From a virus: a stretch of DNA of 41,590 bases. Each line of letters opens with the position of its first letter. The first letter of the stretch is position 1. Location: the IMG/VR virus record IMGVR_UViG_3300043445_000063, positions 1-41,590 of that record. One strand, written 5' to 3'. The notes under the pieces were generated by a model. It saw only the letters and a program-made list of their open reading frames with translations, was not told the origin of the DNA and did not search any database. This document shows positions 1 to 41,590 of this stretch, piece by piece. The position numbers were made by a program, and so were the translations under genes.

Positions 1-362
1 CGCGACACCGGAGCACCGCCCTCTTTCGTCTTCGGCATGCACCGCGCGAGCGTGCTCGCGTCCGTCGACAGCAGCTCTCCGCTGCGCACCAGGGCGCGGT
101 GGAAAGCCGTGTCGGGCACCGGCTGCGGCGCCAGGTCGAAGAGCATCACCGTGGCGCGCCGGTCCTTGCGGCCCGAGCCCTTCGCCCGGCGCTCCACGAC
201 CTCGCGATGGATCTCCGCGCCGATGTACCGGGGGAGCGCGCCATTCGGCAGTGCCCCGGGATCGTAGGCGGCAATCGACGCCGGGCGGCCTTCGACGAGC
301 GGAGACGCGAACGGATTCGGCGTCACCACCAGCGGCTTCTTCGAGAGGATCTGAACGGGCAT
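1..362 (-). CDS. Partial virion-region protein, C-terminus beyond the window edge
   Basis: The reading frame starts at an ATG at 362 with a good ribosome binding site (AGGGAGAG just upstream) and stays open to base 1, giving about 120 residues. It begins MPVQILSKKPLVVTPNPF and later has a basic stretch near residues 57-70. It follows the gp10-like gene in the leftward virion operon. In Mu-like phages a small DUF2635 protein (Mu gp38) sits just before the tail sheath gene, and the N-terminal pattern here loosely recalls that family, but I cannot confirm it. Function unknown. Confidence 0.7.
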   Translation of the reverse strand, partial: MPVQILSKKPLVVTPNPFASPLVEGRPASIAAYDPGALPNGALPRYIGAEIHREVVERRAKGSGRKDRRATVMLFDLAPQPVPDTAFHRALVRSGELLSTDASTLARCMPKTKEGGAPVS

Positions 363-381
363 GGTCTCTCCCTGGGCGGCC

Positions 382-849
382 TCAGCCGCCGAGAATCTGT
401 GCGGCGCGGTCGCAGGCTCGCTCGCCGCCGCGCTCCAGCTCCGCGTCCACCGCGGGCTCGGTCTGATCGATGAAGGGGTCCGCCGTCGTGCCGGGGTGCT
501 GCACGCGCTGAGCGAAACGGATCGCGCCGTCCTGTTCGAAGCGCAGCGCCTTCGCGCGGCGGGGCTCGATGACGTGGGCCTTCGTGCCCTGGTGAACGAA
601 GGCCGCATGCTCCGCGGTGGCCTCCACGACGCCCTCGGCGCCGCGGTCCGTATCGCGGGTGACGTGGCCTTTCGTGCTGGCCGTGAGCGCGCCCGAGCGG
701 TCCTTGTACCGGTGGCTCGCCTTCGCCTTGGCCTCGCCAACCTTGGCCGCGTCGCGTACCGCCTCGCGTGCGCCCCTCACGAGCGCGCGGTCAGCTTCGT
801 CGAAGGTGCCGCGCAGCTCGGCCAGGTTGTCGGTGACCTCGAAGCTCAC
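382..849 (-). CDS. HK97 gp10-like head-tail joining / tail completion protein
   Basis: This 155-residue protein has the look of the HK97 gp10 / tail-component family: an N-terminal helix with many charged residues, then AKAKASHRYKDRSGALTAS, the typical segment in which a growing tail component carries a 'Y..RSG.L..S' motif, followed by beta strands containing AAFVHQGTKAH (family pattern 'YA.fv..GT'). Known family members cap the connector or help tail completion. The GTG start at 849 overlaps the stop of the preceding gene as GTGA, which fixes the start. Its place after a gp36-like and a tail-terminator-like gene fits this role. Confidence 0.72.
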   Translation of the reverse strand: MSFEVTDNLAELRGTFDEADRALVRGAREAVRDAAKVGEAKAKASHRYKDRSGALTASTKGHVTRDTDRGAEGVVEATAEHAAFVHQGTKAHVIEPRRAKALRFEQDGAIRFAQRVQHPGTTADPFIDQTEPAVDAELERGGERACDRAAQILGG

Positions 850-1916
850 GCCTCGTACACCTGTCCCTGGATGGCGCCCGTGTCGGCGATCGTCGTCGCG
901 AGGTCGAGACCGATGCCGCCCGCGGCGTCGTCGAGATCGTCGTAGAGCGTGGCGTCGAGGGCGAGGATCTCCTCCACCGCCAGCTCGAGCTCGGCGCCGA
1001 GGTGAACGCGGGGGACGGTGCCCCGCTCGCCGCTGGCGATCTGGATCGTCACCTCGGTAAGCTGCGCCGCGCGCGAGATCCGCACGCGATTCGCGCCGAG
1101 GGCGTCGATGATGGCAGAGCCCAGCTCCGAAGCGGGGGCCGCGGCGTAGCCGAAGGTGAAGGCTCCCGTGGCGAGGAGCTGCGCGGGGACATCGATGCTC
1201 GTGATGGTGCCGAAGCTCCACACGCCCTCGATGGTCTCTCCGCCGTTCGTGGCGGTGAGGTAGAGGCTCTCGGTCCAGGCGTCTCCGCTCGCGTCCGTGC
1301 CCGTGAAGACGATCGGATCGGTGATGCTGTAGGCCGCCGTCGCGGCCGTGGTCGTCACGGTGACCGCGCGGGCCGTGGCGGGGGTGCCGCCCTTGGCGCC
1401 GTTCAGCGCAGCGCCGGAGTAGCTCGCAGAGCCCGTGCTCGTCGCGATCGTGGTCTTGATGGCGTCGGCGTCGGCGGCCTCGCTCGTCGCCACGTAGGCC
1501 GTGTGGCGGCCTTTGAGCAGCGCCCGGCCGATGGCCTTGTGGAAGGCCGAGACCAGGGGAGCGCGAAGCTGCTGCTTTGCCTGCGTGCTCGCGGGCCACA
1601 GCCAGAGGACGCCCACCGTGGAGGCCTCGCGCGCATAGTCCGCGCCGAGATCGTCGATGGGTTGACCGGCTGCGCGGAACACGCAGAGGGCCGGCGTGTC
1701 GCGCTCGGAGAACGCCGTCTTGCGCGGATCGTTCAGCAATACGCTGGCCACCGGAGCCGCGCCGCCGTCCGTCACGCCCTGCCACACCGCATCGAGGTCG
1801 GTGTTCAGAACGAGCTTCAAGATCGCGCCGAGGACGGAGAGCAGCGGATCGCCCGCGGCCTCTCCGGTCGCCGGCGCCGCCGCGGGGAGCGGGAGAAGGC
1901 CGAACGTATCGGCCAT
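846..1916 (-). CDS. Probable tail terminator-like virion protein with a beta-rich insertion
   Basis: A 356-residue protein starting at an ATG that shares one base with the stop of the gp36-like gene (TGATG). Residues 1-140 look like the Mu gp37-type neck proteins: a helix, then LLNDPRKTAFSERDTPALCV, and later a strand VGVLWLWPAST followed by a helix. From about residue 150 a Thr/Ala-rich beta segment appears (SITDPIVFTGTDASG and onwards), which looks like an inserted Ig-like or fibre-type beta domain. The last 80 residues return to an alpha/beta pattern. Gene order (gp36-like, this, gp10-like) supports a neck or tail-terminator role; the exact family is not certain. Confidence 0.55.
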   Translation of the reverse strand: MADTFGLLPLPAAAPATGEAAGDPLLSVLGAILKLVLNTDLDAVWQGVTDGGAAPVASVLLNDPRKTAFSERDTPALCVFRAAGQPIDDLGADYAREASTVGVLWLWPASTQAKQQLRAPLVSAFHKAIGRALLKGRHTAYVATSEAADADAIKTTIATSTGSASYSGAALNGAKGGTPATARAVTVTTTAATAAYSITDPIVFTGTDASGDAWTESLYLTATNGGETIEGVWSFGTITSIDVPAQLLATGAFTFGYAAAPASELGSAIIDALGANRVRISRAAQLTEVTIQIASGERGTVPRVHLGAELELAVEEILALDATLYDDLDDAAGGIGLDLATTIADTGAIQGQVYEA

Positions 1917-2383
1917 CAGAAGAGCCCCGTACCGGTCACGAAGGCGAAGCGGGGCGGCGTCTGCGTGGCGGCGTCCACGTCATTGGTCACGACCTCGCCG
2001 CCGTGGTTGGCGGTGGGGTCCGCTGCGCCTTCGACTACGACGGAGCGCCCTTCGCGGAGGTCGGCGATCTCGCGGCGCACGCGGGCGAAAACGGTCTCGG
2101 GGTCGGAGCGCACGCGATCGGGATCGCGCTGCGCCATGTAGGCGCCGAACACGTCGAGCGCGAGCCGGCGCAGGCTCTTCGGGATGGAGCCCACGACGGG
2201 CACCACCTCGGAGACGCCGTAGTAGCGCTCGAGCACGTAGCTGGAGGCGTCCTCGATGGCCATCGCAAGGGCTGACGTGTCCGTCGTGCCGTCGCGGTTG
2301 TCGTCGTAGACCTGATCCACAAAGGCCGTGGAGTAGCGGGCCTTGGCCTCGGCCTCGGTGAAGAGCGCGACGTGCGTGCTCAC
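1916..2383 (-). CDS. DUF1320 / Mu gp36-like head-tail connector protein
   Basis: A 155-residue protein matching the Mu gp36 (DUF1320) pattern. It has an N-terminal TEAEAKARYSTAF helix, then acidic turns, then a helix with ALAMAIEDASSYVLERYYG (family signature 'A...A...Id.YL..RY'), a Pro-rich turn VVPVVGSIPKSLRRLALDV, and a helix AYMAQRDPDRVRSD. In Mu and relatives this protein lies between the capsid genes and tail genes and acts at the neck. Start is the GTG at 2383, overlapping the upstream stop as GTGA. The gene order MCP, small protein, gp36-like agrees with Mu-like head modules. Confidence 0.78.
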   Translation of the reverse strand: MSTHVALFTEAEAKARYSTAFVDQVYDDNRDGTTDTSALAMAIEDASSYVLERYYGVSEVVPVVGSIPKSLRRLALDVFGAYMAQRDPDRVRSDPETVFARVRREIADLREGRSVVVEGAADPTANHGGEVVTNDVDAATQTPPRFAFVTGTGLF

Positions 2384-2748
2384 GCGGCGCTCGGCTCCTC
2401 GGGGAGCAGCTCGAAGGCGCCGGGGAGGGAGTCGAGCTCGCTCTGCGCGAACCGGCCCACGTCGCCGCGGAGCCACACGAGGCGCTGGCCCGTGCCATCG
2501 TTGCCGGTGGCGCGGACGCGATCGACGATGACCCGCGCGAGCACGTGGCCCGCACGGTGACGGATGACCGTGCGCGGCGGATCAGGGCGCCGCTCGGGCG
2601 GCCCCATCATCGCCACGCGATCGCGAGGGACGGGAGAGGACGAGGGTCGGAGAGAGGGCGGCAGAGAGGGCGGCAGAGAGGGCGCGAGCGACAGAGGGAT
2701 CTCCGGCCTTGCAGCATGCTGTCCCCCTGCGCGCTTGTGCTTGCTCAT
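2380..2748 (-). CDS. Small protein with Pro-Ser-Leu repeat segment, virion operon
   Basis: A 122-residue unrecognised protein between the capsid and gp36-like genes. Residues 1-15 are basic (MSKHKRAGGQHAARP), then comes a low-complexity stretch with SLPPSLPPSL-type repeats, then a compact 80-residue part rich in Arg and beta-prone residues (TVIRHRAGHVLARVIVDRV). The repeat segment is encoded by a 12-bp tandem repeat. The gene has a duplicated GGAG ribosome binding region. Proteins at this place in other phages are often minor head proteins, but nothing in the sequence proves that here. Confidence 0.62.
   Translation of the reverse strand: MSKHKRAGGQHAARPEIPLSLAPSLPPSLPPSLRPSSSPVPRDRVAMMGPPERRPDPPRTVIRHRAGHVLARVIVDRVRATGNDGTGQRLVWLRGDVGRFAQSELDSLPGAFELLPEEPSAA
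2651..2684. repeat. 12-bp tandem repeat inside the 2380-2748 gene
   Basis: Plus strand AGAGAGGGCGGC occurs at 2651-2662 and 2663-2674, with a nearly identical third unit from 2675. It encodes the PSLP repeats. As 12 is a multiple of three, copy-number slippage would change protein length but keep the frame. Confidence 0.85.
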
Positions 2749-2773
2749 CTGCCGATCTCCTCTGCCGATCTCC
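2748..2773 (-). promoter_or_regulatory. Duplicated ribosome binding site leader
   Basis: A 13-bp unit (TCTGCCGATCTCC on the plus strand) is repeated exactly in tandem at 2748-2760 and 2761-2773. Read in gene direction it places GGAGATCGGCAG twice before the ATG at 2748. Only the nearer copy has normal spacing. Confidence 0.7.
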
Positions 2774-2792
2774 CGTGTCTGGCTGGCGTGGT

Positions 2793-4028
2793 TCAGGTGA
2801 GCGGATTGACCACGAGGTAGCCCGCGTTCGCCGCGATGCCCGCCTTGTAGTCCTCGTCGTGGACGTTGGTCGCCACGTACGCGCCCGAGGGGTAGCGCTT
2901 GCTGCCCACCTGGCCGCGGGTGAACTCCACGTTCATCTGCTCGGTCCCGAATCGGAACGTCGCCGCGAACATGACATTCCGCAGACGGACCGCGCCGCGA
3001 GGCACGTTCATCATGCCGAAGTAGTTCCCCCAGACGCGATCGTAGGTGGCGGTCTGGCCCTTGGCCGAGGTGCGCTTGCGCATGCTGCCGACGTAGAACT
3101 CGTCCACCTCGATCAGCTCGGCGAACTGCGCCGGGGTGATGAATCCGCCCTTCGTGTATTTCGTCACGTCGAGCAGCGCGGGGTGGCTCTTCAGCACGTC
3201 CCACACGAGACGGCCGCAGAACGCCACGCGCTTCGTGGGGCCGTTGCCGGGCCAGAGGGCCGTGGCCGCGTCGGTGAGGACGCCTTTCGGGTCGCCGCCA
3301 CCCGCGCTGTCCCACTTCTCGCTCGCGCCCGGGGTGACCGTGTTCGAGCCGTAGTTGCCGCTGGTCTGGAGAGCCGCCGCGATGCGCACCTCGCGCGCCA
3401 GCTCGGAGCGCATCTTGAGCGCGTCGATGAGATCGAGCATCTCGTCGAAGGGCTGGCTCTCGTTCTGCATCGTGCGGAACGGGAGGACGTGCGTGCGGCT
3501 GCGCTCCTTCGTCGCGTAGCTGTTCGTGAGCGAGCGATTGCCGTCGTCGTGCTCGATGGGGTCGCCGCCGCCTTCGTCGTCGTCGGTCGCCGCGAGGCGG
3601 GCCGCGATGGCGTAGTCGGGGTAGCTGTCCGCGATCTTGTTGACCTGCACCACGGGGGCGAGGCTCAGACCGATCGCGGCGTCGTTGCCGTACTGGATCG
3701 ACAGGCTCGTGAGGAGCGGGCTCGTGCCCTGCACCTGCGAAGCCGCCGTCGCGCGGAGCACGTCGGAGAGGCGCGCGCCGGGCTGCGAGCGCAGCTCCAC
3801 GAGGGCCGCGTTGATGCGCTCCACGTCGGCGCGCACGGGCTCGCGCATCGCCGCGGGGACGCGGCCGAAGTCGCCGCGCGCGGCCTCCGACAGGAGGTCA
3901 CGATAGGCGAGCCACTGTTCGCCTTTCGTCGGCCCCTCGGCACCCGCGCGGTAGAGGATGGGCGCGCCGTCCACGAAGGGCGACGCGTTGGATCGGGCGG
4001 ACCGGCCGCCCACGAGACTCTTGTTCAT
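2793..4028 (-). CDS. Major capsid protein (putative, HK97-fold)
   Basis: A 411-residue protein in the position of the major capsid protein, after protease/scaffold and decoration genes. Residues 1-115 are charged and helical. From residue ~125 it becomes the alpha/beta body typical of phage capsids: a segment with RSRTHVLPFRTMQNESQPFD, then a long helix DALKMRSELAREVRIAAALQ that resembles the 'backbone/spine helix' region, then GPTKRVAFCGRLVWDVLKSH, and near the C-terminus AATFRFGTEQMNVEFTRGQ, a common capsid strand pattern. The start ATG at 4028 follows GGAG. I do not see which capsid subfamily it belongs to. Confidence 0.75.
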   Translation of the reverse strand: MNKSLVGGRSARSNASPFVDGAPILYRAGAEGPTKGEQWLAYRDLLSEAARGDFGRVPAAMREPVRADVERINAALVELRSQPGARLSDVLRATAASQVQGTSPLLTSLSIQYGNDAAIGLSLAPVVQVNKIADSYPDYAIAARLAATDDDEGGGDPIEHDDGNRSLTNSYATKERSRTHVLPFRTMQNESQPFDEMLDLIDALKMRSELAREVRIAAALQTSGNYGSNTVTPGASEKWDSAGGGDPKGVLTDAATALWPGNGPTKRVAFCGRLVWDVLKSHPALLDVTKYTKGGFITPAQFAELIEVDEFYVGSMRKRTSAKGQTATYDRVWGNYFGMMNVPRGAVRLRNVMFAATFRFGTEQMNVEFTRGQVGSKRYPSGAYVATNVHDEDYKAGIAANAGYLVVNPLT

Positions 4029-4057
4029 GGTCTGGATCTCCGTGGTGGTCAGTCGGA

Positions 4058-4504
4058 TCAGGCGATCTGACGGGTCTCGAAGTGGACCGCGAGGCCCACG
4101 TAGTCGCCGCTCACGCCGCTCTGGACGAAGTTCCCGAACGTCGGAATGACGTGCACGCCGTTGTCCGCCACGGCCGTCGCATCGACGAAGGCGCCGCTCG
4201 TGTACATGGCGGCCTTCCCGCGCGTCGCGCCGGCCGAACCGACGAGCACGGGGACGACGTGCGCGCCATTGACGAGGACGACCTCCACGAGCTCACCGGC
4301 CGTGGTGTACGCGGTGCCGGGGGCGCCGGGACCGACCACGATGTAGATGTTGGTGACGTCGTCGTTGCCGCCCGCGGCGATCTGATCGTCGTAGGTGTCG
4401 GGCTTGGCCATCTTGCCCACGGTGAGCGTCTCGCCGCTCTTCACGGCGCGGCGGAGCACGGGCCCGCAGATGTGCTTGATCGGATCGAGGAAGTTCTGAG
4501 CCAT
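4058..4504 (-). CDS. DUF2190-like capsid decoration / head fibre protein
   Basis: A 148-residue beta-rich protein next to the capsid gene. It begins MAQNFLDPIKHICGPVLRRA and has alternating Val/Ala/Gly strands with many small residues, as in DUF2190 and related capsid cement proteins ('F...Gd.i....a..v..G..v......'). Such proteins sit on the shell surface and stabilise it. It starts at 4504 with AGGAGAAGACC just upstream. Size (usually 100-150 residues), fold prediction by eye and location agree; family membership is an inference. Confidence 0.6.
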   Translation of the reverse strand: MAQNFLDPIKHICGPVLRRAVKSGETLTVGKMAKPDTYDDQIAAGGNDDVTNIYIVVGPGAPGTAYTTAGELVEVVLVNGAHVVPVLVGSAGATRGKAAMYTSGAFVDATAVADNGVHVIPTFGNFVQSGVSGDYVGLAVHFETRQIA

Positions 4505-4531
4505 GGTCTTCTCCTGCTCTCGTGGAGCGGG

Positions 4532-5068
4532 TCAGTTCGCGACGCCGGCCGGCGCGGTGGCGACGGACGCGAGCGAGGCGAGGGCGGAGCCGACGGGCGC
4601 CGCGGTGGAGGTGCTGCCCACGGGGCCACGGGGCCCGGGCGGCACGGGGGACTCGGAGCGCTGCACGTCGCGCCCGCCTTCGGGGGCGCCGGCGCCGCGC
4701 TTCTCGGCGACGAGCGCCGTGTACTGCTCGGGCGCCGTGTGGGCGAGCGAGCGGTAGGCCACGCGCTCGGCCTGCGTGAGCTTGTCGCCCAGGGCTTCGA
4801 GCTCGAGCTCGGCACGGGCCTCGACGGCCTTGCGCGCGGTCTCGGTGGCCGCGGTGAGCGCAGCGCGGACCGCGTCTCGCTCCGTGATCGCCGCCGCAGC
4901 GCGAGCCTCGGAGTCGGCCGCGGAGCGAGCTGCGGCGTCGGCCGCGGCGAGCTTGGCGCCGATGTCCGTGGACTCGACGATGACGGACTCGGTCCCGTCA
5001 TCGACCATGGTGTAGCCCTTCGATCGCAGCTCCTCGACGTGCGGGAGCTGAAGCTTGATCCGCTTCAT
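4532..5068 (-). CDS. Nested in-frame scaffold protein (internal start)
   Basis: The ATG at 5068 (residue 227 of the protease fusion) is preceded by GGAAGGAACG with suitable spacing, and lies just at the boundary between protease and scaffold. Translation from it gives a 178-residue protein: MKRIKLQLPHVEELRSKGY, an Ala-rich coiled coil and a flexible tail. Phage Mu (genes I and Z) and lambda (C and Nu3) make their scaffolds the same way, from an internal start in the protease frame. That known precedent, plus the ribosome binding site, is the whole case; expression is inferred. Confidence 0.6.
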   Translation of the reverse strand: MKRIKLQLPHVEELRSKGYTMVDDGTESVIVESTDIGAKLAAADAAARSAADSEARAAAAITERDAVRAALTAATETARKAVEARAELELEALGDKLTQAERVAYRSLAHTAPEQYTALVAEKRGAGAPEGGRDVQRSESPVPPGPRGPVGSTSTAAPVGSALASLASVATAPAGVAN

Positions 5069-5746
5069 TCGTGTTCGTTCCTTCCCCGGCACGTCGCCGG
5101 AAACTTGATTGCCGCGCTCCTGATGGGCAGTGCCCATGGCGCGCTCGATGTCCGCCCCTGCGATACCCATGCGGGCCGCGATTCGTTTGACCGTGTCCGG
5201 GTTGCTCGGAATCGGGCAGAGGGAGAACTCGATCAACTCGTTGTCGTCGTAGATCTCGACGTAGCGCCCGCCGATCTCCTCTTCGGAGATTTTCCCGGGG
5301 CGCGCCCGGATCGAGCCGCCGCGCAGCACGTCCTCGAGGACACTCTGCCAGCACAGCTCCGCGAACGGATTGGCCTTCGCGGAGCTGAACCGCACGCGGA
5401 TCACCAGCGCGCCACCTTCGACGGCGAACCGCACGGCCTTTCCGATCGGCAGATTCGGCACAGCCCAGTCGGTGCCGTGCGCCCAGAGGATCACGGGGTT
5501 CTTAGCGAACCGCTCGAAACGCCAGTTCTGCCGGAAGATCGTCCCGTGCGAGTCGAGCGTTTCCGTGCTCGCCACAAAGTCGCACTCGCGCGCGGCCTCG
5601 TCGATGGCGCGGACCTGCACCGTATCGAAGGCGCGGAGGATGTCCTCGCCATCACGCACGGGGCTCGTCTCGGCGGACGCCTCGCGCATCGCCCCGGTGA
5701 GCGTGAGCAGCGCGCCGAACGCGGCAGAGGCCTGGTTACGCTTCAT
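4532..5746 (-). CDS. Prohead protease fused to scaffold domain
   Basis: A 404-residue fusion. Residues ~40-190 are an HK97-type prohead protease (family U35/S78): DSHGTIFRQNWRFERFAKNP, then VILWAHG with the catalytic His at about 90, PIGKA at 100-104, and EFSLCPIPSNPDT at 173-185 with the catalytic Ser at about 175. From about 227 there is a short beta part and then an Ala/Glu-rich coiled coil (240-320), typical of scaffolds, and a Pro/Gly/Ala-rich tail. The ATG at 5746 overlaps the portal stop by about 11 nt; an upstream in-frame ATG at 5764 is possible. An internal start inside the fusion is described separately. Confidence 0.85.
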   Translation of the reverse strand: MKRNQASAAFGALLTLTGAMREASAETSPVRDGEDILRAFDTVQVRAIDEAARECDFVASTETLDSHGTIFRQNWRFERFAKNPVILWAHGTDWAVPNLPIGKAVRFAVEGGALVIRVRFSSAKANPFAELCWQSVLEDVLRGGSIRARPGKISEEEIGGRYVEIYDDNELIEFSLCPIPSNPDTVKRIAARMGIAGADIERAMGTAHQERGNQVSGDVPGKERTRMKRIKLQLPHVEELRSKGYTMVDDGTESVIVESTDIGAKLAAADAAARSAADSEARAAAAITERDAVRAALTAATETARKAVEARAELELEALGDKLTQAERVAYRSLAHTAPEQYTALVAEKRGAGAPEGGRDVQRSESPVPPGPRGPVGSTSTAAPVGSALASLASVATAPAGVAN

Positions 5747-7100
5747 CGGTGGATGCCTGTGCATGGGCCGCCGCGAGAAGCGGCTGGCCGGTGATGGGGA
5801 GCGGGTCGCCCTGGACGACGTCGCCGAAGATCTCGTCACCGGGCAGCGGCTCGGAGAGGCCGAGTCGGTCCCGCGCGTCACGAGCGACGACGCGGAGCCC
5901 GGAGAGGCGGAGAGCGTGAAAACCCTGCGCGACGGCGAGGAAGTCCGTCGCGTCCTCGGTCACGAGGGAGAAGCCGGGGACCGCTGCGTCCCGGCCGAAG
6001 TTGTGCCGCACGGCGGGCCCGATGACCTGGCGGCGGAGGATCGAAGCGACGCCCGCAGCGTCTGCGTCGATGAAGGTATTGAGCCGCTTCTCGTGGACCT
6101 TGCCGAGGGCCTGTGAACCCACGCGACTCTGGTCCATCACGAGCGTGGAGCCGAGAACGGCCTTCGACATCTCGGCCGCGAGGAAGGCAATCAAGTCGAG
6201 GTGGCCCGTGCCACCCGAGGTGCCCGATTGCTTGGCCCACTCGATGGTGAGGTCCACGCAGTCAGGGAACACGGCGAATCCGTTGCTAGTCAGCTCGCGG
6301 AGCTTGTGGGCGATATCCCGGTCGCTGACGTTGACCGCGGCCTTGTTGAACTTCGCGTACCGGTAGGGCTTCCAGGCCAGCTCAGCGAGTTGCATCAGGT
6401 CGCGCACCGTCCAGTTGCGGAAGAGTGCGAGCCACAGGAGCGCCGTCGCGAGACCCTCTCGGGCCACGGTCGCCCCAGTGACGTGGGGCTGATACTGCAC
6501 GATGCGCCCGGGGTACTCCGAGAGCAGGTCAATCCCCGGCCAGGGGATGGTCGGCAGATCGAGATCGTAGAGGCGGAGCGTGCCCGCCTCGTCGTAGATG
6601 AAGCGGCGCGGGTGGACCGGGTCACAGGCCCGAGGCACCGCGTAGCCGCCGTCGCGCTCGTACACGATGCCAGCGACGGCGTGGCCGTGCCAGAGAGCGG
6701 ACTGGAGGTGACGGATCAGCGTGGAGAGGTCGCGCGGTCGCGGCCCCATCTCGTCGGCTCCGAAGGCGGTGATCCACTCAGCGACCCAGGCGGCGATCTT
6801 CTTGTCGCGCCAGCGCGAGCTCGCGGGGGTGACCTGGGGACGAAGGCGCGCCACCTCGGACTCGCGCGCCGAGCACACCGCGTGCAGCGTGCCGTCCTTC
6901 TGACGGCTCTCGTCGAAGAGATCGACGCGCCGCTGGAGCCGTCCCATGTCGGCGTCGAGCAGGATCTGCGAGACGTCGGCGGGAGTCAGCGAGCCCCCGA
7001 GGCGCCCCATCTGAAGCGGCTCGCGGGGAAACTCGACAGCCTTGCGGGAGAACAGGGAGCCCGCCCGCGCGAGTGCGTTGGAGAGCCAGCCTCCGGCCAT
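5736..7100 (-). CDS. Portal protein, Mu gp29-like (DUF935)
   Basis: A 454-residue protein with the DUF935 pattern of Mu-like portals. It has an N-terminal segment with PADVSQILLDADMGRLQRRVDLFDE, a helix with HAVCSARESEVARLRPQVTP, then ALWHGHAVAGIVYERDGG, a beta part with RFIYDEAGTLRLYDL, a central helical stretch WTVRDLMQLAELAWKPYRY, FLAAEMSKAVLGSTLVMDQS, and a C-terminal helix-rich wing and crown region. Portals form the dodecameric DNA entry ring at one capsid vertex. The ATG at 7100 shares one base with the upstream stop (TGATG). It precedes the protease gene, the usual order. Confidence 0.88.
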   Translation of the reverse strand: MAGGWLSNALARAGSLFSRKAVEFPREPLQMGRLGGSLTPADVSQILLDADMGRLQRRVDLFDESRQKDGTLHAVCSARESEVARLRPQVTPASSRWRDKKIAAWVAEWITAFGADEMGPRPRDLSTLIRHLQSALWHGHAVAGIVYERDGGYAVPRACDPVHPRRFIYDEAGTLRLYDLDLPTIPWPGIDLLSEYPGRIVQYQPHVTGATVAREGLATALLWLALFRNWTVRDLMQLAELAWKPYRYAKFNKAAVNVSDRDIAHKLRELTSNGFAVFPDCVDLTIEWAKQSGTSGGTGHLDLIAFLAAEMSKAVLGSTLVMDQSRVGSQALGKVHEKRLNTFIDADAAGVASILRRQVIGPAVRHNFGRDAAVPGFSLVTEDATDFLAVAQGFHALRLSGLRVVARDARDRLGLSEPLPGDEIFGDVVQGDPLPITGQPLLAAAHAQASTDEA

Positions 7101-7558
7101 CAGGAGCGGCGCTGCCCCGGAATGCCGAGGATCTTCCAGGCCGTGTTGCCGGTGGCGTTCGCCACGGCGTCGATGCGCAAGAAGACCTTGCCCCAGCCGA
7201 ACACGCGGAACTCGGTGAGGACACCGGCCGCGATCGTGAGCTTCTGGTTGGCCGCGCTCGCCAGCGGCACGCCGTCGCGAGAGCCGAGCGCGATGCGCTT
7301 CCACCGGCTCCCGTCGGCCGCGTCGGCGTCGTAGAACAGGGGCTCCACGTCGGCCGTGGTGCTCGTCCCGCCCGTGTGCTCGAGCGTGAGGAAGATCGAG
7401 TCGTAGCCGGTGCAGTCGATGGCACTCGCGGGCGGGATGTTCGCATCCGTGAGCGTCGTGTCGTCGGCGGCGATGATGACGGCAGCCGACCGCAGAGCGC
7501 CCATGCGCCCGCGATACGTGCCGCCCCGATCGCCTTTGAGCCCGTCCGTGCGTGCCAT
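7100..7558 (-). CDS. Unknown beta-rich virion-operon protein
   Basis: A 152-residue protein of unknown function, joined by TGATG overlaps to genes on both sides. After a basic N-terminus (MARTDGLKGDRGGTYRGR) it is largely beta: AVIIAADDTTLTDANIP, then YDSIFLTLEHTGGTSTTADVE, and a C-terminal strand pair RVFGWGKVFLRIDAVANATG. The pattern 'SIFLTLEHTGG...DV.PLFYDA' suggests a jelly-roll or immunoglobulin-like fold, as in minor head or fibre proteins. It lies just before the portal gene, an unusual place for a fibre protein. Confidence 0.62.
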   Translation of the reverse strand: MARTDGLKGDRGGTYRGRMGALRSAAVIIAADDTTLTDANIPPASAIDCTGYDSIFLTLEHTGGTSTTADVEPLFYDADAADGSRWKRIALGSRDGVPLASAANQKLTIAAGVLTEFRVFGWGKVFLRIDAVANATGNTAWKILGIPGQRRS

Positions 7559-8253
7559 CAGCCGATGACGAGGATCCGGATCGTGGAGGTCTCGGCGCCG
7601 TTGGCCGACGTGATGGTGACCGAGCCCGGCGCGCCGGGGGTGATCGCCCCGACGGTGAGCAGGCCAGAGGCCGCGCCGTCTTCGATCTCCTTCATCGGCA
7701 CGATGAGGCTCGCCGCGGTGAGCGTGAGAGTCGAGAACGTAACCGAGCCCGCGACCATGACGCCGCGCGCCGTCTGGCAGCTCGCCGCCTGCACCGCCGT
7801 GGCGATGAGTCCGAGGTTCACGTCCGCGTCGGGGACGGTGATCGTGCGGTTCGCGGCGAGGCTCGCGGGAGCGGCCATGGTGACCTTGCTGGTGCCGTTG
7901 TTGGTGGCCTCCAGGAGAGTCAGCTTCGCGCCCACCGAGGCCGTGCAGGCCACCAGGAACGCGGCCATCAGCGCATCGGCCGCGGCGCCCGCGCCGGCGA
8001 TCTGCACGGCGAGCCATCGCCCCGTGCCGGTCGTGGGCACGCGGACGGAGCCCGTCACCGCGCTCGCCGAAGAGTCCTTGTCGAAGACCCACGGCGTGCG
8101 CGTCGTCAGCTCGATCGCGATCATGCCGTCGTAACGGGCCTCGGGCGCGATGCCTTCGAGATCCGCCTCGGCGTCGACAGCGCCGTAGATCCTGCGACTC
8201 ACGCCTTGGGCGGCGAGATCGCCAATTTTGAGCGCGCCTTTTTCCAGAGCCAT
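7558..8253 (-). CDS. Putative fibre or spike-like virion protein
   Basis: A 231-residue protein heading the structural operon, with TGGAG before the ATG at 8253. Residues ~20-80 hold a motif RRIYGAVDAEADLEGI followed by TRTPWVFDKDSSA, a type of segment seen where phage surface proteins begin. The middle has KVTMAAPASLAANRTITVPDAD; 'ASLAANRTITVPDADVN' closely recalls the repeated motif in phage tail-fibre and appendage proteins ('a.LtadrtitlPda.gt'). The rest is Thr/Val/Ala-rich beta sequence. It may be a virion surface protein; the target is unknown. Confidence 0.58.
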   Translation of the reverse strand: MALEKGALKIGDLAAQGVSRRIYGAVDAEADLEGIAPEARYDGMIAIELTTRTPWVFDKDSSASAVTGSVRVPTTGTGRWLAVQIAGAGAAADALMAAFLVACTASVGAKLTLLEATNNGTSKVTMAAPASLAANRTITVPDADVNLGLIATAVQAASCQTARGVMVAGSVTFSTLTLTAASLIVPMKEIEDGAASGLLTVGAITPGAPGSVTITSANGAETSTIRILVIG

Positions 8254-8437
8254 CGTTGCTCCACCAAAGGGGAGGGCCTCGCGAGCTTCGCGGGCAACTG
8301 TCCCCTGCGCGCGTAGGATGCACCTGTTTCCAGGGGCTACGCTGCGGAAGCGTGCGGCAATCGACGCGCGCGAAAGCGCTGCGGATTGCGGCCTATGGCG
8401 AGGCTACCGGAAGCAAGCGGAACAGAACGGAAGCGAG
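8254..8437. other. Intergenic region upstream of the virion operon
   Basis: 184 bp without a convincing gene. In the leftward direction it has GCTTCCG three times (twice in the first 40 bases and once in the middle), a small CGCGA/TCGCG hairpin around 8280-8292, and the ribosome binding site for 8253. It is the only sizeable gap inside the leftward virion block, so it may carry the late promoter, but I see no clear -35/-10 pair. Confidence 0.4.
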
Positions 8438-9211
8438 CTAGACCCGTTCCTCCCAGCTCTGCAACGCCGTCACGGCCAGGGCGACAGGCAGCCACGCCAG
8501 CGGCACCTGCTCGGCCGCTGCGGCAATAACGACGGGCGCGGCCCACGTGTAGAGCCGGATCGTGTCCTGCGCGGTGAGGAGCTGCGCGTAGGCGACGGCG
8601 ACCGTGAGCCATCCACGCCAGTCGATACCGGCGAAGCCGAGGAGCGCCGCGCCCCACGGGGCCACGTACAGCATGCCGTCGAGCCCCATGCGACGCCGAA
8701 GCTCCAGCGCCGTCGCGACGGGGCGCGTGAGCCAGGGCTCGGCCGCGGGCGCGCTGCGGTGCGTCCAGCCCACGGCCAAGAGGCCCACGAGGGGGACAGG
8801 ACTCCACGCCCAGAGGGCGGCGAAGAGCGGCGCGGACTCCCGCGTGCCCCCGAGCAGCAGGGCCAGCGGGATCGCAAGGGGCCACGCGGGCGTCGAGCAG
8901 AGCGCGGCGACCACGAGGGAGAGGGCGAACGCGGGCGCGTCGGTGAGCACGGGGAAGCGCAGGCTGCACCGCCACACGCCGGGCAGAGCGGAGAGCAGCG
9001 CGGCACCCACGAGCGGGGCGGACGTGTGCGCCTGGAGGTAGCACCAGGCCGCCGCGGGGGTGAGGGCGAGGCTCGCGTAGGTGAGCAGGGCCCAACGGCG
9101 TGGCACGGGCCCGAGGAGCGCAGGGAGCGCCCAGCGCCGCTGGTAGGGCACGGGCACAGCGACGCCCCGAGCGGCGAGGAGGTAGTAGTGGCCGTCGGGG
9201 GAGAGGTTCAA
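8438..9211 (-). CDS. GT-C-like polytopic membrane protein (possible glycosyltransferase)
   Basis: A 257-residue membrane protein with about seven hydrophobic helices (roughly 41-59, 64-80, 92-120, 127-149, 178-195, 199-213, 222-248). The N-terminus SPDGHYYLLAARG followed by PYQRRWALPALLG matches a layout I know from GT-C lipid-linked-sugar glycosyltransferases ('DG.yYl.lA.G....PfryR.L.P'), as do TDAPAFALSLVV at 90-101, GGTRESAPLF at 121-130 and AQDTIRLYTWAAPVV at 214-228. GT-C enzymes are usually 400-600 residues, so this would be a short form without the periplasmic domain. Start is TTG, overlapping the stop of the HTH gene as TTGA. It could alter host surface sugars, but that is inference. 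Confidence 0.6.
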   Translation of the reverse strand: MNLSPDGHYYLLAARGVAVPVPYQRRWALPALLGPVPRRWALLTYASLALTPAAAWCYLQAHTSAPLVGAALLSALPGVWRCSLRFPVLTDAPAFALSLVVAALCSTPAWPLAIPLALLLGGTRESAPLFAALWAWSPVPLVGLLAVGWTHRSAPAAEPWLTRPVATALELRRRMGLDGMLYVAPWGAALLGFAGIDWRGWLTVAVAYAQLLTAQDTIRLYTWAAPVVIAAAAEQVPLAWLPVALAVTALQSWEERV

Positions 9212-9450
9212 GCCGCCTTCCTTCGCGCACTGACGTGGACCCTACTGGCCTCGTTCCAGAGGCGTAGCATCTGCCACGTAGTCTGCACATGGCGAGACCC
9301 GGGGATCGCATAGACCGGAAGCGGCAACATGCCCCGCGCTGGCCTGTTCGCCCAGGTGCGGAGCTGCCGCTCGCTCACCTCGACGCCGAGGGTGAGCATC
9401 GCCGCGCGGATGTCCTTCCACCCCGAGATCGGGCCGCTGTGCTCGCTCAC
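9208..9450 (-). CDS. Small winged-HTH DNA-binding protein
   Basis: An 80-residue protein with a MerR/excisionase-like DNA-binding domain: ISGWKDIRAAMLTLGVEVSE, then RQLRTWANRPARGMLPLPVY as the recognition helix and start of the wing, and RHVQTTWQMLRLWNEASRV as the closing helix. This resembles the 'W.dIa..lgvs.rtvqrW....glP....' helix-turn-helix of small phage regulators. It starts with GTG at 9450 overlapping the previous stop as GTGA and is itself coupled to the membrane protein gene by TTGA. It could be a local late regulator or an accessory packaging protein. Confidence 0.6.
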   Translation of the reverse strand: MSEHSGPISGWKDIRAAMLTLGVEVSERQLRTWANRPARGMLPLPVYAIPGSRHVQTTWQMLRLWNEASRVHVSARRKAA

Positions 9451-10022
9451 TGCATCTCCATCACGAGGGAGAATCGGCCCCTCGACGCCACGGGCTTCGC
9501 CTTCGTCGCGGGCTTCTCCGGCTCTCTACCACGCCCGGCAAACAGGGCGCGCCGAGATGCGATGTAGCTCCCCAGCGCGGTGTTGAGGAGCTTCTCGGCG
9601 GCCTTGCGTCGGCTGTCCCGCATGCCCTGTCCCCACTTCGTGCACGCGGGCCCGTGCTGCGCCCAGATGAGCCCGAGCTCGTCGCCGTAGTGCCGCTCGG
9701 CCAGCGTCCCCGCGCCGCGCCCACACGCCGCGTCGATGCGTGTCCTCCAGACCACGGGCGCGAAGGCCACGAGAAGCACATCCCGATGCGCCGCGGGGAG
9801 GTCCATCACGAGACCGCGGGTGACGGCGATCCGCTGCATGTCGGCGCCGTGGCGGTCGATGTGGCGCGCCATCTTCGCATCGGGATCGATGCAGCCGCCT
9901 ACTCCGCTCTCCGCAATCGCCACGAGGGCCGCGTGCGACGAGCGCAGGCCGTAGAGGCTCGCCTCGGTGGCGAGGTAGGTGCTGATTTCCTCTCGGGCTT
10001 TGGCGATGCGTGATTGACCCAT
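9447..10022 (-). CDS. Unknown protein in the terminase-portal interval
   Basis: A 191-residue, mostly helical, basic protein of no family I recognise. Visible parts are an N-terminal helix MGQSRIAKAREEISTYLATE, a motif GGCIDPDAKMARHIDRHGADMQRI, a segment HRDVLLVAFAPVVWRTRIDA, then AERHYGDELGLIWAQHGPAC and a basic C-terminal helix RDSRRKAAEKLLNTALGSYI. Its length and helical character resemble phage late transcription factors of the RinA/ArpU type in a general way, but no motif proves it. The ATG at 10022 shares a base with the upstream stop (TGATG). Confidence 0.55.
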   Translation of the reverse strand: MGQSRIAKAREEISTYLATEASLYGLRSSHAALVAIAESGVGGCIDPDAKMARHIDRHGADMQRIAVTRGLVMDLPAAHRDVLLVAFAPVVWRTRIDAACGRGAGTLAERHYGDELGLIWAQHGPACTKWGQGMRDSRRKAAEKLLNTALGSYIASRRALFAGRGREPEKPATKAKPVASRGRFSLVMEMQ

Positions 10023-10396
10023 CAGCGCACCCCCGTGGAGCCGAACGCCGGGCCGCCCCTCTGCGGCGTGCGCCGGCTGAGCTGGATGGCGCGGAGCTTG
10101 TCGCGGCGGTCTTTGGCGCGCAGGTGGCGCTGGTGCCGGCGGTAGACCTTGCGCGGGTGCCCACCGACGCAGCCGCTTGCGCCTATGCAGGCATCGCCGA
10201 GATAATCGAGCCAGCAGCAGCCACACTTGCGCGGAACGTGGCGCAGCCGTCCCATCACCAACGTCTCGAACTGGGCCTCTATGGGCCCTCTGGGGACCGG
10301 CGGCGCTTCCACGCCAGCGAACGAAAAGCGAACATCTGTCACCACATGCCCATGGTCGCCGGCGATAGCGAGAACGCCTCTCTCAAAGTTCATCAT
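10022..10396 (-). CDS. Cys-rich basic protein, unknown
   Basis: A 124-residue protein just downstream of the terminase. It has a cysteine cluster CGCCWLDYLGDACIGASGC (about residues 58-76) that could bind zinc, followed by a very basic helix PRKVYRRHQRHLRAKDRRDK that could bind nucleic acid. Either of two adjacent ATG codons (10396 or 10393) may be the start. This combination suggests a small nucleic-acid-binding factor such as a packaging or transcription accessory, but the family is not known to me. Confidence 0.55.
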   Translation of the reverse strand: MMNFERGVLAIAGDHGHVVTDVRFSFAGVEAPPVPRGPIEAQFETLVMGRLRHVPRKCGCCWLDYLGDACIGASGCVGGHPRKVYRRHQRHLRAKDRRDKLRAIQLSRRTPQRGGPAFGSTGVR

Positions 10397-10401
10397 GGTG
10401 C

Positions 10402-11916
10402 CTAGTACCCTCTCCGATCGGACATCCCACCGAACCGCATGTCAGAGCCTGCCTCTGTCAAGTTTTGCCGTCTCTCCGGCGCACGAATGACGACCTCGGG
10501 GACGAGCCCATCATACAGCGCCACCGCAGCATCCACCTCGTCGTCGTCCTCGTCGCCGATGCCCGTGAAGTTCAGGTGCGCATCGAGGAACGTATCGAGC
10601 CACGGCCCCGCATCGCTCGGAACTAGCACGCGCCCCTCGTTCCACGCCCCGGCGTAGCCCTGCGCGCGCACGAACTTGTCGGCCCGGGCGAGCATCGGCG
10701 TGATGGTGGCCCCGTGCCCAATGGCCAGCTCCGCAGCTCCGCGCTCCGTCGTGCTCGCGTACCACCAGCAGGGGATCCCGCCCTCGACGGCCTGCTCTTC
10801 GCCCACGCGCCGAACGAACACCGGGGCAGGGACACGGACCTTCATCGCCGAGCGGATGAAGAGCTGCCCACCGAAGCGGCGCCCCTTCACCATCGCGGAC
10901 GCGTCGCTCGAATCCTTGCCCGCGTACGCGAGATCCACGCCGAGTCCGTCCACGTAGCCGACGCGCGGGAGCTCGCTCGGGTCGTAGCGATAGACGTCGC
11001 GGAACACGGTCCCTCCGCGAGGGCGCGGACTGCCCATGTAGAGGCTCGCCCAGGTGTACGGGTTGCTGCGCCGCTCGAGCAGCTCCATCACGCGCCCCGC
11101 CCACCGCTCGGGCCAAAGCACGCGCAACCGGTCGAAGGCCCGGGAGAGCTCTCCGCGGAGGGCTTCCTCCACGACCGGAGAGGTCGCCTCGCGCAGTGCC
11201 TTCTCCACCGCCTCGAAGGCCTCGAGGCTCGCATCCTCGATCGCCGGGAGCCGCACGTATTCCCAGCCGTCGCTGATGAGCTTGCCGCTGAGGTCGTTCG
11301 GCGTCCAGCGCGTGGCCCACACGATCATCGAACCGCCCGGCGCGAGGCGAGACTTCGCGACATCCTCGAACCAATCCTCGACGCGGCGCCGGTAGGCCCC
11401 GCTCTCGGCGTCCACGCGATTCTTGTAGGGGTCATCCACGAGCACGATCTTCGCCGGGTGCCCGGTGAGCGAGCCGCCCACGCCCGTCGCGCGGAGCCCG
11501 CCGCCCGCCCGCGTGAGCCACTCGGACGCGCTCTCGGAGTCGCCGGAGAGCTCCACGCCCGCCTCGCGAACGAGGCCGCGCGCTCGCTTGCTCTTGCTCT
11601 CGCTGAGGCTCGCGCCGTAGGTCGCGTAGGCCATCGGGAGGGAGGGATCTCGCGTGAGCGCCCAGGCGATCCCGTGGAGCATCGCCTCGGTTTTCCCGTG
11701 CTGAGGCGGGGCCGAAACCACGGCGCGCACGGGCTCGCCGGCTACCGCGCGCTCGAAGAGGCGCACCAGCGGGGCCAGGTGAACCGGCCGCGAGAACTGC
11801 GGCGACACCCGCGGGATGAAGTCGAGCAGGCCGCCACCGCCCGCGGCCACCTGCGACAGCCCGCGCGAGAGCCGCTGCGCCATCGCGGCGACGAGCCTGC
11901 GATCCGGAGCGGCCAT
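10402..11916 (-). CDS. terL: Terminase large subunit
   Basis: A 504-residue packaging motor. ATPase: Walker A APPQHGKTEA at 69-78, an adenine-motif-like region before it, Walker B VLVDDP at 158-163, and the coupling motif WATRW at about 200-204. Nuclease: RNase H-like, with GVDLAY at 326-331 holding the first catalytic Asp and an acidic cluster DEDDDEVDA at 455-463 with the last. The enzyme cuts concatemeric DNA and pumps it through the portal. It starts with ATG at 11916, sharing one base with the stop of the small subunit gene. The layout is that of complete, functional enzymes. Confidence 0.93.
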   Translation of the reverse strand: MAAPDRRLVAAMAQRLSRGLSQVAAGGGGLLDFIPRVSPQFSRPVHLAPLVRLFERAVAGEPVRAVVSAPPQHGKTEAMLHGIAWALTRDPSLPMAYATYGASLSESKSKRARGLVREAGVELSGDSESASEWLTRAGGGLRATGVGGSLTGHPAKIVLVDDPYKNRVDAESGAYRRRVEDWFEDVAKSRLAPGGSMIVWATRWTPNDLSGKLISDGWEYVRLPAIEDASLEAFEAVEKALREATSPVVEEALRGELSRAFDRLRVLWPERWAGRVMELLERRSNPYTWASLYMGSPRPRGGTVFRDVYRYDPSELPRVGYVDGLGVDLAYAGKDSSDASAMVKGRRFGGQLFIRSAMKVRVPAPVFVRRVGEEQAVEGGIPCWWYASTTERGAAELAIGHGATITPMLARADKFVRAQGYAGAWNEGRVLVPSDAGPWLDTFLDAHLNFTGIGDEDDDEVDAAVALYDGLVPEVVIRAPERRQNLTEAGSDMRFGGMSDRRGY

Positions 11917-12530
11917 CAGCCGGCCCCCGCGGTGAGCAAGGGCGCGCCGTCGCCGAGCCCAGCCAGAGCCCGCGCCACCGCATCGGCGGCCTCGGGGTAC
12001 GGCCGCAACGCGGCGAGGATGGCGCCCTCGATGGCAAGCCACTCGGGGCGGGGCTGCCCCCTCTGGTCCACGAGCAGCTGCACCGTGGTCTCGGGCGGAC
12101 GGATCTCACCCAGGATCTTCGCCTGCACCTCGAGCCCGGAGAGCGCCGCCCGGGCGAGGCTCGCCGCGGCTTTCAGGTCCACCACGCGCGGCGCTTCGTC
12201 GGCGGGTTTTCCTGGCTTGCCCGCCTTGCCGCCCACCGTCGCGGGAGCCTTCCCCTCGGCCACCTCGAGCAGGGCCAGCAAGCGCGCCACGAGCTCGCGC
12301 ACCTGGTCGATGGTACCCGCTCCTGCCTTGGCTTCCTCGATCCTGGCCGCCCGCTTCGCTGTTTCGACGGCGCTTCGGATGTGCTTCAGCTTGTGGCGCC
12401 GCACCGAAGAGTCGGAAAGCTCCCAACGCTTCGCAGCGCTTCGCTCGGATTCGTGCCCCGCCGCAAGTGCGCGATCAATCGCCGCCCTCTCGGGGTGCGT
12501 GCACACCGTGCAGCGGAGCCCGGGGGCCAT
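11916..12530 (-). CDS. terS: Putative terminase small subunit with N-terminal zinc ribbon/HTH
   Basis: A 204-residue protein directly upstream of terL. Residues 1-55 hold a compact unit CTVCTHPERAAIDRALAAGH, then SERSAAKRWELSDSSVRRHK, i.e. a Cys/His zinc-binding turn followed by a helix-turn-helix; this arrangement is common in phage DNA-recognition proteins next to terL. A long helix (residues 58-95) and a helical C-terminal part follow, suited to oligomer formation. Small subunits recognise the packaging site. Assignment rests on the HTH plus position. TGATG couplings on both sides. Confidence 0.7.
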   Translation of the reverse strand: MAPGLRCTVCTHPERAAIDRALAAGHESERSAAKRWELSDSSVRRHKLKHIRSAVETAKRAARIEEAKAGAGTIDQVRELVARLLALLEVAEGKAPATVGGKAGKPGKPADEAPRVVDLKAAASLARAALSGLEVQAKILGEIRPPETTVQLLVDQRGQPRPEWLAIEGAILAALRPYPEAADAVARALAGLGDGAPLLTAGAG

Positions 12531-12703
12531 CAGCGGGGGGGCCTCTCGCCGAACGCCAGCCGATGCGCTTCGTCGGAGCTGGGCGCCGTGCCCGCCATGA
12601 CCACCCGGCCGCCGCGGTGGACGGAGTAGCGCACGTCGGCGGGGTCATCGATGGGGAGCGGGGGGCCGACCAGGAGGATCACGCCAGCGTCGGGCCCCCT
12701 CAC
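12530..12703 (-). CDS. Small protein, 57 residues, unknown
   Basis: The frame runs from a GTG at 12703 to a TGA at 12530 and begins VRGPDAGVILLVGPPLPIDD. Support is the junctions: its GTG overlaps the preceding stop as GTGA, and its stop shares a base with the ATG of the small terminase gene (TGATG). The sequence VILLVGPPLPIDDPADVRYS followed by HRGGRVVMAG looks like two beta strands and a turn. No function recognised. Confidence 0.5.
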   Translation of the reverse strand: MRGPDAGVILLVGPPLPIDDPADVRYSVHRGGRVVMAGTAPSSDEAHRLAFGERPPR

Positions 12704-12948
12704 GACACACCCCCGAGGATGCCCATCGCCGGGCCCAGGATGCCCCAGGACAGCGTTTCGCCCCCGGGGTCGACCTGGGAGCCGTGGGAGCTACCTCGCG
12801 GCACGCTGTCCCGCCCGTGAGCTTCCTGGCCCATCCCTGGCCCATCCCCTCGGAGACCTCCCAAGTCCCCGAAATCCTTATATTGTCCCTTCAGTCCCAT
12901 CAGTCCCATCAAAGAAAAGAAGAGAAGGGTGGAGAGAGACTTTTTCAT
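12700..12948 (-). CDS. Doubtful small ORF, N-terminus made by the GGGAC repeats
   Basis: An open frame of 82 residues from the ATG at 12948, ending at 12700 where its stop overlaps the next gene as GTGA. The first 22 residues (MKKSLSTLLFFSLMGLMGLK) resemble a signal peptide, but MGLMGL is encoded by tandem GATGGGACT repeats and the base composition is unlike that of the neighbours. A shorter version from the ATG at 12834 (44 residues, MGQEAHGRDSVPRG) avoids the repeat. The GTGA junction argues for some translated gene; the start and the signal peptide are uncertain. Confidence 0.35.
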   Translation of the reverse strand: MKKSLSTLLFFSLMGLMGLKGQYKDFGDLGGLRGDGPGMGQEAHGRDSVPRGSSHGSQVDPGGETLSWGILGPAMGILGGVS

Positions 12949-13071
12949 TTCGTGTTTTGTGTCCTGTTGGCGGAACCCGGTGGGACGGTGGGACCGGGTG
13001 CATTGTTTTTTGATATCCATGGCTTAGCTCGTTTTTAGCGGTGGGACACAGGGTGGGACACGAGGCGGGAC
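12865..13071. repeat. GGGAC repeats in two orientations flanking an AT-rich tract
   Basis: GTCCC (GGGAC on the minus strand) lies at 12865, 12885, 12894 and 12903, the last three spaced exactly 9 bp and part of a longer unit AGTCCCATC. GGGAC lies on the plus strand at 12982 and 12990, and at 13043, 13055 and 13067, the last three spaced exactly 12 bp. Between the two groups is a purine-rich then T-rich segment (about 12911-12975), the least GC-rich stretch in this part of the window. The cluster sits just after the primase-helicase gene. This looks like an iteron-type origin or a multi-operator control site. Confidence 0.55.
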
Positions 13072-13078
13072 GCCCCCG

Positions 13079-15598
13079 TCATCCGTCCCTGCCGCGGTAG
13101 GTGTCCGGGTTCTCGATGAGCACGTAATGGCGGTCGCCCGCCTCGTCCCGGAGCCGCCGGTAGACCCACCCTGCGCGCTTGGCGCAGTTGATGACGCGGC
13201 TCTTCTCGACCTGCCTGAGCAGACCCTTCTGCAGCCCGAGCGCATCGGTGAGCAGGTCGGTCGGGTCGAGCCGCATGCCGGACCGCCCCCGGAGCCACTT
13301 CTCCACGATGGGCTGCCAGGGGTCGACGGTTTCGCGCTCTGCCACGACTTCGCGGAGCTCGTCGCGATAGGTCCGGTCAGGCCACCAGGGGCGCCCTTCG
13401 TCCACCTCGTGGAGGGCCTCGGCGAGGAGCTGGTCCCGGTCCGCGGCGAGGGCCGCGACGTCCACCACGCCGACCGTCACGGGCCAGTAGCGCCGGTTGC
13501 CGGTCGGGTCCTTGAGGTAGCCGCCGCCGTCGGGGTTGACCGTCGCGGCGAAGACGCAGCCGCGCGCGAGCGTCACCGCGCGCCGGGCGTAGGCAAGGCG
13601 CACGCGATCGTTGCGCCGGGTGAGGAAGCCTTTGAGCGCGGCCTCCTCGGTGCGGTTCATGGCGGAGAGCTCGGAGAGCTCGGCGATCCACACGCCGTGG
13701 ATCCGGTCGATCGGGTCCTTGCCCTGGAGGTCCCCGTCGAGCTCGGTGAACCATTTCCCCCCGAGGACGCGGAGCGCCGCCGTCTTGCCCTCGCCCTGGT
13801 CTCCCTCGAGGACGAGCGTGTAATCGACCTGGCACCCGGGCTCGATGGCCCTCGCGACGGCGGACATGAGCCACCACCTGCAGACCCGGCGCACGTGCGC
13901 GGAGTCCTCGCAGCCGAGATAGCGGACGCCCCACGTGTCGAGGCGCTGCTCGCCGTCCCAGCGGAGCCCCCGGAGCCAGTCCCTCACCGGGTGGATGGTG
14001 TTCCGCCTGGCCACCACCTCGACCGCGGTGCAGATGGTATCCCGGCCGATGGAGAGGCCCCACACGGAGCGCTGCAGCCAGGTCTGCACGCGCGTGTCGT
14101 CGGCGTCGGACCACTCGCTGCCTTCCTCCCAGGGCGCACTCGGCTTGTCGTCGGCGTGCCACGGGGGCTCCTGCAGCGTGGTGATCACGCCCTTGTGCTC
14201 GTCGTAGGCGAGGACGCCGGCCCAGTCCTCGTGGTGCGTGAGGATGGAAATCGCGTTCGCAGCCGAGGGCACGAGCTCGGTCTTGCCCGGCTTGCGGAGA
14301 AGGCCACTCTGCCAGCCGTCGCCGCTCGGAGCCGAGGGCGCAGCCGCCCTCCTCGTGGCTCGCTCCAGGATGCGCGCCGCGGCCTTGCGTGCGTTCGCCT
14401 CGGACGCCGTGCCCACGAGCCCAGACGCCGCCATGAGGGCCTCGACAGCCGCGGGCAGGAGCAGAGCCCCCGACGCCACCGTGGGCGATAGGGCGCGGGC
14501 CCCGCGCTCGAGGGCGACGTAGCGATCCACCAGCGGAGACGCCGACACCTCGGCGCAGACGTGCGCCACCTCGGGCGGGAGCATCTTCGGCGCGGCCAGC
14601 GCCACATCGTCCCTCTGCTCGGCGGGGAGGCCCGTCGGCGTGCCACCGGAGCGCGGCGGACTGGCCGTCAGGAGGTAGCCAATCGGCAGCGTGGACGACG
14701 TGAATGCTTGACTCACCTTGTGCTCGATCTCCCTTTTACTCCACGGCGGCTGACATCGTGGGTTGTAGTCCGTTGCGAGCATGGACAAGGCCTCTTGCGG
14801 CTGGATATCGAAGCCGCGCACGAGGGCCACCGCAGCGCGGAAGAGCGCGCTGTGGCCACCCGAGCCGGAGATCGCCGGGTCCATCGTGCGCAGGTACGCC
14901 GCCGCGCGCCTGTGCCTGTCCGAGTCGGAGACAGAGAGCCCGCTCGTGGGCGCTTCCTGCAGGATGGGCTTCACGGCCGAGATCTCGCGGATCCACTCGG
15001 GCAGCGGCGCCATGGGGAGATCGTTCGCCCACGCGTACGCCCGTCCGCTCGCGTGGATGGAGGGCGCGGCTACCACGTATTTCCCCACGCCCTGGAAGTC
15101 GAGCCCGTCGCCGAGCTTCTTGCTCTTGGTCGCCTCGGTGACGGAGAAGAAGAGGTGTCGGCCACCGCCACCCGTCGCGCATTCGAGGGTCGGCGGGAGC
15201 GCGCCGTGGACGTGCTCAAGCACAGCGAGGGTGCGGTCCCCGCCGTTGCGTGGATCGATGTCGAGGACCACAAACGCCACCCCAGTGGCCAGCCCGATCG
15301 ATGCGTCGGGCGCTTCCTCCCACCAGGCGCGGACGGTGGGCTCGTCCGTGGTTGCGTCGGCTACGCCGTGCCGCGTGCGCGGGTGCTTGCCGGGTGAGTG
15401 GCAGTCCTTGTGCTTGCACTTCCCGTCTTTGAGCGTGTACCCGCAAGAGCACACGCCTTCGCGGACGAAGTGCCCACACTGGCACGCGTCGCCCGCGAGG
15501 CTATGGCCACAGGAGCAGATGCCCTCGGTGACGGTGTGGAGCGGCAGCACGCGCCAGCCGGCGGCAGCGTAGGAGAGGGCGGCGTCGAGGTGCATCAT
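13079..15598 (-). CDS. Bifunctional prim-pol / VapE-type helicase replication protein
   Basis: An 839-residue replication protein. N-terminal prim-pol domain: residues 1-25, DIDPRNGG at 113-120 with the metal-binding Asp pair, ATGGGGRHLFFS at 141-152, and KYVVAAPSIHASGRAYAW at 173-190. Between the first strand and DIDPRNGG lies an extended Cys-rich insert (28-66) with three CxCG units and eight Cys. Residues 230-300 are a primase C-terminal-type helical domain. C-terminal VirE/VapE ATPase: HPVRDWLRGLRWDGEQRLD at 536-554, Walker A GDQGEGKT at 599-606, WIAELSEL at 637-644, TGNRRYWPV at 699-707. It would prime and unwind at the phage origin. ATG at 15598 overlaps the previous stop as ATGA. Confidence 0.9.
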   Translation of the reverse strand: MMHLDAALSYAAAGWRVLPLHTVTEGICSCGHSLAGDACQCGHFVREGVCSCGYTLKDGKCKHKDCHSPGKHPRTRHGVADATTDEPTVRAWWEEAPDASIGLATGVAFVVLDIDPRNGGDRTLAVLEHVHGALPPTLECATGGGGRHLFFSVTEATKSKKLGDGLDFQGVGKYVVAAPSIHASGRAYAWANDLPMAPLPEWIREISAVKPILQEAPTSGLSVSDSDRHRRAAAYLRTMDPAISGSGGHSALFRAAVALVRGFDIQPQEALSMLATDYNPRCQPPWSKREIEHKVSQAFTSSTLPIGYLLTASPPRSGGTPTGLPAEQRDDVALAAPKMLPPEVAHVCAEVSASPLVDRYVALERGARALSPTVASGALLLPAAVEALMAASGLVGTASEANARKAAARILERATRRAAAPSAPSGDGWQSGLLRKPGKTELVPSAANAISILTHHEDWAGVLAYDEHKGVITTLQEPPWHADDKPSAPWEEGSEWSDADDTRVQTWLQRSVWGLSIGRDTICTAVEVVARRNTIHPVRDWLRGLRWDGEQRLDTWGVRYLGCEDSAHVRRVCRWWLMSAVARAIEPGCQVDYTLVLEGDQGEGKTAALRVLGGKWFTELDGDLQGKDPIDRIHGVWIAELSELSAMNRTEEAALKGFLTRRNDRVRLAYARRAVTLARGCVFAATVNPDGGGYLKDPTGNRRYWPVTVGVVDVAALAADRDQLLAEALHEVDEGRPWWPDRTYRDELREVVAERETVDPWQPIVEKWLRGRSGMRLDPTDLLTDALGLQKGLLRQVEKSRVINCAKRAGWVYRRLRDEAGDRHYVLIENPDTYRGRDG

Positions 15599-15837
15599 TC
15601 AGCCGAGGCCCTTCTGTCGCGGACGGTATAGCTGCTCTGCGCGGACTGCTTTGCGGCCTGTCGCGCGCGGACCGCACCAGCGTGGAGCGCGTCTCTGGTC
15701 TGCCGAATGAGCCAGCCGCGCCACTCATTACCCCAAGCGGCGCGGGCCCGTTCGTTGACCACGATTCCGAGGGAGACCGCCAGATGCTCCACGGCCTCCA
15801 GCTTGGCCTCCCAGGGGCATTCCTCGGTGACTCTCAT
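15595..15837 (-). CDS. Small unknown protein between methyltransferase and primase
   Basis: An 80-residue helical protein starting MRVTEECPWEAKLEAVEHLA and continuing with a Trp-rich stretch WGNEWRGWLIRQTRDALHAG, then a Gln/Arg/Ala-rich tail. It is coupled by ATGA overlaps to both neighbours. No family recognised; its position in the replication operon suggests an accessory role. Confidence 0.65.
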   Translation of the reverse strand: MRVTEECPWEAKLEAVEHLAVSLGIVVNERARAAWGNEWRGWLIRQTRDALHAGAVRARQAAKQSAQSSYTVRDRRASAE

Positions 15838-16745
15838 GCGGCCTCCTGCACAGCCGCCACGTAGTCCCGGGCGAGAAGTGGAGGGATCGCGTTGCCAATC
15901 CCGCGGATGGTGTCGGCGCGGTTCGCAGCCGGCCACGTGTACGAGTCGGGGAAGCTCTGCCCACGTGCGTATTCCCGGACGGTCAGGGGCCGATATCGGT
16001 CACCATCGACGAGGACCCACTGGTCCTTGGTGGTGATGGTCCGGATCGCCTCGTGGAGCGGAACGCCGGGATGCCCGGTGACGTGCTGGACGAGACAGCG
16101 GCGCCCGCTGATGGACTGCGCCCGCCGGATCCGCGCAACGGCCTTCGGGCTGCGGCACTCCGACACCGGCCGCCACCCCGACGCATCGAACTCGATGCAC
16201 GGGCCAAAGGGGGGCTCCACCATCGCAGTGCGGAAGGACGGGGCGAAAGCTCGGCCGCCTTGGAGACCGACGACAATCAGCCGCTCGCGACGCTGCGGCA
16301 CCCCGTGGTCGGTCGCCCACGCGAGGCGCTCCGTCAGCGTGTACCCGAGGCGTGCGAGCGCGGACAGCCACACCGGATAGAGGATCCAGCGCTGCATTGC
16401 GGGGATATTCTCGACGATGATCGCGCGCGGCCTCGTGACCTCCGCGCAGTCGACAACGGCCCACGCGGTAGCGCGCATTGCATCGTGCACGGCGCTCCGC
16501 CGAGGTTGCGATGCCTCGCTGTGTCCCTGGCACGCGGGAGAGGCGAGCAAGAGATCGTACGACGGGAGAGCCGTCCAGTCGGCTTGCCTGAGATCCTGGC
16601 AAACATGCACCGTGCCAGGGTGATTCGCTGCGTGCGCCTCCACCGCGAGCGGATGATGGTTCGCCGCCCAGAGAACGCGCACATCAGCCATCTCGGCGCC
16701 GAGAGTGAATCCACCCCAACCGGCGAAGAGGTCAACGGCCTTCAC
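15834..16745 (-). CDS. DNA (cytosine-5-)-methyltransferase
   Basis: A 303-residue Dcm/M.HhaI-type enzyme that methylates carbon 5 of cytosine in DNA using SAM. Motif I DLFAGWGGFTLG at 5-16; motif IV SPACQGHS at 69-76, with the catalytic Cys at 72 and Ala in place of the usual second Pro (PAC instead of PPC); motif VI VENIP at 111-115; motif VIII QRRER at 151-155; and motif X RGIGNAIPP near 283-291. The target-recognition region between VIII and IX is short. No restriction enzyme lies next to it, so it is probably a self-protection methylase. GTG start at 16745, GTGA overlap. Confidence 0.92.
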   Translation of the reverse strand: MKAVDLFAGWGGFTLGAEMADVRVLWAANHHPLAVEAHAANHPGTVHVCQDLRQADWTALPSYDLLLASPACQGHSEASQPRRSAVHDAMRATAWAVVDCAEVTRPRAIIVENIPAMQRWILYPVWLSALARLGYTLTERLAWATDHGVPQRRERLIVVGLQGGRAFAPSFRTAMVEPPFGPCIEFDASGWRPVSECRSPKAVARIRRAQSISGRRCLVQHVTGHPGVPLHEAIRTITTKDQWVLVDGDRYRPLTVREYARGQSFPDSYTWPAANRADTIRGIGNAIPPLLARDYVAAVQEAA

Positions 16746-17071
16746 AACTTCACCCCCACCACGACAGCCGCCCGGAGTTGGTCCCGCGCCGCCCATTCGG
16801 TGAGCTTGGCCTTCTCGTGGACATGGAGGGTCAGCTCGTCCGGGTGCGCCACGTAGACGAGCCGGGCCCGCGCCGTGGCTTGCATGGCTTCGAGGTGAGC
16901 GAGGAGCCGATCGGGGTCGCCCGGCGCGACGTCCGTCGCCTTCTCCATCACGTTCTGTTTGGCCGCACGAAGGCGCTTTTGCCAAGCTCCAGCCTTCGGT
17001 GTGCCCTGCGTCTCCACGGCGGTGTATTGCGCCTCTTGCAGCGCCACGAGGGCCCTGAGTAGCTCGATCAT
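16742..17071 (-). CDS. Small unknown protein, helical
   Basis: A 109-residue protein of unknown function: MIELLRALVALQEAQYTAVE, a Lys-rich helix AWQKRLRAAKQNVMEKATDV, and a C-terminal alpha/beta part VYVAHPDELTLHVHEKAKLT. The ATG at 17071 has a strong GGAGGT site 6 nt upstream; a second ATG at 17086 would share a base with the preceding stop (TGATG) and add five residues. It ends in a GTGA overlap with the cytosine methyltransferase gene. Family members of this kind are common in phage early operons without assigned function. Confidence 0.65.
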   Translation of the reverse strand: MIELLRALVALQEAQYTAVETQGTPKAGAWQKRLRAAKQNVMEKATDVAPGDPDRLLAHLEAMQATARARLVYVAHPDELTLHVHEKAKLTEWAARDQLRAAVVVGVKL

Positions 17072-17085
17072 GCCTCGACCTCCCA

Positions 17086-17886
17086 TCACGCGAACAGCCC
17101 CAGTTGCGGCGGAGCTCCGGCCTCGTCCCATTCCGTCGAGTCACCAAGCTGAGCGGCCTTCTTGCCGCGCTTCTCCCAATCGGCCGCTGCGACCCGGATC
17201 ACCCGCACGGGCGGGGACCACGCGGTCTCTTCCTCCGGGCTCGGCGGGCGCAGGAGGTCAAAGATCCCGCGCGCTCGTGGCGGGCCGCCGGGCCAGACGT
17301 ACCAGGCCACGCCCTCGGAATCGCTTGCGCCCGTGTCGAGCTTGCGCCCGTGCTCATCGATCCAGCGGAAGCGGAGGAACGAAGGTCGCTCGGGGACCAT
17401 GTAGACATCGGGCCGCCCACAGACGTCCAGCAGGCTGCACCGCTCGCGCGCACCGCAGAACAGAGAGCCGCGGCCGAGCAGGGCGATCGGCACCTCGGCG
17501 CGGTAGCGTCGGTGCGTGGACAGCAGATCGGCGAAGAGCTCGAAGTCCGGGTTGGTGATGACGGCGTTTCGCACGCTCCCGTCGTAGGGATACTGGGCGA
17601 CGTGGAGCGCGCACATCGTGTAGGCGTGCGACGCCCCCGCGGCGAGCTGCAGCTCTCGCAGCCCGGGCCGGATGTCGCTGGCGTAGATCTTGGCCTTCGG
17701 GCACGCGGCGCGAATGGCGCCCACGAGCACGCCTTCCCCCGCACAGGGCTCGTCGATGACCTCGGCGTCGTCGAGCCAGGTCTCTCCCGCGGCGCGCAGG
17801 GCCTCGGCGAAGCGGGCGAAGACGTGCGGAGGGGTCGGGTAGTTGCCGAAGGGGTTGACCGTGGCACCGAGTCCGCGGGCGCTCAT
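17086..17886 (-). CDS. SAM-dependent methyltransferase, probable N6-adenine type
   Basis: A 266-residue protein. SAM-binding motif I is IDEPCAGEGVLVGAI at 44-58, followed by IYASDIRP at 67-74 (acidic residue contacting SAM ribose). The catalytic motif IV is NPDF at 112-115, where adenine methylases usually have NPPF or DPPY; the first Pro-Pro is replaced by Pro-Asp. The C-terminal half has CGAREGC-like Cys residues and ends PPQLGLFA. Likely a DNA adenine methylase of the phage type, possibly weak or inactive because of NPDF. ATGA overlap at the start (17886). Confidence 0.7.
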   Translation of the reverse strand: MSARGLGATVNPFGNYPTPPHVFARFAEALRAAGETWLDDAEVIDEPCAGEGVLVGAIRAACPKAKIYASDIRPGLRELQLAAGASHAYTMCALHVAQYPYDGSVRNAVITNPDFELFADLLSTHRRYRAEVPIALLGRGSLFCGARERCSLLDVCGRPDVYMVPERPSFLRFRWIDEHGRKLDTGASDSEGVAWYVWPGGPPRARGIFDLLRPPSPEEETAWSPPVRVIRVAAADWEKRGKKAAQLGDSTEWDEAGAPPQLGLFA

Positions 17887-18317
17887 CGGTCCTCACCTCG
17901 GCGGGCCCGCACCATGGCCGCCTCCAGCTCTTCCGAGCTGTGCACGCAGGCAGCAAACCCACCCGCCGCGCGCACGGCCTCTGCCCATGCAACCTGTGCG
18001 GGCTTCGGCTTCTCCCCGGGCCTCTTCCACTCGATGCTCACGAACCTAGCGAGCACGAGCCCGGCCCTCGCCATGCGGTCGAGATCGGAGGGCTGTAGCG
18101 TCTCGTGGCCAATCCAGTCCCCGGCGCCTACTTTGAGCCCGCCCTGCGCCATGAAGGGCTCGCCGATGGGGCCCTCGCGAGGGTCGTATTTGATCACGAG
18201 CCCGCGCACCTGCGGGTTCTCGTAGAAGGTGAAGTCTTGCGCGCCGTGCTCGCGCCACGCGCGGGCCTTGATCTCGCGCTCCATGTCGGCTCGCGTGGCC
18301 TTGACGATCTCGGGCAT
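17883..18317 (-). CDS. VRR-NUC domain nuclease
   Basis: A 144-residue PD-(D/E)XK nuclease of the VRR-NUC family. The core is LKVGAGDWIGHETLQPSDLD with the first acidic residue at Asp67, then ARFVSIEWKRPGEKPKPAQV with the Glu-x-Lys pair at 96/98 and the downstream Gln at 108, and a last helix with AGGFAACVHSSEEL. VRR-NUC proteins in phages act as stand-alone structure-specific nucleases in replication or recombination, commonly next to an SF2 helicase, as here. The ATG shares one base with the helicase stop (TGATG). Confidence 0.82.
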   Translation of the reverse strand: MPEIVKATRADMEREIKARAWREHGAQDFTFYENPQVRGLVIKYDPREGPIGEPFMAQGGLKVGAGDWIGHETLQPSDLDRMARAGLVLARFVSIEWKRPGEKPKPAQVAWAEAVRAAGGFAACVHSSEELEAAMVRARRGEDR

Positions 18318-19675
18318 CACGCCGCTCCCTTCTGCTGAATGGCTTTCTTCGCGTCGCCCAGCTCGGAGCCCGTGGGCCACCGGGACATCAACGCCTTGAA
18401 CCGGTATCTCACGGAGCCATTGTCGGCCCCGCTCTTGAGCCCACGCCGCTCCGCGTCGAGCATCGCCCGAGCGAGCCACTGGACCGGATCGACGCGCGCG
18501 GAGATGGCGCTGCGTTCGGCTTCCTCCATGCGGGCGAGCTTGATCCGAGGCCTCGGCGGGGGCGGGTTGATATGCCTGCACCGCGGGCACACGCGAGCCA
18601 CGGGGTAGACCGCGTGGCACCTCTGACACGTGCTCTTCGCGATGACGCACGGGGCTACGCGCCCGCTGTCCGTGCCGAGGTTCCAGAGGCGATCGTCGTC
18701 GGGCGTCCCGAGGCTGTGCGTCACCCCGAAGAGGTCATAGAGGACCGCTTCGAGCTTGCCCGGGTGGAGCCGCATCACGCGCCCCGAGCGTTGGAGAAGG
18801 CTCACCACGGAGCCGCAGCGGGCCGCGAGGATGCACACCTCCGCGGCGGTCCAGTCCCACCCCTCGGTGAGCAGATCGGCATTGGTCACGCCGTCAAAGT
18901 CCGTCCCCAGCCGCGCGAGAAGAGCGTCGCGCCCCTTCGTGTTGCCGTCGACATGCAGGATCCGGATGCCCGCCGTGGCGGCCCGCGCGGCGAGCTTTTG
19001 GCTGGATCCAACGGAGTCGCAGAACACCACGAAGGGCTGTCCACGGTGCGCGATGAGGACATCCAGCGGATCTCTGGATAGCTCCCTCTGCTCTTGCACG
19101 GGCCGGATCGTGCGGATCGGCGTCAGCGCCCGCGGCTCCATGTCGATCATCTGCCGAACGCTCGGCCCCTCCACGAGCACGTCGAACGCGCAGGAGAGGG
19201 CCACGCCGTCACCCCTTGCAGGCGTGGCCGTGAAGCCGAGGACGAAGGCCAGCAGCCCGCCGTACGAGCCCACGATGCCCGCCCAGAGTGCCGCCGTGGC
19301 GTGGTGGGCCTCGTCGATGATGACCCAGCGGATCCCGTCCGGGGCGTAGCTCCTCGCCTGGATCGTTTGCGCGCTGCAAACCTGGACGTCGGCGCCGGGA
19401 TCCGCCTCGTGGCCCGCCATCACCACGCCGACGCGGAGCCCCTGCGCGCGAAGCTTGCCCGCGGCCTGGAGGACAAGCTCCTCCCGGTGCGCGATCACGA
19501 GGCCGGGCCCGATGGAGAGCGCAGCCTTCGCGATCGCGGCGAACACGACGGTTTTGCCCCCGCCCGTGGGGAGACAGACCAGGATGCGCGGGCACGCCAC
19601 GCCCCGCGCTTCGAGGGCGAGGCGTGCGGCCCGGATGTCCCGGCCTAGCTGGATCTGATAGGGGCGCAGCTTCAT
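18317..19675 (-). CDS. SF2 DEAH helicase with C-terminal zinc ribbon
   Basis: A 452-residue ATP-dependent DNA helicase of the type III restriction / phage UvsW-like class. Q-like RPYQ at 4-7, Walker A PTGGGKT at 36-42, motif Ia IAHREEL at 61-67, DEAH at 121-124, motif III TATPARGDG, motif V region TNADLLTEGWDWTAAE, motif VI LLQRSGRVMR with the two arginines. After the helicase core comes a zinc ribbon CQRCHAVYPVARVCPRC (about 350-366), then a Pro-rich linker and a helical tail. It probably remodels forks or works with the VRR-NUC nuclease encoded next. The spacing upstream has no strong ribosome binding site. Confidence 0.9.
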   Translation of the reverse strand: MKLRPYQIQLGRDIRAARLALEARGVACPRILVCLPTGGGKTVVFAAIAKAALSIGPGLVIAHREELVLQAAGKLRAQGLRVGVVMAGHEADPGADVQVCSAQTIQARSYAPDGIRWVIIDEAHHATAALWAGIVGSYGGLLAFVLGFTATPARGDGVALSCAFDVLVEGPSVRQMIDMEPRALTPIRTIRPVQEQRELSRDPLDVLIAHRGQPFVVFCDSVGSSQKLAARAATAGIRILHVDGNTKGRDALLARLGTDFDGVTNADLLTEGWDWTAAEVCILAARCGSVVSLLQRSGRVMRLHPGKLEAVLYDLFGVTHSLGTPDDDRLWNLGTDSGRVAPCVIAKSTCQRCHAVYPVARVCPRCRHINPPPPRPRIKLARMEEAERSAISARVDPVQWLARAMLDAERRGLKSGADNGSVRYRFKALMSRWPTGSELGDAKKAIQQKGAA

Positions 19676-19719
19676 AGGTGCCAGTCAGTCAAGGGAGGAC
19701 CCGCCGTCGCCGACCCAGT

Positions 19720-19769
19720 CCACGGGTGTGGAGTCGAACCGCGCAGCGCCGCCCATTGCGGCCCCGTGG
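19720..19769. other. 50-nt tRNA-like double hairpin between two replication genes
   Basis: CCACGGG at 19720-19726 pairs with CCCGTGG at 19763-19769. Inside, GCCGC/GCGGC form a 5-bp hairpin (about 19748-19762). On the minus strand the other half contains GGTTCGACTCC, the sequence of a tRNA T-loop, though its stem pairs poorly. A full tRNA needs over 70 nt, so this is not a normal tRNA. It could be a degenerate tRNA piece, a terminator/attenuator or an RNA-processing site. It lies in the 100-bp gap upstream of the helicase gene. Confidence 0.4.
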
Positions 19770-19775
19770 TGCCAT

Positions 19776-20669
19776 TCACCGCTCCGGGGTCCCGAGGAAC
19801 ACCGGGGCTCCGGTGTGCTGGCCGAGCCGTTCGACCATGGCCCCGAACGCCGCGCGCCGCGCGAGGTCCGCGTCCACGACATCGAGACGCCAAAGGATCT
19901 TCGGCGCGCTCCCGTCTGTCGGCTTCGACTTGCCAAAGCGGATCCGCACCGCGAGGAGATCGGCGAGGGGCGCGCGGTCGAAGATCGGGATCGCGATGAC
20001 GAAGAGCCCCGGGACCACGAGCGGACGCCCATCGCTCTGCTTGTGTTCGACGGAGAACGTCACCGTGGCGGAGCCATCGGGGCGCACCTTCGCGTCGATG
20101 TTCTCGTCCGATCGGATGCCGAACGCGCGGGCGATCTCGCGGATCTCCTTCGCCGACCCGCACTTCACGTCGAAGCGCGTCTCCATCTCCACCACCATAT
20201 TCGGCGCGTCGCCGGGGGAGACGATGAAGCCGCCATTCTCCTCGATGAAGGCCGCGAAAGCGGCTTGATCCATCGGCTTCGTGGACGTCCAGGTGTTGAA
20301 GTCGGGCGACGCGCGGAGCTGGTACGCCGACCGGTGATCGTTCCAGTTGGCTTCGCCCTCGGGCCCCTTGTCGTGGTAGTTCAGGACCGCGGCGACCGAG
20401 AGATCGGCTTCGTTCGCGAAGATCGCCGTGTGCTCGCTCTTGAAGCGGAGCACGTGCTCGCAGAAGCTCTTTTCGTCGACGAAGGACGCGGTCCCCTTCC
20501 GTCGCTGCGGGCGCGAGAGAAGCTCGTCGGCAAAGCCCTTCATCGGGATCGGCTTCATCCCCTCGGGAACGAGAAGCACCTCGTTCCGATCGATTCCGAC
20601 CGTCCTCGGCGCCGCCTCGCAGATGTCCGCGACCGCGCCCGCTTCGGTGTTCTTGTCGTAGTCCTTCAC
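19776..20669 (-). CDS. DUF2303 (YfdQ-like) phage protein
   Basis: A 297-residue protein matching the DUF2303 layout: RRKGTASFVDEKSFCEHVLR, then FANEADLSVAAVLNYHDKGP, NWNDHRSAYQLRASPDFNTW, and DQAAFAAFIEENGGFI. The C-terminal half is beta-rich. DUF2303 proteins (E. coli prophage YfdQ is an example) are frequent in phage early regions beside recombination genes; their biochemical role is not known. GTG start at 20669 overlaps the previous stop as GTGA. Confidence 0.8.
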   Translation of the reverse strand: MKDYDKNTEAGAVADICEAAPRTVGIDRNEVLLVPEGMKPIPMKGFADELLSRPQRRKGTASFVDEKSFCEHVLRFKSEHTAIFANEADLSVAAVLNYHDKGPEGEANWNDHRSAYQLRASPDFNTWTSTKPMDQAAFAAFIEENGGFIVSPGDAPNMVVEMETRFDVKCGSAKEIREIARAFGIRSDENIDAKVRPDGSATVTFSVEHKQSDGRPLVVPGLFVIAIPIFDRAPLADLLAVRIRFGKSKPTDGSAPKILWRLDVVDADLARRAAFGAMVERLGQHTGAPVFLGTPER

Positions 20670-21025
20670 GATGCATCTCCCTTGTTGTTGATGAGCCGCG
20701 GACGGCCCTTGTCGTCGAACCCGAGCTTCACCTGTCGCGGATCGTCATCCACGAGGCTCCCTTTCGAGTTCACGTAGTAGACGCTCGACGTGTGCGGCGC
20801 GCGCTTGGTCGCGATCGTGTGCGTCGGAGCGATCTCGATCTGCCCCTTCGGTGCCCGCTTCACGACGAGCTTGATGGTGATCGTGACCGCCTGTGCGCCG
20901 TTGTCGGCGTCGGCCAGTTGGTCGATCGCGACCCCGATTCCCTCGTCGACCTCTGCGACGAAGGGCCTGGGGAGATCTGCGACGATCTCCTCCAGAGTGC
21001 GAATACCCGTATCCGATGATCCCAT
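20666..21025 (-). CDS. Small protein partner of the DUF2303 gene
   Basis: A 119-residue protein: helical N-terminus TLEEIVADLPRPFVAEVDEG, then a beta part AVTITIKLVVKRAPKGQIEI, and a C-terminal PRQVKLGFDDKGRPRLINNK. This is the pattern of the small proteins often encoded just upstream of DUF2303 genes in phages; no function is known. ATG at 21025 has GAGAGGAACG upstream. Confidence 0.72.
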   Translation of the reverse strand: MGSSDTGIRTLEEIVADLPRPFVAEVDEGIGVAIDQLADADNGAQAVTITIKLVVKRAPKGQIEIAPTHTIATKRAPHTSSVYYVNSKGSLVDDDPRQVKLGFDDKGRPRLINNKGDAS

Positions 21026-21052
21026 ATCGTTCCTCTCCGTCGTTGCAGTCAG

Positions 21053-21847
21053 TCAGCCCAGGTACCCGAACAGAGACGTCTGCTCGGGCTCGTCGTCTTC
21101 GTCGTCCTCTTCGCGCACCATCGGGAGCCGCCGCTTCGTCGGCTGTCCCTCCGAGAAATCCCGCAGCGCCCTCTTCCCCTCCAGGGCAGCGAGCGCCGCC
21201 ACCTCGATCTGTCGCGCGCGCTGTCCGGTCACGAAGAGCAGCGCGCCCACCGCATCGAATGACGGGGTGACGCCCTCCGCGTGCGTCTCCTCGGCCACAT
21301 CGAGCGAGCACGTGGCCGTCATGGCGGAGAGGTCCAGATCGAACGGGTCCCCCTCCACCGTCGGCGCGAGCACCTCGAGGGACCCCGCTGGAGTGACATT
21401 GATCGCGAGGTGGTGAGAGCAGTTCACCCACGGGCAGGGCAGAGGCTCCCCGTCCGAATCCACGCCACGGGCCACTGCGCACTCGCCCCGCGTGCGCGGC
21501 CGGGGCTCGTGGCCGAGCTGCTCTGTCTCCGCGCGCAGCCGCGCCGCCATGGAGGCATTGAGCGCGGGGGAATGGCCAGCGCGGAACGTGCGTGCGGCAC
21601 CCGCATTGCTCCGCCTCGGCTGGCTCAGCCGCACGCCAGAGACCGGCGCATCGGGGACGGACGAATAGAAGGCGTCCCGCCCCGCCGACCCGCCGGCGAC
21701 CACGTAGAGGCGGCCCTCTGCGGCGGCTCGGGCGAGGGTGCGCCGCGTGCCTTCGACGCTCGCGTGGAGCTCGCTCGCCACCTCGCGCACGGTGCGCGGC
21801 TCCGGCCCCACGGCAGCGATGATGGCCGCGGACGATGTTCGGCTCAT
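21053..21847 (-). CDS. Regulator with N-terminal winged HTH and sigma-70 region-4-like domain
   Basis: A 264-residue protein. Residues 5-50 look like a winged HTH (TVREVASELHASVEGTRRTL, then GRLYVVAGG). Residues 136-146 carry PCPWVNCSHHL, and 175-222 hold CSLDVAEETHAEGVTPSFD and VGALLFVTGQRARQIEVAAL. The last part is a region 4.2 helix-turn-helix ('vGe.l.vtreRvRQiE..Al..L'), and the pair 'CP...C..HL' plus sigma-4 domain is a family I know from deltaproteobacterial and phage proteins. No region 2, so not a complete sigma factor. The C-terminus is acidic (EEDDEDDEPEQTSLFG). It probably binds promoter DNA or RNA polymerase. ATGA overlap with the next gene upstream. Confidence 0.8.
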   Translation of the reverse strand: MSRTSSAAIIAAVGPEPRTVREVASELHASVEGTRRTLARAAAEGRLYVVAGGSAGRDAFYSSVPDAPVSGVRLSQPRRSNAGAARTFRAGHSPALNASMAARLRAETEQLGHEPRPRTRGECAVARGVDSDGEPLPCPWVNCSHHLAINVTPAGSLEVLAPTVEGDPFDLDLSAMTATCSLDVAEETHAEGVTPSFDAVGALLFVTGQRARQIEVAALAALEGKRALRDFSEGQPTKRRLPMVREEDDEDDEPEQTSLFGYLG

Positions 21848-22029
21848 GGTGCCCTCGACGCAGCGACGGCCGCCGCCATGCCGCCGAGCAGCACGAGCCA
21901 CGCGCCGAGGACCACGACGCCCCAGCCCGCGCCGAACTCCCAGCCGACGCCGGCCGCCGTCGCGAGACAGCCCGCCACGACGAGCCCGCCGCCGATCCTG
22001 CCCGCCTCCTGGTCACTCATCACGGCCAT
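21844..22029 (-). CDS. Small two-helix membrane protein
   Basis: A 61-residue protein with two hydrophobic stretches (about GGGLVVAGCLATAAGVGWEF and GVVVLGAWLVLLGGMAAAVA) separated by Gly. The ATG at 22029 has GGAGG 7 nt upstream and shares a base with a TGA in another frame. A membrane protein within a regulatory block is unusual; a superinfection-exclusion type role is possible but unsupported by any motif. Confidence 0.6.
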   Translation of the reverse strand: MAVMSDQEAGRIGGGLVVAGCLATAAGVGWEFGAGWGVVVLGAWLVLLGGMAAAVAASRAP

Positions 22030-22072
22030 CACGCACCTCCGAGGTCAGCAATCAGCGCATCCGCGGCGTCCC

Positions 22073-22468
22073 TCAGCTCGAGCGCGCGCCCGAGCACGCC
22101 GCTGCCGTTCTCGACCGCTCCGGCCACTCGCCAGCCACGCGGACCACGGCGAGGACGTGGCGCTCGGGAGAGGTCCCGCGGCGTGCCATCGGGTGCGCCT
22201 CCTCGGCCGCCGCCCGGAGCACCACAGCGCCGACGCGGCCGGCCTCCACGAGGCGCTCCACGGAGAGGGGCAGCTCGCCAGCGCAGAGACGCCGCACCAC
22301 GGCCTCGTCCACGCCGAGGCGCGCGGCGAGGGCGGTCTTCGCCGTCCCCGTGGCCCGCAGAGCCTCAGAGAGCCGCTCGGCGATCAGGGTCCGAGGAATC
22401 GCCTTGGCTCGGACTCCCGAACCGGGAGCCGCGGGCACAGTGTGTAGCCCATGACGAAGCGCGCCCAT
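22073..22468 (-). CDS. XRE-like HTH protein, C-terminus possibly frameshifted
   Basis: A 131-residue protein with an HTH around residues 25-70: LIAERLSEALRATGTAKTAL, then AARLGVDEAVVRRLCAGELP, a Cro/CI-type scaffold. The ATG at 22468 follows GGAGGGTG. The last 20 residues (EWPERSRTAAACSGARSS) look unlike a protein end. A frame one base back continues as GAVENGSGVLGRALELRDA and on to a TGA that shares a base with the next ATG at 22029, the junction style used all over this genome. So either the gene lost its end by a one-base change or the sequence has an error. Confidence 0.6.
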   Translation of the reverse strand: MGALRHGLHTVPAAPGSGVRAKAIPRTLIAERLSEALRATGTAKTALAARLGVDEAVVRRLCAGELPLSVERLVEAGRVGAVVLRAAAEEAHPMARRGTSPERHVLAVVRVAGEWPERSRTAAACSGARSS

Positions 22469-22765
22469 CTACGCACCCTCCTCGGGCGCCGTCCGATGCT
22501 CGTTTGCGGCAATGCTGAGCAGCAAGAACCGAAACGCCTTCCGTTCGGCGGCGGGCCACGTCCGGCGGTCTGCCTCCTTCCGGCGCAGCAGCGCTGCCAC
22601 GAGGTCCCGCTCGGCGTCGCGCACCGCGGGCGCCATCTCCGAGGCTCCCGCCCGATAGGCGGCCTCGCGCTCTCCCAGGAGGCGCGCGGCAATCTCGGCT
22701 GCAGCATCGGCCTCGGGCATCGCCACGAGGTCACGGAGCCACGCCCTGGCGTCGTCGGTGAGCAT
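22469..22765 (-). CDS. Small helical protein, unknown
   Basis: A 98-residue, almost entirely helical protein (MLTDDARAWLRDLVAMPEAD, AAAEIAARLLGEREAAYRAG, PAVRDAERDLVAALLRRKEA, and so on) with many Glu/Arg/Ala. Coiled-coil character is likely. It lies between two HTH genes; its stop TAG touches the next ATG. No family recognised. Confidence 0.65.
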   Translation of the reverse strand: MLTDDARAWLRDLVAMPEADAAAEIAARLLGEREAAYRAGASEMAPAVRDAERDLVAALLRRKEADRRTWPAAERKAFRFLLLSIAANEHRTAPEEGA

Positions 22766-22768
22766 GAC

Positions 22769-23017
22769 CTACGCCGCCTCTGGTGCAGGAGGCGGAGCGG
22801 ACGCGGGCGCCGCAGGAGGTGCATCCCAGTCCCGGAGCCCGAAGAGCCCGCCCGAGAGCTCCAGCAGCCGCACGCGCGGCCCGGCCTCGGGGGAGACGTC
22901 CTCGCTCTCCCACTTCGACACCGTGCCCTGCGTCACGCCCACCTCGGAGCCCAGCCGCGACTGCGACCACCCCCGCGCCTCGCGCCATTCCTTCAGCCGC
23001 GACCCGATTCCGTTCAT
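22769..23017 (-). CDS. XRE-family repressor (Cro/CI-like)
   Basis: An 82-residue protein: MNGIGSRLKEWREARGWSQS, then RLGSEVGVTQGTVSKWESED, a textbook XRE helix-turn-helix, followed by a helix RVRLLELSGGLFGLRDW and a Pro/Ala-rich tail. It is the first gene of the leftward early operon. The ATG at 23017 lies 8 nt past a -10 box, so the mRNA would have little or no leader, and there is no Shine-Dalgarno sequence. In-frame ATGs at 23038 and 23044 exist but fall inside the promoter. Likely acts on the ATGCGC palindromes nearby. Confidence 0.78.
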   Translation of the reverse strand: MNGIGSRLKEWREARGWSQSRLGSEVGVTQGTVSKWESEDVSPEAGPRVRLLELSGGLFGLRDWDAPPAAPASAPPPAPEAA

Positions 23018-23025
23018 GGGGTCTA

Positions 23026-23054
23026 GTAATGCGCGCATAATCATACCCGGTCAA
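23026..23054 (-). promoter_or_regulatory. Leftward early promoter with overlapping operator
   Basis: On the minus strand TTGACC (23054-23049), a 17-bp spacer and CATTAC (23031-23026) form a sigma-70 type promoter 8 nt before the ATG at 23017. The perfect palindrome ATGCGCGCAT (23029-23038) covers the spacer end and -10 box, suitable for a repressor. Confidence 0.6.
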
Positions 23055-23105
23055 GGGGTCCGCCGTTATTCCCGTAAGAATGATGCACGGCGGTAGGGTG
23101 GACCC

Positions 23106-23549
23106 ATGCCGAACCACCCCACCAAGGCCCTGCTGAAGGCCGCGTCCGCCCACGCGCGGGCCATCGTGCTGGAGCTTCGCCCCCGCTACACGAGCGACGA
23201 CTCCTTCGCGAAGGCGCTCGGGGTCACGCAGAGCGCGGTCAACAAGTTCAAGAACGGCAAGGCCGAGCTAGGAACGCGGATGCTGCTGGGGATCGCGCAC
23301 CTCTCGGGCCGCTCCCTCGATGACGTCTGCGGCTTCGCTCGGATGCCGCACGCCCTCGACCCCTGGGAGATCGCCCGCCTCTACCTCTCCACCGGAGCGA
23401 CGCCGCAAGGGGTCTCCCTGGCCCGCGCCCGCAACGAGGGGCGCGTGCTGTCTCCGCGGGAGTGCGCGTCCCGCATCCTCGACGCCGAGCGCGATCTGTC
23501 CCTCGGTTCCGAGGACGACACGCACATCCGCACGAAGAACCACGCGTAA
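23106..23549 (+). CDS. XRE-family DNA-binding regulator (divergent)
   Basis: A 147-residue protein starting MPNHPTKALLKAASAHARAI with an HTH at about 38-70 (SDDSFAKALGVTQSAVNKFK, NGKAELGTRMLLGIAHLSG). The rest is helical with a C-terminal segment that could mediate dimer formation. It is transcribed away from the 22769-23017 repressor, with only 89 bp between their starts, as in phage lysogeny switches. Weak GGTGG before the ATG. The gene has no peptidase signature, so no LexA/CI-type self-cleavage is visible. Confidence 0.78.
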   Translation: MPNHPTKALLKAASAHARAIVLELRPRYTSDDSFAKALGVTQSAVNKFKNGKAELGTRMLLGIAHLSGRSLDDVCGFARMPHALDPWEIARLYLSTGATPQGVSLARARNEGRVLSPRECASRILDAERDLSLGSEDDTHIRTKNHA

Positions 23550-23563
23550 ACACGGGGGAAACT

Positions 23564-23582
23564 GCTTTTTATTCGCAAAAGC
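23564..23582 (+). terminator. Hairpin after the plus-strand XRE gene
   Basis: GCTTTT at 23564-23569 pairs with AAAAGC at 23577-23582 around a 7-nt loop. It sits 15 bp after the stop of 23549, but its T residues are in the stem and no T-run follows. It could slow transcription or separate the regulator from the early promoter downstream. Confidence 0.35.
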
Positions 23583-23593
23583 ATATTCTTCCC

Positions 23594-23622
23594 TTGACCT
23601 AGCTCATTCATATGCGCATAGT
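23594..23622 (+). promoter_or_regulatory. Rightward early promoter with palindromic operator
   Basis: TTGACC (23594-23599), 17-bp spacer, CATAGT (23617-23622); the predicted +1 is at or next to the GTG start at 23629, 6 nt after the -10 box, so the transcript would be leaderless. The perfect palindrome TATGCGCATA (23611-23620) overlaps the -10 box. The same hexamer and spacer occur in the leftward promoter. Confidence 0.65.
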
Positions 23623-23628
23623 CCTGGG

Positions 23629-24078
23629 GTGAACGCGAAACACGCCACCCGAGACCAGCTCCGCCAGGCCCTGCACCTGTCCGACGCGCTCCGCCGCGTC
23701 GAGCCCCGCCACCCCGCGGTCGCCGCCCTCGGCGACCTGCTCGCCTTCGCCGCTGTCGACGACGACGCCGCGGTGGACCGCGACGAGCTGCTCGCCGCCC
23801 TCGAGGCCGTGGGCCCCGTGCTCGCCGCTCACGCCGCCGACGGCGACCTCCGCGTGGTGCAGGTGGCGAGCACGAGCCGCCCCGGGCTCTCCCACCGCGT
23901 GACCCTCGCCGGCTCTCGCGCCGTGTCCTGCACCTGCGAGGACGCCGTGCGGCACCCGCTCTCCCGCTGCAAGCACATGGCCAGCGCCGAGCAGACGGGC
24001 GCGCCCTCCGCGGGCCCCATGCTCTGCGTGGTCGGCCCCCGCACCCGCGGCCCCCGCCGCGCTGCGAGGGCAGCGTGA
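23629..24078 (+). CDS. SWIM zinc-finger protein
   Basis: A 149-residue protein, first gene of the rightward early operon. The C-terminal part has AVSCTCEDAVRHPLSRCKHM with Cys101, Cys103, Cys114 and His116, a CxC-x10-CxH SWIM zinc finger, which mediates DNA or protein binding in many bacterial and eukaryotic proteins. The N-terminal 80 residues are helical and Ala/Asp-rich. The GTG start at 23629 coincides with the predicted transcription start. The stop overlaps the next gene as GTGA. Confidence 0.75.
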   Translation: MNAKHATRDQLRQALHLSDALRRVEPRHPAVAALGDLLAFAAVDDDAAVDRDELLAALEAVGPVLAAHAADGDLRVVQVASTSRPGLSHRVTLAGSRAVSCTCEDAVRHPLSRCKHMASAEQTGAPSAGPMLCVVGPRTRGPRRAARAA

Positions 24079-24350
24079 GCCGCCCCCAGGGCTGCTCGTG
24101 GATGGTTTTCTCGGACTACTCCGCCGAGGTGACCGTGGAGGCCGACGTGGACGGCCAGGACGTGACCGTGCGCGTCTCCTGCCAGCTCGCCCACGCGGAG
24201 CCGCGCGTTCTCTACGCCACGAGCGCCGAGGTCCGCGGAGCGGGCGAGGGCGCGCTCGCCGTGGGCGACGTGGTGCCGGTCTCCGAGGCGATGATCGCCG
24301 ACGTCGAGACCGTGCTGGTGGACGCCTGGATCGATGTGGAGGCCGCGTGA
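24075..24350 (+). CDS. Small beta-rich protein, unknown
   Basis: A 91-residue protein (CSWMVFSDYSAEVTVEADVD, DVTVRVSCQLAHAEPRVLYA, then an acidic helix MIADVETVLVDAWIDVEAA). GTG start at 24075 and GTGA overlaps on both sides. No family recognised. Confidence 0.65.
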   Translation: MSRPQGCSWMVFSDYSAEVTVEADVDGQDVTVRVSCQLAHAEPRVLYATSAEVRGAGEGALAVGDVVPVSEAMIADVETVLVDAWIDVEAA

Positions 24351-24808
24351 GCAACGAGATCACCATCTTCGGACCAGACCAGAGCGGGGGCCGAGCCTGC
24401 CAGTTTCACCGCGACGGGCTCACCGTCCTTGTGCGCCCGAGTGGCGCCGAGCAGAACGCAGACGCGCACGCGCTGGCCATCGCGCTCGAGGCGGAGACCT
24501 CGACCATTGCCCTGCTCGACGCGCGGCTGTTCGAAGCTCGCGAGGAGCACCGCCGGGAAGTCGCTCGTCTGTCCGGGCAGATTCCGCCGAAGTCGCCGCG
24601 CCGCCTTATTGGGCCGGGGTTTGTCCGATTTGACACCGACGGGCGTCCGTGGGTCCTCGGGAATCGCGAGAAGGGCTGGGCCCACTTTGGCTTCATCTGC
24701 GACGACTGGGACGACCTGTTTCGCCGATTCAATGTCAGCGTGACCGCGTACGGGACCGACAAGCACGGCCCGTGGTGGCAGGTCGAGACGCGCGAGGTGT
24801 CCCCGTGA
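24347..24808 (+). CDS. Unknown early protein
   Basis: A 153-residue protein. Residues ~30-80 are a Glu/Arg/Ala-rich helix (ADAHALAIALEAETSTIALL, ARLFEAREEHRREVARL), and the C-terminal half has an alpha/beta part RPWVLGNREKGWAHFGFICD followed by DWDDLFRRFNVSVTAYGTD and WWQVETREV. The region 24600-24640 is less GC-rich than its surroundings. No function recognised. Confidence 0.62.
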   Translation: MSNEITIFGPDQSGGRACQFHRDGLTVLVRPSGAEQNADAHALAIALEAETSTIALLDARLFEAREEHRREVARLSGQIPPKSPRRLIGPGFVRFDTDGRPWVLGNREKGWAHFGFICDDWDDLFRRFNVSVTAYGTDKHGPWWQVETREVSP

Positions 24809-25335
24809 ACACCGCCGCCTTCGCCGCCCTGCTCGCCGAGCTGCCCGGCCCCGTGGCCGCCTGTCTCGCCCGCTGCCGCGTGGCCGCCCTCGGCCGCCTG
24901 CGCGCCCGGATGCGTCACCTGCCCGCTGAGCGCCTCTCGGCCATCGCCGCCGAGAACCGCGAGGCCATCGCGCTCGCCAAGCTCTACCGCTCCGCCCCCG
25001 TGGATGCCGCGGGGATCGAGCTCGAGCACGTCGACCACGACCGGGCCGGCACCGTGCTCCTGGCCTGGTCCGCTCGGGGGCGCTCGCCCCACTGGCCCGC
25101 CATCCCCGAGTCGATGGACGTGCGCGTCTATCGCTACCAGGAGCGCGAGGTCTTCGTCGAGATGCACCTCGGGATCGCCGATGCGCGGCGCTCTCAGATC
25201 GGCCGCCATCGCTTCGCCGCGGGGCCCGACGATGCCGAGCGCACGGCGCGCCGCTGGGCCGCCTGCGCCCGCGCGGTGCTCGCCGTGCGTCCCTACCTGC
25301 CCGAGCCCGTGGAGGCCTGTGATGATGCCGCGTAG
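24805..25335 (+). CDS. Unknown early protein, helical N-terminus
   Basis: A 176-residue protein. The first 60 residues are helices with Cys (AACLARCRVAALGRLRARMR), followed by a beta part (GIELEHVDHDRAGTVLLAWS, MDVRVYRYQEREVFVEMHLG) and a C-terminal helix. It starts with GTG at 24805 (GTGA overlap). It ends at 25335, 14 nt inside the next gene. No family recognised. Confidence 0.62.
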   Translation: MNTAAFAALLAELPGPVAACLARCRVAALGRLRARMRHLPAERLSAIAAENREAIALAKLYRSAPVDAAGIELEHVDHDRAGTVLLAWSARGRSPHWPAIPESMDVRVYRYQEREVFVEMHLGIADARRSQIGRHRFAAGPDDAERTARRWAACARAVLAVRPYLPEPVEACDDAA

Positions 25336-25678
25336 CTGTGCCTGTGGTGGAGAGGGCTCCCTCGACTGCGGCTGTATCCCCGCGTCCCGCGCCTCTGCCG
25401 TGGTGCCGCGCCCCGCGCCCCCGTGGCCCGCTTGGGTCGGTGAGGTGATCGCGGAGTACGAGCGCCGCGTGGAGGCCGGGGACATCCTCGGCGCCGCGCT
25501 CCACGTGGGCACCTGGCCCGATGGCCTGCGTGAGTGCCAGTGTCACCGGAGCGGCGGAGAAGTCGAGGCCCCCGACGGCTTCGTGCCGTGCGGCGCCTGC
25601 GAGGGCTGGACCTATTTGTGGGATGCGCCGGAAGGCGTGGCCTTGGCGGCGCGCACGGCAGAGAGCGAGGCAGCGTGA
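25322..25678 (+). CDS. Cys-rich zinc-binding protein
   Basis: A 118-residue protein with two Cys clusters: MMPRSCACGGEGSLDCGC near the start and ECQCHRSGGEVEA to PCGACEGWTYLWD near residues 73-105. These are DnaJ-like CxxC...CxxC pairs and probably bind zinc. The ATG at 25322 has GGAGG 6 nt upstream, which decides the start despite the 14-nt overlap with the previous gene. Function unknown; a nucleic-acid or protein-binding role is likely. Confidence 0.65.
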   Translation: MMPRSCACGGEGSLDCGCIPASRASAVVPRPAPPWPAWVGEVIAEYERRVEAGDILGAALHVGTWPDGLRECQCHRSGGEVEAPDGFVPCGACEGWTYLWDAPEGVALAARTAESEAA

Positions 25679-26097
25679 AGGCCCTATCTATCCGCGCCCC
25701 GTGGTGGTGGATGATCTTGCACGCCGGCAAGCGCATCGAAAACCGCGGCTGGGCCCCGTCCTATCGCGGGCCGCTCTTGATCCACGCCTCGAAGTGGTAT
25801 CAGGCCCGCGAGATCGACGAGACACACAACGACGTGAGCGATCTTGTGTGCGCGTGGGCGGAGGCTGGAAACGAGCAGCCCACTCCGACGCAGGCTATGT
25901 ACCAGGCCCACCGCGGCGGGATCGTTGGAGTCTGCGAGCTGGTCGACATGCGCCGCAACGAAGGCGCGGACCCGTGGGAGGTGCCCGGCGCGCTGGGCCT
26001 CGTGCTCGCCAATCCGCGGCCGCTCCCGTTCGTGCCATTCAAGGGCGCGCTGGGGCTCTTCGATGTGCCGGACGCCCTCATGCGAGGTGTGCTGTGA
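25675..26097 (+). CDS. ASCH domain protein
   Basis: A 140-residue ASCH-domain protein: MKALSIRAPWWWMILHAGKR with the motif GKRIENR (residues 18-24) that defines the family ('GxKxxExR'), then GPLLIHASKWYQ and a closing strand GALGLVLANPRPLPF. ASCH domains bind RNA and have been proposed in translation or RNA-processing roles; some act as cytidine-deaminase-like or N4-acetylcytidine hydrolases. Phage copies are frequent and uncharacterised. GTGA overlaps on both sides. Confidence 0.85.
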   Translation: MKALSIRAPWWWMILHAGKRIENRGWAPSYRGPLLIHASKWYQAREIDETHNDVSDLVCAWAEAGNEQPTPTQAMYQAHRGGIVGVCELVDMRRNEGADPWEVPGALGLVLANPRPLPFVPFKGALGLFDVPDALMRGVL

Positions 26098-26351
26098 CCG
26101 GCCACCTGCTGGAACTGCTCCCCGCTGAGGCCGACACCCTCGCCGCCGCCGCGCGGATCCTCGCCGAGCGCACCATCGGATCGGTGGAGAGCGTGTCCCT
26201 GCGCGCTGGAGCGGGCCACTGTCGACTCGTCGCCCACCTGCAGAGCGGGGTGGAGCTGGAGCTGCGATACGTCGAGATCGGAGAGCGCACGGGGTCCGAC
26301 CTGGCCGCGAGCGTGAGAGTTCACAACGCGAGGAGGAGTGCAAAGCCATGA
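26094..26351 (+). CDS. Small unknown protein
   Basis: An 85-residue protein (MTGHLLELLPAEADTLAAAA, RILAERTIGSVESVSLRAGA, VELELRYVEIGERTGSDLAA) with an alpha-beta layout. GTG start at 26094 overlapping the ASCH gene stop as GTGA; the stop overlaps the next ATG as ATGA. No family recognised. Confidence 0.6.
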   Translation: MTGHLLELLPAEADTLAAAARILAERTIGSVESVSLRAGAGHCRLVAHLQSGVELELRYVEIGERTGSDLAASVRVHNARRSAKP

Positions 26352-26683
26352 GCAACGAGACCTACAGCAGCATCCGCGAGACCTTGGACCGCCTCGGCGC
26401 CCCGCCCGGCGGGACCATCAGCGAGCGCATCGAGAGCCTCTTGCGCGACCGAACGGACGCCGCCGCGCGCATCGTCCTCGCCGAGCGCGACAAGAGCACC
26501 GAGGCCATGGCCGCGCTCAACGCGGCCGACGTGTACACCACGGGCACCGTCGCCCACGGGATCGCCTACCTCGCCGAGCAGCGGAACATCGCCACGAGGC
26601 GCGCCGTCGCCGCCGAGCGCGCCACGCTGCGGGAGCGCCAGTGCGCCGAGAAGGCCCGCGCGGACCTCGCGAGGTCGACGTGA
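26348..26683 (+). CDS. Helical protein, unknown
   Basis: A 111-residue mostly helical protein (SSIRETLDRLGAPPGGTISE, RIESLLRDRTDAAARIVLAE, RAVAAERATLRERQCAEKAR). Coiled-coil like. ATGA overlap at the start; GTGA at the end. No family recognised. Confidence 0.62.
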   Translation: MSNETYSSIRETLDRLGAPPGGTISERIESLLRDRTDAAARIVLAERDKSTEAMAALNAADVYTTGTVAHGIAYLAEQRNIATRRAVAAERATLRERQCAEKARADLARST

Positions 26684-27102
26684 GCCCGATCGCCCTCTGC
26701 CCCCGCTGCCAGCGCATCGGCCGCCGCATCGACGCCAGCACCATCCAGTGCAACGAACACGGCACGATCGCCCGCAGGAGCTGCTGCTCGAGCTGGCTCG
26801 GCGACGCCCACGAGGGCGCGTGCCCCGCACAGCACCGCGCGACGTTCGCCGAGGCCCGCATCGAGTGCCGCCTCGGGGCCCTGCTCCACGACGACGAGAG
26901 CCAGCCCCTCGACGCGCCGCGCGGACGGGTGAGCCCCGAGGCCGTCGAGGCAGCTCGTGCCCTGCGCGGAGCCTCTGCGCAGCTCCAGGCCGCCGAAGGA
27001 ACGAGCGGGTGGGCCGAGCTCCACGCGCACCTCCGTGGCCTCGCCGTCACCCTCGTGGAGGAGCTGCGCGCGTGCCAATCCGAGGGGAGAGCCGCAGCGT
27101 GA
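26680..27102 (+). CDS. Zinc-ribbon protein, unknown
   Basis: A 140-residue protein. Residues 7-10 CPRC and then CNEHG near 25, SCCSSWLGDAHEGACPAQHR near 38-57, form Cys/His pairs suited to one or two zinc ions. The rest is helical with Arg/Ala (EAVEAARALRGASAQLQAAE). GTG start, GTGA overlaps on both sides. One of several small zinc-binding proteins in this operon. Confidence 0.65.
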   Translation: MSPIALCPRCQRIGRRIDASTIQCNEHGTIARRSCCSSWLGDAHEGACPAQHRATFAEARIECRLGALLHDDESQPLDAPRGRVSPEAVEAARALRGASAQLQAAEGTSGWAELHAHLRGLAVTLVEELRACQSEGRAAA

Positions 27103-27359
27103 GCACCGAACAAGGCACCACGGAGCGCGGCGAGCGCTTCGTCTCGATCACCTGCGACGGATGCGGGCTCGTGATGCACGCCGTGGGCGCCGGGCTCGTC
27201 CGTCTCGAGACGGTGCTCGTCCCCCGCGAAGGCCTGCACCACTGTCCGGGGTGCCGCGCCAAGCTCGGCCCAGTTCCGCCCGCGAACGATGGCGATCTCG
27301 AGGTCCTGCTGGCGTCGAGCATCGCCGAGGTCCCCTGTCCGCACCCGGAGCACCGCTGA
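27099..27359 (+). CDS. Small zinc-ribbon protein
   Basis: An 86-residue protein with ITCDGCGLVMHAVGAG and HHCPGCRAKLGPV, a CxxC...CxxC zinc ribbon with about 30 residues between the pairs. GTG start, GTGA overlap; its TGA shares a base with the ATG of the exonuclease gene. May bind nucleic acid or serve as an adaptor of the next gene's product. Confidence 0.62.
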   Translation: MSTEQGTTERGERFVSITCDGCGLVMHAVGAGLVRLETVLVPREGLHHCPGCRAKLGPVPPANDGDLEVLLASSIAEVPCPHPEHR

Positions 27360-28375
27360 TGCAGCGCATGACGAACAGCCGCTTGCGCGCCTATCGACGG
27401 TGCCCGCGGCTGCACCACTACAGCTACAACCTCGGGATCCGCCCCGCGGTGGCGCACGAGAACCTCAGCTTCGGCACGCTGGTCCACGCGGCCCTGGAGG
27501 CCTGGTGGCTGGCCTCCGCCGAGTCCCCCGAGGATCGGCTGAATGCCGCGCTCCTGCCTCTGGAGAAAGAGCCCGACCCCTTCACGCGCGCCCGTGCCCG
27601 GGTGATGATCTACGGCTACCACGAGCGGTGGATCGATGCCTCGGACGAGTACGAGACGGTGGCCGTAGAGCGGGAGTTCGAGATCCCCCTCGTGAACCCG
27701 TCGACCGGCGCGGAGAGCCGCACCTTCACCCTGGCAGGCAAGGTGGACGCCATCGTGCGGAAGCGCGCCACGGGGGAGTTCTACCTCATGGAGCACAAGA
27801 CATCAGCCGAGGACGTGTCTCCGGGATCGGACTACTGGGCGCGCCTCGTGATGGACTCGCAGGTGTCGATCTACATCGGCGCCGCGGCATCCTCGGAGCC
27901 CGTGCAAGGGTGCCTCTACGACGTGCTCGGCAAGCCTGGGCAGAAGCCCTTGCAGGCCACCCCCGAGGCCGATCGGAAGTACACCAAGCCGACGAAGGCC
28001 GAGCCCACGCCGCGCCTGTACGCCAATCAGCGCGAGTCCGACGAGACGGTGGAGGAGTACGAGAGCCGGATGCTGGAGCACGTAGCGAGCAACGTTGATC
28101 GCTACTACGCGCGATCCACCGTCGTCCGCTTCGGGAGCGAGCTCCAGGCCGCCGCCGCCGACACGTGGCACGCCGCCCGGATGATCCGCGAGGCGCAGAT
28201 TCTGGACAGGCATCCACGGAACCCGGACGCCTGCCACACGCGCGGCTCCACGTGCATTTTCTTCGGTGTTTGCACTGGCACCGAGAGCCTGGATGATTCA
28301 AGATTCACCCGCGTGGAAAACGTACACGCGGAGCTTTCTCCGCGGCGGCTGCCCCTGGCTCCCGCTGCGGAATGA
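27359..28375 (+). CDS. RecB-like PD-(D/E)XK exonuclease with probable 4Fe-4S cluster
   Basis: A 338-residue nuclease of the RecB/Cas4-like PD-(D/E)XK type. Motif: SFGTLVHAALE with His43; LAGKVDAIV with Asp130; FYLMEHKTSA with Glu145-x-Lys147. Cys15 (CPRLHHY) and the C-terminal Cys292, Cys299 and Cys305 (CHTRGSTCIFFGVC) are in the layout that binds an iron-sulfur cluster in AddB and Cas4. It is followed by a RecA-like ATPase and an SSB-like gene, the standard exonuclease-annealase-SSB set of phage recombination. The ATG shares one base with the previous stop. Confidence 0.85.
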   Translation: MQRMTNSRLRAYRRCPRLHHYSYNLGIRPAVAHENLSFGTLVHAALEAWWLASAESPEDRLNAALLPLEKEPDPFTRARARVMIYGYHERWIDASDEYETVAVEREFEIPLVNPSTGAESRTFTLAGKVDAIVRKRATGEFYLMEHKTSAEDVSPGSDYWARLVMDSQVSIYIGAAASSEPVQGCLYDVLGKPGQKPLQATPEADRKYTKPTKAEPTPRLYANQRESDETVEEYESRMLEHVASNVDRYYARSTVVRFGSELQAAAADTWHAARMIREAQILDRHPRNPDACHTRGSTCIFFGVCTGTESLDDSRFTRVENVHAELSPRRLPLAPAAE

Positions 28376-28424
28376 CCCGAAGCCCCGAACAGCAGAACAG
28401 CAGATCTCGAAAGAGGAGAGACCC

Positions 28425-29417
28425 ATGCCGACCCCCATCCCCAAGCCCATCGCTCCCGTCGTCGCCCCCATCAAGCGGGCTCCCCGTGTCCGCCTCGCCG
28501 ATGCGACGAGCGGCGTCATCCACGGCCCGACCCGTGTGCTCCTGTTCGGCGTCGACAAGATCGGCAAGAGCACTTTCGGCGCCTGCGCGCCCGGACCGAT
28601 CTTCTTCGGCGCCGAGGACGGATCGAGCCAGCTCGACGTGTTCCGGTACCCTCAGCCGAAGGATGATGCGGGGGAGCCGCTCCCGTTCGAGTGGCCCGAT
28701 CTGCTGGATTGCATCGAGCAGCTCACGACGGAACAGCACCCCCACAAGACCCTCGTGATCGACACGGTGGATTGGCTGGAGCCGAAGATCCACGCCTGGA
28801 TTTGCCAGCGCGACAACAAGAGCAGCATCGAGGACTACGGCTATGGCAAGGGGTACACGGCCGCCCTGGACCAATGGCGCATCCTTGTCTCGCGGCTCGA
28901 CGCGCTGATCTATCGGCGCAAAATGAACGTGATCCTGCTCGGCCACGCCATCATCAAGACCTTCAAGAACCCGGAGGGGGAGGACTACGACCGTTTCCAG
29001 TTGGCCCTCAACGAGAAGGCGTCCGGGCTCCTGCGGCAGTGGGTCGACGCCGCCCTTTTCGCCAACCACGAAATCTACTCGGTCGCGTCGAAGGACGAGA
29101 AGCGCTTCCGCGGCGTGGCGACCGGGAACCGCGTGATCCACACGGAGCGGAGCGCGGCGTGGGACGCCGGCAATCGCTACAGCATCCCCGCGCAGCTTCC
29201 GCTCTCGTGGGACGAGTACTGGGCCGCCATCACCGCCCACGCGCCGAAGAGCCTCGCCGAGGTGACCGCCGAGCTCGCCGCCCTCGTGGCCCGCGTGCCC
29301 GAAGCCGCGCGCGCCAAGGTGCAGGAGCAGATCGACACGAAGGCCGGCAACGTCCCCGCGCTCGAGCGGTACGCCGCCGCGCTCCGCGAGAGACTCGACG
29401 CGGAGCAAGCGGCGTAG
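28425..29417 (+). CDS. RecA-like P-loop ATPase, Sak4-type recombinase
   Basis: A 330-residue protein with a RecA-core P-loop: LLFGVDKIGKSTFGACAP with Walker A GVDKIGKST (residues 42-50) and Walker B TLVIDTVDW (109-117), plus VILLGHAIIKTF as a sensor strand. The short size and placement between an exonuclease and an SSB-like gene match Sak4, an annealing/strand-exchange protein of phages. Residues ~245-320 form a helical C-terminal part. A strong AGAGGAG site precedes the ATG. Could also be a generic AAA_24-type ATPase; the neighbours favour Sak4. Confidence 0.82.
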   Translation: MPTPIPKPIAPVVAPIKRAPRVRLADATSGVIHGPTRVLLFGVDKIGKSTFGACAPGPIFFGAEDGSSQLDVFRYPQPKDDAGEPLPFEWPDLLDCIEQLTTEQHPHKTLVIDTVDWLEPKIHAWICQRDNKSSIEDYGYGKGYTAALDQWRILVSRLDALIYRRKMNVILLGHAIIKTFKNPEGEDYDRFQLALNEKASGLLRQWVDAALFANHEIYSVASKDEKRFRGVATGNRVIHTERSAAWDAGNRYSIPAQLPLSWDEYWAAITAHAPKSLAEVTAELAALVARVPEAARAKVQEQIDTKAGNVPALERYAAALRERLDAEQAA

Positions 29418-29474
29418 TCGCAGCCGCACAACAGCACACCAGAGACTCAGAAAGACCAGAGGAGCCAGAAGAAG

Positions 29475-29999
29475 ATGAGCAGCATTCAACCGGGCAAATA
29501 CAGGGCACGCGCGCAGGCCGATTCGGTCCAGTTCGGCGAGAGCAGCAAGGGCACCGAGCAGATCGCGATCACCTTCGATCTGCTCGACGAGAGCGACGCG
29601 CCGAGCGGACAGACGATCACCTGGATCGGCTTCTTCTCCGAGAAGACCGAGGCGCGCACCGTGGAGTCCGTGGGTCACTGCGGGTGGGACATGGCCACGG
29701 GGCCGAGCAACGCCCACCGCGTCGCCGACAACGTGGTGGAGCTCGTCATCGAGGACGAGCCCTACGAGGGCAAGAGCTATCTGCGGGTGAAGTGGATCAA
29801 CCGCATCGGCGCGCGGTTCGCTTTCGAGAAGCCGATGGACCAGGGGCGCACGGGCTCCCTCTTCGCCCGCATCAAGGCCCGCGCGGCGAGCACGGGCGCC
29901 GTCCCCGCGGCTCAGCCGAGGAGGCCCGTTCCGCAGCGGCCTGCCCCTGCCCCTGCGTCGGATGATGGCTACGGCGGGGTCGAAGAAATCCCCTTCTGA
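29475..29999 (+). CDS. Single-stranded DNA-binding protein (SSB-like, DUF669-type)
   Basis: A 174-residue protein. Residues 1-120 are an OB-like beta barrel (MSSIQPGKYRARAQADSVQF, EQIAITFDLLDESD, WIGFFSEKT, VVELVIEDEPYEGKSYLRVK). Then comes a Pro/Ala-rich linker and the acidic tip DDGYGGVEEIPF, the typical end of SSB proteins ('DDDIPF') that recruits partners. This kind of protein replaces the host SSB in phage recombination. Placed directly after the Sak4-like gene. Confidence 0.8.
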   Translation: MSSIQPGKYRARAQADSVQFGESSKGTEQIAITFDLLDESDAPSGQTITWIGFFSEKTEARTVESVGHCGWDMATGPSNAHRVADNVVELVIEDEPYEGKSYLRVKWINRIGARFAFEKPMDQGRTGSLFARIKARAASTGAVPAAQPRRPVPQRPAPAPASDDGYGGVEEIPF

Positions 30000-30014
30000 C
30001 ACACCACAATCACC

Positions 30015-30051
30015 GCCCCGCCCCGGTAGCCTTTGGCCCGGGGCTTGGGGC
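30015..30051 (+). terminator. Strong GC hairpin between SSB-like and next gene
   Basis: GCCCCGCCCCGG (30015-30026) pairs with CCGGGGC-TT-GGGGC (30038-30051), a 12-bp GC stem with an 11-nt loop and a 2-nt bulge. No T-run follows, so it may be an attenuator or a processing stem rather than a simple terminator. Confidence 0.4.
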
Positions 30052-30069
30052 GTTGGAGGTATTGAGACC

Positions 30070-30393
30070 ATGGCCAGCAAGACAGAACCCTACAAGCCCG
30101 TTGCCCGCGTCGGGAAGTGGCGCCGAACGTTCGGCACCGAGAAGCGACTGCGGCTCGACGCGCGCCGCTTCGACCTCGACTTGATCGCCGATGAAGAGGG
30201 CGCAGCAGCCGACGTGTACGAGCAGATCCGCGGCATCGACGTCGACACGGGGGCCGCGACGCTGCGCACCGCACGCCCCGGCCGCGCCAAGGCAACCGCC
30301 GTGGCCATCGCCCGCAAGATGCTCCAGAAGATCATCAACGACGGCGAGGACGCCCGCGCGCTACTCGCCAAGCTGGACGACGTGCCAACGTGA
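30070..30393 (+). CDS. Small unknown protein
   Basis: A 107-residue protein: MASKTEPYKPVARVGKWRRT, a basic segment FGTEKRLRLDARRFDLDLIA, and a helix RAKATAVAIARKMLQKIIND. It has GGAGGT 9 nt before the ATG at 30070. Basic helices suggest nucleic-acid binding; no family recognised. Confidence 0.6.
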   Translation: MASKTEPYKPVARVGKWRRTFGTEKRLRLDARRFDLDLIADEEGAAADVYEQIRGIDVDTGAATLRTARPGRAKATAVAIARKMLQKIINDGEDARALLAKLDDVPT

Positions 30394-30478
30394 CACTGAC
30401 CACCGCGGCGGGCGCAGACGCCGCCCCGGGCTCACCGCCCGCGCCGTGGACCCCCGCAACGCACAAGGAGGACAGCAA

Positions 30479-30847
30479 ATGGGACAGATGACACACGGTG
30501 TGCTGTACGGAGTGAAGCAGAACGCGCCGAAGAAGCTCGGCGACGACGGATGGTATGCGCTGACCGATGAACACGAGCCGGAGTCCGGGCCTACTGCGTC
30601 GGGCGTCCACGACGAGGACGGGAACGAATTCCTCGGCTTTTGGGTGGCCGTTGGCGCGTCGGGCAAACGCGACGTTCCGAGCCTCGAAGCGTCGTTCCGT
30701 CTCGACGACATCGGCGGGACGGATGCCTACGCGGAATCCCTCGCCGCCGCCAAAGCCGCGTGGCCTGCGTTCGTCAAGTGGGCGGAGACTCATGCCGTGA
30801 AGCTCCGCGAGCCCGCCCTGTGGATGGTCGAAACGGAAGTGGCTTAG
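30479..30847 (+). CDS. Small unknown protein
   Basis: A 122-residue protein starting MGQMTHGVLYGVKQNAPKKL with an AAGGAGG site just upstream. It has an acidic turn region and GFWVAVGASGKRDVPSLEAS, then a helix AYAESLAAAKAAWPAFVKWA. No family recognised. The 85-bp gap before it holds only the ribosome binding site and GC-rich sequence. Confidence 0.6.
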   Translation: MGQMTHGVLYGVKQNAPKKLGDDGWYALTDEHEPESGPTASGVHDEDGNEFLGFWVAVGASGKRDVPSLEASFRLDDIGGTDAYAESLAAAKAAWPAFVKWAETHAVKLREPALWMVETEVA

Positions 30848-30986
30848 GCCACCCCGCGGCCCGGAGTGACATCCGCGCCGTGGACCGGGCCAGTCGGGCC
30901 GCTGGTCGCTACAGCCCGGGGAGACACCGCGGCGGAGGATAGTCCCGAGCCGTGGGCCCTTGCTTGAGCTGATACGAGAGGACACC

Positions 30987-31898
30987 ATGGGCGAGAAGAC
31001 CGGTATCCAATGGACAGACCACACCTTCAATCCGTGGTGGGGCTGCGAGAAGGTCTCCCCCGCGTGCAAGCACTGCTACGCAGAGACGTTCTCGAAGCGC
31101 CTCGGGTTGCCACTCTGGGGAGGCGCCGACACGGCCCGTCGCATGGCCAGCGAGAAGACATGGAGCGAGCCCGCGCGCTGGAACCGAGTCGCGGAGAAGG
31201 CCGGAGAGCGCCGTCGCGTGTTCTGCGCGAGCATGGCTGATGTCTTCGAGGATCGGGACGATCTGCTCGTCGCCCGTGCGCGGCTGTTTCGGCTCGTGAC
31301 CGAGACCCCCGCACTCGATTGGATGTTGCTCACGAAGCGGCCCCACCTCGTGCGGCACATGGTGCCGGCGAGTTGGATGGCCAATGGCTTTCCAAAGAAC
31401 GTCTGGATGGGAACGACCGTGGAGGATCAAGGCGGCGCGGAAAAGCGCGTGGAGCACATGTTCGACTGGCCGTGCTCGGTGCTCTTCCTCTCGGTGGAGC
31501 CGATGTTGAGCCCCATCGACCTCACGAACATCGAGCCGTACTACGTGAAGCCCGAGCACACCGGAAAGCCCCGGAGCGAATTTGACCCCGAGATTCGCCT
31601 CGATGCCCTGCGGGGGCACATGAAGGGTCCGGACGACATGCTGGATCGTCACATCGACCTCGTCATCGTCGGCGGCGAGAGCGGCCCGAAGGCGCGCCCG
31701 TTCGATATCGACGCCGCCGCGCGCATCGTGGCCGATTGCCGCTCGGCCGGCGTCGCCGTCTTCACCAAGCAATTCGGCGAACGGTGGGCGCGAGACTCTG
31801 GCACGCATCACCTGAACGCCCACGGGGGCGACCCGCAGCACTGGCCCGCTGGCGACTGGCCGCGGGAGTTTCCGAAGGCACGAAAGGGAGAGGGCTGA
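30987..31898 (+). CDS. DUF5131 (phage Gp37/Gp68) radical-SAM-like protein
   Basis: A 303-residue protein of the Gp37/Gp68 family. Signature: TFNPWWGCEKVSPACKHCYA with Cys20, Cys27 and Cys30 (CxxxxxxCxxC), then a region rich in Trp/Arg, DWMLLTKRPHLVRHMVPASW, NVWMGTTVEDQGGAEKRVEH, IVGGESGPKARPF. The three Cys can hold a 4Fe-4S cluster as in radical-SAM enzymes, and the whole fold is TIM-barrel like. In phages its reaction is not known. The 139 bp upstream hold no gene. ATG at 30987 follows GAGAGGA. Confidence 0.85.
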   Translation: MGEKTGIQWTDHTFNPWWGCEKVSPACKHCYAETFSKRLGLPLWGGADTARRMASEKTWSEPARWNRVAEKAGERRRVFCASMADVFEDRDDLLVARARLFRLVTETPALDWMLLTKRPHLVRHMVPASWMANGFPKNVWMGTTVEDQGGAEKRVEHMFDWPCSVLFLSVEPMLSPIDLTNIEPYYVKPEHTGKPRSEFDPEIRLDALRGHMKGPDDMLDRHIDLVIVGGESGPKARPFDIDAAARIVADCRSAGVAVFTKQFGERWARDSGTHHLNAHGGDPQHWPAGDWPREFPKARKGEG

Positions 31899-31902
31899 CC
31901 CC

Positions 31903-32247
31903 ATGCCCGCCTATCTCGTCGCCGTGTACCGCTGCCCCAACCGAGCCAATGCCGAGCAGGTGAAGGCCAACTTCGACCCGGGTGACTTCAGCGTCGCCGA
32001 ATACGACACCGAGATCCACGACACGCCGCCCGTCGTGCTCGCGGGCTTGGTGCGGGGTGGGGAGATCCGGACGGAAGAGGAGTGGGAGAACTCCCTCGGT
32101 AACGCCGACGATGACACGCTCCACGTCGATTCCAACGGTCGCGTCCTGCGCAGCGACGAGGACTTCGACCGCGCCGTCGCTCGCGGCGCCCTGCCCATCA
32201 CCTGGTACACCTACCGAAGATCGCCCGATTGGAAGCCGGAGGAGTGA
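31903..32247 (+). CDS. Unknown protein with GALPITWY module
   Basis: A 114-residue protein: MPAYLVAVYRCPNRANAEQV, then EYDTEIHDTPPVVLAGLVRG, and a C-terminal DTLHVDSNGRVLRSDEDFDR followed by AVARGALPITWYTYRRSPDW. The last part is shared with the C-terminus of the 35418-36251 protein of the same operon (see findings). Function unknown. Confidence 0.65.
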   Translation: MPAYLVAVYRCPNRANAEQVKANFDPGDFSVAEYDTEIHDTPPVVLAGLVRGGEIRTEEEWENSLGNADDDTLHVDSNGRVLRSDEDFDRAVARGALPITWYTYRRSPDWKPEE

Positions 32248-32249
32248 AT

Positions 32250-32879
32250 ATGGCACGCTGGCACGTATTGCATGGCCCGCACAGCGAGCGGGAAGACGCC
32301 GAGCACACGGCCGAGATGATGTCCCTGGAAGGCTACGTCGGCCTGCGCGTGGTGAAGCTCCGTGACAAGCCGCAGCCCCACCCGCTGGTCACCCTCATGA
32401 TGGCCGCCGCGCACCACGAAGGCCGCGTCTATTCGCACATGGTGCAGCGGAGCGGGGCGTGGCTCCTCGCCAGCAACGGGCGGCACGTCGTCGGTGTAGA
32501 GTGCTCCGACGTGGGCCCGTCCGCGGCCGACGCCACGATCGCCGCGAAGCTGCGCGACCAAGTGCCCGACTTCGCCCCCGTCTACACGGCGCGCGTTCGC
32601 GATCTGCTCTCGCATACGCCGCTCGTCAACGTGGCGGGCGTCGTGGTGCCAGCGGAGAGCCTCCGCTTGTGCCTCGCCGTGCTGCCCGAGGGGGTGAAGT
32701 CTGTTGGAGTGATGCGTATGCCCGGAGACGGCTACAATCCGCAGACGATGACGCGCGTCCGCGACGTCTATCGCTTGGCGCTCAGCGCGCCGGGGTGGCG
32801 GGCCACGATTTCGCCGATGCTGACTGCCGAGAAGTGTCCGGCCGTGGCGCTTCGTGAGTGCAAGAAAGGGAAGGTGTGA
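32250..32879 (+). CDS. Unknown protein, faint sliding-clamp-like pattern
   Basis: A 209-residue protein with GGAGGAG before the ATG at 32250. The N-terminus MARWHVLHGPHSEREDAEHT is followed by alpha/beta sequence: WLLASNGRHVVGVECSDVGP, then VVVPAESLRLCLAVLPEGVK, SVGVMRMPGDGYN. The alternation 'asnG.hv.gVe....... v.VP...L...l..LP..v.sv.v' recalls a DNA sliding clamp, but it is only a visual resemblance. Function unknown. Confidence 0.5.
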   Translation: MARWHVLHGPHSEREDAEHTAEMMSLEGYVGLRVVKLRDKPQPHPLVTLMMAAAHHEGRVYSHMVQRSGAWLLASNGRHVVGVECSDVGPSAADATIAAKLRDQVPDFAPVYTARVRDLLSHTPLVNVAGVVVPAESLRLCLAVLPEGVKSVGVMRMPGDGYNPQTMTRVRDVYRLALSAPGWRATISPMLTAEKCPAVALRECKKGKV

Positions 32880-32881
32880 GA

Positions 32882-34495
32882 ATGGCACGCACGTACATCG
32901 CAGTCCCCGTTGACCCTGCTCACGCCGCCGAAGTGCTCGCCTCTACCCTGGACGCGCTCCGCTCGTGCCCCGACGAGGCCCGCGAGAAGGGCTACACCGG
33001 CCCGCCCCGCATACTCCGCCTCGCCGACCGTACGGGGCCGAGCCTGCGGTATCGGGTGGCCGCGACGGAGGAGTCGCTCGTCCGCGCACTGGGCGATATC
33101 GAACGACTGGAAGCCGCCAATGCCGACCGCCGCGCCAGCGTGACCGCGATGTTCCACGACGTGAGTAAGGCGGCGTTCGAGCGCATCATGGCCCTGGAGG
33201 CCGACATCCTCGACCACCGCACGCGCCTCGGCGACCTGGAGCGGGAGCCCGCGCCCGTCCGCCCCGAGCCGGGGAGCACGTCGTGGCAGCGGGTGAAGGC
33301 GATCCAGGCCATCGACGACGGGGAGCGCGGGGGCGTGCGGTGCTTCGGCTGCGACAGCGCGTCCGTCCCGACCACTGATTGCGTGCCAACGTACACCGCG
33401 AACGGCGAGGAGGACGGCCTACCGCTTTGCTCGCGCTGCGCCGAGGAGTCGTGGCCCCCGTCGCGCGTCGCGGCAACGCTGGCCGCTCGGCAGAGTGACC
33501 CGACCGCCCATGCAGCGCCGCCCCCATCAGCCATCCCGGGGAGCGTGGCAGAGGACCTGGACCGGCTCGCCAAGGTGGCAGAGCCGACGGATCGCGACCT
33601 CGACGACCGGTTCAATGATGCGCACGCGATTGGCGCAAACGCCGTCCGCGCCATCTACAGCTTCGGGCGCGGCCTGGGTCGACACGAGCGGGATGTCCTG
33701 CTCGCCCGCGCAGAGAGGGCGGAGCGGGAGCTGGCCATCGCGCGGCGTCACGCGATCGGTGCGTACAACGATGCTGCGAGCCGCGACGCAGAGTTGGAGG
33801 CCGCGGAAAAGCTGCTCCCGGCGCAATTCCGGCGCGAGCCCGCGTTGCTGCATGAGGGGATCGGGCCGCTCGTCGCCGACTGGCAGAAGCGGGGCGAGGA
33901 GCTGGATGCCCTGCGCAAAGAGCTGGCCATCGTGCGCTGGCAGAACGAGGGGCTACGCATCGGGGAGGCCCGCACCACGCCCGAGGAGCCCCCCGCCCCC
34001 GAGGCGCCTCGCGACCCGCTCATCGACCCGCGGCCGGGCGACTGGTTCGTGGACAATAAGGGCACCGTCAGCACGATCGGCGAGCGGAGCGATGGGCGGA
34101 TAACGTACGCGTCGTCGAGGGACGCGCATCCGCGCTTTCACGACCTGACCGGTTGGGCCCGCATGGTGGAGGTCTATGGCATGCGCCCCATGACCACCGC
34201 CGAGGTCCAGGCCTTCAAGCGCGACGGCACGCGTCCGGGAGCACCGACGCCCACCGCCCCCGAGCCCATCGTCCACGTGCCCACCGAGTCCGCCGGGGCC
34301 GATGGCGCACGGCTCCAGAGCGAGGCGGAGATGGCCGCGGAGTTGCTGGAGGCGGGGTGGTACGTGCTGCGCGAGGCGGTCATGGCGGGATACCTTCCGC
34401 GCCCCGAGCGCTGGACGAACGCGACCGGAACGATCGCGCCGAAGCCACTTCGCGACGCCCACGCCGCCATGCGCGCGGCGAAGGGGGCGCGGTGA
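32882..34495 (+). CDS. Large coiled-coil protein with zinc motif, unknown
   Basis: A 537-residue protein. N-terminal 60 residues are alpha/beta (TYIAVPVDPAHAAEVLASTL); residues 80-130 and 250-340 are long coiled coils (LVRALGDIERLEAANADRRA, ERAERELAIARRHAIG); between them lies a Cys zone VRCFGCDSASVPTTDC and LCSRCAEESW that could bind zinc. A Pro-rich region and an alpha/beta C-terminus with LEAGWYVLREAVMAGYLPRP follow. GGAAGG precedes the ATG at 32882. Not assigned to any family. Confidence 0.62.
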   Translation: MARTYIAVPVDPAHAAEVLASTLDALRSCPDEAREKGYTGPPRILRLADRTGPSLRYRVAATEESLVRALGDIERLEAANADRRASVTAMFHDVSKAAFERIMALEADILDHRTRLGDLEREPAPVRPEPGSTSWQRVKAIQAIDDGERGGVRCFGCDSASVPTTDCVPTYTANGEEDGLPLCSRCAEESWPPSRVAATLAARQSDPTAHAAPPPSAIPGSVAEDLDRLAKVAEPTDRDLDDRFNDAHAIGANAVRAIYSFGRGLGRHERDVLLARAERAERELAIARRHAIGAYNDAASRDAELEAAEKLLPAQFRREPALLHEGIGPLVADWQKRGEELDALRKELAIVRWQNEGLRIGEARTTPEEPPAPEAPRDPLIDPRPGDWFVDNKGTVSTIGERSDGRITYASSRDAHPRFHDLTGWARMVEVYGMRPMTTAEVQAFKRDGTRPGAPTPTAPEPIVHVPTESAGADGARLQSEAEMAAELLEAGWYVLREAVMAGYLPRPERWTNATGTIAPKPLRDAHAAMRAAKGAR

Positions 34496-34872
34496 AGCCC
34501 GCGGCGCGCGAGCAAGCGGCGACGTTGGCGCTGCGTGACTTTCAGCGCGGAGTCAAGGCCGCTGCCGAGATTGCCGGACAGCACAACCGCAGATCCTCGC
34601 ACAAGTATCGGCTGGACGACTGCATCCTCTGCAAATTCAACGTCACGAAGCGCGACAAGCCACGGCTCAACAACCACCGACTGGACGAGTGGACGCGCGG
34701 CTACGCGGTCGCTGTCGCCGAAATGAATCGGATGCTGGACAACCCGACGTCCGCGAATGAACTGCTGCGGGCCGCGGGGATCACGCACTCGATGCTGCGC
34801 AGCCTTGGCCTGGATGAGTATGACATGGCAGAACTTGCCAAGTGTCTGCCGAAGCGTCGAGGCGCGAAGTGA
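34492..34872 (+). CDS. Small protein, unknown
   Basis: A 126-residue basic protein (KPAAREQAATLALRDFQRGV, KYRLDDCILCKFNVTKRDKP, LNNHRLDEWTRGYAVAVAEM). GTG start at 34492 overlapping as GTGA. The CxxC in the middle is isolated. No family recognised. Confidence 0.58.
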   Translation: MKPAAREQAATLALRDFQRGVKAAAEIAGQHNRRSSHKYRLDDCILCKFNVTKRDKPRLNNHRLDEWTRGYAVAVAEMNRMLDNPTSANELLRAAGITHSMLRSLGLDEYDMAELAKCLPKRRGAK

Positions 34873-35129
34873 AGCTCGGCGCATCGGCCACGAGCCGGGG
34901 TGTCACGGCGCGGTGGGAGTACGACAGCGCGGCCCGCGCGCAGCTCGTCAAACTTGGCGACACCGAGGACGACAACACGCTGGGTAGCGTCTTCCTGTAC
35001 GGTCCGCGCGCGTGGGGAGTGTACAATTCGTTAAAGGGAGGACACTTGCCGCCACCGTTTCGCCACCGCTACCAGGCCAAACGAGCTGTCGAGGCCGCGG
35101 TGTCACAGGCATTGAGAGAGGCGGAGTAG
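34869..35129 (+). CDS. Small protein, unknown
   Basis: An 86-residue protein (KLGASATSRGVTARWEYDSA, DDNTLGSVFLYGPRAWGVYN) with GTG start at 34869 in a GTGA overlap. An upstream in-frame ATG at 34842 lies inside the previous gene and is less likely. Function unknown. Confidence 0.58.
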   Translation: MKLGASATSRGVTARWEYDSAARAQLVKLGDTEDDNTLGSVFLYGPRAWGVYNSLKGGHLPPPFRHRYQAKRAVEAAVSQALREAE

Positions 35130-35130
35130 A

Positions 35131-35421
35131 ATGAGCACCATGAGCGACCGAGACGTGATTGCGTGGGCGCGGCAGTACGGCGCGCTCTCCGCCATGATGG
35201 GAGACGACGACGGCGGCAAACTCCGCCGCCTCGCCGACCTCGCCGAGAAGGGCGCGGAGGACTGGCAGCCTATCGCGACGGCGCCGGATGGCGACGTGCT
35301 GCTGTGTCGCGGGGCCGCGGTGGGAGTCGGGCACGTGGCCGGCAACAATGTCGCATGGCAGTTGCCCGGGACGCCCACCCACTGGCGCCCTCTGCCCGCG
35401 CTGCCGGGAGGTGAGCGGTGA
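35131..35421 (+). CDS. DUF551-like phage protein
   Basis: A 96-residue protein ending in EDWQPIATAPDGDVLLCRGA, GVGHVAGNNVAWQLPGTPTH and WRPLPALPGGER. The W-pi..P...-...VTHW-plP ending is the DUF551 signature, small proteins frequent in phage early regions and of unknown function. Start ATG at 35131, or the second ATG at 35140. Confidence 0.75.
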   Translation: MSTMSDRDVIAWARQYGALSAMMGDDDGGKLRRLADLAEKGAEDWQPIATAPDGDVLLCRGAAVGVGHVAGNNVAWQLPGTPTHWRPLPALPGGER

Positions 35422-36251
35422 GCGAGCCCATGAGCCCCGAAGAACTGCGATCGTGCCGGGAGCGGGCGGAGGCCGCGACGGGGCTGTCTCCGTCCGACGT
35501 CCGCGGCGGATCCTTCACCTGGGACGGTGACGATTCGCTCCTCGACGACATCGTCGCAACGGCCGACGCGCTCGCCGCTCTCCGCACCGACGTCCCCCGC
35601 CTGCTCGCCACCATCGCGGCGAGAGACGAGGAGATCCGCCGAATCGCCGAGGTATTCGGCCGCATGCACGAAGCCGACGGACATGCGCCGTTCCCGGCGT
35701 CCACAGACGAGTTGGTGCGCCGCGCCGAGACGCTGACGCGCGCCGAGGAGGAACGGAGCGACGCCCGCGCTGCCCTCTCCGAACATCGCCACGCCGCCCT
35801 CTTCGCCGCTGGCGTGCGCGGCGGCCCCGGTGCGTGGCGCTGGGCCTCCGACCAGACTGGCACCATCCTGGACGACGTGGCCGCGTGGGAGCGGCTGCTG
35901 GGGGAGATGCGGGAGCGGTTGGGTCGGCATGCCATGGCCGGCTACAGCGAGGGAGGGAAGGCCTTCGCCGACCGTGATTGGTGGGGTCTTGCGCCTGACG
36001 CGCTCTGCTTTGCCGCAGATGGCAAGGTGTGCCGGAATTACTCGCAATTCAAGAAGGCGCGAGCGCGCGGCGCACTGCCGATCACCTGGTACTACTACGA
36101 GGACGCCAAGGCTGTAGAGGCTCAAGCCGAGCGTGGCGGAAGACCCGGGCCGGCTCGCGATGGTGGTGCCGGGACCGACGGACGCGGGGAGTCGCCGGGC
36201 ATGAAAGAGCAGGCGTATCTCGCGCGCCGAGCAGGAGGACACGAGGAATGA
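35418..36251 (+). CDS. Unknown protein with coiled coil and GALPITWY module
   Basis: A 277-residue protein. Residues 40-130 are helical and coiled-coil like (LAALRTDVPRLLATIAARDE, EIRRIAEVFGRMHEADGHAP). The C-terminal part has WWGLAPDALCFAADGKVCRN and ARARGALPITWYYYEDAK, which is the same module as in the 31903-32247 protein. GTG start at 35418 (GTGA overlap). Function unknown. Confidence 0.65.
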   Translation: MSEPMSPEELRSCRERAEAATGLSPSDVRGGSFTWDGDDSLLDDIVATADALAALRTDVPRLLATIAARDEEIRRIAEVFGRMHEADGHAPFPASTDELVRRAETLTRAEEERSDARAALSEHRHAALFAAGVRGGPGAWRWASDQTGTILDDVAAWERLLGEMRERLGRHAMAGYSEGGKAFADRDWWGLAPDALCFAADGKVCRNYSQFKKARARGALPITWYYYEDAKAVEAQAERGGRPGPARDGGAGTDGRGESPGMKEQAYLARRAGGHEE

Positions 36252-36289
36252 GCGCCACGACCCCACGCGCGCCGCGACCTCGGCGGTAA
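36248..36289 (+). CDS. Tiny 13-residue ORF at the operon end
   Basis: ATG at 36248 in an ATGA overlap with the previous stop, 13 residues (MSATTPRAPRPRR) and TAA. It may be a remnant or a leader-size peptide; its only support is the coupling junction. Confidence 0.25.
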   Translation: MSATTPRAPRPRR

Positions 36290-36300
36290 AAGGGCGCGCG
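36266..36300. terminator. Bidirectional terminator-like stem between convergent operons
   Basis: CGCGCGCC (36266-36273) pairs with GGCGCGCG (36293-36300), an 8-bp GC stem with a 19-nt loop, directly followed by the AT-rich AATTATT. It lies between the right end of the plus operon and the end of the leftward lysis genes. No true U-run, so termination efficiency is uncertain. Confidence 0.5.
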
Positions 36301-36313
36301 AATTATTCCAAAG

Positions 36314-37507
36314 CTATGCGGACCGCACCGCCACGTCGATCAGCCGGTCCAGCGGGAACCCGGGCCCTGGGTCCCAGTGCGTCGAGCGCTTGAACGCCCT
36401 CGAGACCGCCGCGTGCGTCGTCACCCCGGAGCGCCCCGCGAGCACGTCCTCGGTCGTCAGCATCTCGACGGGTAGCCCGTGCCGCCTGCAGATCTCCCCG
36501 ACGAGCGCGCCCGCCCGCTCCACCATGGCCCGCGCGTCGGACTCGCCCCACCGCGCCGCCGTCCACCCGGCCCGGCCGACCATCTCGACCTGGATCCCGT
36601 CGTTGTTCGCCCCGGGCGCCGCCCAGGCCGTGTCTTGTTCGTGGACGCCTTGCACCACCTCGCCCGCGTCGACGACGTAGTGCGCGCTCGCCTCGGGGGA
36701 CTGCGGCCCGGCGAACCAGCTCGCCACCGCGCGCGCCGCGCCCGTGCGCAAGTCGCCCTCCGTGGTGTGGAGCACGACGAGCCGCACCGCCGCCGAGCGC
36801 CCGGGGTGGTAGCGCCGCGCCCCGATGAAGGGCACGGCAGGAGGCGCGGGGATCGTGTCGGCCGCGGGGCCCGGCGCCACGTCGACGGCTTCGAGCTCGG
36901 CGACGCCGGGTTGCCGCAGGATGGTGAGCCCCCTCGAGCGAAGCACGTCGTGGAGGTCCGCGGGGGCGCCGTCCACCAGGCACGCGCGCGCCACGGGCCG
37001 GAAGATCTGGGAGTAGTCGACGTGCTGCGCGTTGTGCCGATGGCCGAGCGTCTGCCAGATCCGCCCGTTCGGCGCTCCCGTGGAGGGCCATCCGTAGTTG
37101 GCCGCCACCGAGGGAGAGAGCCGCGACGAGAGCACCCACTCTTTCCCAACCGTGGAGGCGAGGCCCGCCCGGCCCGCGATCTGCGCGCCGACCGCCGCCG
37201 AGTGCCGCTCCATCGCCGCCGCGCTCGCCATCTCCGGCCCGGGGGCCTGGATGCACGGCCGGATCCGCACCGCCGCCGCCGCGTGGATCGTGTCAACGAT
37301 CTCCGGGGTGGGCAAGCTGCAGCCGAGGAGGTCCGCGAGCTGCTGCGCCGTCGTCGCCGTGACGCACTGCCGCACTCCGCCGATGCTCAGCGCGTCCTCG
37401 CCGACGTGGAGCACGACGCGGCCCCACGGCACGCGCGCCCAGCGGATCGGGCAATGCTCGCCCGAGCGAACGCGGGCCACGATGGCGGCTTGGTCGATGG
37501 CGGTCAC
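36314..37507 (-). CDS. Endolysin: conserved N-terminal domain fused to Amidase_2
   Basis: A 397-residue cell-wall hydrolase. Residues ~238-395 are N-acetylmuramoyl-L-alanine amidase (Amidase_2/PGRP fold): VRLVVLHTTEG with zinc ligand His247, SAHYVVDAGEVVQGV, GIQVEMVG, VTTHAAVS with His365 and HWDPGPGFP with Asp379, which agree with the His/His/Asp zinc set of AmiD-type enzymes. The N-terminal 180 residues hold CSLPTPEIVDTIHAAA, ANYGWPSTG and HVDYSQIFRPV, the pattern of a conserved domain found as a stand-alone protein in bacteria ('YGWh...H...YvDYShg.R'), whose function I do not know. No signal peptide, so a holin or pinholin is needed. GTG start (GTGA overlap). Confidence 0.85.
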   Translation of the reverse strand: MTAIDQAAIVARVRSGEHCPIRWARVPWGRVVLHVGEDALSIGGVRQCVTATTAQQLADLLGCSLPTPEIVDTIHAAAAVRIRPCIQAPGPEMASAAAMERHSAAVGAQIAGRAGLASTVGKEWVLSSRLSPSVAANYGWPSTGAPNGRIWQTLGHRHNAQHVDYSQIFRPVARACLVDGAPADLHDVLRSRGLTILRQPGVAELEAVDVAPGPAADTIPAPPAVPFIGARRYHPGRSAAVRLVVLHTTEGDLRTGAARAVASWFAGPQSPEASAHYVVDAGEVVQGVHEQDTAWAAPGANNDGIQVEMVGRAGWTAARWGESDARAMVERAGALVGEICRRHGLPVEMLTTEDVLAGRSGVTTHAAVSRAFKRSTHWDPGPGFPLDRLIDVAVRSA

Positions 37508-37779
37508 GGCTCACCTGCCAGCGCCGCCGCGACCGCAGCATCCAGGGCACGCTCCAGGGCCTCGGCGGGCGCCGCGTGGGGGAGCGGCTTGGACCGGTCG
37601 TCCACGCCCGCGAGGGCAGCACACGGGGCGCAGTAGTCCCCCGGGGCGTCGTACGGCTCCAGCGTCGCGCGGGCCTCGCCGCACCGCGCGCACCGGGGCA
37701 ACGCCGCGAGCAGAGCCCGCGCCGCCTCCGCCACGGTCGCGAGGCGCGCCACGCGGGCCTCGAGCAGCTCGGGGGCCAT
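37504..37779 (-). CDS. Small zinc-ribbon protein in the lysis operon
   Basis: A 91-residue protein. LLAALPRCARCGEARATLEP and DYCAPCAALAGVD hold a CxxC...CxxC zinc ribbon; helices flank it. The ATG at 37779 shares a base with the previous stop (TGATG). Function unknown. Confidence 0.6.
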   Translation of the reverse strand: MAPELLEARVARLATVAEAARALLAALPRCARCGEARATLEPYDAPGDYCAPCAALAGVDDRSKPLPHAAPAEALERALDAAVAAALAGEP

Positions 37780-38048
37780 CACGGCTCGCTCCCATCCGCA
37801 GCCTTCGCCGCCGCGTCACGCTCCACCGCGTCGTAGAGCTCCTCGGCCTCCGCCGCCGCAATGGCCGCCAGTCGCGCCGCTTCGAGCTGAGCCGCCACGC
37901 GCGCGGCTTCTTGCTCTGCCAGGCGGAGCCGGTAGACCGCCTTCGCCCGCGCCGCCGCGATGCGGGTCCGCTCGTCGCGTGCGAGGTAGCGGTCCACGGC
38001 AGTCGAGATGCCTTCGACAATCTCGCCGATGGAGGGGATCCAGCTCAT
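37779..38048 (-). CDS. Coiled-coil protein in the lysis operon
   Basis: An 89-residue protein beginning MSWIPSIGEIVEGISTAVDR and continuing as one long Ala/Glu/Arg helix (RLRLAEQEAARVAAQLEAAR). Its position suggests a spanin-like or holin accessory, but there is no membrane segment, so the role is open. ATGA overlap with its upstream neighbour. Confidence 0.55.
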   Translation of the reverse strand: MSWIPSIGEIVEGISTAVDRYLARDERTRIAAARAKAVYRLRLAEQEAARVAAQLEAARLAAIAAAEAEELYDAVERDAAAKAADGSEP

Positions 38049-38206
38049 TTCGCACCGCCAGTCAGCAGCGCATAGGCGTCACGCGTGAGCCGATAGGCCC
38101 CACCGCCGCCCGGGGCGCGCCACGAGCGGGCCGCAACGTTGCCTCCGGGACATGCGCTCTCCCATCCGGCATCCAGCAGCGCGCGCTCCATGTCCGCGGC
38201 CGTCAC
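38045..38206 (-). CDS. Small unknown protein
   Basis: A 53-residue protein (MTAADMERALLDAGWESACP, GNVAARSWRAPGGGGAYRLT). GTG start at 38206 in a GTGA overlap with the lipoprotein gene. No family recognised; the pattern of a helix then beta turn suggests a small folded domain. Confidence 0.5.
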   Translation of the reverse strand: MTAADMERALLDAGWESACPGGNVAARSWRAPGGGGAYRLTRDAYALLTGGAK

Positions 38207-38433
38207 GGCGCACCGCCATCGGTGAGACACGCAGCGTCTGCCGCGAGCAGTTTCTCCGGCGTGTCGGCCCCGGCGTAGAGAACCTCGCACTGGTCCGCGA
38301 GGGCGCTCCCGCACCCGGAGAGCAGCGAGACGGCCAGCAGCGCGCCCATGATCGCCGCGAGCACCACCACGACGCCCAGCGCCGCGCTTGCTGCCCTACT
38401 GCCCCGGTCGTCCCTTACCTCGAAGTCGTCCAT
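38203..38433 (-). CDS. Small lipoprotein-like protein (possible outer-membrane spanin subunit)
   Basis: A 76-residue protein with a charged N-terminus, a hydrophobic stretch at about 18-38 and the lipobox LLSGC with Cys41, followed by a short exported part with two more Cys (DQCEVL, AACLTD). Outer-membrane spanin subunits (Rz1-type) are small lipoproteins next to the endolysin, so this is a fair candidate, though it lacks the usual Pro-rich region. GGAGG stands before the ATG at 38433. It supports a Gram-negative host. Confidence 0.6.
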   Translation of the reverse strand: MDDFEVRDDRGSRAASAALGVVVVLAAIMGALLAVSLLSGCGSALADQCEVLYAGADTPEKLLAADAACLTDGGAP

Positions 38434-38516
38434 CTCTCGGCCTCCTGACTGCTGCTTACCACACCAGCGACACCCACCCTTTGCGGCGCCCTTGCGCGGC
38501 GTGGTAGGGTGGCGAC

Positions 38517-38705
38517 ATGCCCAGCGACCCGCCCCCCGACCGCATCCTCATTGGTATCCCCGGCTCCGCCCCCGTCGAGGCGCGCCGCGTGGCCAAGCTA
38601 CACCTCACCCTCGACGCCGGCACCCCGAGCGGCGACGCCGACGCGCTCGCCGCCGAGCTTCAAGAGCTGCTCCAGTGCGAGGTGTCCGTCACGGTCGCCC
38701 CGTGA
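38517..38705 (+). CDS. Small unknown protein
   Basis: A 62-residue protein (MPSDPPPDRILIGIPGSAPV, AKLHLTLDAGTPSGDADALA) with an alpha/beta pattern. It is transcribed away from the lysis operon and ends in a GTGA overlap with the next gene. No family recognised. Confidence 0.55.
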   Translation: MPSDPPPDRILIGIPGSAPVEARRVAKLHLTLDAGTPSGDADALAAELQELLQCEVSVTVAP

Positions 38706-39427
38706 GCCTCGCCGACGCCGTCCACCTCGCCCAGCTCGCCGCCGCCGCGTCCCTCCTCGCCGCCGCCCGCCGAGCGCCAAGCCTGCGCACCGCGTCCCGC
38801 GTGATGGCCCTGAGCCTCCCGCTCGACGCGCTGCTCATGTTCGGCCGCGACGACGGCCGCGCCCTCTACCACGCAGCCCAGGCCGCGCAGGGGGCGTGGC
38901 TCGCCTGTGTCCTCGCAGCCGCCTACGCCCCGTCCCGGGCCGCCGTGGGCCTCTTCGTCGCACTGCTCGCCGCCGCCCTCTACCGGTGGCCCGCGCCCGC
39001 AACGCCGCTGTACGCCGCCGCGCAGGCCGTCACGGTGGCCGCATCGATCGCCGCCCTCGCCGCAGAGTACCGCCGCGCGCGCGCCCCGCTCCCCGGGCAC
39101 CTCGCCGCCGTGGTGCTGGTCGGCTCCGAGCTGGCGTGTCTCGTGGTGCCCTACCTGCTGGCCGCCTACCAGGGACGCCCCGTGGCGGAGCTTTGGGACG
39201 CCGCCCGCGTGGTGCGGCTGCTCACATGGGCCACGCTCGCCGTGGTAGGCTGGCGCTCGTGGTGCTCGCCGGGCTCGTGGTCGCTCTCCTCGTGGCGTGC
39301 GTCTGCGCGTCCGTCTGGGCCGCCTGGAACGCCCGAGCCGCCGCGCGTGCAACGGGGGCGCTGCTGGCCGAGAGGCGGGCAGCGCGGGAGCGGCGAGAAC
39401 GGGGCCGCGAGCGCCGGGCCGGGGTGA
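38702..39427 (+). CDS. Polytopic membrane protein, unknown
   Basis: A 241-residue frame from GTG at 38702. About seven hydrophobic segments lie in residues 1-185 (LAQLAAAASLLAAA, SLPLDALLMFG, ACVLAAAYAPSRAAVGLFV, PLYAAAQAVTVAASIAALAA, AVVLVGSELACLVVPYLLAA, LLTWATLAVVGW). The last 50 residues are Pro/Gly/Arg-rich and hydrophilic and overlap another frame. It might be a holin-like or lysogenic-conversion protein, but no family motif is visible. The C-terminal part may be different from the frame shown. Confidence 0.55.
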   Translation: MSLADAVHLAQLAAAASLLAAARRAPSLRTASRVMALSLPLDALLMFGRDDGRALYHAAQAAQGAWLACVLAAAYAPSRAAVGLFVALLAAALYRWPAPATPLYAAAQAVTVAASIAALAAEYRRARAPLPGHLAAVVLVGSELACLVVPYLLAAYQGRPVAELWDAARVVRLLTWATLAVVGWRSWCSPGSWSLSSWRASARPSGPPGTPEPPRVQRGRCWPRGGQRGSGENGAASAGPG

Positions 39428-39438
39428 CTTTGCACTGA
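39259..39438 (+). CDS. Small membrane-anchored protein overlapping the previous gene
   Basis: In another frame inside the end of the membrane protein gene, from GTG at 39259 or 39262: VLAGLVVALLVACVCASVWA is a single transmembrane segment, followed by a strongly basic helix (LLAERRAARERRERGRERRA). About 58 residues. Nested or overlapping membrane gene pairs are seen in phage spanins, but this pair is not in an Rz/Rz1 arrangement. Its reality depends on whether the upstream protein really continues in the other frame. Confidence 0.4.
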   Translation: MVLAGLVVALLVACVCASVWAAWNARAAARATGALLAERRAARERRERGRERRAGVTLH

Positions 39439-39481
39439 CGGTCAGGCCATAGGCTGGTAGCCAGCGCATCGGCATCCGTCG

Positions 39482-39508
39482 TCATGCGTGCCAGTCTATC
39501 ACGGCGAG
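39482..39508. repeat. 27-bp direct repeat, copy 1 (left of methyltransferase)
   Basis: Plus strand TCATGCGTGCCAGTCTATCA followed by CGGCGAG; an identical copy lies at 41034-41060. It stands directly after the stop of the methyltransferase gene. Confidence 0.95.
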
Positions 39509-39510
39509 GC

Positions 39511-41037
39511 TCAGGAGGCTCGGGCGAGGAGGTCAAAGATCGTCACCTGTCTATCGGGCTCGGCCGGTGCCACGGGCTCGGGTACCACCGCCGCGATCCG
39601 CTGCTCGGCGATCTCGACGTAGTGGGCCTCGGCGTCGATGCCAATGAACCGACAGCCCTCCAACAGCGCGCCGCGCCCCGTGCTCCCGGAGCCGGTGAAC
39701 ATGTCGAGGACCACGCCGCCCGGGGGCGTCACGAGCCGCACGAGCCAGCGCATGAGGTTGTCGTGCTTGACGGTGGGGTGGTCGTTGCCGCGCTCGCCCT
39801 CGGCGGCGGAGAGGCCGTCCTCGCGCATGGCGCGCGGGGCCTTGGGGACGTAGCGGAAGGTCGGGAAGAAACGGGAGGCTCCGCCGGAGTCCGAATAGAC
39901 TTGTGTTTGATACCCACTTGCTTCGTGGCCGTTGAAGCCTATTCCGCCGCCACCGTTGATTCCGCTTTGCGTGCCACCTCCGCACGCGCTCCGCCGCTCC
40001 CCACTCTGCCGATCCAACTCCGCCACGGGGCACCCTTCGGCGCAGTCCCAGGCGGGGACGGTCTCGGCGCTGCCCGTCGTGCTTCTCCCGTTGACGCCAT
40101 CGCCATAAGCGTTCTTTGACAGGTCCGAACCCCGCGCCCCAGTTTCCACATTCCGCGAGGCCACCCGCGTCCCCACCTCCCGGCACCCCTCGGCGTGCGA
40201 GAACACGGTGTTTGTGGGCCAGCGGCCGAGCGGGTTGTTGCTCGGCTCGAAGCTCTTACCGGGCTCGAACATGCCAAGCGCGGCGCCTTCTCTATCGTCA
40301 GCGGCTGTCATCCCGCCCGTGCGGCCGTTCACCGTAGACCTGAAATGCTCGCCCCCGCTCGCCACCCGACAGGCATCCACATTGAGCCCGCCCGTCCCAT
40401 GCGCGAGGACGTTCGCCGCGACGGTGCCAATCAGGGGCTTGCGGGCGAGGATCCAGTGTTCCGAAGAGGGCTTGAGCGCAGTGCCCCAACCGCACCATTG
40501 GGCGGCTTCGGGGGTTGCAGGGGCGGTGATGGTGCCGCCCAGTTGCGCGTCCCCAGGCTTGTAGTTCTCTGCAAACGCCCCGGTCGTGTGCCCACTCCCG
40601 CCGCCCGTGCCATGGTGCCACCCGCCGCGCCCCACCACCTCCCGAACCGCCCCAGCCGCGGAGTCGATGGCCTTCGACACGTCCAAGCTTTTCGGAAACC
40701 CCGTCCCGAAGTGATGCGTCAGGACGTCGCGCACCTCGAAGCCCGCATCCTCGACGGCTGTGGCGGTCCAGTGTGACGTGCGAGGCAGAGCCCAAACGAC
40801 CGCGTGCCCGCCCGGCTTGAGCAACCGAAACGCGACGCGCATTCGCTCGGTCATCCAAGCCACCCACGCGGCGCGTCCGCCCTTGTCGTGGTCCCACCCC
40901 TTGCCCATGAAGCCGATCCCCGCGGGAGGGTCCGTCACGACCGCGTCAACCGAAGCATCGGGCAAGTCGAGGGTGATGCAGTCGCCGGTCAGCACAGCCC
41001 ACGACCGCGCGCCCGACAGAACCTCAGCAACGTTCAT
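39511..41037 (-). CDS. Beta-class DNA methyltransferase (N4-cytosine or N6-adenine)
   Basis: A 508-residue DNA methyltransferase of the beta class (catalytic motif first). VDAVVTDPPAGIGFMGKGWD near 30-49 holds DPP with Ala in place of the usual Tyr/Trp; this DPPAGI variant is known among phage methylases. Motif I is LDMFTGSGSTG at 444-454, with FIGIDAEAHYVEIAEQRI following. The 350 residues between are the target-recognition part and are Gly/Ser-rich. DNA protection against host restriction is the likely role. The ATG at 41037 lies in one of two perfect 27-bp repeats that flank the gene. Confidence 0.88.
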   Translation of the reverse strand: MNVAEVLSGARSWAVLTGDCITLDLPDASVDAVVTDPPAGIGFMGKGWDHDKGGRAAWVAWMTERMRVAFRLLKPGGHAVVWALPRTSHWTATAVEDAGFEVRDVLTHHFGTGFPKSLDVSKAIDSAAGAVREVVGRGGWHHGTGGGSGHTTGAFAENYKPGDAQLGGTITAPATPEAAQWCGWGTALKPSSEHWILARKPLIGTVAANVLAHGTGGLNVDACRVASGGEHFRSTVNGRTGGMTAADDREGAALGMFEPGKSFEPSNNPLGRWPTNTVFSHAEGCREVGTRVASRNVETGARGSDLSKNAYGDGVNGRSTTGSAETVPAWDCAEGCPVAELDRQSGERRSACGGGTQSGINGGGGIGFNGHEASGYQTQVYSDSGGASRFFPTFRYVPKAPRAMREDGLSAAEGERGNDHPTVKHDNLMRWLVRLVTPPGGVVLDMFTGSGSTGRGALLEGCRFIGIDAEAHYVEIAEQRIAAVVPEPVAPAEPDRQVTIFDLLARAS

Positions 41038-41060
41038 GCGTGCCAGTCTATCACGGCGAG
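41034..41060. repeat. 27-bp direct repeat, copy 2 (contains the methyltransferase start)
   Basis: Identical to 39482-39508. In gene direction the copy ends with ATGA, of which ATG is the methyltransferase start at 41037. The two copies are 1552 bp apart and have the same orientation. Confidence 0.95.
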
Positions 41061-41085
41061 ATAGGCCAGCACTGGAGCCACAGAG

Positions 41086-41313
41086 TCACGGCCGGAGACT
41101 GCTGGCCACCCCGTCGAAGAGGTCGGGCCCGCTGTCCCGCTCCTCTGACGCAGCCGCCGCGGGTGGCTCGCTGTCCCCCGCGAGCGCCCGCTCGGCCGCG
41201 GCATCATCGGCGCGGAACGCCTTGCTCGCCGCCATGGCCTGCGAGAACCGACGCCCCGACTCGAACACACCGGGGGCCGACAACCACTCACGCGCTCGCT
41301 GGATCATGCCCAT
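41086..41313 (-). CDS. Small unknown protein
   Basis: A 75-residue helical protein (MGMIQRAREWLSAPGVFESG, AMAASKAFRADDAAAERALA) with an acidic, Pro/Ala-rich C-terminus. The ATG at 41313 shares a base with the previous stop. No family recognised. Confidence 0.58.
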   Translation of the reverse strand: MGMIQRAREWLSAPGVFESGRRFSQAMAASKAFRADDAAAERALAGDSEPPAAAASEERDSGPDLFDGVASSLRP

Positions 41314-41573
41314 CACCCTTCTCCGCGGCGCGACGGTGGCGCCCTGTCTGTCATTCGGTCGATCCGCTCGTCCAGCGCCGCCACGCGCTGCTCAGCCTTG
41401 CGCGCGCGCGTCGCCGCCGTGCCCGCGATGGCCATCCAACGCCCAAGCTCTTCGGCGAACACCAGCCCCTGCCGGGTCAAGGCGCGGACCGTGTACGCCC
41501 AGCCGAAAGCCATCGCGATGATCACCAGGACCAGCACGCCGACGATCCCCAGCGTCTCGACCTCGCGGGCCAC
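41313..41573 (-). CDS. Membrane-anchored coiled-coil protein
   Basis: An 86-residue protein: a transmembrane segment ETLGIVGVLVLVIIAMAFGW near the N-terminus and then a charged helix (RARKAEQRVAALDERIDRMT). This is a type II membrane protein with a coiled-coil periplasmic or cytoplasmic part, as in inner-membrane spanins (Rz) or phage holin accessories. The given start is GTG at 41573, but the frame stays open to the window edge, so the true start may lie outside. Confidence 0.6.
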   Translation of the reverse strand: MAREVETLGIVGVLVLVIIAMAFGWAYTVRALTRQGLVFAEELGRWMAIAGTAATRARKAEQRVAALDERIDRMTDRAPPSRRGEG

Positions 41574-41590
41574 GCCTACCGCCTGCGCCG

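Follow-up and report, generated by a model that had tools for sequence, protein, structure and literature searches.

A phage moron is a single foreign gene that is placed between two phage genes and has its own expression signals. Short repeated sequences at gene starts are known from the cluster K mycobacteriophages, whose start-associated sequences have a GGGATAGGAGCCC-like core and are present in many copies (PMC3203893). Leaderless cellular genes of high-GC bacteria have as their signature a TANNNT element that precedes the start by about 12 nt (PMC3160421), and cassette arrays containing DNA methyltransferases are known from phage integrons (PMC9892861). Searches of the open-licence literature returned no account of phage genes flanked by duplicated junctions.

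The DNA stretch analyzed here, the window, is a 41.6-kb (41,590-base) tailed-phage contig with a GC content of 70%. Genes for the helicase, primase, TerL, portal, protease and capsid are located on the minus strand, while a Sak4-like annealing protein (28266-29417) and small genes are encoded on the plus strand. A methyltransferase gene ends a minus-strand gene run, which converges with a plus-strand run, and on each side of the gene stands a copy of TCATGCGTGCCAGTCTATCACGGCGAG (Table 1). The two copies are identical at 27 of 27 positions and have the same orientation, and the identity extends no further on either flank. Read on the methyltransferase strand, the 27-mer is CTCGCCGTGATAGACTGGCACGCATGA. 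No exact repeat in the window is longer; the next are a tandem 22-mer and then a 20-mer, and with up to three mismatches allowed only the two copies are found, compared to none in dinucleotide shuffles of the window. The sequence, the repeat search and the shuffles thus bear out the pair as it was described in the initial annotation, including its positions, identity and orientation. The outer copy was also correctly named as the source of the ATGA start, since the methyltransferase ATG (41037-41035) lies in copy 2. The repeats had further been placed exactly at the stop and the start of the gene, which is accurate for the start but not for the stop: the stop codon occupies 39513-39511 and copy 1 begins 2 nt past it, in a 72-nt gap between the convergent runs. 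An Rfam search of positions 38300-41590 returned no family. Elsewhere in the window, a tandem repeat with a 12-bp period (AGAGAGGGCGGC) is found at 2651-2684 in the minus-strand structural region.

Table 1. Features at and around the methyltransferase locus in the window, and loci with recurrent elements in other phages.
Feature	Position	Strand	Description
27-bp repeat copy 2	41034..41060	-	extended -10-like TGATAGACT, 7 nt, ATGA
27-bp repeat copy 1	39482..39508	-	identical to copy 2; ATGA at end
508-aa beta-class DNA N6/N4 methyltransferase	39511..41037	-	occupies the interval between the 27-mer copies
Degenerate third copy, 21/27	39236..39262	+	GTG start (39259) of small membrane-protein ORF ending at 39438
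Related start block TGGTAGGGTGGCGACATG	38502..38519	+	start of ORF 38517-38705
Related start block CGGTAGGGTGGACCCATG	23091..23108	+	first gene (23106) of plus-strand run
76-aa small upstream gene	41086..41316	-	its end 25 nt before copy 2
86-aa small membrane-protein gene	41313..41573	-	upstream, same run as 76-aa gene
87-aa ORF opened by copy 1	39222..39485	-	antisense to plus-strand ORF ending at 39438
TTGAC-leader loci			L007, L012, L014, L015, L018, L025, L030, L037, L040, L049, L054
77-aa gene loci			L202, L206, L208, L214, L223, L224, L229

The identification of the gene between the repeats as a DNA methyltransferase is confirmed by matches to PF01555 (87.7 bits, cut-off 26.7) and phrog_67 (E 7e-57). 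Its GC content is 0.685 versus 0.703, and the GC and codon signals are in keeping with the phage. In place of motif IV, (D/N/S)PP(Y/F/W), whose fourth residue is aromatic, the enzyme has DPPA, as do the relatives L001, L082 and L108, and DPPY is present in 115 relatives; the DPPA in motif IV makes the enzymatic activity of this clade uncertain.

Read along the gene, the 27-mer contains TG-A-TAGACT 7 bases before the ATG and has no Shine-Dalgarno sequence. The TAGACT element starts 13 nt ahead of the ATG and is found three times in the window, twice within the 27-mer copies. As this spacing matches the published signature of leaderless genes, the 27-mer is predicted to combine a leaderless promoter of the extended -10 type with a start codon, although the published genes are cellular. 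Related blocks are present at other ORF starts. A site as close as the 21/27 third copy was found in only one of 200 shuffles, and the pattern TAGNNTGG-N4/5-RTG has five occurrences in the window, where 0.175 are expected, all at ORF starts (23106, 38517, 39259 and both 27-mer copies); the pattern was built with four of the five sites in view, and only 38517 is independent. GACTGGCACNNATGA at the helicase start (19675) is in the right register but has no TANNNT and was retained as weak kin only, and a sigma-54 promoter reading of TGGCAC was ruled out by the wrong spacing. Among all the start blocks only the pair flanking the methyltransferase is identical, the others matching at 21/27 or less, which suggests that the pair was duplicated recently relative to the other blocks. 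The cluster K start-associated sequences are likewise short repeated start blocks in one orientation that may overlap an upstream stop; however, the sequence is different, the window has two perfect copies (the only ones at up to three mismatches) and three loose kin, and in the window the block is tied to a presumed gene insertion. A dedicated recombination site fits these observations less well than a promoter or start block of which further ORF starts have degenerate versions. The 87-aa ORF opened by copy 1 had no match in family searches and has no clear coding signal, and, being antisense to a plus-strand ORF, it is probably either a remnant of a gene formerly behind the start block or a chance ORF.

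The exact 27-mer and its core of 18 specified bases had no match in IMG/VR, a 21-mer core had none in GTDB genomes, and in the collections searched relatives of the window phage were found neither via TerL nor via the site-flanking genes, therefore the comparison turned to other phages that encode a methyltransferase of this family. In 80 viral and 80 genomic loci, the sequence around the start of each gene was compared with that around its stop. Direct repeats at start and stop were found for 7 of 133 distinct methyltransferase genes and for 7 of 932 neighboring genes of at least 150 aa, two of the latter seven being DNA methyltransferases themselves. The enrichment has a p of 0.0007, or 0.003 without the window and 0.017 without the weak cases; a 20-bp repeat of low-complexity AT sequence in L137 is weak and is counted among the seven. 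Specificity for methyltransferases is not claimed, since small genes show such leaders too. The repeat is different in sequence in every case and also varies in length (18, 26 and 36-62 bp): in the window the block resembles a promoter, in L052 it is a junction of the Shine-Dalgarno/overlap type, in L080 it is an overlap of stop and start, and in L002 and L155 it is a leader that includes a Shine-Dalgarno sequence. Common to all of the blocks is what the next gene needs for expression. The locus L043 was dropped as an insertion case because its sister L044 has the methyltransferase without the repeat of L043, and the cultured phages Xeno, LOCV5 and Murphy have the methyltransferase gene and no flanking repeats; the gene can thus stand without repeats, and repeats do not always go with an insertion.

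Several of the surveyed loci have further arrangements of leaders. In L002 (2160-6044) three different DNA methyltransferases (N6/N4, C5 and N6/N4) stand in a row with the same 36-62 bp leader repeat behind each, forming a cassette array; a search for neighbors of L002 by its primase returned only L002 itself. In L155 (448-1740), two different tandem methyltransferases have a common 37-bp leader consisting of a Shine-Dalgarno sequence, a TTG start and the first codons. A leader composed of TTGAC, a short inverted repeat and ATG recurs directly upstream of the methyltransferase in 11 loci (Table 1). By eye, its arms vary between the phages with complementarity kept, and the element looks like a structured promoter or operator.

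An empty site is found in a pair of sister phages. In L080, a 26-bp block, AGGACGCGAGCCTCTTCACATGGTGA, precedes the methyltransferase and is present again at the end of the gene; the block comprises the last codons of the upstream gene and its stop overlapping the next start. The sister L172 has no methyltransferase and a single block, and its upstream gene is joined directly to a RusA-like gene, with 83-87% identity between the two phages on both flanks. The two copies in L080 are identical and that of L172 differs from them at 4 bases, which indicates that the duplication postdates the split of the two phages, barring gene conversion.

A second, unrelated group includes filled, empty and alternatively occupied junctions. 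In L052, an 18-bp block, GGAGGCCACCGCGTGACG, stands on both sides of the methyltransferase, while L189-L192 have one block and no gene, with identities of 91-97% upstream and about 93% downstream (96.7% and 93.4% for L052 and L189). The filled L077 and the empty L190 are 100% identical over the 391 nt that end with the block. At 77 loci with the L052-type upstream gene, the junction is empty in 61, followed by a 77-aa gene in seven (Table 1), by this methyltransferase in two and by a different methyltransferase in one (L250), and in the remaining six the next gene is not visible. The 77-aa gene (MIWDVNQAEPW...) carries its own left linker, GGAGGTGTCCGC, at this junction. In L221, L222 and L233 a methyltransferase is located one junction further along the operon. 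The methyltransferases of the group have common 3′ ends of their own (TTGGAGGCCACNGC(A/G)TGAC), and because of this common linker an exchange via existing linkers is inseparable from a fresh duplication. The swap site suggested in the initial annotation stands in so far as one junction in this group does act as one, holding varied genes or none.

As a dedicated site, the swap site is not supported, given the kin blocks at ORF starts and a repeat that differs per phage group, and similar leader duplications around small non-methyltransferase genes in L001, L082, L096 and L210 also speak against it. Such duplications suggest that the phenomenon concerns single-gene units at junctions and not methyltransferases alone. 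In L082 (1062-2196, minus strand), L001 (4563-6200) and L096 (9510-10862), several small genes per locus are preceded by near-identical leaders of 20-33 bp with a Shine-Dalgarno sequence and a start codon, which resemble start-associated sequences. In L210 (1839-2236), a 127-aa gene is flanked by perfect 18-bp copies of CGGGAGGCGACCCGATGA, and by alignment the corresponding junction in the relatives L194, L204 and L255 lacks such a gene. In phage Nerujay (L164), AACTTGAATCGTAAC is found upstream of the methyltransferase (2927) and at its stop (4068). This repeat resembles Bxb1-type stoperators, which suggests that a repeat at the edge of a gene can serve as a repressor site.

The best reading of the window, which we regard as modestly probable, is that one gene was inserted at a junction between genes and that the initiation block was duplicated in the process. 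The 27-mer would be a gene-initiation block consisting of TG-N-TAGACT, 7 nt and ATG, and the methyltransferase would have joined the end of the minus-strand run as a single gene at a junction formed by such a block. On entry the block would have been doubled: the upstream copy would provide the newcomer with its promoter and start codon, and the other copy would remain ahead of whatever came next. The duplication probably arose via short-homology recombination between gene junctions, and it may have been retained because both the newcomer and its downstream neighbor stay expressed. The block is a presumed promoter, and the methyltransferase may have an anti-restriction role. The preference for insertion over loss depends on the identity of the copies and the rarity of the filled state. 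The empty-site evidence is direct in the two unrelated groups (L080/L172 and L052/L189-L192) and analogous for the window phage, so that the idea of an inserted gene at a swap site is supported there by analogy. Counting against the insertion reading, the gene behind copy 1 is not recognizable. The arrangement resembles a moron in being one gene of a non-essential cargo type with a promoter-like block of its own, and in the analogous cases of L080 and L052 also in the absence of the gene from sisters with continuous flanks; the difference is that perfect copies of the target junction's initiation block stand on both sides of the insert in the window.

Alternatively, the copies might be a mere start-associated or regulatory repeat, with the methyltransferase lying between two of them by chance and no insertion being implied. 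That three further ORFs in the window have kin blocks at their starts is consistent with this, as is the presumed stoperator match of the Nerujay methyltransferase-border repeat. The cluster K start sequences, some of which overlap an upstream stop codon, provide a further parallel (PMC3203893). However, only the flanking pair is identical, the other members matching at 21/27 or less, copy 1 stands in the gap where genes converge and transcription from it would run against the plus-strand gene, and the empty-site pairs in other phages tie the duplicated block to the gene; we therefore consider this explanation rather doubtful, though it is the main rival. It appears unlikely that the methyltransferase and its leader were duplicated in tandem and that the second gene was then lost, leaving its leader in place: L155 and Xula do have two adjacent methyltransferase genes with similar starts, but behind copy 1 there is no methyltransferase remnant, and L172 and L189 have clean empty sites with the neighbors directly joined.

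A site-specific integron-type cassette or a transposon with target duplication is very unlikely. The phage integron arrays likewise have single genes, methyltransferases included, between repeats (PMC9892861), but the attC core pair (GTTRRRY and RYYYAAC) is absent at the 27-mer copies, for which the integron reading was rejected, and the repeats vary in length and sequence between phages. As for a transposon, the methyltransferase ORF fills 39511-41037 and leaves no room for a transposase or recombinase. An assembly artefact is hardly credible. The sequence is a metagenome contig, and 27 is a k-mer size used in some assemblers; however, a repeated k-mer breaks contigs and does not join them unless spanned by reads, the pattern recurs in other contigs with repeats of 18, 26 and 36-62 bp, and the GC and codon signals of the methyltransferase fit the phage.

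Beyond the window, a tentative generalization of the insertion reading would make any expressed junction a cassette slot, where single genes may be gained or lost with duplication of the initiation block (a promoter or Shine-Dalgarno sequence with a start codon, often with the preceding stop), the block itself serving as the substrate for loss or exchange; as part of the same tentative proposal, methyltransferases would use such duplicated-junction slots often. It is an old question whether single genes come to lie precisely at phage gene boundaries via shared linkers or through selection of random joints, and L080/L172, L052/L189 and L077/L190 provide concrete insertion events with ends readable to the base. 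The duplicated junctions predict a measurable reverse reaction, namely gene loss by recombination between the copies. The findings point to a way for phages to slot single genes into working operons and bear on how phages may gain protection against restriction.
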